Positions 1 through 32,248 of a stretch of DNA of 32,248 nucleotides are shown here, piece after piece. Below the pieces are notes generated by a model that saw nothing but the letters and a program-made list of their open reading frames with translations, was not told the origin of the DNA and made no database searches. The stretch is taken from assembly GCA_007124045.1 (NCBI GenBank), contig SLFX01000152.1:1-32248 (forward strand), read 5' to 3'. The first letter of the stretch is position 1; each line of letters opens with the position of its first letter. This DNA comes from Candidatus Delongbacteria bacterium. Lineage in GTDB: Bacteria > UBA4055. Both the position numbers and the translations under genes were made by a program.

Positions 1-83
1 CAGCGGCTATAAAAAACTGGGGCTTGATTTTCGCTCAGTTAAACATTATGTTTCCTGAGAGGATGGCAGGTTATGTCAAATGA
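1..83 (+). CDS. 3' end of an unidentified protein-coding gene
   Basis: An open frame (codons at 3, 6 and so on) runs from the window edge to a TGA at 81-83. It encodes about 26 residues ending ERMAGYVK. The stop overlaps the ATG of the next gene as ATGA, the usual sign of a translationally coupled pair, and this is the main reason to believe the frame is coding. The fragment contains hydrophobic and aromatic residues but no motif I recognise, so no function can be given. Confidence 0.5.
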   Translation, partial: AAIKNWGLIFAQLNIMFPERMAGYVK

Positions 84-448
84 AGGAAAATGCCATTTAC
101 ACAAAATTTCTGACACCCTCAGATATGGACGATAAGCAAGAAAGTTTGCGAATAGCAAAGCTTTTATTGCCTTCTCAGTTTGCAAGAGGCATAGTCATGT
201 CAATGGTTCTATATCCGATTCTTCCGTTTATGAGAGATCTTTCTTTCGGAATGCAGTTTATATTTATGGCTTCACTGATGTTTGTTTATGCTGATTTTGC
301 AAGTGCAATTCCGTTCTCTAATACTATCGAAGGTATTGTCTATCTGAAGAAAGAGTTTGTTGAAAAAAAAGTATTTTGGACCATACAGCTTGAAGCTATA
401 ATGTACAGCATTGTGTTTGGATTGTTATCAGCATGGCTCCTGTTTTAG
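80..448 (+). CDS. small integral membrane protein, function unknown
   Basis: Encodes 122 residues. The first 30 or so are polar. Hydrophobic stretches at roughly residues 36-53, 56-78 and 103-122 suggest two or three membrane spans, with a short charged segment (KKEFVEKK) between the last two. The ATG overlaps the stop of the preceding gene by 4 nt, so the two are probably cotranscribed and this gene depends on upstream translation. I recognise no family motif. It ends 128 bp before the next gene and has no terminator of its own. It is real by size, hydrophobic pattern and coupling, but its role cannot be read from the sequence. Confidence 0.7.
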   Translation: MKENAIYTKFLTPSDMDDKQESLRIAKLLLPSQFARGIVMSMVLYPILPFMRDLSFGMQFIFMASLMFVYADFASAIPFSNTIEGIVYLKKEFVEKKVFWTIQLEAIMYSIVFGLLSAWLLF

Positions 449-519
449 AATATTCCGCATGAAATGACATCTCACACCTGTATTTATGCATTTCGTCGGA
501 CTTTGGTTTGAAAGGCTCC

Positions 520-548
520 TTGTTTTTAGTAAATTACCGGTGTAATTG
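520..548 (+). promoter_or_regulatory. putative promoter with inverted repeat upstream of the 39-codon gene
   Basis: TTGTTT at 520-525 and TAATTG at 543-548 are separated by 17 bp. An inverted repeat AATTAC-CGGT-GTAATT (532-547) covers most of the -10 element and could be an operator. The hexamers are weak, so this is tentative. The rest of the 449-576 gap holds nothing else I recognise. Confidence 0.3.
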
Positions 549-576
549 AAATAACTGATAAAAAAAGGAGCAAAAA

Positions 577-696
577 ATGAAGAACTATAAAGAAATCAAT
601 ATCAAAGCTGAAGACCAGAAACAGATCGGAAAAATTGACATCAGATTCAAATTCAGAAATCAGATCAACAAAAGCAGAAGGTCATTCGGTTTCTAA
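577..696 (+). CDS. 39-residue basic peptide, function unknown
   Basis: A short gene with a strong Shine-Dalgarno (AAAGGAG, 6 nt before ATG). It reads 39 codons, starting MKNYKEINIK and ending RRSFGF, then TAA. The product is rich in Lys, Arg, Asn and Gln, has no cysteine, no membrane span and no signal peptide, and alternates charged and hydrophobic residues (KIDIRFKFRN) in a way that suits a beta strand. A rho-independent terminator follows at 741-770, so the gene appears to be its own transcription unit. The ribosome site, the terminator and a possible promoter together argue for a genuine small protein. I do not recognise it, and its relation to the metal operon downstream is unknown. Confidence 0.55.
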   Translation: MKNYKEINIKAEDQKQIGKIDIRFKFRNQINKSRRSFGF

Positions 697-740
697 ACGC
701 GGAGAAAACCACTTCTCATAACTCACTCCTCCTCAACGAA

Positions 741-770
741 AAAGTCCCGGAAAAACCGGGGCTTTTTTTA
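741..770 (+). terminator. rho-independent terminator after the 39-codon gene
   Basis: The arms AAAGTCCCGG and CCGGGGCTTT (one G-T pair) enclose a loop of five A, followed by a run of T. It ends transcription just before the arsR-family promoter. Confidence 0.85.
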
Positions 771-779
771 TTTATTGTC

Positions 780-808
780 TTGACCATAAAAAGATTATTT
801 GATATATT
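780..808 (+). promoter_or_regulatory. sigma70-type promoter of the metal-resistance operon
   Basis: TTGACC (780-785), 17 bp, TATATT (803-808). The start of transcription would fall near 815, inside the palindrome at 813-822, and 35 nt before the repressor start codon. Confidence 0.75.
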
Positions 809-812
809 GTCA

Positions 813-822
813 TCTGTACAGA
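813..822 (+). promoter_or_regulatory. candidate operator for the CadC-like repressor
   Basis: A perfect 10-bp palindrome, TCTGTACAGA, begins 4 bp after the -10 element and would cover the transcription start. Flanking TTGAT (799-803) and ATCAA (824-828) form a wider, imperfect inverted pair. This placement suits autorepression by an ArsR/SmtB-type protein, although the sequence is not the classic CadC box. Confidence 0.4.
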
Positions 823-849
823 CATCAATTTGAAATAAGGGAGATAAGG

Positions 850-1206
850 ATGGAAAAACAGGACGATATATGCTCAAAACACTGCATTCATAACGATGTG
901 GTTGAAAAGGTATCGGGTTCACTGCCGGACGATATGACGCTCAATAAGCTGACCAATTTTTTTAAGATATTCGGAGATCAAAGCAGGCTCAAGCTCATCA
1001 ACGCTCTTCTTCTGTCGGAAATGTGCGTGTGTGACCTCGCTGCCATCTCAGGTCTTGATCAGTCTTCAGTATCGCATCAGTTACGCATATTGCGCCAGGC
1101 CAATGTGGCGAAGTACCGTAAATCGGGAAAAATTGCCTACTATTCACTCTCTGACGATCATGTTCGCGAAATTCTGGAAAAGGGGCTGGTACATGTTAAC
1201 GAATAG
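850..1206 (+). CDS. cadC: CadC/SmtB-type metal-sensing repressor (ArsR family)
   Basis: Encodes 118 residues. The start at 850 is chosen because GGGAGATAAGG lies directly before it; an earlier in-frame start at 799 would overlap the promoter. The winged-helix DNA-binding part is clear (helix-turn-helix around residues 62-85, SSVSHQLRILRQ). Both classic metal sites are present: Cys8, Cys12, Cys59 and Cys61 match the alpha3N site of CadC, and Asp102, His104, His115 and Glu118 match the alpha5 site, each one residue later than in Staphylococcus CadC. Metal binding in this family releases DNA. The next gene, a P-type ATPase, starts inside its last codons (14-nt overlap), so the two form one autoregulated resistance operon. 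Cd, Pb or Zn are the expected effectors. Confidence 0.9.
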   Translation: MEKQDDICSKHCIHNDVVEKVSGSLPDDMTLNKLTNFFKIFGDQSRLKLINALLLSEMCVCDLAAISGLDQSSVSHQLRILRQANVAKYRKSGKIAYYSLSDDHVREILEKGLVHVNE

Positions 1207-3310
1207 TGATAATAAATTAAAAAAGTATATTCTCGAAAATCTTGATTGTGCTCATTGTGCCTCTTATATCGAGTCTGCAGTTAAGGCTCTTCCGTATGTT
1301 GAGTCGGTCTCAATTGATTTTCCCACCCAGTCCATGTTGATATCCACTACCGATATTGATGGAGTGATAAAAAGTATCTTAGCTATAGAACCGGGCGTTG
1401 TTGTAAAAGCTCATTCTCCAAAAATGCGTTCAGTGTCAAACCAGCCGTCAGAATACGCTTTCCGTTTTGAGATGATACTTCTGGGCATTTCGCTTTTTCT
1501 GATACTTATGGCATTTACCGGCAGGTTCGTCAGCGATATTTTTTCAGAAAAAGTAAGTCTCGGTCTGTTCATCGCGGCGTATCTTATAGTCGGATGGAAT
1601 GTTCTTTACGATGCGCTGAGAAGTATCGGGAAAGGTTCTCTTTTTAACGAAAATTTTCTGATGATGATAGCTACTCTGGGCGCATTTATTATAGACGCTC
1701 CTGCTGAAGCTGTTAGTGTTATGATATTTTTTAAGATCGGCGAATTGTTTCAGGAAAGGGCATTGCATTCATCCAGGCGCTCAATTAAGGCACTGCTTGA
1801 AGTTCGGCCGGACTACGCAAATCTTTCGGTGCAGGGAGAGCTTAAAAGAGTGGATCCCGACTCTGTATCGGTCGGTGATACGGTCGTGATCAAACCGGGG
1901 GAGAAGATCCCTCTGGACGGCGTCATTACAAACGGCGAATCAATAATTGACACATCGCCCCTGACTGGAGAATCCAGGCCCGTCCGTGTAAAGACCGGAG
2001 ATGATATTCTTGCGGGAACTATCAACACTTCAGGCATGCTCACGGTGAAAGTTACTCGCACATTTTATGAATCCTCGATCGCGAAGATCCTTGATCTTGT
2101 AGAGAACGCCACGCATAAAAAAGCCAGAGCGGAAAAATTCATGACAACATTTGCCCGTTACTATACTCCGGCGATCGTGGCGTTGGCGCTGGCCATTGCG
2201 TTTATTCCTCCGGTTCTCTTTGCGGACGCAGCTCTTCGTGACTGGGTCTATAAGGCTCTGGTGGTACTGGTCATTTCATGCCCGTGCGCTCTTGTCATCA
2301 GTATCCCGCTCGGATATTTCGGCGGAATAGGAGCGTCATCCAGGCACGGAATACTGGTAAAAGGCTCCGCATTTTTAGACACTCTTACCCGTCTCGGGAC
2401 GATCGTCTTTGACAAAACAGGCACGCTGACCCACGGTTCTTTCAAAGTGACCGAGGTTAAACCTCTCAACGGATATACCGAAGACGAACTGATACACTAT
2501 GCCGCGCATGCCGAAGCGCATTCATCACACCCCATAGCAAAAGGTATCAGCGAATATTATACCGGAAAGACAGATCCTGCAATAATCTCAAAGCACAGCG
2601 AGATCAGCGGTTTCGGAGTAACGGCAACGGTCGGAAATAAAACCGTGATGGTCGGAAATGACAGGCTTCTGCACGAGCATGATATACCTCACGATCAGTG
2701 CAGCTTCGACAGCACGGTCGCTCATGTTGTAATAAACAACACTTACGCAGGATATATTCTCATTGGAGATTCGCTTAAAGAAACGACAAAAGACGGTTTG
2801 AACAGACTGCGTACCCAGGGTGTTTCAAGGCTTGTCATGCTGTCGGGCGACAATGAATTCAGTGTCCGTGCAACAGCAAAAGAACTGGGTATCAAGGAGT
2901 TCTATGCCGATCTTTTGCCTGAAAATAAAGTCGAACTGCTGGAGCGCATATTAGCGGAACAGACAGACGGAAAAAATGTGGCCTTTGTAGGTGACGGAAT
3001 CAATGACGCTCCGGTACTCACCCGGGCAGATGTAGGAATAGCAATGGGTGCGCTGGGTTCGGATGCCGCCGTAGAGACCGCCGATATAGTCCTGATGGAT
3101 GATTCTGTTGAGAAAGTCGCCGAAGTGATCGGCATTGCCAAAAGAACACGAATGATCGTTATGCAGAACATTGCGATGGCACTTTCAGTAAAGATCGCTT
3201 TCGTATTTTTAGGCCTTGCCGGAGTTTCCGGAATGTGGGAGGCGGTGTTTGCGGATGTAGGCGTGGCATTGCTTGCGATCGTGAACGCGATGAGAGTTTC
3301 AAAACTGTAA
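1193..3310 (+). CDS. cadA: Zn/Cd/Pb-exporting P1B-type ATPase
   Basis: Encodes 705 residues. The start at 1193 is used because it follows GGGG and gives an intact N-terminal domain; upstream in-frame codons lie within the repressor gene. Residues 11-75 form one heavy-metal-associated domain with Cys19-x-x-Cys22. Then come membrane helices, the actuator TGES (258-261), the ion-site motif Cys363-Pro-Cys365, the phosphorylation motif starting at Asp407 (DKTGTLT), and the hinge GDGINDAP (from 600). The final helices contain FADVGVALL, whose Asp is typical of the P1B-2 subgroup that exports Zn, Cd and Pb rather than Cu. It pumps metal out of the cytoplasm at the cost of ATP. It overlaps the CadC-like repressor gene, which probably controls it. 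No terminator is evident downstream. Confidence 0.95.
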   Translation: MLTNSDNKLKKYILENLDCAHCASYIESAVKALPYVESVSIDFPTQSMLISTTDIDGVIKSILAIEPGVVVKAHSPKMRSVSNQPSEYAFRFEMILLGISLFLILMAFTGRFVSDIFSEKVSLGLFIAAYLIVGWNVLYDALRSIGKGSLFNENFLMMIATLGAFIIDAPAEAVSVMIFFKIGELFQERALHSSRRSIKALLEVRPDYANLSVQGELKRVDPDSVSVGDTVVIKPGEKIPLDGVITNGESIIDTSPLTGESRPVRVKTGDDILAGTINTSGMLTVKVTRTFYESSIAKILDLVENATHKKARAEKFMTTFARYYTPAIVALALAIAFIPPVLFADAALRDWVYKALVVLVISCPCALVISIPLGYFGGIGASSRHGILVKGSAFLDTLTRLGTIVFDKTGTLTHGSFKVTEVKPLNGYTEDELIHYAAHAEAHSSHPIAKGISEYYTGKTDPAIISKHSEISGFGVTATVGNKTVMVGNDRLLHEHDIPHDQCSFDSTVAHVVINNTYAGYILIGDSLKETTKDGLNRLRTQGVSRLVMLSGDNEFSVRATAKELGIKEFYADLLPENKVELLERILAEQTDGKNVAFVGDGINDAPVLTRADVGIAMGALGSDAAVETADIVLMDDSVEKVAEVIGIAKRTRMIVMQNIAMALSVKIAFVFLGLAGVSGMWEAVFADVGVALLAIVNAMRVSKL

Positions 3311-3329
3311 ATTCCGTAGCATTAAATTC

Positions 3330-3358
3330 TTGTTTTTAAATCACTTCTACCTTAAATT
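3330..3358 (+). promoter_or_regulatory. putative promoter before the ArsC-like gene
   Basis: TTGTTT (3330-3335), 17 bp, TAAATT (3353-3358). The start would be near 3365, giving a leader of about 68 nt. The site is moderately convincing and sits 20 bp after the ATPase stop. Confidence 0.4.
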
Positions 3359-3432
3359 ACACAGGGATAAACTGGAGATTTCAGTATGATTAATAATCCT
3401 ACAACATACGATAATTAAACGGTTTTACAACT

Positions 3433-3780
3433 ATGAACATTCAGATCTTCGGAAGAAAAAAAAGCAGCGCCACGAAAAAAGCCGAAAGGTTCTTTTCCGA
3501 GCGGAGGATAAAATTCCATTTGGTGGATCTCAACGAGAAGAATATGAGTAAAGGCGAGCTCGAAAGCGTTATCTCCGCTCTCGGCGGTGCGGAGGAACTC
3601 ATTGATAAGGATTCTAAACTTTATCAATCGAAGTTCGCCTACCTTCAGTTTGATCCCAAGGAGGAATTACTCGCAAATCAGGAAATGATCAAACTTCCTG
3701 TTGTGCGCAACGGTAAAAAAGCTACAGCAGGAGACTGTCCCGAAGTCTGGAAAAAGTGGATCGAAGATGAAAAAGATTAG
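3433..3780 (+). CDS. ArsC/Spx/YffB-like thioredoxin-fold protein lacking the catalytic cysteine
   Basis: Encodes 115 residues, the usual length of the ArsC/YffB family. The N-terminal pattern (IQIFGRKKSSATKKAERFF, then a beta strand FHLVDL) matches the family, in which a cysteine normally follows the first strand. Here Ser11 occupies that place, and the only cysteine is Cys102 near the C terminus. The cis-proline segment KLPVV (88-92) is present. Classic arsenate reductase chemistry is therefore unlikely; a binding or regulatory role as in redox-inactive relatives is possible. The start has no good Shine-Dalgarno. The dehydrogenase gene begins within its last codons (14-nt overlap), so the two are coupled. 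No arsenic genes are nearby. Confidence 0.7.
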   Translation: MNIQIFGRKKSSATKKAERFFSERRIKFHLVDLNEKNMSKGELESVISALGGAEELIDKDSKLYQSKFAYLQFDPKEELLANQEMIKLPVVRNGKKATAGDCPEVWKKWIEDEKD

Positions 3781-4768
3781 GGCTTTTTTCGACTGGACAG
3801 TTGAACAGGAACTCAAAGAATATCTGCGTCGGGGTTTGAAAGGAACTGACGCGGTTCTTATTTTTAAAGACGAGATCATCCAATCGGATCTTCTCTCTAT
3901 TATTTCTGACATCAATGTGCTGGTATGCTGGAGACCGTCTCAGGAAATACTCGATAATGCAGGAGAGCTTTCTGTAATAATAAATCCCGGAGCGGGAGTA
4001 CAGCACCTAAAGGCTCTCTCGCCATTTTTAAAAGCACGGAACATCACTCTTATCAACGGTCACGGAAATTCATATTTTACAGCCCAGCACGGAGTCGCTC
4101 TGCTTCTTTCGCTTATGAACAGGATCATCCCGCATCACAATGCTATGAAAGAGGGAAAATGGCGGCTCGGTGACGAGTTTGCCGCATCACTTCCTCTGCG
4201 TGGCAGGCGCATCGGTCTGCTCGGCTACGGTCATGTAAACAGCAAAGTCCACAAATTTCTTTCCGGTTTTGATGTGTCGTTCTCTGTGCTAAGGCGAAAA
4301 AGGGGAGATGTTGCTCAGGAAGGAAAAAATTATTCTTTTGAGCGGAAAGATGACTTTTTTAGAGATAACGACATCATAATCATAGCTGTTCCATTGACTG
4401 AAAGCACAAAAGGGATGGTCGGAGAAAAAGAACTTAATCTTCTCGGAAGTGAAGGTTTGATCGTAAATATAGGCAGGGGAGAAGTTGTAAATGAAGAATC
4501 CCTCTATAACGCCCTGAAAAACGCAGAAATAGCGGGCGCGGCGATCGATGTCTGGTACAATTACAGGCCGGACGATGACAATTTAGGCAGAAAACACCCT
4601 TTCAACTTTCCTTTCCACGAACTTGAAAATGTAATTCTTTCCCCGCACAGGGCGGCATCTCCTTTCAGCGATCTGCAGAGGTGGGATGAAGTTATTGATA
4701 ATATCAGGCGTATATGTAACGGCAACGGGAATCTTCTGAATGTCGTAGATATTGAAGAGGGGTACTGA
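3767..4768 (+). CDS. D-isomer-specific 2-hydroxyacid dehydrogenase family protein
   Basis: Encodes 333 residues, typical for the family. The start at 3767 is preferred because upstream in-frame codons lie within the preceding coding region. The NAD-binding core shows a glycine-rich turn (GLLGYGHVN, about 151-158). Arg237 in NIGRGEVVNEESL and His294 in LSPHRAAS correspond to two of the three active-site residues. The third, the Glu of the usual DVFxxEP segment, is not seen: the segment reads DVWYNYRPDDD (261-271). It could reduce a 2-oxoacid with altered chemistry or act on an unusual substrate, so no product name more precise than the family is justified. The N-terminal catalytic domain (1-100) is poorly conserved. 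It overlaps the ArsC-like gene and is followed by a convergent aminotransferase gene. Confidence 0.85.
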   Translation: MKKIRAFFDWTVEQELKEYLRRGLKGTDAVLIFKDEIIQSDLLSIISDINVLVCWRPSQEILDNAGELSVIINPGAGVQHLKALSPFLKARNITLINGHGNSYFTAQHGVALLLSLMNRIIPHHNAMKEGKWRLGDEFAASLPLRGRRIGLLGYGHVNSKVHKFLSGFDVSFSVLRRKRGDVAQEGKNYSFERKDDFFRDNDIIIIAVPLTESTKGMVGEKELNLLGSEGLIVNIGRGEVVNEESLYNALKNAEIAGAAIDVWYNYRPDDDNLGRKHPFNFPFHELENVILSPHRAASPFSDLQRWDEVIDNIRRICNGNGNLLNVVDIEEGY

Positions 4769-4831
4769 ACTTTCCGGATACACTGATAAGGGATTTTGTA
4801 AGAGACAGGAACGAACCTCAAACTTTATGAT

Positions 4832-4857
4832 AAAAAAAAGGGGGCATCAAACCCCCC
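4832..4857 (-). terminator. rho-independent terminator of the fusA2-degT unit
   Basis: Read on the minus strand, a G-rich arm pairs with CCCCC around a 7-nt loop and is followed by eight T. It lies 7 bp after the aminotransferase stop. On the plus strand it has no T tract, so it serves only the minus-strand unit. Confidence 0.85.
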
Positions 4858-4863
4858 GTCTTA

Positions 4864-5961
4864 CTAACTGTAAAATTCTTTTATTTTATCCGAGATAAAA
4901 TCTATTTCAGCTTCCGTGATATGCGGATGTATGGGAAGCGAGATGATCCCTTCGGCGACTTTTTCCGAAATGGGGAATGAGCCTTTGCCCAATTCCAGAT
5001 CTAAAAATGCGTGCTGCAGATGGAGAGGTATCGGATAATGTATGGCGGAAGGTATTCCAAAATCTGCCAGATATTTCTGGAGATCGTCCCTTCTTTTAAC
5101 CTGTATCGAGAACTGATGATAAATATGGTAGTTGTCGGGATGCTCGAAAGGAATAATCGTAGTATCCTTCAGGTTTGCTTTATACCTTTCCGCAGCAGAT
5201 CTCCTGTCGCTGTTCCACTTATCAAGAAGATCTAGTTTTATGCCCAGTATAGCGGCCTGTATCGCGTCGAGTCTTGAGTTCACTCCAACCACCCGGTGTT
5301 TATATCTTTCATTCTGGCCGTGGTTCGCTATCATTCTTGCTTTTGCGGCAAGTTCGTCACAGTCTGTAAGCATAAGTCCGCCGTCGCCCGCGGCGCCAAG
5401 GTTTTTTGCCGGATAGAAGCTTACGGTAGATATTGCCGAAAGAGAACCGAGCATTTTGCCTTTATATTTTGCTCCGAATCCCTGGGCATTGTCTTCTATA
5501 ACGAAAAGTCCGTGTTTTTTTGCGACCTCATTGATCCTGTCCATATCGGCAGCCTGACCGTAGAGGTGAACCGGTATTATGGCTTTTGTTTTCGGCGTGA
5601 TCGCCGCCTCGATCTTTTCCGGGTCAATGTTGTATGTTTCGGGATCTATATCCACAAAAACAGATTTGGCTCCGAGAACTTTTATCGTTTCCGCAGTCGC
5701 AATGAAAGTGAAAGGCGTAGTTATTATCTCATCACCGGGTTCAATGCCTAAAGCCATCATGGCGATCTGTAAAGCATCGGTACCGTTCGCGCAGCCTATA
5801 GCATGTTTTACACCGATATATATTGCGGCCTTTTCTTCAAAAGCTTTCAGTTCGGGTCCGCCGATGTAGTAACCGCTTTCCAAGACTTCTAGAACCTTCG
5901 GTTCCACTTTCGATCTTATCTCATCGTACTGCCTGCGCATATCGACCATTTGAATTTTCAT
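4864..5961 (-). CDS. DegT/DnrJ/EryC1/StrS-family PLP-dependent sugar aminotransferase
   Basis: Encodes 365 residues; members are usually 360-400. The start at 5961 (MKIQMVDMRRQY) is supported by GAGGAAGAA before it and by typical family N termini; a longer reading would run into the upstream gene. Lys186 in SFYPAKNLG is the expected Schiff-base lysine, and Asp157 in IEDNAQ should bind the pyridine nitrogen of PLP. ANGTDAL (58-64) and GAAGDGG are typical. These enzymes transfer an amino group from glutamate to a keto-sugar nucleotide for surface polysaccharides. The exact sugar cannot be told. Its start is 1 nt after the stop of the EF-G-like gene, so it is translated from that mRNA. No other sugar-nucleotide enzymes adjoin it, but polysaccharide genes occur 11 kb away. 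Confidence 0.92.
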   Translation of the reverse strand: MKIQMVDMRRQYDEIRSKVEPKVLEVLESGYYIGGPELKAFEEKAAIYIGVKHAIGCANGTDALQIAMMALGIEPGDEIITTPFTFIATAETIKVLGAKSVFVDIDPETYNIDPEKIEAAITPKTKAIIPVHLYGQAADMDRINEVAKKHGLFVIEDNAQGFGAKYKGKMLGSLSAISTVSFYPAKNLGAAGDGGLMLTDCDELAAKARMIANHGQNERYKHRVVGVNSRLDAIQAAILGIKLDLLDKWNSDRRSAAERYKANLKDTTIIPFEHPDNYHIYHQFSIQVKRRDDLQKYLADFGIPSAIHYPIPLHLQHAFLDLELGKGSFPISEKVAEGIISLPIHPHITEAEIDFISDKIKEFYS

Positions 5962-5962
5962 A

Positions 5963-8041
5963 CTATTCTTCCTCTTCCTGACCTTTAGACGCCTCATATT
6001 TCTCGACGATCTTCTGCTGAACATCGAAAGGAACAACTTCATAATGACTGAAATCCAGCTCAAATGAACCTTTACCCTGGGTCATCGTTCTCAAAGTAAC
6101 GGCATATCTGTAAAGCTCGCTAAGAGGAACTTTGGCGGTTATAAACTGTTTACCGGCCTTCGATTCCATTCCTTCGGGGCGGCCCCTTTTTGAAGATATG
6201 TCACCCATTACATCACCTGTATATTCTTCAGGAACGGACACTCTGATAGTGTATATCGGCTCAAGAAGTATAGGGTTCGCTTTTTTGAAAAGGTCTTTAA
6301 AACACATTCTCGACGCGATTTTGAAAGCCATCTCCGAAGAGTCAACATCGTGGAATTTTCCGAAAAAGAGTTCGGCTTCCAGATCGACCACTTTGGATCC
6401 GGATATTACACCCTGGACGAGTGTTTCGTTAATTCCTTTCTCTACAGCGGGTATGAATCTGGAAGGTATTGAACCTCCGACGATCGAATCGACGAAATTA
6501 TAGCCTTCTCCTCTTTCTCTCGGTTTGAGTCTCATGTGAACTTCACCGAACTGTCCTTTTCCGCCGGACTGCTTTTTATGACGGTATGAACCTTCAGATT
6601 TAGATGTGATCGTTTCCCTGTAAGGTATCTTAGGTTCAATTACATCGATCTCTATACTGAATCTGTCTTTGAGTAATTCTATCATTGTCTCTATATGCTT
6701 CATACCCTGACCGTGTATAATGGTCTGATGCAGCTCGGGATGAATGGTATAACCGAAAGTCGGATCTTCGTTTGTCAGCGCAGCCAGTGCCTGGCCTATC
6801 TTTGCGTCATCTTTTTTATCTTTTGTCCTGACAGCCTCCCACATTAGTGGTTTTGGAATATCGACGGGCTTTATTTTATATTTTAATGATTTGTCGGTTA
6901 GAGTGTCGAAACTTTTAGTGTACTTGAGCTTAACGACCGTGCCGATATCGCCTGCAAATACTTCAGTTACTTCTTGCCTTGCTTTTCCGGCCACGAAACT
7001 GATCTGACCGATCCTCTCCGTCCTGTCTTCATTTTTAACATCTGAACCGTTTGTGAGTTTTCCTGTTATCACCTTGAAGAATGTCATGTCACCCACATGA
7101 GCTTCCGCTACAGTTTTGAATACGAATGCGCTGAAAGGTGCAGTTTCATCTGTTGAGATCATCTTTTCGTCTTCTTTTTCAACGATCATTGTTTTAGTTT
7201 CAAGCGGAGAAAGGAAAATATTGTCAAATTTATCCATAAGAGAGTGGATGCCGGTACCCTTTATTGCGCTTCCGCAGAAAACCGGAAAGATAGATCCTTC
7301 GGAAAACGCCTTTTTAAAACCTTCCGTGAAATCTTCGGCAGATAATTCGCCGGCCTCAAAATATTTCTCCATAAGGGATTCGTCTGTTCCCGCGATATTT
7401 TCTTCCAGGGCGGTTTTAATTTCTTCGGCTTTAGCGAGCATGTCTGCGGGAATATCCTTAGCCGCAGGTTTTCCGTTCTCAAGAACATACATCTTCATAT
7501 CAAAAATATCGATTATTCCCTGAAAACTTTCACCTTTTCCCACCGGGAACTGAACTTCTGTAACAGATGATGAAAAAGATTTTTGAAGATTCTGAATAAC
7601 TTTATCGTAATCGGCATTTTCATAGTCGCATTTGTTTATAAAAAATGCGACAGGTCTGTTTTTCTTTTTAGCCACTTCAAATCCGGTTTCGGTACCCACC
7701 TCGGTACCCTGTGTGCTGGCTGCGGATACGGTGACAAGAACAGAGTCGGCGACTTCGACCGCACTGTATGTTTCGCCCACAAAATCCGCATATCCCGGAC
7801 AGTCAATGATATTGTACTTCACATCTTTGTTCTCCACCTGCAGCAAAGAAGACCTTATAGAATACTTTTTTTCGATCTCATTAGCTGAATAGTCAGATAT
7901 AGTAGTCCCGTCATCAACAGAACCCATTCTTGTGATCTTTCCGGTATGAAAAGCTATGCTTTCGGCCAGAATCGTTTTGCCGACCGAGTTGTGCCCGACG
8001 ATCGCTATGTTTCTTATGTCTTTGGCGTGATAGGCTTTCAT
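5963..8041 (-). CDS. fusA2: EF-G-like translational GTPase paralogue (EF-G2/FusA2 type)
   Basis: Encodes 692 residues with the EF-G domain order. The GTPase domain has the P loop (VGHNSVGKT, 15-23), a switch I region with GTTISD, switch II DCPGYADF (80-87), and NKCD (136-139). Domains II-V follow, ending in a run of Glu. In classical EF-G switch II reads DTPGHVDF; here the catalytic His is replaced by Tyr84, which I associate with the EF-G-like paralogue group rather than the main translocase. The cellular role of this group is not settled, and the main fusA is presumably elsewhere. The start has a strong site (GGAGG, 5 nt before ATG). It heads a two-gene unit with the aminotransferase; a promoter candidate lies at 8098-8126. 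Confidence 0.93.
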   Translation of the reverse strand: MKAYHAKDIRNIAIVGHNSVGKTILAESIAFHTGKITRMGSVDDGTTISDYSANEIEKKYSIRSSLLQVENKDVKYNIIDCPGYADFVGETYSAVEVADSVLVTVSAASTQGTEVGTETGFEVAKKKNRPVAFFINKCDYENADYDKVIQNLQKSFSSSVTEVQFPVGKGESFQGIIDIFDMKMYVLENGKPAAKDIPADMLAKAEEIKTALEENIAGTDESLMEKYFEAGELSAEDFTEGFKKAFSEGSIFPVFCGSAIKGTGIHSLMDKFDNIFLSPLETKTMIVEKEDEKMISTDETAPFSAFVFKTVAEAHVGDMTFFKVITGKLTNGSDVKNEDRTERIGQISFVAGKARQEVTEVFAGDIGTVVKLKYTKSFDTLTDKSLKYKIKPVDIPKPLMWEAVRTKDKKDDAKIGQALAALTNEDPTFGYTIHPELHQTIIHGQGMKHIETMIELLKDRFSIEIDVIEPKIPYRETITSKSEGSYRHKKQSGGKGQFGEVHMRLKPRERGEGYNFVDSIVGGSIPSRFIPAVEKGINETLVQGVISGSKVVDLEAELFFGKFHDVDSSEMAFKIASRMCFKDLFKKANPILLEPIYTIRVSVPEEYTGDVMGDISSKRGRPEGMESKAGKQFITAKVPLSELYRYAVTLRTMTQGKGSFELDFSHYEVVPFDVQQKIVEKYEASKGQEEEE

Positions 8042-8097
8042 TAGTTCCTCCGTTGCTTTTATTTTTTAAATTATCATATCAACAAAACAAGAGCGTA

Positions 8098-8126
8098 AAA
8101 ATAATTAAATACTGATATATAGTCAA
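8098..8126 (-). promoter_or_regulatory. putative promoter of fusA2
   Basis: On the minus strand TTGACT (8126-8121), 17 bp, then TATTTT (8103-8098). The leader would be about 50 nt. The -35 element overlaps an inverted repeat. The remainder of the 8042-8206 gap shows no gene. Confidence 0.4.
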
Positions 8127-8142
8127 GATTATTTTATCTTGA
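8123..8142. repeat. inverted repeat overlapping the fusA2 -35 region
   Basis: TCAAGAT and ATCTTGA are perfect 7-bp complements separated by TATTTT. It has no T tract downstream on the minus strand, so it is more likely an operator or hairpin near the promoter than a terminator. Confidence 0.45.
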
Positions 8143-8206
8143 AAAAAGGTGATATTTCACAGCATTCCGAACATTTAATACAAGAAAAAACACTGCAATC
8201 TGTCTG

Positions 8207-9184
8207 CTAGTATCTGTCGGCTGATCCGAGCACATTCCTGTTCTTGTCCATAATCATCTTCTTAAGCTCGTCTCTTGCGGGTCCGAGGTATTTTCTCGGA
8301 TCGAACTCGGACGGGTTCTCGACAAAGACTTTTCTGACGATAGCAGTAACGACCATTCTGCCGTCAGTGTCAATGTTGATCTTGCAGACTGCAGATCCCG
8401 CAGCTTTTCTGAGCTGCTCTTCCGGTACGCCCACTGCGCTCTCCATTTTTCCGCCGTAATGATTTATCATATCGACATATTTGGGCAGGACTGACGATGA
8501 ACCGTGAAGTACTATCGGGAATCCGGGGATCCTTTTCTCGCATTCTTCCAGTATGTCGAACCTGAGCGGCGGAACCGATTCTCCCGGTTTAAGCTTGAAT
8601 TTGTATGCGCCGTGTGAAGTGCCTATTGAGATCGCAAGGCTGTCAACGCCGGTTTTTTTCACGAAATCCTCGACCTCTTCAGGCTTAGTGTAATGGGTGA
8701 CTTCCGAGGAAACTTCATCCTCTATTCCGGCAAGAACTCCGAGTTCTCCCTCGACTGTAACATCTCTTTCATGAGCGTATTCAACCACCTGTTTTGTCAG
8801 TGCGACATTTTCGTCGTAGGGAAGGTGTGATCCGTCTATCATGACAGAAGAAAATCCGTTGTCTATGCAGCTTTTGCAAAGTTCGAATGAATCTCCATGG
8901 TCAAGGTGAAGAGCGATCGGAATGTTGGACCCCATTTCTTTCTTTGCCATTTCTACAGCACCCATGGCCATATACCTCAAGAGTGTGGAGTTCGCATAGT
9001 TTCTCGCGCCTTTCGAGACCTGTACTATCACAGGTGATTTCGATTCGATACAGCCGTAGATGATAGCCTGAAGCTGCTCGAGATTGTTGAAATTATACGC
9101 AGGTACAGCATATTGCCCTTTCATTGCTCTTTCGAACATTTCTTTCGTGTTGGAAAGTCCTAATTCCTTGTAGGTTACTGACAT
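8207..9184 (-). CDS. fba: class II fructose-1,6-bisphosphate aldolase
   Basis: Encodes 325 residues, in the range of class II aldolases. It cleaves fructose-1,6-bisphosphate to dihydroxyacetone phosphate and glyceraldehyde-3-phosphate in glycolysis and works in reverse in gluconeogenesis. The Zn and active-site segments are visible: HLDHG with Asp95 and His96, the Glu of VEGELG (144-149), His191 in TSHGAYKF, and His227 in LHGSSS. The start at 9184 has an excellent AAAGGAG site. A -10-like TATAAT lies about 20 bp before the start codon, so the gene seems to have its own short leader. No clear terminator separates it from fusA2, 165 bp on. A related tagatose-bisphosphate aldolase is possible but less likely. 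Confidence 0.93.
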   Translation of the reverse strand: MSVTYKELGLSNTKEMFERAMKGQYAVPAYNFNNLEQLQAIIYGCIESKSPVIVQVSKGARNYANSTLLRYMAMGAVEMAKKEMGSNIPIALHLDHGDSFELCKSCIDNGFSSVMIDGSHLPYDENVALTKQVVEYAHERDVTVEGELGVLAGIEDEVSSEVTHYTKPEEVEDFVKKTGVDSLAISIGTSHGAYKFKLKPGESVPPLRFDILEECEKRIPGFPIVLHGSSSVLPKYVDMINHYGGKMESAVGVPEEQLRKAAGSAVCKINIDTDGRMVVTAIVRKVFVENPSEFDPRKYLGPARDELKKMIMDKNRNVLGSADRY

Positions 9185-9204
9185 GATACGCTCCTTTTAT
9201 TCAG

Positions 9205-9210
9205 ATTATA
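9205..9210 (-). promoter_or_regulatory. putative -10 element of fba
   Basis: TATAAT on the minus strand, 10 bp before the Shine-Dalgarno. No convincing -35 hexamer is found at 16-18 bp, so only the -10 element is called. Confidence 0.3.
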
Positions 9211-9266
9211 GTTTTTTTGTAATATAAGAAAATCCGGCCGTTAAACCTAAACTAAAATTAAAAATT

Positions 9267-10430
9267 TTACCGGAAAAGGTCTTCAAGATAGAATTTTTTT
9301 ATACCGAGAAATTTTTTAAGACAGCAGATCCTTTCAAGATAAACAGAATGTTCGGCGGTTTTCTTTTTCCTTACGGCGGTAATCATAATGTTTTTGTGCG
9401 TGTGTTCGTCTGAAATATATTCGAAAATCTTCGTTTTGTAGCCGTTGGCTTCAAGCATGAGTGCTCTTAAGGCGTCAGTAGCCATTTCAGCCATCCTCTC
9501 CTCAAGTATTCCATGTCTGGTTATTTCTTTCAGCCCGTTCTCAATGTGAAACTGTTTCCTGATCTGTTTGTGGCAGCACGGTGACACTATTATGGCTTCG
9601 GCTCCGGAGCTGATACCCTTATAGATCGCGTCGTCAGTGGCTGTATCACAGGCATGAAGCGCGATAAGAATGTCGCAGGCGGGTATGTCAAAATCGGAAA
9701 TGCTTCCCTGAAGAAATTTCAGTCCTGTGTATCCGCACTCTGATGCTATTCCGTTACACATGCGGACAAGATCTTCTCTGTATTCTATCCCGGTCATATC
9801 GGTTTCTGTCTTAAGACCGTTAACAAAGAAATCATAAACCGAGAAAGTCAGGTATCCCTTGCCTGACCCCATATCAAATACAGTAAGCTTTTCTTTGTCT
9901 TTCAATTCCGAAGAGTCAATGATCCCGTCAATAGTTTCAACAAAGCGGTTGATCTGCCTGAACTTTCCACTCATCCCTTCATTCAACATGCCGTTTTTAG
10001 TAATGCCGAGCCCTTCTAGATAGATATTATTGTCAAGGCTGATCATCCTTTTCTTCTTCATATTATGTTCGGTTGAAAATTCAGATTCGCTGTGTGCGGG
10101 GTGCGATTTCTTAAAAAGTATCTTTCCTTTCTTCGTCCGCCTGAAAGAATAATCTGCTTCAGTGGTGAAAATTACGCATAAGGTCAATGTATTTCCGAAA
10201 AGTTCTTCCGCAAGGGCTAAACCTTTCTTGATATCGTGATTTTTTGTTTCAGTTTTGATCCTGTAAGTGTATAGAAATGAAAGTTTAGGTCCGTTTTTAA
10301 GTTCGATCAGCCTTACTGTCACCTTGTTAAGATCACCCTTTTTATCGTCCGGTGAAGAAAGTATAAGACGAATGAAGGTCTTGCCGGTAACTGATGCGGA
10401 TATGATCGTTTGTATATCTATTCCCTTCAT
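9267..10430 (-). CDS. class I SAM-dependent methyltransferase (Methyltransf_32-like)
   Basis: Encodes 387 residues. Residues 1-120 form a lysine-rich N-terminal region of unknown role. From about 160 the Rossmann-type methyltransferase core follows: the SAM-binding motif DMGSGKGY (186-193), an acidic GIEYRED strand end, and the segment LHACDTATDDAI (258-269) followed by SPCCHK (283-288). The HACDTATD and PCCH pair is characteristic of a family that includes METTL25-like and related proteins; an RNA or protein substrate is likely but unknown. The ATG at 10430 has no Shine-Dalgarno, and a TATATT element sits only 7 nt before it, so the mRNA may be leaderless. It stands alone between fba and the tRNA-Ser genes. 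Confidence 0.85.
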   Translation of the reverse strand: MKGIDIQTIISASVTGKTFIRLILSSPDDKKGDLNKVTVRLIELKNGPKLSFLYTYRIKTETKNHDIKKGLALAEELFGNTLTLCVIFTTEADYSFRRTKKGKILFKKSHPAHSESEFSTEHNMKKKRMISLDNNIYLEGLGITKNGMLNEGMSGKFRQINRFVETIDGIIDSSELKDKEKLTVFDMGSGKGYLTFSVYDFFVNGLKTETDMTGIEYREDLVRMCNGIASECGYTGLKFLQGSISDFDIPACDILIALHACDTATDDAIYKGISSGAEAIIVSPCCHKQIRKQFHIENGLKEITRHGILEERMAEMATDALRALMLEANGYKTKIFEYISDEHTHKNIMITAVRKKKTAEHSVYLERICCLKKFLGIKKFYLEDLFR

Positions 10431-10437
10431 GTACTGA

Positions 10438-10443
10438 AATATA
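10438..10443 (-). promoter_or_regulatory. putative -10 element 7 nt before the methyltransferase ATG
   Basis: TATATT on the minus strand, matching the -10 sequence at most promoters in this window. The -35 region is poor (TGGTAA at 17 bp). If used, transcription would begin at or within 1 nt of the start codon. Confidence 0.35.
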
Positions 10444-10469
10444 AACAGAACATTTAAATATTACCATAA

Positions 10470-10499
10470 AAAAGACAGTTCGTTTCAGAACTGTCTTTT
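10470..10499 (-). terminator. terminator of the tRNA-Ser pair
   Basis: A 12-bp perfect stem (10470-10481 with 10488-10499) and a 6-nt loop, with T runs on both sides, just after the tRNA-Ser(GCT) 3' end. It separates the tRNAs from the methyltransferase gene. Confidence 0.85.
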
Positions 10500-10502
10500 T
10501 AA

Positions 10503-10590
10503 CGGGGAACACAGGATTCGAACCTGCGGTACAGTATTACCGTACGACGGTTTAGCAAACCGCTGCTTTAAGCCACTCAGCCAATTCCCC
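10503..10590 (-). tRNA. tRNA-Ser (anticodon GCT)
   Basis: An 88-nt class II tRNA read on the minus strand. The acceptor GGGGAAT pairs with GTTCCCC (one T-G pair). The anticodon loop TTGCTAA gives GCT, reading AGC and AGU. It has the long variable arm expected of serine tRNAs, the T loop TTCGAAT and discriminator G. The CCA end is not encoded. It is cotranscribed with the tRNA-Ser(TGA) 13 bp upstream. Confidence 0.95.
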
Positions 10591-10603
10591 TATATCAAAA
10601 AAG

Positions 10604-10687
10604 CGGAGGATGAGGGACTCGAACCCCCAAGTGGTCACCCACGGCGGTTTTCAAGACCGCTGCCTTACCAATTAGGACTAATCCTCC
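10604..10687 (-). tRNA. tRNA-Ser (anticodon TGA)
   Basis: An 84-nt class II tRNA on the minus strand. The acceptor GGAGGAT pairs with ATCCTCC, and the anticodon stem GCGGT/ACCGC is perfect. The loop CTTGAAA gives TGA, reading UCN codons. The variable arm GTGG/CCAC is clear, and the discriminator is G without encoded CCA. It is the first gene of the tandem pair and has its own promoter at 10722-10750. Confidence 0.95.
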
Positions 10688-10690
10688 GTT

Positions 10691-10707
10691 GCCGGAGAAA
10701 CTCCGCC
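10691..10707 (-). other. hairpin in the leader of the tRNA-Ser transcript
   Basis: Seven-base arms GGCGGAG and CTCCGGC (one mismatch) enclose TTT, directly 5' of the first tRNA. It may shape the precursor for processing by RNase P or other nucleases; it has no T tract to make it a terminator on this strand. Confidence 0.35.
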
Positions 10708-10721
10708 TTTTCAGGACTGCA

Positions 10722-10750
10722 AATATAAAACTATTTTAAGTTGAAGTCAA
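10722..10750 (-). promoter_or_regulatory. sigma70-type promoter of the tRNA-Ser pair
   Basis: On the minus strand TTGACT (10750-10745), 17 bp, TATATT (10727-10722). The -35 element lies within the last codons of the upstream 181-residue gene. Confidence 0.7.
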
Positions 10751-11281
10751 TTGTTTTTTCGTGCAAATACTGTCAAAAAATTTTCGGTAAACAACTCTGT
10801 ACGCAGGCTTATAACTGTCTCTGTAAATATCGGAATGATGTACTGCGGGGAATGACTTTAATTCAACGGAGCGGAAAAAGTCATCAAGATCTCCGGTGTC
10901 AAAAAATATTTTTTCAGTTTTTGCCATGTTTGTTATGGTTTTCCAGTAATTTTTTAAATTTGAAATTTCCGGCCGGAAATCATTTGCTGTTGCTATAAAC
11001 GCATCCAAAAGACTGCTGATGTCTCCTTCTGATTTTACAAAAGGTCTGAGGTTAACTCTCACAAGGCCGTTTGTTTTGCAAATCGGATCTATAATATCCC
11101 TGTCGCTGTAAATGTCCATTGAAACGATTTCCTTTTTTATCCATTTTTCTGCCGAACTCCGGTCGGGTACAGCATGTCCGGGACCCATTGCAGCCTGAAA
11201 AGCCAGTTTATACAGATCGGTGATTTTCATAGACGGGTAAGTTATGATGTGGTGTTTGACGATATTTTCAAAATCAGACAT
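10736..11281 (-). CDS. conserved-looking cytoplasmic protein of unknown function
   Basis: Encodes 181 residues with no signal peptide or membrane span. The most distinctive segment is YKLAFQAAMGPGHAV (24-38), a Gln/Gly-Pro-Gly-His motif that looks catalytic or structural. It is followed by an acidic segment with LVRVNLRPF (73-81) and a C-terminal HHSDIYRDSYKPAYRVV patch (about 148-164) rich in His, Asp, Tyr and Arg. I recall GPGH-type motifs in uncharacterised bacterial proteins but cannot attach a function. The ATG is preceded by CGGAG. Its 3' end carries the -35 element of the tRNA-Ser promoter. A promoter candidate for the gene itself is at 11316-11344. Confidence 0.8.
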   Translation of the reverse strand: MSDFENIVKHHIITYPSMKITDLYKLAFQAAMGPGHAVPDRSSAEKWIKKEIVSMDIYSDRDIIDPICKTNGLVRVNLRPFVKSEGDISSLLDAFIATANDFRPEISNLKNYWKTITNMAKTEKIFFDTGDLDDFFRSVELKSFPAVHHSDIYRDSYKPAYRVVYRKFFDSICTKKQLTST

Positions 11282-11315
11282 TTTGTTCTCCGTTCAAAAA
11301 CAAATTATACTGCTA

Positions 11316-11344
11316 AAAATATTTAATAATAAATTAAAAATCAA
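11316..11344 (-). promoter_or_regulatory. putative promoter of the 181-residue protein gene
   Basis: Minus-strand TTGATT (11344-11339), 17 bp, TATTTT (11321-11316). It is divergent from the hemW promoter about 14 bp away. Confidence 0.45.
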
Positions 11345-11357
11345 TGCAGAATTTTGG

Positions 11358-11387
11358 TTGTTTATTCTTCAGCAAAGTGATTATATT
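11358..11387 (+). promoter_or_regulatory. putative promoter close to the hemW start
   Basis: TTGTTT (11358-11363), 18 bp, TATATT (11382-11387). Only 10 nt separate the -10 element from the ATG, leaving room for at most a few nucleotides of leader. Confidence 0.45.
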
Positions 11388-11397
11388 TGTAAGCAGT

Positions 11398-12519
11398 ATG
11401 AAGTTCAGCCATATATACATACACTTTCCTTTCTGTCTCTCCAAATGTCCCTATTGTGATTTCTACTCTGTCTCAGGTTTAAATAAAGATGCTTTTTCAG
11501 ATTACATCAGTCGTTTAATATCCGAGATCGGATTATACCGCGGCATGACATCAAATAAAGTCAAATCCTTATATTTTGGAGGAGGTACTCCGTCTCTGCT
11601 TACTTCTGAAGAGATCGAAAAAATAATGCAGATGTTTAGTTTTGATGAGGATGCAGAGATTACTGTTGAGGTTAATCCTGCAACTGCGGACGAAGACAAG
11701 CTCAAAGCCTTTTTTAAAACAGGGATCAACCGTATATCTCTCGGTGTTCAGTCCTTCATTAACCGGGATCTTCGTGTTCTGGGCAGAAAACATTCTGCGG
11801 AAGATGTTTACAGGACATTCAGGATATTAAGGTCGGCCGGATACGATAATATAAGCATAGATCTGATGATAGCAGTTCCGGGTCAGACACCGGCCTCGAT
11901 TATTTACAACGCCATGGAAACAGCATTGCTTGATCCTGAACATGTTTCGGTGTATATCCTCACCTATTATGAAGAGACTCTTTTTTACAAAATGCTTGAA
12001 TCGGGCAGAATAGCAAAAACTGATGATGATGTCGAATGTGAATATTTTGATCTTATGTCCGAAATTTTGTGCAGGAAAGGTTATCACAGATATGAGGTCT
12101 CTAATTTTTCCAAATCCGGAATGAATTCGCAACACAATCTTAATGTCTGGAATTTTGGAAATTATCTCGGTTTCGGACCTTCTGCATACTCATGTAAATC
12201 AGGAATACGGAAAAAAAATCCTGATGAACTTGTTGAATATTTGAGAAATATTGACGAAGGCAGGATCCATAACTTCAGACCGTCCGGTGAAAATTCAGCT
12301 GAAACGAAAAAGGATTTTATTATGCTTGGGATGAGGAAGACCGAAGGCGTAGATGTACGGGAATACAAGAAAACATTCGGAACCTCTATATATGATGATT
12401 ACGGCGGGAAGATAAAAGAGCTTATTCTAAAAGGTTTGATAACGGCAGATGACAGGTTTTTGAAGGTGAGGGAAAACAGGATGAATATTCTAAACTCAAT
12501 ACTTTGCGAGATAATTTAA
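11398..12519 (+). CDS. hemW: HemW-type radical SAM protein (heme chaperone, HemN-like)
   Basis: Encodes 373 residues. The start at 11398 gives the family N terminus (KFSHIYIHFPFC); an upstream in-frame start at 11344 would include the promoter. The 4Fe-4S radical SAM cysteines are Cys13, Cys17 and Cys20 in CLSKCPYCDF. The fourth cysteine of true HemN is replaced here (CDF), which marks the HemW group, shown in some bacteria to bind and deliver heme rather than oxidise coproporphyrinogen. The SAM-binding GGGTPS and the C-terminal HemW-like domain follow. No Shine-Dalgarno precedes the ATG. It converges with queE, with 22 bp between stops and no strong terminator. No other heme genes are near. 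Confidence 0.9.
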   Translation: MKFSHIYIHFPFCLSKCPYCDFYSVSGLNKDAFSDYISRLISEIGLYRGMTSNKVKSLYFGGGTPSLLTSEEIEKIMQMFSFDEDAEITVEVNPATADEDKLKAFFKTGINRISLGVQSFINRDLRVLGRKHSAEDVYRTFRILRSAGYDNISIDLMIAVPGQTPASIIYNAMETALLDPEHVSVYILTYYEETLFYKMLESGRIAKTDDDVECEYFDLMSEILCRKGYHRYEVSNFSKSGMNSQHNLNVWNFGNYLGFGPSAYSCKSGIRKKNPDELVEYLRNIDEGRIHNFRPSGENSAETKKDFIMLGMRKTEGVDVREYKKTFGTSIYDDYGGKIKELILKGLITADDRFLKVRENRMNILNSILCEII

Positions 12520-12541
12520 AAAGTCGAAAAAACGAATTGTT

Positions 12542-13186
12542 TTATCTTCCCTTTTCATCTTTCCAAATATATTTATGAAGCTGTATCTGGTACCTCGCAT
12601 CAAGTCTGTCATTTATGATCAGTTCGGCTATTTCTCTGTCTGTAATACTTGCGCAGGAAGTTCGGGATATGAGGACTTTATGTTTTTTTTCCAGGCCGTA
12701 TTGCTTTATGAGCGTTTTCATTGTCTCGTAGTCTTTAATGTCCGAAACTACGAATTTTATTTCGTCGTTTTTCGTCATTAAAGAAAGGTTGTTATATAAA
12801 AAACTGCCGTATTCTCCCGAACCGGGAAGTTTGATATCAACAATTTTAATGATATCTTTGCTAAGGCCTTTTAAAGAAACGCTTCCGTTCGTTTCAATAA
12901 GAATAGTTTTATCCTTTTTAATCAATGCCAGAGTTTTCAAAAGTTCCTTTTTCTGTAAAAGAGGTTCTCCGCCGGTAAATTCGACAATATTTGTTTCAGA
13001 GGAGTTGATAAGAGCGGCAAGTTTTTCCGGATGGTACGGAGTGCCTTCATGACCAGAGGCGTATAGGGTATCACACCATGTGCAGTTCAAATTGCATCCC
13101 GAAAGTCTGATAAACATACACGGAAGACCTGAGTAGGATGATTCTCCCTGGATAGAAGTAAATATTTCACAGACAATTAACGGCAT
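12542..13186 (-). CDS. queE: 7-carboxy-7-deazaguanine synthase (radical SAM)
   Basis: Encodes 214 residues, the usual size. It rearranges 6-carboxytetrahydropterin to 7-carboxy-7-deazaguanine in the queuosine pathway. EIFTSIQGE (7-15) is the family N terminus, and Cys31, Cys35 and Cys38 (CNLNCTWCDT) bind the 4Fe-4S cluster. EFTGGEPLLQ is the SAM-binding glycine motif. The start is fixed by the close TGA-G-ATG junction with the upstream 765-residue gene, 1 nt away, showing translational coupling. No queC, queD or queF is in the window, so the partner gene is the unusual one here. Confidence 0.93.
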   Translation of the reverse strand: MPLIVCEIFTSIQGESSYSGLPCMFIRLSGCNLNCTWCDTLYASGHEGTPYHPEKLAALINSSETNIVEFTGGEPLLQKKELLKTLALIKKDKTILIETNGSVSLKGLSKDIIKIVDIKLPGSGEYGSFLYNNLSLMTKNDEIKFVVSDIKDYETMKTLIKQYGLEKKHKVLISRTSCASITDREIAELIINDRLDARYQIQLHKYIWKDEKGR

Positions 13187-13187
13187 C

Positions 13188-15485
13188 TCAATAGACCTTT
13201 AGACTTTCTCCACTTTTGCAGGAAATCAGTTTTTTTTCTATTTCACACAGTGTCCTGTCGGATATGTTTCTGATATAATTATATGTCACGATCTTTTCTT
13301 TTTTGTATTCATCGGGTATTAGAGGGTCGTTTTTAATTGAGATTGAGAAGTCCTTTTCGTATTCTGCGGGAACCAGTATCAGATGATTTCCGCAAAGTTT
13401 ATTTTTTATGACCATATCAATTTCGCTTCGTTCAAACGGTATAATGAATATCTGAGGATCGCTGAGCGAGAATTTTTTGTAGAACTCATATTCATCAGAA
13501 AAAGGTTCAATCAGATTAAGAGCTTCAGCAAATTTTTCACGGTCATGAAAAAAATCGCACCAGCTCGAACCGAAATTAATTATCTTGGTAAGCTCTTTGG
13601 ATATGAGGCTGTAGGACTGATCGCCTGCACTTGCCGTTTTGTTCAGTGCGGAAAGGTAAATATCTTTTGCGATATGCTGATAATTGCCTATAAGATCTGA
13701 GAAAATAAAGACCTGTTTGCCTTCAGCGAGTTTCTCTCTGATGAGGTCTGAAGGAATTGGAGAATATGGATATGTCCGGTTAGCGCAGTTTATAAAATGA
13801 TCGTAATATGACATATCGACTTCGCCACCGGTCATCAGAGTTGTATCTTCATCGGAGAAATATTTAAAATAGAGAGACTTTTTCGATGCATCTCTAATTT
13901 CGACTGCAGCGGAACCCGGAACAACCCCTGAGTTGAAGAATTTTATGTTTACAGTATTTTTGTAGTTGTATCCTTTGCCCTCAGGCGTTATTCTTATAAC
14001 CCTTTCATTAATGGACTCAATGTCCTGACGGTCATACCCAATGTTGTTTTCAGAGGATATGTTCATCACGGGACTGTTTAGTTCCTTAATCCACTTAAGC
14101 CTTGATATCTTATAGGATATATCCGAAGTGAAAAGTTTTGCTCCCGGATTGTTTTTCATCAGTGAAGGAATGACATCAGTCTGAGAACCTCTTGCATTGG
14201 ACATCACCACGATATCGACTTCGGTTTCTGTTATCGGGACCTCAGGATCGAAAACAATCTTAACTCCGCTAATATCGGTTATAACTGATGTCTTTTCTGC
14301 TTCCTGAGCCGATGAAACGGTCATATAGTTGTTAACCTCAGAAAGTTCTATCCTGTTGGAAATTGATACCAGCCTTTCTGTTATCTGAGTTTTCAAATCT
14401 GTTTTGAGCTCCACAAATACTGTATCAAAATTCATGCTTCCAAGTCTTGCCTGGTTTTGAAAATACGGTTCAACAGCTTTCGAAAGCTCCTTGTTTCCTG
14501 TAAATATCACCAGATACTTGCCTGTAGTTTTTTCAAACAACATGTTTTTGACAAAGAAATTTTCATTAAGGAGTGAGTTTTTGAGTTTGAACTGAGTGAG
14601 TGCGGTGTCTATCTTCTCTCTTACGAAAATATAATTCTGATAGAAGCTGTTGAGATAGCTGAGATTTTTTCCTTCTTCAGGGCATATAACGATATCGTAT
14701 TTTTCGCACATGTGCTCTCTGATCTCTTTAAATACTTTAAGAAGGTTTTTGTAGAACTTACCGTAGTTGGTATCCGGTTCGGAGATAAAATTCACTACAT
14801 AACCCGAGCCGTGTCTGTAGCTTATATCCAGAATTCTTTCGGTTATGGAAATTGTGGGCTGTCTGCTCTCAAATATAATTTTGTTAAAAATCGTTTCATT
14901 GATTTTTACGAAATTTTCGATGATCTCTTTGATCTCTCTCGGGCTTTTGGACGATTTTTTTGGGGTGAAATCAAGCTCTTTTTTTACAGGCCCGGCAACT
15001 ATTTCTTCTTTTGGCAAAGATTCCTGTTCCTGTTCGCGAATACCGTATACTTTATTTTGGATGTGATCGTAAAGTTCTTTTTTGAGATTGTTGAAACTGT
15101 TTGTTTTTTTATCAATAGATGCATTAATTTCTTTCCTGATATTTTCTGTAAGATCATTTTTCGCGGAATCAATAATTTTTTTGAGGCATGAAATGTCGTA
15201 ATAAAGTTCTTCTGCGAAAGGTTTTTTAGAAAAGTCTTCAATATAGATACTGATGTCTTCATCAATAAAATTCTCTTCATGTTCGATAATGCCATCATCG
15301 AAACTCTCAAGTTCCTGTTCTGCCTGTTTTAAAAGAGATATGTTCTGGTTTTTTACAATATCGGGCATACTGTCATAATCAAGTCCGCTTAAATAATCAA
15401 CGGTATCCCTATTTTTTTTAATCTTTTCCAGAATATCGCGTCTGATCTTTATGCCTCTAATCAGTTCTTTTATGGGTTCATTCAT
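13188..15485 (-). CDS. probable degenerate beta-CASP metallo-beta-lactamase-fold protein with a long N-terminal extension
   Basis: Encodes 765 residues; GGAGAACGG precedes the ATG. Residues 1-190 are charged and helical, with probable coiled coil (100-150). Residues 190-385 are unassigned. From about 390 the order of motifs follows beta-CASP nucleases: an opening like GAxEVxxS (SSAQEAEKTS, 391-400) and KIVFDP; then VDIVVMSNARGSQTD (423-437), where SHAHxDH would be; FFNSGVVPGSAAVEI (516-530), where a GH-xGSA segment would be; and SLYFKYFSDEDTTL (537-550), in place of YSGDFS. A cap-like region and DPQIFIIPF (676-684) follow. Every zinc ligand appears replaced (Asn430, Arg432, Ser434, Gln435, Val521, Tyr542), so it should not be an active nuclease. 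RNA binding is a plausible guess. It is coupled to queE. Confidence 0.6.
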   Translation of the reverse strand: MNEPIKELIRGIKIRRDILEKIKKNRDTVDYLSGLDYDSMPDIVKNQNISLLKQAEQELESFDDGIIEHEENFIDEDISIYIEDFSKKPFAEELYYDISCLKKIIDSAKNDLTENIRKEINASIDKKTNSFNNLKKELYDHIQNKVYGIREQEQESLPKEEIVAGPVKKELDFTPKKSSKSPREIKEIIENFVKINETIFNKIIFESRQPTISITERILDISYRHGSGYVVNFISEPDTNYGKFYKNLLKVFKEIREHMCEKYDIVICPEEGKNLSYLNSFYQNYIFVREKIDTALTQFKLKNSLLNENFFVKNMLFEKTTGKYLVIFTGNKELSKAVEPYFQNQARLGSMNFDTVFVELKTDLKTQITERLVSISNRIELSEVNNYMTVSSAQEAEKTSVITDISGVKIVFDPEVPITETEVDIVVMSNARGSQTDVIPSLMKNNPGAKLFTSDISYKISRLKWIKELNSPVMNISSENNIGYDRQDIESINERVIRITPEGKGYNYKNTVNIKFFNSGVVPGSAAVEIRDASKKSLYFKYFSDEDTTLMTGGEVDMSYYDHFINCANRTYPYSPIPSDLIREKLAEGKQVFIFSDLIGNYQHIAKDIYLSALNKTASAGDQSYSLISKELTKIINFGSSWCDFFHDREKFAEALNLIEPFSDEYEFYKKFSLSDPQIFIIPFERSEIDMVIKNKLCGNHLILVPAEYEKDFSISIKNDPLIPDEYKKEKIVTYNYIRNISDRTLCEIEKKLISCKSGESLKVY

Positions 15486-15519
15486 TATCCGTTCTCCGTT
15501 TTATTTTCTTAAGGCCGTC

Positions 15520-15548
15520 AATATATGCTATAAAAATTATAAAATCAA
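15520..15548 (-). promoter_or_regulatory. promoter of the beta-CASP-like/queE unit
   Basis: Minus-strand TTGATT (15548-15543), 17 bp, TATATT (15525-15520). It gives a leader of about 28 nt containing the Shine-Dalgarno. It is divergent from the ribD promoter. Confidence 0.65.
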
Positions 15549-15574
15549 GAGTGTTTGGCATTTCACTTTATCGT

Positions 15575-15603
15575 TTGCCTTACGCCATCATATACTTTAT
15601 ATT
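15575..15603 (+). promoter_or_regulatory. promoter close to the ribD start
   Basis: TTGCCT (15575-15580), 17 bp, TATATT (15598-15603). Just 8 nt lie between the -10 element and the ATG, which predicts a leaderless or nearly leaderless mRNA and leaves no space for an FMN riboswitch. Confidence 0.65.
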
Positions 15604-15611
15604 ACAGTGTT

Positions 15612-16700
15612 ATGGGTACGATACATGAGAAATATATGAAGTTGGCTGTCAGAGAGGCATTAAAGGGTAGCGGAAATGTTAGCCCAAATCCTCTTGTAGG
15701 CGCTGTAGTTGTAAAGAACGGGAATATTATCGGAAAGGGGTATCATAAGATTTACGGCGGCCCTCACGCCGAGATCAATGCCCTGGATAATTGCACCGAA
15801 AGTCCGGCAGGTGCGGATCTGTATGTAAATCTTGAACCTTGTGCCCATCACGGAAAGACATCTCCGTGTACCCAAAGGATTATAGCTGAAAGAATATCTA
15901 ATGTTTATATCGGATCTCCCGATCCTTCAGACCACTGTTGCGGAAAAGGAGTTAGGGAACTGCGGGATGCAAAAATTCAGGTTCATAATGATATACTGAG
16001 GTCGGAATGTGACATGGTCAACGCTGTGTTCTTTCACTGTCTGAAAAACAAAACTCCTTATGTGGTGTTGAAAGCAGCAGTTTCTCTTGACGGGTACATG
16101 GCTACCGTAAAAAACGATTCAAAATGGATTTCCTGTGAAAAGAGCCGTAAAGAGGCCCACAGACTGAGAAGTATATATGATTCTGTGCTTGTCGGAAAAA
16201 ATACAGTTCTGAACGACGATCCGGAACTTACAGTGAGGTTTGTTAAGGGTAAAAATCCGGTAAGGATAGCTACAGATGAAACACTTTCGCTTGACGGGCA
16301 TCACAGGATATTTAATAGGCTTGCACCGACCGTCATCATAACAGGTAAAAATGTTCCGCATGATAAAGAAACATTTTTAAAAGGCAAGGGTATAAAGATC
16401 ATCAATGCGGATATACACAACGGTCTGTTGGACCTTAAAACTGCATTGAAAGAATTATACAGGGAAGGAATAATGTCCGTAATGGTTGAAGGCGGGGGAC
16501 AGATACACTCTTATATGCTTAAAAACCGGATGGCTCAAAGGATGGCGCTTTTCTTATCGCCGATACTCATAGGAGGAGGGATAAAGCTTTTTGACGGCAA
16601 GACAGATTTGATAAAAGAAAGCATCAGACTTGAAACAGTATCAAAAAGAAATTTTGATGAAGATATTTTTCTGGATCTTATTGTGAGGTACAGTTCTTGA
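15612..16700 (+). CDS. ribD: bifunctional riboflavin biosynthesis deaminase/reductase RibD
   Basis: Encodes 362 residues. The start at 15612 gives the family N terminus (MGTIHEKYMKLA); an earlier in-frame start would overlap the promoter. The N-terminal deaminase has its zinc site: His52 and Glu54 in PHAEIN, Cys77 in EPCAHHGKTSPC and Cys86 at its end. The C-terminal reductase domain begins near 150 (VVLKAAVSLDGYMA) and contains VEGGGQIHS. The two domains carry out successive steps from GTP-derived pyrimidine to ribitylaminouracil phosphate. No other rib genes are present; instead the gene leads a unit with polysaccharide genes, its stop overlapping the next start by 4 nt. Confidence 0.95.
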   Translation: MGTIHEKYMKLAVREALKGSGNVSPNPLVGAVVVKNGNIIGKGYHKIYGGPHAEINALDNCTESPAGADLYVNLEPCAHHGKTSPCTQRIIAERISNVYIGSPDPSDHCCGKGVRELRDAKIQVHNDILRSECDMVNAVFFHCLKNKTPYVVLKAAVSLDGYMATVKNDSKWISCEKSRKEAHRLRSIYDSVLVGKNTVLNDDPELTVRFVKGKNPVRIATDETLSLDGHHRIFNRLAPTVIITGKNVPHDKETFLKGKGIKIINADIHNGLLDLKTALKELYREGIMSVMVEGGGQIHSYMLKNRMAQRMALFLSPILIGGGIKLFDGKTDLIKESIRLETVSKRNFDEDIFLDLIVRYSS

Positions 16701-18082
16701 GAGTTTCTAAAGAAGCAAAGCTGCTGGCCGTTACAGATCTTATAACGATAAACACTGCGACTTTTTTTATTTTTTTTATTAAGTTCAGATCAGGTATCTT
16801 CGTCACCTTTACGGAACATTCTTATTCCAGCCTGATCATACTTGCACCTCTTTTCTACATGTACTGGCTGCTCATTTTCAACATTAAAGATCTGTACAAA
16901 TCTTTTTATTTCAGAAGTGCTGTCGAAATTGCAATAAACTGTTTTGTCGCGATATCTATCGGAGCATTCATTCTTTATGTACTGACCACAGTTAATTTGA
17001 GAGAGCTGGCCGGGACCGGATTACTGATATATTATGTGTTGATGCTGATTTTCGTTATTGGCGGAAGGGTTCTTTTTAAACTGACTCTCAACAAGTTTCT
17101 GAGAAAGGGGGTTGGTGTCAGAAATGCTCTGATAATAGGATATAACAAGTCGGCCAGAAAAATAATAAGAGAGTATCAGAAAGGCAGACTTTTAGGTTTA
17201 AATATTCTCGGATTTATTGATGATGACCCCGACAATCCGGAATACCGCGGCTTCAGAACACTCGGAGACATAGATGTTCTAGGAAAGATCATCAGAGAAC
17301 ATTCTGTCAGGGAAATAATAATATCAGTTGAAGTGAAGGATCCTTTTCTTATTAATGAGATAATTTTAAGCTCGAAGGACTATAATGTGTTCTACAAAGT
17401 GGTACCTTCCCTGGAAGACATAATCAGCGGTAATGTACGGACATATGAACTTTTCGGATATAAACTCCTGGAATTATTCCCGGACCTTCTTTCGCCTTTT
17501 GAAAGAATGCTTAAAAGATCATTCGATATAATTGCAGCCTCAGTTATGATACTTTTATCCCTGCCTGTTATGATAGTAAGTGCTGTAATTATAAAGATAG
17601 ATTCTGAAGGTGATGTTATTTACAGGCAGAAGAGAGTCGGTAAGGATTTCAAAGAATTTACATTGTATAAATTCCGTTCAATGAAAAAAGATGCAGAGGC
17701 TGCGACAGGTGCGGTCTGGGCCACCAGAGACGATCCGAGAATAACTAAATTCGGAATGTTCATGAGAAAGACGAGGATTGACGAGCTGCCGCAGCTTGTT
17801 AATGTTCTTACCGGAAACATGAGTTTTGTCGGCCCCAGACCGGAAAGAAAGGTGTTTGTTGATAAATTCATAAAAACGATTCCTTTCTATTACAAAAGGC
17901 TTAATGTAAAACCGGGACTGACAGGATGGGCTCAGGTCAAACATAAATATGATGAATCTTTTGAAGATGTAAAAGAAAAATTGAAATACGATCTCTACTA
18001 TATCGAGAATCTGTCGTTAAAACTTGATATTATCATTCTTTTCTACACGGCTAAGGTCGTAATAAATTTCAAAGGTCACTAA
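16697..18082 (+). CDS. polyisoprenyl-phosphate hexose-1-phosphate transferase (WbaP/WcaJ-like)
   Basis: Encodes 461 residues from a TTG start that overlaps the ribD stop (TTGA), with GTGAGG upstream. About four membrane segments lie in residues 8-125, followed by a Rossmann-like soluble domain (140-240; ALIIGYN, GFIDDDP). A further hydrophobic segment (275-300) precedes the conserved catalytic region: YKFRSM (324-329), RIDELPQL with Asp362-Glu363, MSFVGPRPE (375-383), and KPGLTGWAQV (405-414). These enzymes move a sugar phosphate from a nucleotide sugar to undecaprenyl phosphate in the inner membrane, the first step of capsule or exopolysaccharide repeat synthesis. The sugar is unknown. The SLBB exporter follows after 20 bp. 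Confidence 0.93.
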   Translation: MRVSKEAKLLAVTDLITINTATFFIFFIKFRSGIFVTFTEHSYSSLIILAPLFYMYWLLIFNIKDLYKSFYFRSAVEIAINCFVAISIGAFILYVLTTVNLRELAGTGLLIYYVLMLIFVIGGRVLFKLTLNKFLRKGVGVRNALIIGYNKSARKIIREYQKGRLLGLNILGFIDDDPDNPEYRGFRTLGDIDVLGKIIREHSVREIIISVEVKDPFLINEIILSSKDYNVFYKVVPSLEDIISGNVRTYELFGYKLLELFPDLLSPFERMLKRSFDIIAASVMILLSLPVMIVSAVIIKIDSEGDVIYRQKRVGKDFKEFTLYKFRSMKKDAEAATGAVWATRDDPRITKFGMFMRKTRIDELPQLVNVLTGNMSFVGPRPERKVFVDKFIKTIPFYYKRLNVKPGLTGWAQVKHKYDESFEDVKEKLKYDLYYIENLSLKLDIIILFYTAKVVINFKGH

Positions 18083-18102
18083 AAACCGCGGAGGTGTTTT
18101 TT

Positions 18103-20691
18103 ATGAAATACTGGATCAAAATAATTATAGCAGTTCTATTGTTATTTGTCTCCGGCAGTATCTATGGACAGAATGAGGAGATACTCAGGATGTACCAGCG
18201 AATAACGGGCAAAGACCTGTCCAGTGAGATAGAAAGACTCAGATCCGAAAAAGAAACCGAAACGGCTCGTGAACAAATTGCGGAGATCGATACGCTCGGA
18301 ATACATGAAATTTCGCTGGAACGAGAAAGAATTGCGGCAAAAGATTCTGTTGAAGTAAAAACTTTTTTTGAAAGATATGTCAGGAGAGAGCATATAAACC
18401 CTTATGAGTCCGAACTCAGGCAGTTTTCCATTGACTTTTCTTCAGTTAGAACGAATCTGAATTTCAACAAGCACATTCCCGGAAGTTATATGATAAATGT
18501 AGGTGATGTATTCTATATTGACATATGGGGAGCAATGGAAACAAGTTACAGAATAGAGGTTACGAATGAATTTTTTATCATTATCCCCCAGATCGGAAAG
18601 ATCGATCTTTCCGGATCAGATTATTCCAGAGCGAAAGAAACCATATCTGCAAGACTTTCAAGAATAAAAGGTATTAGTTACAGCGTAAGGCTTGGAGAAG
18701 TCAAGCCGGTATCAGTATTTGTAGTAGGCAATGTGGCTAAACCCGGAGTATATAATGTATCCCCTTTCTCAACTATAATTGAGATACTTGCCCTTGCAGG
18801 CGGAGTCAATATGCACGGCAGCCTGAGGAGTATCAGTCTTATAGATAACAGAACCCAAAAAAGAAAAACAGCCGATCTTTACTCGCTTTTGTTCCGCGGG
18901 GAAAATCCGGTTTCGATAATTGATCCCGACATGACAATATTCGTTCCGCTTATAAATAAACAGGTTGCGGTTGCAGGAAATGTGAAAAAAGAGGGTATTT
19001 TTGAATTGAGAAGCGGAGACAGACTGAAAGATGTCGTTGATATTGCCGGAATAACCCCATTTTCCGATGTTTCGAGGATCGAAATAGAGCGACTTGACAG
19101 TGAAGGAAGGACATATGCATATTCTACATCGCTGGAAAGTAATCCGGAAATAAGGGACGGTGATATCGTCAGAATATTTTCAACTCTGGTCTTTAATCCG
19201 AGATATGTTTATCTGAAAGGAAATTTCAGACATAATAAAAGGGTTGAGTATCGTGACGGAATGAGGCTTTTGGATATTTTTGACCGAAAAGAAATACTGA
19301 AAGATAATACGGATATGAACTATGCGAATATAATACGAAAAAGCGGTCTGGGTCGAAGAGATGTAATGATAAATTTTTCACCCGGAGGAGTATTCAGTCG
19401 CGAAGGGGACGAAAATATTGAATTGATGTCCCGTGATACTGTCGAAGTTTTCAGTATAGACTCGGTGTCATTTATCCCCAGTGTAAAAATTTCAGGTATG
19501 ATAAACAGACCCGGTGATTATAAGTATACCAAAGATATGACTGTTTCAAACCTTTTGTCATATTCAGGCGGTCTGACACCCCGGGGGGATAAAGAAAATA
19601 TTCTGGTTATAAGGAATATGGGTAAAGACGGATTGAAATATTATTCAGAAGTTGATTTTGATTTCAGATTGCAAAGTGATGACAAGATACATGTTTTCGA
19701 TCACACGGCAAAAAATCCCTACAATAATGTCCGTATATGGGGCCAAATCAAAAATCACGGTGATTATATCCACTCCGAACATATGACAGTAATTGATCTG
19801 ATCGGACTTGCCGGGGGATTCAGAAGTGATGCAATGAAAGATTCAATTGAGGTCGTTTCGGGAATTAACGAACATAACAGGACACTTGAGACCAACTGGT
19901 ATTCTTACGATGAATTAAGCTCGGTCAACCTGCATCCTAACGATATTGTGTTCGTAAGAAGGATAAGGGATTTTGGAAGGGTTAATATTGTAAAAATCTT
20001 CGGGGAGGTGATGTTTCCCGGTGTTTATGCTATGAGAGATAATGAAGAACTTGCGGACCTTCTTGTCAGATGCGGAGGATTTACGAACAATGCGCAGATA
20101 AAGGGAACTCAGATATTCAGAGACGAAGTAAGGCATCAGCAGGAGGTTAAGATAAGAGAGCTGAGAGAAGAGCTGGAAAGCAGGATCAGGATGAATATGG
20201 TTCTGACGGGAAACCATGATCTTATCGGCGCTCTTAATATTTCAAAATTTGACTCTATACAGGCATCCGGAAGGATTATTATTGATATAGATGAGTATGG
20301 TAATCATGAGCAATTCTTTTTTCAGGACAGGGATTCAATATATGTTCCCAGTGTATCGAGAACGATTCTTGTAATGGGAGAAGTTAATCAGCAGACAGCA
20401 ATAACTTATAATCCTGCAAGAAGAAGGGTCAGATATTATCTCGATAAGGTGGGAGGAATAACAAAGACTGCGGACAGAAAGAACATATATGTCATAAAAT
20501 CTAATGGTGAACTTGTCAGGCAAAGAGGGTGGTTTGATAATATTTTAAACCACAGACTTGATCCGGGAGATATGGTTTATGTGCCGTATGATTATACAAG
20601 AATAGATTTCCTTCAGCTGACGAAAGATGTCACGACCATCCTTTATCAATTGAGTCTTTCAGCTGCGACAGTCTATCAGCTGTCCCGATAA
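18103..20691 (+). CDS. outer-membrane polysaccharide export protein with about seven SLBB domains (OPX/Wza family)
   Basis: Encodes 862 residues. The ATG at 18103 is preferred because CGGAGG lies 8 nt before it; an in-frame GTG at 18094 overlaps that site. A signal peptide (1-24) ends in SIYG before QNEE, without a lipobox. A charged helical region follows (25-105), then a polysaccharide export domain (PGSYMINVGDVFYIDIWG). Seven SLBB-like units begin near residues 205, 287, 368, 461, 543, 630 and 755, each with a G-x-V/I start and a late GG. A hydrophobic C-terminal segment (about 835-855) could span the outer membrane. The product forms the periplasmic and outer-membrane exit channel for capsule or exopolysaccharide. 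No chain-length Wzc gene is visible, so its partner lies elsewhere. Confidence 0.92.
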   Translation: MKYWIKIIIAVLLLFVSGSIYGQNEEILRMYQRITGKDLSSEIERLRSEKETETAREQIAEIDTLGIHEISLERERIAAKDSVEVKTFFERYVRREHINPYESELRQFSIDFSSVRTNLNFNKHIPGSYMINVGDVFYIDIWGAMETSYRIEVTNEFFIIIPQIGKIDLSGSDYSRAKETISARLSRIKGISYSVRLGEVKPVSVFVVGNVAKPGVYNVSPFSTIIEILALAGGVNMHGSLRSISLIDNRTQKRKTADLYSLLFRGENPVSIIDPDMTIFVPLINKQVAVAGNVKKEGIFELRSGDRLKDVVDIAGITPFSDVSRIEIERLDSEGRTYAYSTSLESNPEIRDGDIVRIFSTLVFNPRYVYLKGNFRHNKRVEYRDGMRLLDIFDRKEILKDNTDMNYANIIRKSGLGRRDVMINFSPGGVFSREGDENIELMSRDTVEVFSIDSVSFIPSVKISGMINRPGDYKYTKDMTVSNLLSYSGGLTPRGDKENILVIRNMGKDGLKYYSEVDFDFRLQSDDKIHVFDHTAKNPYNNVRIWGQIKNHGDYIHSEHMTVIDLIGLAGGFRSDAMKDSIEVVSGINEHNRTLETNWYSYDELSSVNLHPNDIVFVRRIRDFGRVNIVKIFGEVMFPGVYAMRDNEELADLLVRCGGFTNNAQIKGTQIFRDEVRHQQEVKIRELREELESRIRMNMVLTGNHDLIGALNISKFDSIQASGRIIIDIDEYGNHEQFFFQDRDSIYVPSVSRTILVMGEVNQQTAITYNPARRRVRYYLDKVGGITKTADRKNIYVIKSNGELVRQRGWFDNILNHRLDPGDMVYVPYDYTRIDFLQLTKDVTTILYQLSLSAATVYQLSR

Positions 20692-20702
20692 GCGGAGCTG
20701 CA

Positions 20703-21611
20703 ATGAAGGCCTTTTCAGACATACTTGATCTTTTTTATGACAACATGCTTTTCGGCAGAGGTTTGAGCAGGATGACTTTAGAATCATACGGTAATGATCT
20801 TAAAAGGTATATTTTTTTTATGGAGAACAGGGGGCATGTCGGACCGGACGATGTTAAATCTTCGGATATAAGGGATTTTATCACTCTTCTGACTGATATG
20901 GGTCTTGCTCCATCTTCAGTATCCAGAAATGTTTCATCAATTAAGAGTTTTCATAAATTCTCGCTTGCAGAAGATTTGAGCTCTTCAGATCCTTCAGCGC
21001 ATATAGAGGTTCCAAAAATGCCGAAAAATTTCCCTTTTGTAATGTCAGTTGAAGAGATAGATAAAATATTGTCATCAGTAGACACGAAAAATGCTCTCGG
21101 GAAAAGAGACAGGGCAATGATGGAAATTATGTACGCTTGCGGCCTTAGGGTGACAGAACTTCTCGGTATAGACTTCAACTCTGTTATTTTTCCGGAAGGA
21201 ATAATTCGGGTTGTAGGAAAAAGAAACAAAGAAAGAGTGATACCTATCGGACCTGACGCACTGTCTTCTCTCAGAATATATTTGTCTGATGTGAGACCGG
21301 AACTTGCTTCGAAGGGTAACAGCAGAGGAACTCTTTTTCTGAATTCGCGAGGAGGCCGTATGTCCAGAATGGGTTTCTGGAAAATACTCAGAAAATATGT
21401 TAGGCTCTCAAACCTTTCAAATGAAATTCATCCGCATTCTTTCAGGCATTCTTTCGCCACACATCTTCTTGAAGGCGGGGCCGATTTGAGATCTGTTCAG
21501 GAGATGATGGGACATGCGGATATTTCCACAACGCAGATATATACTCATATAGACAGGGAGCATTTAAAGCAGGTTTACAGGCAGTATCATCCCAGGGGGG
21601 GTAAATGTTAA
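20703..21611 (+). CDS. xerD: tyrosine site-specific recombinase XerC/XerD
   Basis: Encodes 302 residues, the Xer length. The N-terminal SAM-like DNA-binding domain (about 5-90) is followed by the catalytic domain with Arg149 (CGLRVTELL), Lys173 (GKRNKER), His245 and Arg248 (HPHSFRHSFATHLL), His271 (MMGHADISTTQ) and the nucleophile Tyr280 (IYTH). All six residues of the active site are intact. It resolves chromosome dimers at dif sites, as a pair or as a single recombinase. Whether it is XerC or XerD cannot be decided from one sequence. It starts 11 bp after the SLBB gene with GGAG before the ATG, and probably shares its transcript. It is not flanked by attachment sites or cargo, so an integrase role is unlikely. 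Confidence 0.9.
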   Translation: MKAFSDILDLFYDNMLFGRGLSRMTLESYGNDLKRYIFFMENRGHVGPDDVKSSDIRDFITLLTDMGLAPSSVSRNVSSIKSFHKFSLAEDLSSSDPSAHIEVPKMPKNFPFVMSVEEIDKILSSVDTKNALGKRDRAMMEIMYACGLRVTELLGIDFNSVIFPEGIIRVVGKRNKERVIPIGPDALSSLRIYLSDVRPELASKGNSRGTLFLNSRGGRMSRMGFWKILRKYVRLSNLSNEIHPHSFRHSFATHLLEGGADLRSVQEMMGHADISTTQIYTHIDREHLKQVYRQYHPRGGKC

Positions 21612-21616
21612 TTCGC

Positions 21617-21645
21617 TTGAATATAATCTACCTGTTAGTTATATT
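21617..21645 (+). promoter_or_regulatory. promoter of the lolCD-led envelope operon
   Basis: TTGAAT (21617-21622), 17 bp, TATATT (21640-21645), located directly after the xerD stop. Transcription would begin near 21652, about 25 nt before the lolC start. Confidence 0.6.
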
Positions 21646-21676
21646 TCTCTATGATAAAAGAGGGTCTTGCAAATAA

Positions 21677-22897
21677 ATGAAAAACCTAGAATTATTTATA
21701 GCCGGCAGATATTTAAAGAGTAAAAGAAAGACTGCTTTCATATCAACTATCACATATATTTCATTTCTCGGTATAATGCTGGGAGTTGCTGTTCTTGTAA
21801 TAGTGATGTCTGTAATGAACGGTTTTGAAACAGAAGTAAGAACAAGGTTTATATCCAATGATTCTCACATAAGGATAAGATCATTTAACGACAGGCCTTT
21901 TGCATTCGATGATGAACTGATATCCGTTTTAAGATCCGATTCTCTGATCAAAGGATATTCGCCTTTTATAGAATCTTACGGAATGATAAGGGCAGATTAT
22001 ACCGAAGGTGCTCTTGTCCGCGGAATAGACATTGAGACCATTTCTTCAGTTTCTGTTCTAAAAGATCAGATTCTGACGGGAGAATTAAGTTTTACAGGTA
22101 AAAAAACAGATCTTCCCGGAATTATCCTCGGAAAAGGAATGGCAGATAAAACGGTCTCAATAATCGGTAATGAGCTTTTTGTTATTTCTCCCGCCATATC
22201 AAGCACATTGTCGCAACCGCCTGTAATGAAGTTTGAAGTTACAGGGATATTTGAAACCGGTTTGGCCGAGATAGACGGTGGAATGGCCTATATTTCAATA
22301 GAATCAGCTCAAAGACTGTTCCGGATGCAGGATAATGTCAACGGGGTATATGTTCAGCTAAACTCGATAAAACACACAGACAGAGTAAGGGATTCTTTAC
22401 GAAGCAGGCTTACATATCCGAGAACAGCGCTTTCCTGGAAAGACATGCACAGAAATCTATATGCATGGATGGAAATAGAAAAAATGATGATGGGTACGAT
22501 ATTGAGTCTTATAATAATAATTGCTGCGTTCAATATTTTATCGAGCCTGATCATGATAGTGATGGAAAAAAAACAGGAGATCGGGATACTGATGGCTATG
22601 GGTGTTACCCGAAGGTCCGTAATGAAAATTTTTATCTTTCAGGGTATGATGATAGGTATTGTGGGCACAATACTGGGTCTCCTTTTGGGAACAGCTGTAT
22701 CGCTGATTCAGCTTGAATACAAAATAATTTCATTGCCGGGAGATATATATTTTATAAACGCCATGCCTATTCTGATTAAGGTGTCAGATCTGATCATAAT
22801 CGGGTCGGTTTCACTTTTTCTTACATTTGTATCAACCCTATATCCTTCAAGACAGGCAGGAAAAATGCTTCCCGCACAGATAATAAGAGATGAATAA
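21677..22897 (+). CDS. lolC: LolC/LolE-family lipoprotein-releasing ABC permease
   Basis: Encodes 406 residues, the standard length. The N terminus (LFIAGRYLKSKRK, then a first membrane span at about 22-48 with SVMNGFE) is typical of LolC/LolE. A large periplasmic domain follows (about 50-265), then three spans near 270-300, 315-345 and 370-395. With LolD it extracts lipoproteins from the inner membrane for transfer to the outer membrane. Only one permease gene is present, as in many non-proteobacterial lineages, so it may form a homodimer. The ATP-binding gene begins 14 bp later. The promoter at 21617 should drive six genes to 26181. Confidence 0.92.
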   Translation: MKNLELFIAGRYLKSKRKTAFISTITYISFLGIMLGVAVLVIVMSVMNGFETEVRTRFISNDSHIRIRSFNDRPFAFDDELISVLRSDSLIKGYSPFIESYGMIRADYTEGALVRGIDIETISSVSVLKDQILTGELSFTGKKTDLPGIILGKGMADKTVSIIGNELFVISPAISSTLSQPPVMKFEVTGIFETGLAEIDGGMAYISIESAQRLFRMQDNVNGVYVQLNSIKHTDRVRDSLRSRLTYPRTALSWKDMHRNLYAWMEIEKMMMGTILSLIIIIAAFNILSSLIMIVMEKKQEIGILMAMGVTRRSVMKIFIFQGMMIGIVGTILGLLLGTAVSLIQLEYKIISLPGDIYFINAMPILIKVSDLIIIGSVSLFLTFVSTLYPSRQAGKMLPAQIIRDE

Positions 22898-22911
22898 AAA
22901 GAGATTTTAAA

Positions 22912-23574
22912 ATGCTGGTAAAAGTAGAAAAACTGTTCAAAAGCTATAATATGGGAGAAAAAAATATACCTGTACTAAGAGGTGTCGATTTTTGCGTTAA
23001 TGAAGGAGAGATCGTCGCGGTAATGGGTAAGAGCGGTGCAGGAAAATCAACACTGTTAAACCTGATCGGTACACTCGACAGACCTGACAGCGGTGTTATA
23101 GAATTCCGGAATGAGAATATCCTATTGTTTTCCGATCGTAAGATTGCAGATTTCCGTAACAGAAATCTTGGTTTCGTTTTTCAGTTTCATTATCTCCTTC
23201 CCGAATTTACGGCACTTGAGAATATCATGCTTCCGGGATTAATAAGGGGGGATTCTCAAAGTTCCATTAAAAAAAGGGCCTGCGAGCTTCTTGAAACCGT
23301 CGGTCTGGCTGACAGAGCAGAGCATAAGAGCGGAGAACTGTCCGGGGGTGAACAACAGAGAATCGCTTTTGCCAGAGCTCTGGTTAACCGGCCTTCTCTT
23401 ATCCTTGCGGACGAACCTTCAGGAAATCTTGATAACATTTCATCAGAGAATCTGCATAATATGATGTGGAAAATGGCAAGGGATGAAAAAACGGCTTTTA
23501 TAATAGCCACGCACGACAGGAATCTTTCCGAGAAAGCAGACAGGATCGTTAATATAGTTGACGGGGTGATATAA
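22912..23574 (+). CDS. lolD: LolD-type ABC transporter ATP-binding protein
   Basis: Encodes 220 residues. Walker A GKSGAGKST (39-47), signature LSGGEQQR (143-150) and Walker B LILADEPSGNLD (163-174) are all intact, and VFQFHYLLPEFTALENI is typical of the LolD/MacB group. It energises the adjacent LolC-like permease at the inner membrane. Its stop overlaps the next start (TAATG), so it is translationally coupled to the McsA-like gene. Confidence 0.94.
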   Translation: MLVKVEKLFKSYNMGEKNIPVLRGVDFCVNEGEIVAVMGKSGAGKSTLLNLIGTLDRPDSGVIEFRNENILLFSDRKIADFRNRNLGFVFQFHYLLPEFTALENIMLPGLIRGDSQSSIKKRACELLETVGLADRAEHKSGELSGGEQQRIAFARALVNRPSLILADEPSGNLDNISSENLHNMMWKMARDEKTAFIIATHDRNLSEKADRIVNIVDGVI

Positions 23575-24116
23575 TGACCGTATGCGATAAATGCGGATCT
23601 AAGTTCGTGCTTTCAAGGATCGTAATTCAGGGTAACAACTCCAAAGAGGAAATGAATCTTTGTCCGGATTGTTTTAAAGAATTTGTCGGCAGTCATACGG
23701 ACATGATGAAAGGCGAGGCCGGAAAAGCTGTCGGATTTATTCTTTCAGAAACAATGAAACTGATAAATTCAGGTATATTCCAAAATCACTCTCAGGCTAC
23801 GGTTGCAAAATCAAATCAAAATAAAACTTTAAGGAAATGTCCTTACTGCTTTACTACAGAGAAAGATATCAGGATCAGGTCCAGAGCAGGATGTGCCGTA
23901 TGCTACAGTTATTTCTCCCGCGAGATCGATCTCTTTCTATTCAGTGAGACAGGAATGACAGCAGAAATGAAGTCAGAAAAGATCCGGCCGTCGGCAGAAA
24001 ATATTAAGATATTGAAGAAAAAGCTTGATCTGGCTGTCAGGTCAGAAAATTATGAACTGGCAGCATCTTTAAGGGATGAAATATTTTTTTTGAAAAAAAT
24101 TAAAAGGGGGTTATGA
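23574..24116 (+). CDS. McsA-like zinc-finger protein with UVR motif
   Basis: Encodes 180 residues. It has four CxxC pairs (Cys4/7, 30/33, 89/92, 107/110), the pattern of McsA, which is likely to bind zinc. A UvrB/UvrC-type motif ends the protein (about 146-178; LDLAVRSENYELAASLRDEI). In Bacillus, McsA activates the arginine kinase McsB and regulates CtsR and ClpC. Here no kinase gene, ctsR or clpC adjoins it; instead it lies between lolD and a small exported protein gene. It could still be a partner of a distant kinase or ClpC, or a more general redox or metal sensor. It overlaps lolD by 1 nt and is followed after 3 bp by the next gene. Confidence 0.85.
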   Translation: MTVCDKCGSKFVLSRIVIQGNNSKEEMNLCPDCFKEFVGSHTDMMKGEAGKAVGFILSETMKLINSGIFQNHSQATVAKSNQNKTLRKCPYCFTTEKDIRIRSRAGCAVCYSYFSREIDLFLFSETGMTAEMKSEKIRPSAENIKILKKKLDLAVRSENYELAASLRDEIFFLKKIKRGL

Positions 24117-24119
24117 AAT

Positions 24120-24506
24120 ATGAATACGTTGATCGTACTGACAGGTCTTATTTTTTGTGCTTTCTGCAGCGGCGGAACCAGACCCGGAAATGATATACCC
24201 ACACCCTTTTGGCAGCAGTCGGAAACATTAAATATCCAGCTTGGAGTTAGAGACAGGAACGGCTCGCTTGAGTACTATGATGCTGTTTTTCTGGTTCAGA
24301 GAAAAGATGATGATACCGAATACAAAAAAAAGCTGAGAGTGAAAACAGATGAATGGGGTTTCGCATATTTTCCGGATGATTTTGATGTCAGAGTTTCTGA
24401 CGGTGAATATATTTGGAATTGCACCGTGGACGGAAGAATAGTTTCGTACGGAGATTTTATTTACAGCAAAGATCAGAGAAAAATTACAATACCTAAAAAA
24501 CCCTAA
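24120..24506 (+). CDS. small probably exported protein, function unknown
   Basis: Encodes 128 residues. The N terminus (MNTLIVLTGLIFCAFCSGG) is hydrophobic and ends in cysteines, so it may be a lipoprotein anchored at Cys17, although the residue before it (Phe) makes a poor lipobox. The remainder (30-128) is rich in beta-strand residues with acidic patches and resembles an immunoglobulin-like or transthyretin-like fold only in general pattern. I recognise no family. GGGGG a few bases upstream serves as ribosome site. It sits within the Lol operon and overlaps the ATP-grasp gene by 1 nt, consistent with an envelope role. Confidence 0.7.
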   Translation: MNTLIVLTGLIFCAFCSGGTRPGNDIPTPFWQQSETLNIQLGVRDRNGSLEYYDAVFLVQRKDDDTEYKKKLRVKTDEWGFAYFPDDFDVRVSDGEYIWNCTVDGRIVSYGDFIYSKDQRKITIPKKP

Positions 24507-25420
24507 TGAAGATCGGAATACTTACAGCTACAATAACAGAGTCAGATCATTTCCCGAATATAATCGCATTAAAAACCATCGGCGAACAAAAGGGTCATTG
24601 TGTAGATGTGTTTAAAAACGGAGAATTCACTCTTCTTGTAGCAAAAGGGTACACTAAGGTTTGTTATGCCGGAAAAGAAATTAATACAGGGGATTACGAT
24701 ATTATACTCAACAGACTTTCGGTAAGAGAAAAAAGCAATGCGGAGTATTACATAATCAACGAGTTTTCAAAAGCCGGAGTCCCTGTCATAAATTCGCCTG
24801 AATCTATCATGAAAGCAAGAAACAAACTCTATTCCCTTCAGTTGATGTCATCTATGGGCATAAACATATCAAGATCTGCTGTGATAAGAAGACCTGAAGA
24901 TGTTAGTGTTATCTTGAAAGATTTCACCTATCCTATGGTGATAAAAAATATTTTCGGATCTCTCGGAAGTTCATCGCTGATAGTATATGACACCAAGCAG
25001 CTTGTTTCGACTATCGACTATATATGGAATATTAACAGGAATGAGATATTCCTGATACAGGATTTTATAAGATCGTCTGACGGAAAAACTACGGACTACA
25101 GGGTTTTCGTAATGGGAGGAGAAATAATAGCTTCTATGAAAAGAACAAATTCAGACAACGATTTCAGGGCGAATTATAAACGGGGTGCAAAAGTGGAACC
25201 TGCGCTTCTAACCGAAACAGAATCGGAACAATGTCTGAAAGTTTCTGAAGTTTTCGGTTTGGAGATAGCGGGAGTAGATTTTATCAGAACTGAATGCGGC
25301 CCCGTATTTCTCGAGATAAACTCCAACCCGGGTCTTGAAGGGATCAGATCAGCTACAAGAACCGGATCATTTGATATTCTTGAAAAAATTATCGATAAAC
25401 TGGGTGAGTACAAAAAATGA
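24506..25420 (+). CDS. RimK-like ATP-grasp ligase
   Basis: Encodes 304 residues, the RimK size. The N-terminal domain (1-95) is followed by an ATP-grasp fold: MVIKNIFGSLGSSSL (144-158) with the ATP-binding Lys147 and a glycine-rich loop, QDFIRSSDGKTTDYRVFVMGG (185-205), and the metal site Asp258, Glu270 and Asn272 in VDFIRTECGPVFLEINSNPG. RimK-family members form peptide or amide bonds, such as adding glutamate residues to a protein C terminus or joining amino acids to small molecules. The substrate is unknown. No LysW-type carrier protein is near. The gene overlaps its neighbours by 1 nt upstream and 4 nt downstream, where a glutaminyl cyclotransferase follows. Confidence 0.87.
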   Translation: MKIGILTATITESDHFPNIIALKTIGEQKGHCVDVFKNGEFTLLVAKGYTKVCYAGKEINTGDYDIILNRLSVREKSNAEYYIINEFSKAGVPVINSPESIMKARNKLYSLQLMSSMGINISRSAVIRRPEDVSVILKDFTYPMVIKNIFGSLGSSSLIVYDTKQLVSTIDYIWNINRNEIFLIQDFIRSSDGKTTDYRVFVMGGEIIASMKRTNSDNDFRANYKRGAKVEPALLTETESEQCLKVSEVFGLEIAGVDFIRTECGPVFLEINSNPGLEGIRSATRTGSFDILEKIIDKLGEYKK

Positions 25421-26181
25421 AAAAAGCCATCAGTCTTTTATTTATTATTTTAATGATATCCTGCAGTAAAGATAAAGATAATACATCGCTCTCATATGAA
25501 ATTTTGAATGTATATCCTCATAACACATCTTACTTCACTCAGGGTTTTGAATTCTATAACGGTATTCTTTTCGAAGGTACAGGTCAGTACAACCGTTCAA
25601 AACTGATAAAGTATGATCTTTACAGCGGTGAAATATTCGGCCGGGTAGATCTCCCTTCGTCTTATTTCGGAGAAGGAATTACTGTAATGAACGGAAAGGT
25701 ATATCAGCTTACATGGTTTGCAGGAAAGTGCTTTATTTATGATTCTGATACATTAGAAAAAACCGGGGAGTTTTCTTATTACGGTGAAGGATGGGGGCTG
25801 TGCAACGACGGGGAAAACCTTATAATGAGTAATGGTACCAGTACGATACTTTTCAGAGACCCTCATGATTTTAGTGTCAGAAGGAGTATTTCAGTTAAAG
25901 AAAGTAGCGGTAATTATGTAAACAGGATTAATGAACTCGAATATGTTGAAGGAAGAATATTTGCGAATATATGGGAATATGATGATATTATCGAAATAGA
26001 CCCCGAGACCGGAGTTATAAAGGGCAGATATGATCTTAGCGATCTCAGGAAGACAGCTTTAAAGAAAAACCCTAAATCCGATGTGCTTAACGGGATAGCT
26101 TACAAGAACGGCAGTTTTTTCGTTACGGGAAAGTACTGGCCTTATATTTTTGAACTGATTTTAGAAGGGGGTTACAGATAA
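25417..26181 (+). CDS. glutaminyl cyclotransferase lipoprotein (plant/bacterial type)
   Basis: Encodes 254 residues. A lipoprotein signal (ILMISC, Cys16) anchors it in the envelope. The whole remaining sequence matches the beta-propeller glutaminyl-peptide cyclotransferase family: FTQGFEFYNGILFEGTGQY, YFGEGITVMNGKVYQLTW, GEGWGLCNDGENLIMSNG, INELEYVEGRIFANIWE and DVLNGIAY, in order. The enzyme turns N-terminal glutamine (or slowly glutamate) into pyroglutamate, which protects exported proteins from aminopeptidases. It is the last gene of the lolCD operon, with a 4-nt overlap with the RimK-like gene. No clear terminator follows, and the tRNA-Lys promoter starts 27 bp on. Confidence 0.93.
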   Translation: MKKAISLLFIILMISCSKDKDNTSLSYEILNVYPHNTSYFTQGFEFYNGILFEGTGQYNRSKLIKYDLYSGEIFGRVDLPSSYFGEGITVMNGKVYQLTWFAGKCFIYDSDTLEKTGEFSYYGEGWGLCNDGENLIMSNGTSTILFRDPHDFSVRRSISVKESSGNYVNRINELEYVEGRIFANIWEYDDIIEIDPETGVIKGRYDLSDLRKTALKKNPKSDVLNGIAYKNGSFFVTGKYWPYIFELILEGGYR

Positions 26182-26208
26182 TTACCCGAAAAACGACCTA
26201 AAAAACGC

Positions 26209-26237
26209 TTGACATAAAAAAGCTTAGAGTTTATATT
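26209..26237 (+). promoter_or_regulatory. near-consensus promoter of tRNA-Lys
   Basis: TTGACA (26209-26214), exactly 17 bp, TATATT (26232-26237). The predicted start is near 26244, giving a precursor leader of about 18 nt. Confidence 0.85.
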
Positions 26238-26261
26238 TGGCACTGCTTTTTAAAAGCGGTC

Positions 26262-26334
26262 GGGAAAGTAGCTCAGTCGGTAGAGCACCGCCCTTTTAAG
26301 GCGATGGTCGACGGTTCGAGCCCGTCCTTTCTCA
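26262..26334 (+). tRNA. tRNA-Lys (anticodon TTT)
   Basis: A 73-nt tRNA with acceptor GGGAAAG/CTTTCTC (one G-T pair), D arm GCTC/GAGC, T arm GACGG/CCGTC and discriminator A. The loop CTTTTAA gives TTT, reading AAA and AAG. The first pair of the anticodon stem is a C-A mismatch (positions 27 and 43). The CCA end is not encoded. It is monocistronic. Confidence 0.96.
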
Positions 26335-26339
26335 CAAAG

Positions 26340-26362
26340 CCCCGAATTTCGGGGTTTTTTTT
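26340..26362 (+). terminator. terminator of tRNA-Lys
   Basis: CCCCGA and TCGGGG enclose ATT, followed by eight T. It begins 6 nt after the tRNA end. Confidence 0.9.
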
Positions 26363-26377
26363 ATTTTACTGTGAAAT

Positions 26378-26406
26378 TTGCGAAAACCATTTTTTTTTCT
26401 TACATT
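26378..26406 (+). promoter_or_regulatory. putative promoter of the acetyltransferase/racemase pair
   Basis: TTGCGA (26378-26383), 17 bp, TACATT (26401-26406). It lies between the tRNA-Lys terminator and the GNAT gene, giving a leader of about 48 nt. Confidence 0.45.
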
Positions 26407-26461
26407 CAAAGATGAATGAAACATAAACATTGGTTGAGAATTAATTAAAAAGGAGGAAGTT

Positions 26462-26902
26462 TTGTTTGAAATCAAAGTATTTGATCAAAAACACATGCCA
26501 ACAGAAAAAGAAAAAAACGATGTATTGGATTTTTTGTATAAACATCTTGAAAACTACGGCGATCCCAAAGAGGATATATTGAAAGCCATGGACTACGCGC
26601 TTAAACAAACCGAATCTTTCGGAGGTTTTATTCTCTCGGGAACAGAGAATGGTGAAGTCACAGGAGCTGTGATCGTAAACAGGACAGGAATGAAGGATTA
26701 TATCCCTGAGAATATATTGGTCTACATTGCTACTCATAAAGATCACAGGGGCAAAGGACTCGGAAAAAAACTCATGAAAAAAGCTGTTGAGACCTCAGAC
26801 GGGTCTCTTGCCTTGCATGTAGAACCCGACAATCCGGCAAGATTCTTGTACGAAAAGATCGGGTTTACAGCAAAATATATAGAGATGCGCTATAAAAAAT
26901 AG
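26462..26902 (+). CDS. GNAT-family N-acetyltransferase
   Basis: Encodes 146 residues from a TTG start; AGGAGG lies 5 nt before it, so the non-ATG start is well supported. The acetyl-CoA binding motif A is seen in VYIATHKDHRGKGLGKKLMKKA (HRGKGLG, 95-101), followed by LHVEPDNPARFLYEKIGF (motif B), with the typical GF and a Tyr close by. It would transfer an acetyl group to an amine, but the acceptor is unknown. The racemase gene begins 8 bp after its stop, so they are probably cotranscribed. An amino-acid or polyamine acceptor such as the product of that neighbour would be consistent but is inference. Confidence 0.88.
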   Translation: MFEIKVFDQKHMPTEKEKNDVLDFLYKHLENYGDPKEDILKAMDYALKQTESFGGFILSGTENGEVTGAVIVNRTGMKDYIPENILVYIATHKDHRGKGLGKKLMKKAVETSDGSLALHVEPDNPARFLYEKIGFTAKYIEMRYKK

Positions 26903-26910
26903 GGACATGA

Positions 26911-27990
26911 ATGGCTTACATAACTTTGAATAGAAAAAAGCTTGAGAAGAATTTTAAGTATCTCGACAGGATATTTAAAAAGAACAATATAAAATGGTCA
27001 GTAGTTACAAAACTTTTGTGCGGCAATAAACTTTACATAGGGGAGCTTCTCAAGCTGAATGTTTTTCAGGCTGCGGATTCCAGAATATCTAATCTGCGAA
27101 CGATAAAGTCACTAAAGCCTGAGATTGAGACGATTTATATCAAACCGCCTGCAAAGCATGCCGTAAGCAATGTTGTGAGATATGCAGATATCAGTCTCAA
27201 TACCAGTATAACTGTTATAAAAATGCTCTCAAAGGAAGCTTTAAAACAAAACAAGATACATAAGATCATAATCATGATAGAAATGGGAGAGCTCCGTGAA
27301 GGCATAATGCGTGACGACCTGATAGATTTTTACTCCAGCGTGTTCGAGCTGCCTAACATTGAAGTTGCCGGAATAGGAACCAATCTGGCGTGTCTTTACG
27401 GTGTGCTGCCGAACAATGACAAACTTATTCAACTCAGTCTTTACAAACAGCTCATAGATGCGACCTTTAATAAAAAAATACCACTTGTTTCGGGCGGCGC
27501 ATCTGTAACGATACCTCTTATATTTAACCGTACGCTTCCTAAAGGGATTAATCATTTCAGAGTGGGGGAGACGCTGTTTCTCGGCACTGATGTTTATCAT
27601 GATACAACTTTTGAAAAGATGCATAACGATGTATTCAGGCTTTTTGCAGAGATAATTGAGCTTATAGAAAAGCCTGTTGTTCCTATGGGTGAAATGGGTA
27701 CTAATGTTCAGGGAGAAGCAGCGGAAATTAAAGAGGAAGACTACGGTAAAACTACAAAAAGGGCACTTATTGATATAGGGCTTTTAGACATCGAGGAAAA
27801 TCAGATTTTTCCTCTTGATGGCGATATTAGTATTGTAGGCGCGAGCTCGGATATGATAGTGATAGATCTCGGTGACAACGAAAAAAAATATAAGGTTGGT
27901 GATTTTCTTGAGTTCCGCATGACCTATATGGGAACGGTCAGGATCATGAACTCTAAATATATAGAGAAACGCCTTGCTGAAAATAATTAG
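26911..27990 (+). CDS. orr: PLP-dependent ornithine/alanine racemase-family enzyme
   Basis: Encodes 359 residues. The N-terminal alanine-racemase-type barrel contains the expected PLP lysine, Lys34 in VTKLLCGN. GIGTNLACLYGVLP (154-167) and VSGGASVTIPL (194-204) are typical of the branch that includes clostridial ornithine racemase. A C-terminal beta domain (about 235-355) ends the protein. It interconverts L and D forms of an amino acid; ornithine is the best-known substrate in this branch, but others cannot be excluded. Its stop overlaps that of the convergent HD-GYP gene by 3-4 nt, so the two transcripts must run into each other or end without an intergenic terminator. Confidence 0.85.
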   Translation: MAYITLNRKKLEKNFKYLDRIFKKNNIKWSVVTKLLCGNKLYIGELLKLNVFQAADSRISNLRTIKSLKPEIETIYIKPPAKHAVSNVVRYADISLNTSITVIKMLSKEALKQNKIHKIIIMIEMGELREGIMRDDLIDFYSSVFELPNIEVAGIGTNLACLYGVLPNNDKLIQLSLYKQLIDATFNKKIPLVSGGASVTIPLIFNRTLPKGINHFRVGETLFLGTDVYHDTTFEKMHNDVFRLFAEIIELIEKPVVPMGEMGTNVQGEAAEIKEEDYGKTTKRALIDIGLLDIEENQIFPLDGDISIVGASSDMIVIDLGDNEKKYKVGDFLEFRMTYMGTVRIMNSKYIEKRLAENN

Positions 27991-29159
27991 TTCTTATCAG
28001 GATATTTTTCCGCAATAGCCTTTATCACAGTCAGGGATTTGAAAAACGCATCAACGACTTCGGGATCGAATTTGGTGCCTGAAAGATGTTTAATCTCTTC
28101 AATCACATCTTCTTCTTTCCATGCTTCCTTATAGACTCTCTTGCACGACAATGCATCGTAAACATCTGCCACAGCTACTATCCTTCCGAATATTGAAATA
28201 TCCTCTCCCTTCGGCTTTTTCGGATATCCTGTTCCGTCCCAGTTCTCGTGATGCGATACCGCTATCACAGCGGCTATCCTGTCGAAGCGGGATTCCGTAT
28301 TGGTAAAAAGCTCGGCTCCAAGTGTCGTATGCTGCTTCATAACTTCATACTCTTCGGGTGTCAGTTTGGCAGGTTTTTTCAGTATAGTATCAGATATAGC
28401 CACTTTTCCGACATCATGAAGCATGGCTGCCATACGGAGAACATCCCTGTTGGAATCTATCTCTTTTCTGTCAAGACCTCTCTTATTGGCCCATCTTTCA
28501 TATATTTCGACAGAATAAGCAGCAACCCTGTTAACATGGGCACCGGTTTCCTTCGGATCGCGCAGTTCGGCCATGTGGATCATTCTCAATAGAAGTGTTC
28601 TGGTCATTCTCGCATTCTTCATTGCGATGCTCGCCGTCGAGGCGAAATGTTTTATGAAAAGCGCGTCATCTTCTGTAAATTCGATTATGTTCCCGTCATT
28701 GTCCTTCGCATTAATGACCTGAATAACACCGATCACCTCATCAGTTTCGTACCTCAGAGGAACCGTAAGCATAGATTTCGTTCTGTATCCGGATTTTTTA
28801 TCGAATTCCACATCGAAATAGTATCCGCATCCCGAACAGAGATTATAAACATCGGGAATATTTAGCACTTCTCCCGTTGATGCCACATATCCGGCGACCG
28901 AGGAGTGTTTGTCAATAATAATGCTGAAGTCTTTATATATCAGCTTTTCGCCTTTCGGAAGTTTACCTTGTAGAGTATCATTCTGAGCATGACTGAAATG
29001 CAGAAGGTCGCCCTCCCTGGAATAAATCGTTCCCGCATCAGCATTCACGCAGGCTCTCGCCTCAAAAAGTATTCTTTCAAGCAGAATATCAATATCCTTG
29101 ATCGTACTCAGTTCAGTGCTCAGTCTGATTATTTCGTTAAGTTTTTCTCTCTCGTTCAT
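27987..29159 (-). CDS. GAF and HD-GYP domain protein, probable cyclic di-GMP phosphodiesterase
   Basis: Encodes 390 residues. The ATG at 29159 is preferred to an in-frame TTG 21 nt upstream because GGAG sits 8 nt before it. A GAF sensor domain occupies about 15-180 and includes an unusual CSGC pair (Cys108, Cys111). The HD-GYP domain (about 195-380) has His248-Asp249 (LHDVGK), HHE at 303-305 and GTGYP at 309-313, all intact, so hydrolysis of cyclic di-GMP is expected. No receiver or membrane segment is present, so the protein is a cytoplasmic sensor enzyme; its ligand is unknown. It has a near-consensus promoter. Confidence 0.93.
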   Translation of the reverse strand: MNEREKLNEIIRLSTELSTIKDIDILLERILFEARACVNADAGTIYSREGDLLHFSHAQNDTLQGKLPKGEKLIYKDFSIIIDKHSSVAGYVASTGEVLNIPDVYNLCSGCGYYFDVEFDKKSGYRTKSMLTVPLRYETDEVIGVIQVINAKDNDGNIIEFTEDDALFIKHFASTASIAMKNARMTRTLLLRMIHMAELRDPKETGAHVNRVAAYSVEIYERWANKRGLDRKEIDSNRDVLRMAAMLHDVGKVAISDTILKKPAKLTPEEYEVMKQHTTLGAELFTNTESRFDRIAAVIAVSHHENWDGTGYPKKPKGEDISIFGRIVAVADVYDALSCKRVYKEAWKEEDVIEEIKHLSGTKFDPEVVDAFFKSLTVIKAIAEKYPDKN

Positions 29160-29192
29160 AAACTCTCCGTTTTTTTCCAAGATAACACTTTA

Positions 29193-29221
29193 AATATACT
29201 TTTAAATATGATATGTGTCAA
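29193..29221 (-). promoter_or_regulatory. near-consensus promoter of the GAF-HD-GYP gene
   Basis: Minus-strand TTGACA (29221-29216), 17 bp, TATATT (29198-29193). The leader is about 27 nt and contains the Shine-Dalgarno. Confidence 0.75.
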
Positions 29222-29224
29222 TTA

Positions 29225-29257
29225 CCAAAAATATAAAGCCCTGTTCGCCCGGGCCTT
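29225..29257 (-). terminator. terminator of the FG-GAP propeller gene
   Basis: On the minus strand AAGGCCC pairs with GGGCTTT (one G-T pair) around a 9-nt loop, followed by ATATTTTT. It lies between the FG-GAP stop and the HD-GYP promoter. Confidence 0.6.
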
Positions 29258-29263
29258 AAAAGA

Positions 29264-31012
29264 TCATTCGCTGACCGCTACCACATAATAAAATCTCTTT
29301 ATTTCTGCCCCGGGAGCAGTCCATCCAAGTCCTTCGAACAGTCCTTCATCGCTTACATCAGTGAAATCACCTGAAGGATCATCAGAAGCGAACACCTTGT
29401 ACGATCCGGCGTTGGAAACCTCATCCCAGATCAGATTAACTTCACCGGACGCAAGATAGGTTATTTGCGGATTTAGCGGAGCGTTCAATGTAATTTTTGT
29501 AAAAGACTGCTCGGTCGCAAAAGAAGATCCGATGAATCTGTTATCCAGTGTCTGGACGCTCCAGTAATATGTGCCGTCAGGCAAATCTTTGATTGTCCAT
29601 TCCGTGTTATGAAAAGCGTTGCCGCCTGAAACTATCCGTCTCCTGCCCTGCGGGATGCTACTTAGGGATGCAACAATGTTGTTAGGATTTCCTTCCGTCC
29701 TTATATAAAGATTATATGTCAGTGCATTCTGCGGTGTTTGCGTGCTGTGTCCTTTTGACCATGTAAGTGTGATATTATCGCCCTTTTGAGAAGCATTAAG
29801 ATTAGAAGGAGCAAACGGCTGTGAATACTCTCCGGAATTGTTCCGATATATGAAGGTTCCAGGATAACCTCCGCTAATTCTGCCACACAATAACATGTCC
29901 AGAGTTCTGTTGGAAAAATTGATCGTATGGGAAATATTGCCGTGAGTAACTGCATCCAACCAATGAATAAAACCAGGTATCTCTGTGAATGTGTCATTCC
30001 CATCATAACGATACATATATGAATATTCTCCCTGAGGTAATTCTCCAGTTATAATTACATTGAGATGTCCGTCGTTGTTATAGTCAGCCCAGACAGCATT
30101 CGCGTATTTTATGCCCGGAAGATTTGCATTTATATCAGTAAAAACATCATTCGAATCGTTCCTGTAAATCTTTGTTGCGTAACCCTGAGATGTCTCTCCT
30201 GAGATCAGCACATCCAAAAGGCCGTCACTGTTATAGTCTCCCCAAAGTACCGTTCCCGGATAGACCGATAACAGATCTGCATTGATATCAGTAAAGGTGC
30301 CGTCACCATTGTTTCTGAATATTTTTGTAAATTTCGTAGAGCCATCATACCCAGAAATGAGTATATCTTTGAAACCATTATTGTTGTAATCACCTATATC
30401 AAGGCTGCTTCCGGAAATGTTTTCCATTATAGTCGGAATTTCAATAAATGAGTCATTGCCCATGTTTTTGTACAGTTTTGTATATCTTTCGAAATAACCT
30501 CCAAAAGAAAAATTATAAACGTAGTTGTAACCTGTAAGAATAATATCAAGTAATCCGTCATTATCATAATCGAACCAGAGAGCTTTTCCGTAAGCCATAT
30601 TTTGTAGAGGAACATTAATGTCTGTAAAGGTACCGTCTCCGTTGTTTTTGTATATTTTTGCTATCGTGTAATATTCATAATCCCAGTCAACATATTTGCC
30701 CATAAGCAGCAGATCAGCATATCCGTTGTTGTTATAGTCGCCCCATGCCGCAGAACCGTGTATTACACCAGTTATTCCCGCATTGATCTCCGTGTACTGA
30801 TAATTTCCGTCATTTCGGTAAAGTTTAGAAACTATAGTTCCGTCACTGGTTTTACCGGCCATAAAAAGATCCAAAAGGCCGTCATTGTTGAAATCCCCCC
30901 AGACCGATGTGCTTTCTGTCAGTCCGGGCAATGAAGAATTTACTACTTCAAACATTTGAGAATATAATATACAAACTGTTACCACTGACATCAAAAAGAT
31001 ATGCTTTTTCAT
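29264..31012 (-). CDS. secreted FG-GAP/VCBS seven-bladed propeller protein with Fn3-like C-terminal domains
   Basis: Encodes 582 residues; AAAGGAG lies before the ATG. The signal peptide (about 1-18) has no lipobox. Six blades carry calcium-type loops, near residues 38 (WGDFNNDG), 90 (WGDYNNNG), 146 (WFDYDNDG), 206 (IGDYNNNG), 257 (WGDYNSDG) and 308 (WADYNNDG), each followed by LLDxLISG-like sequence. A seventh (NFSNRTLDMLLCG, about 365) has lost the metal loop. The linkers repeat KLYRNDGNxxFTDIN. From about 402 a fibronectin type III-like domain begins (NLNASQKGDNITLTW), and a second covers about 505-582. Such proteins bind calcium and extracellular partners. No type IX sorting domain ends it, so how it crosses the outer membrane is unclear. 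Confidence 0.9.
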   Translation of the reverse strand: MKKHIFLMSVVTVCILYSQMFEVVNSSLPGLTESTSVWGDFNNDGLLDLFMAGKTSDGTIVSKLYRNDGNYQYTEINAGITGVIHGSAAWGDYNNNGYADLLLMGKYVDWDYEYYTIAKIYKNNGDGTFTDINVPLQNMAYGKALWFDYDNDGLLDIILTGYNYVYNFSFGGYFERYTKLYKNMGNDSFIEIPTIMENISGSSLDIGDYNNNGFKDILISGYDGSTKFTKIFRNNGDGTFTDINADLLSVYPGTVLWGDYNSDGLLDVLISGETSQGYATKIYRNDSNDVFTDINANLPGIKYANAVWADYNNDGHLNVIITGELPQGEYSYMYRYDGNDTFTEIPGFIHWLDAVTHGNISHTINFSNRTLDMLLCGRISGGYPGTFIYRNNSGEYSQPFAPSNLNASQKGDNITLTWSKGHSTQTPQNALTYNLYIRTEGNPNNIVASLSSIPQGRRRIVSGGNAFHNTEWTIKDLPDGTYYWSVQTLDNRFIGSSFATEQSFTKITLNAPLNPQITYLASGEVNLIWDEVSNAGSYKVFASDDPSGDFTDVSDEGLFEGLGWTAPGAEIKRFYYVVAVSE

Positions 31013-31051
31013 AACCGGGGTCTCCTTTAATCAAATTGAGAAGGTAAAGCC

Positions 31052-31080
31052 AATATAATGCTTTATCGATTTTTCTGCAA
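31052..31080 (-). promoter_or_regulatory. promoter of the FG-GAP propeller gene
   Basis: Minus-strand TTGCAG (31080-31075), 17 bp, TATATT (31057-31052), with about 33 nt of leader. It is divergent from the zupT promoter, with 14 bp between the two. Confidence 0.65.
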
Positions 31081-31094
31081 TAAATATTTTTATT

Positions 31095-31123
31095 TTGATT
31101 TTTTACAGTCTGCTTCATATATT
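31095..31123 (+). promoter_or_regulatory. promoter close to the zupT start
   Basis: TTGATT (31095-31100), 17 bp, TATATT (31118-31123). The ATG follows after only 7 nt, so the mRNA is predicted to be leaderless. Confidence 0.65.
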
Positions 31124-31130
31124 ACACCCC

Positions 31131-31934
31131 ATGGAAGACGCAAACATTTTATTCGCATTTCTTTTGACTCTTTTCGCCGGGCTTTCGACGGGCATCGGTA
31201 GCCTCATGGCTTTTATGTCGAAAGGTTTCAATCCGAAATTTCTTGCCGGCTCTTTAGGTTTTTCGGCCGGAGTGATGATATATGTGTCCTTTGTCGAGAT
31301 TCTGGATGAAGCAAAAGAGTCCCTTATGGAAAATTACGGTGACTCTACCGGATATCTTCTTACAGTCATAGCTTTCTTTTCCGGCATAGCCCTAATAGCT
31401 GTTATTGACAAACTGGTACCCTCTTTCGAAAACCCTCACGAGCTTAAATGCGTCGAGGATTGTGATGAAAAGTTAAAAGACAGAAAGCTTATGAGAATGG
31501 GCGTGATGTCGGCACTTGCGATCGCAATTCATAATTTTCCCGAAGGGTTGGCGACCTTTATGGCCGCTATCGAGAATCCTGCGCTCGGAGTGAGCATTGC
31601 GATAGCTATCGCGATACACAACATTCCGGAAGGGATCGCCGTTTCGGTGCCGATCTATTATGCCACTAAAAGCAGGAAGAAGGCGTTCTGGTTCTCTTTC
31701 GCTTCCGGTCTTGCCGAACCGCTCGGTGCGCTTGTGGGGTACTATTTACTTCTTCAGTTTTTCAGTCCGGCTCTTTTCGGGACCGTTTTCGCCGGTGTCG
31801 CGGGGATCATGGTATTCATCTCGCTTGACGAGCTTCTACCCACCGCCGAAAAATACGGCGAGCACCACATCGCGATCTACGGGCTTGTTTCCGGCATGGC
31901 CGTGATGGCAGTTAGCCTTTTAATGCTTCAATAA
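31131..31934 (+). CDS. zupT: ZupT-type ZIP-family metal transporter
   Basis: Encodes 267 residues. The ATG at 31131 is preferred because an in-frame TTG at 31095 lies in the promoter. Eight membrane segments can be traced. The two signature helices read [10 protein letters not shown] (His134, Glu139) and [10 protein letters not shown] (His163, Glu168), the bimetal site of ZIP proteins. An acidic and cysteine-containing loop ([15 protein letters not shown], 100-114) lies between the third and fourth spans. It takes up divalent metal such as Zn, Fe, Mn or Co. There is no Shine-Dalgarno. It converges with the corrinoid adenosyltransferase gene, 16 bp between stops, without a terminator. Confidence 0.93.
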
Positions 31935-31950
31935 TTCAATACCAGAATAT

Positions 31951-32248
31951 CTAGAACTCAATTCCCATCTTAGCCTTGATCCCGTTATCGTAACAGTGTT
32001 TGATCTTTTTCATTTCAGTCACGGTATCGGCAAGTTCTATCAGACTCGGGTCAGCATCGCGTCCGGTGAGGATGATGTTGAGCCTTTCGGGCTTTTTGCT
32101 CAGAATATCATAAAGCTCTTCGATCTCTATAAATTTAAAATTAGTAAGATAAGTTATTTCGTCAAGAACGACCAAGTCGTATTCGTCAGAAGCGATCTTC
32201 TGCTTTGCCAGCTCGAATCCTTCCCTTGCCGCAGCTTTGTCTTTTTCC
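31951..32248 (-). CDS. cobO: cob(I)yrinic acid a,c-diamide adenosyltransferase, 3' part (CobO/BtuR type)
   Basis: The frame is open to the window edge, so the 5' end (Walker A region) is missing. The 98 or so residues present include DLVVLDEITY, RLNIILTGRDADPSLIELADTV, TEMKKIKHCYDNGIKAKMGIEF at the C terminus, which are diagnostic of the CobA/CobO/BtuR family. The enzyme transfers the adenosyl group of ATP to cobalt in corrinoids, in synthesis or salvage of adenosylcobalamin. No other cobalamin gene is in the window, so whether it serves salvage or de novo synthesis cannot be told. Confidence 0.93.
   Translation of the reverse strand, partial: EKDKAAAREGFELAKQKIASDEYDLVVLDEITYLTNFKFIEIEELYDILSKKPERLNIILTGRDADPSLIELADTVTEMKKIKHCYDNGIKAKMGIEF

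Follow-up and report, generated by a model that had tools for sequence, protein, structure and literature searches.

A β-CASP-fold protein that has lost its metal site, encoded next to queE in Candidatus Delongbacteria

The locus and its genes

The window, i.e., the whole stretch of DNA that was analysed, comprises 32,248 nucleotides of contig SLFX01000152.1 from a Candidatus Delongbacteria bacterium (assembly GCA_007124045.1). The protein-coding frame of interest (Table 1) was placed correctly in a preliminary description made from the sequence alone: it is open from an ATG through 765 codons on the minus strand, and its full-length orthologues in other genomes show that it is no chance frame. 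The same description located its stop 1 nt from the start of queE, and the neighbor is indeed identified as QueE by two NCBIfam models, although both matches remain below the strict equivalog cut-offs. Two further minus-strand frames of the window (9267-10430 and 10736-11281) have no NCBIfam match.

Table 1. Features of the pseudo-β-CASP gene and of the adjacent queE (positions in the window)
Feature	Position	Strand	Basis or remark
Pseudo-β-CASP protein, whole ORF	13188..15485	(-)	ATG start, 765 aa; full-length orthologues in 11 other genomes
Variable helical N-terminal region, residues 1-180	14946..15485	(-)	Model; helices 3-33, 42-61, 88-106, 114-147
Two αββαβ units, residues 181-385, possibly tandem KH-like; best-conserved region	14331..14945	(-)	Models, conservation
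Degenerate metallo-β-lactamase/β-CASP core, about residues 386-740	13281..14330 (residues 386-735)	(-)	Profiles, AlphaFold2 model, Foldseek
SNARGSQ, residues 429-435, in place of [ST]HAHxDH (motif 2)	14181..14201	(-)	HMM-HMM alignment
SGV, residues 519-521, in place of AGH (motif 3)	13923..13931	(-)	HMM-HMM alignment
KY, residues 541-542, in place of GD (motif 4)	13860..13865	(-)	HMM-HMM alignment
DEYEFYKKFS, residues 664-673	13467..13496	(-)	Invariant in 12/12 members
queE (7-carboxy-7-deazaguanine synthase)	12542..13186	(-)	TIGR04349 2.1e-57, TIGR03963 7.7e-51

Distribution and genomic context

The 11 orthologues come from other genomes of the same family, share 37-52% identity and are conserved in length. 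The gene is present as a single copy in 12 of the 13 examined genomes of the phylum Candidatus Delongbacteria, and none of the nine with a completeness of 90% or more lacks it. Every gene-bearing genome belongs to one GTDB phylum; the names on their records are Candidatus Delongbacteria, UBP11, plain bacterium and, in one case (L022), Candidatus Cloacimonadota, although L022 groups within the Delongbacteria family. Towards the C-terminus, the protein of the window has approximately 22-25 residues fewer than its 11 relatives (window 13188-13290), with the terminal K-V-Y-type ending kept.

Among 373 genomes of other phyla no orthologue was found, the matches being due to chance or confined to the metallo-β-lactamase (MBL) domain of genuine MBL/β-CASP proteins, and a scan of the genome contigs returned 10 loci, all in phylum genomes already found. 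A mobile-element or viral origin was dismissed, as searches of IMG/VR, plasmids and phages gave no relative; the sole addition of a viral fold search was a match to a putative phage exonuclease. The window protein has no Pfam match at an E-value of 1 and none above the curated cut-off of any Pfam-A or NCBIfam family, and the family itself is without a Pfam or NCBIfam model.

Conservation of the adjacency among orthologues was examined as well: queE lies directly downstream on the same strand in all 12 gene-bearing genomes. The spacing ranges from -4 to +10 nt in nine relatives, the two genes overlap by TAATG in L012, and only in L022 are they 244 nt apart. Upstream, ribD is found on the other strand in nine genomes (the window included), with EPS genes beyond it on contigs that are long enough; the upstream genes are different in L012 and L022, and the contig of L013 ends there. 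As the adjacency persists where the upstream genes differ, queE is the steadiest neighbor. The only phylum genome without the pseudo-β-CASP gene, G012, is also without queE, but it is only 79% complete and the double absence may represent an assembly gap. In most relatives (L013-L016 and L019-L021) queE is followed by a frame of approximately 100 residues starting with MVKHIVMWK or MIKHIVMW, which is absent from the window and from L017.

Fold of the C-terminal part

A β-CASP fold had been proposed by eye for this part of the protein, and both profile comparison and structure modelling agree with it. In hhalign, the family profile aligns with 24 bacterial β-CASP proteins with a probability of 98 and E-values of 1e-13 to 1e-15. 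The controls, one reversed and ten column-shuffled, reach probabilities of 0-0.5%, which rules out a chance resemblance. At the sequence level, the MBL core and the beginning of the cap (to approximately residue 616) match best, and the remainder of the cap is assigned from the model. The family profile also recovers a canonical β-CASP protein of another phylum at 7e-9. Pfam matches are weak (Lactamase_B_3 in nine members, Lactamase_B_6 in five), and L009 is the only orthologue above a cut-off (Lactamase_B_6, 29 vs 27 bits).

The AlphaFold2 model, built from an alignment of only 12 sequences and of moderate confidence (pLDDT 75, pTM 0.49), contains the MBL/β-CASP core, the absence of which would have spoken against the proposed fold. 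Its top eight Foldseek matches in the PDB are archaeal FttA/KH-CPSF entries (1e-18 to 7e-17, with 2ycb at 1e-18), followed by Cas14, IntS11, TTHA0252, CPSF73 and CPSF100 (yeast 2i7x, 1.5e-13). By fold, as judged from profiles and model, the window protein is a member of the β-CASP metallo-β-lactamase superfamily. No RMMBL domain was detected in the window genome at an E-value of 0.01, nor at the locus in any genome.

In one member, L010, the MBL part matches the Cas14 profile of NCBIfam (3.8e-10). Cas14 of type VII CRISPR systems, an MBL-β-CASP nuclease, shares the fold, but the Delongbacteria protein has a different N-terminal part and no CRISPR context was seen at the loci. Membership in Cas14 was rejected on the basis of the score (39 bits against a cut-off of 800) and the different architecture.

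Loss of the metal site

The alignment with the 24 bacterial β-CASP proteins (98% probability) also confirms the motif replacements that had been read from the sequence, namely SNARGSQ, GV and KY. Six ligand positions were compared, four in motif 2 and one each in motifs 3 and 4. In the window protein they are occupied by Asn, Arg, Ser and Gln (motif 2), Val (motif 3) and Tyr (motif 4), and none of the six ligands is kept. The initial claim that every ligand is lost thus applies to the window protein, L007 and L010, but it does not extend to the other nine orthologues, each of which retains exactly one of the six at a varying position: the last His of motif 2 in six members, the Asp of motif 2 in one and the Asp of motif 4 in two. 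In addition, the motif-1 Asp (D413) is invariant across the family. The most divergent members, L011 and L012, keep the GD of motif 4 and have lost every ligand of motif 2.

No member carries the ligand set of active β-CASP nucleases (HxHxDH, the His of motif 3 and the Asp of motif 4), and an intact HxHxDH motif, which would have contradicted the preliminary description, occurs in none of the 11 orthologues. Since these retain at most one ligand each, the site appears to have been lost early, the relics being lineage-specific. That the relics differ by lineage suggests decay from an active ancestor rather than a fold that was never metallic.

The N-terminal region

Approximately 390 additional residues precede the core, as had been noticed before, but the expectation that they are partly coiled coil describes them poorly. 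In the AlphaFold2 model, the helices of residues 1-147 are followed by a low-confidence linker (residues 149-181) and by a folded repeat, residues 182-377, which is modelled as two αββαβ units both in isolation and within the full-length protein.

Possibly, residues 181-385 form tandem KH-like domains. A Foldseek search with the N-terminal part alone returns nothing below 3e-3, the top match being ribosomal protein eS7 with a TM-score of about 0.2. Among the weak matches are KH-CPSF 2ycb, 2xr1, RbfA with a probability of 0.94, and NusA, each of them KH or KH-like. A KH identity finds no support in sequence searches: the archaeal KH_TffA profile (PF17214) has no match at the locus, though archaeal controls match, and a PDB sequence search with the N-terminal region returns nothing. 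Moreover, no GxxG motif is present in residues 181-385.

Conservation and selection

Mean pairwise identity is 33% in residues 1-180, 66% in residues 181-385 and 54% in the dead core. Blocks strictly kept in all 12 members include GKGYN (503-507), QH (603-604), NFGSSW (637-642) and DEYEFYKKFS. The closest pair has a dN of 0.051 and a dS of 0.655 for the whole gene (dN/dS about 0.08), and of 0.023 and 0.573, respectively, for the core. The low dN relative to dS and the pattern of conservation indicate that the protein is maintained and that selection is not centred on the old active site. The gene is under purifying selection, and this ratio, together with a frame that is open and of comparable length in 12 genomes, rules out a pseudogene.

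Functional interpretation

The fold, the ligand loss in 12/12 members, the purifying selection, the single copy and the linkage to queE are established here. In accordance with the preliminary description of a pseudo-nuclease, the protein is in all probability catalytically dead and kept for a non-catalytic role. The most economical account, and our best reading, is a lineage-specific, RNA-associated pseudonuclease scaffold kept for binding. The protein would derive from a nuclease of the β-CASP metallo-β-lactamase type whose metal site had disappeared by the time of the Delongbacteria ancestor and which was then retained for another job. Hydrolysis of RNA by the β-CASP mechanism would be impossible, while the former substrate cleft and the conserved αββαβ repeat, perhaps KH-like, could serve to grip RNA or a partner protein. 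The close spacing with queE suggests that the two genes are co-expressed and that the protein functions in RNA metabolism, possibly that of tRNA. Taken on its own, binding of RNA is about as probable as its opposite; the net charge of -18 does not favor it, though many true β-CASP nucleases are equally acidic.

A more specific form of the scaffold reading is that the protein is a bacterial counterpart of archaeal FttA/aCPSF1 (tandem KH, MBL and β-CASP domains) which has lost catalysis and grips RNA at the transcription complex or at RNA 3' ends. FttA (KH-CPSF, MTH1203, PDB ID: 2ycb) is the best structural match, with an MBL and β-CASP core after approximately 200 residues, which in the Delongbacteria protein may be two KH-type units. 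Not only does it occupy the first eight places in the Foldseek search, but its alignments cover about 650-670 columns, compared with about 450 for TTHA0252, and must therefore extend into the KH part; the αββαβ units obtained for the N-terminal region alone, and the presence of 2ycb, 2xr1, RbfA and NusA among its weak matches, point the same way. The two contiguous type II KH domains of FttA precede the MBL domain, the first of them without GXXG (PMC3095777). However, the global rmsd is 15-17 Å, and the E-values no better than 3e-3 for the N-terminal part alone, with eS7 as the top match, the failure of PF17214 and of the PDB sequence search, and the absence of GXXG weigh against the counterpart. 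FttA also has its full set of zinc ligands and RNase activity, whereas the window protein has none of them, and the Delongbacteria protein is bacterial, bears an extra helical N-terminus of approximately 180 residues and contains only putative KH domains. Furthermore, the KH-MBL-β-CASP combination has been described as unique to archaea (PMC3095777), and Delongbacteria have Rho. Such a counterpart is rather doubtful, as is the corresponding view of a dead protein with FttA architecture acting as a conserved RNA-binding factor of a bacterial phylum; if true, the KH-CPSF design would extend outside Archaea, without nuclease activity.

Ligand loss of the same kind is known from CPSF100 (CPSF2/Ydh1) and INTS9, eukaryotic proteins of MBL/β-CASP fold (PMC4819959), and yeast CPSF100 is among the structural matches. 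The Delongbacteria protein might accordingly pair with a catalytically active β-CASP nuclease and be the inactive subunit, in the manner of CPSF100 with CPSF73 or INTS9 with INTS11. This is very unlikely, because only 3 of the 13 genomes (L031, L032 and L033, the same three that have RMMBL) encode a canonical β-CASP nuclease whose ligands are intact, as opposed to 12 that encode the pseudoenzyme; with RMMBL and Beta-Casp domains undetected in the other 10, a β-CASP heterodimer of the CPSF73/CPSF100 type is no general explanation. To our knowledge, CPSF100 and INTS9 also have no KH-like N-terminus. Since no other β-CASP protein was detected in most of the genomes, the protein may function by itself or as a homodimer, or cooperate with an RNA enzyme of unrelated origin, instead of forming the silent member of a β-CASP heterodimer. 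A partner outside the β-CASP family is possible, e.g., RNase E/G, which was detected in 11 of the 13 genomes (Rho in 12).

It is also conceivable that the protein is a direct partner of QueE in 7-deazaguanine/queuosine synthesis, e.g., a subunit holding the tRNA or a precursor. The same-strand adjacency in 12/12 genomes, with overlap or at most 10 nt in 11, its persistence in L012 and L022 despite other upstream neighbors and the joint absence from G012 are consistent with such a partnership. Nevertheless, close spacing may reflect merely a shared promoter, G012 is incomplete, the substrate of QueE is a small molecule, and we know of no such partner that QueE requires in other bacteria; we regard a direct partnership as unlikely. 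Still less likely is continued enzymatic activity through a metal-independent site newly evolved in the old fold: the invariant blocks listed above are as strict as catalytic residues, but invariant surfaces are equally compatible with binding, and no β-CASP protein is known to us to use a site of that kind.

Relation to described families and significance

The assertion that no family of this design had been described holds in part. Ligand-dead β-CASP proteins have been reported in eukaryotes, i.e., CPSF100 and INTS9 (PMC4819959), and RNase J2 of Staphylococcus binds a single metal with activity retained (PMC7864078). The latter, a Firmicutes protein (S. epidermidis), is a partial precedent, being a β-CASP protein of bacteria whose metal site is reduced, but it differs in having one metal and activity and in its architecture. 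RMMBL, which RNase J carries, was not found in 10 of the 13 Delongbacteria genomes. No description was found of the Delongbacteria family with its N-terminal architecture.

Among β-CASP proteins, loss of the ligands is best known from halves of the eukaryotic CPSF and Integrator complexes. A bacterial case that is near-universal in its phylum (12/13), single-copy, strongly conserved and mostly without an active β-CASP partner would offer a clean test of the function of the fold in the absence of cleavage. If its N-terminal region does consist of tandem KH domains, the family would also bear on the origin of the FttA/CPSF architecture.
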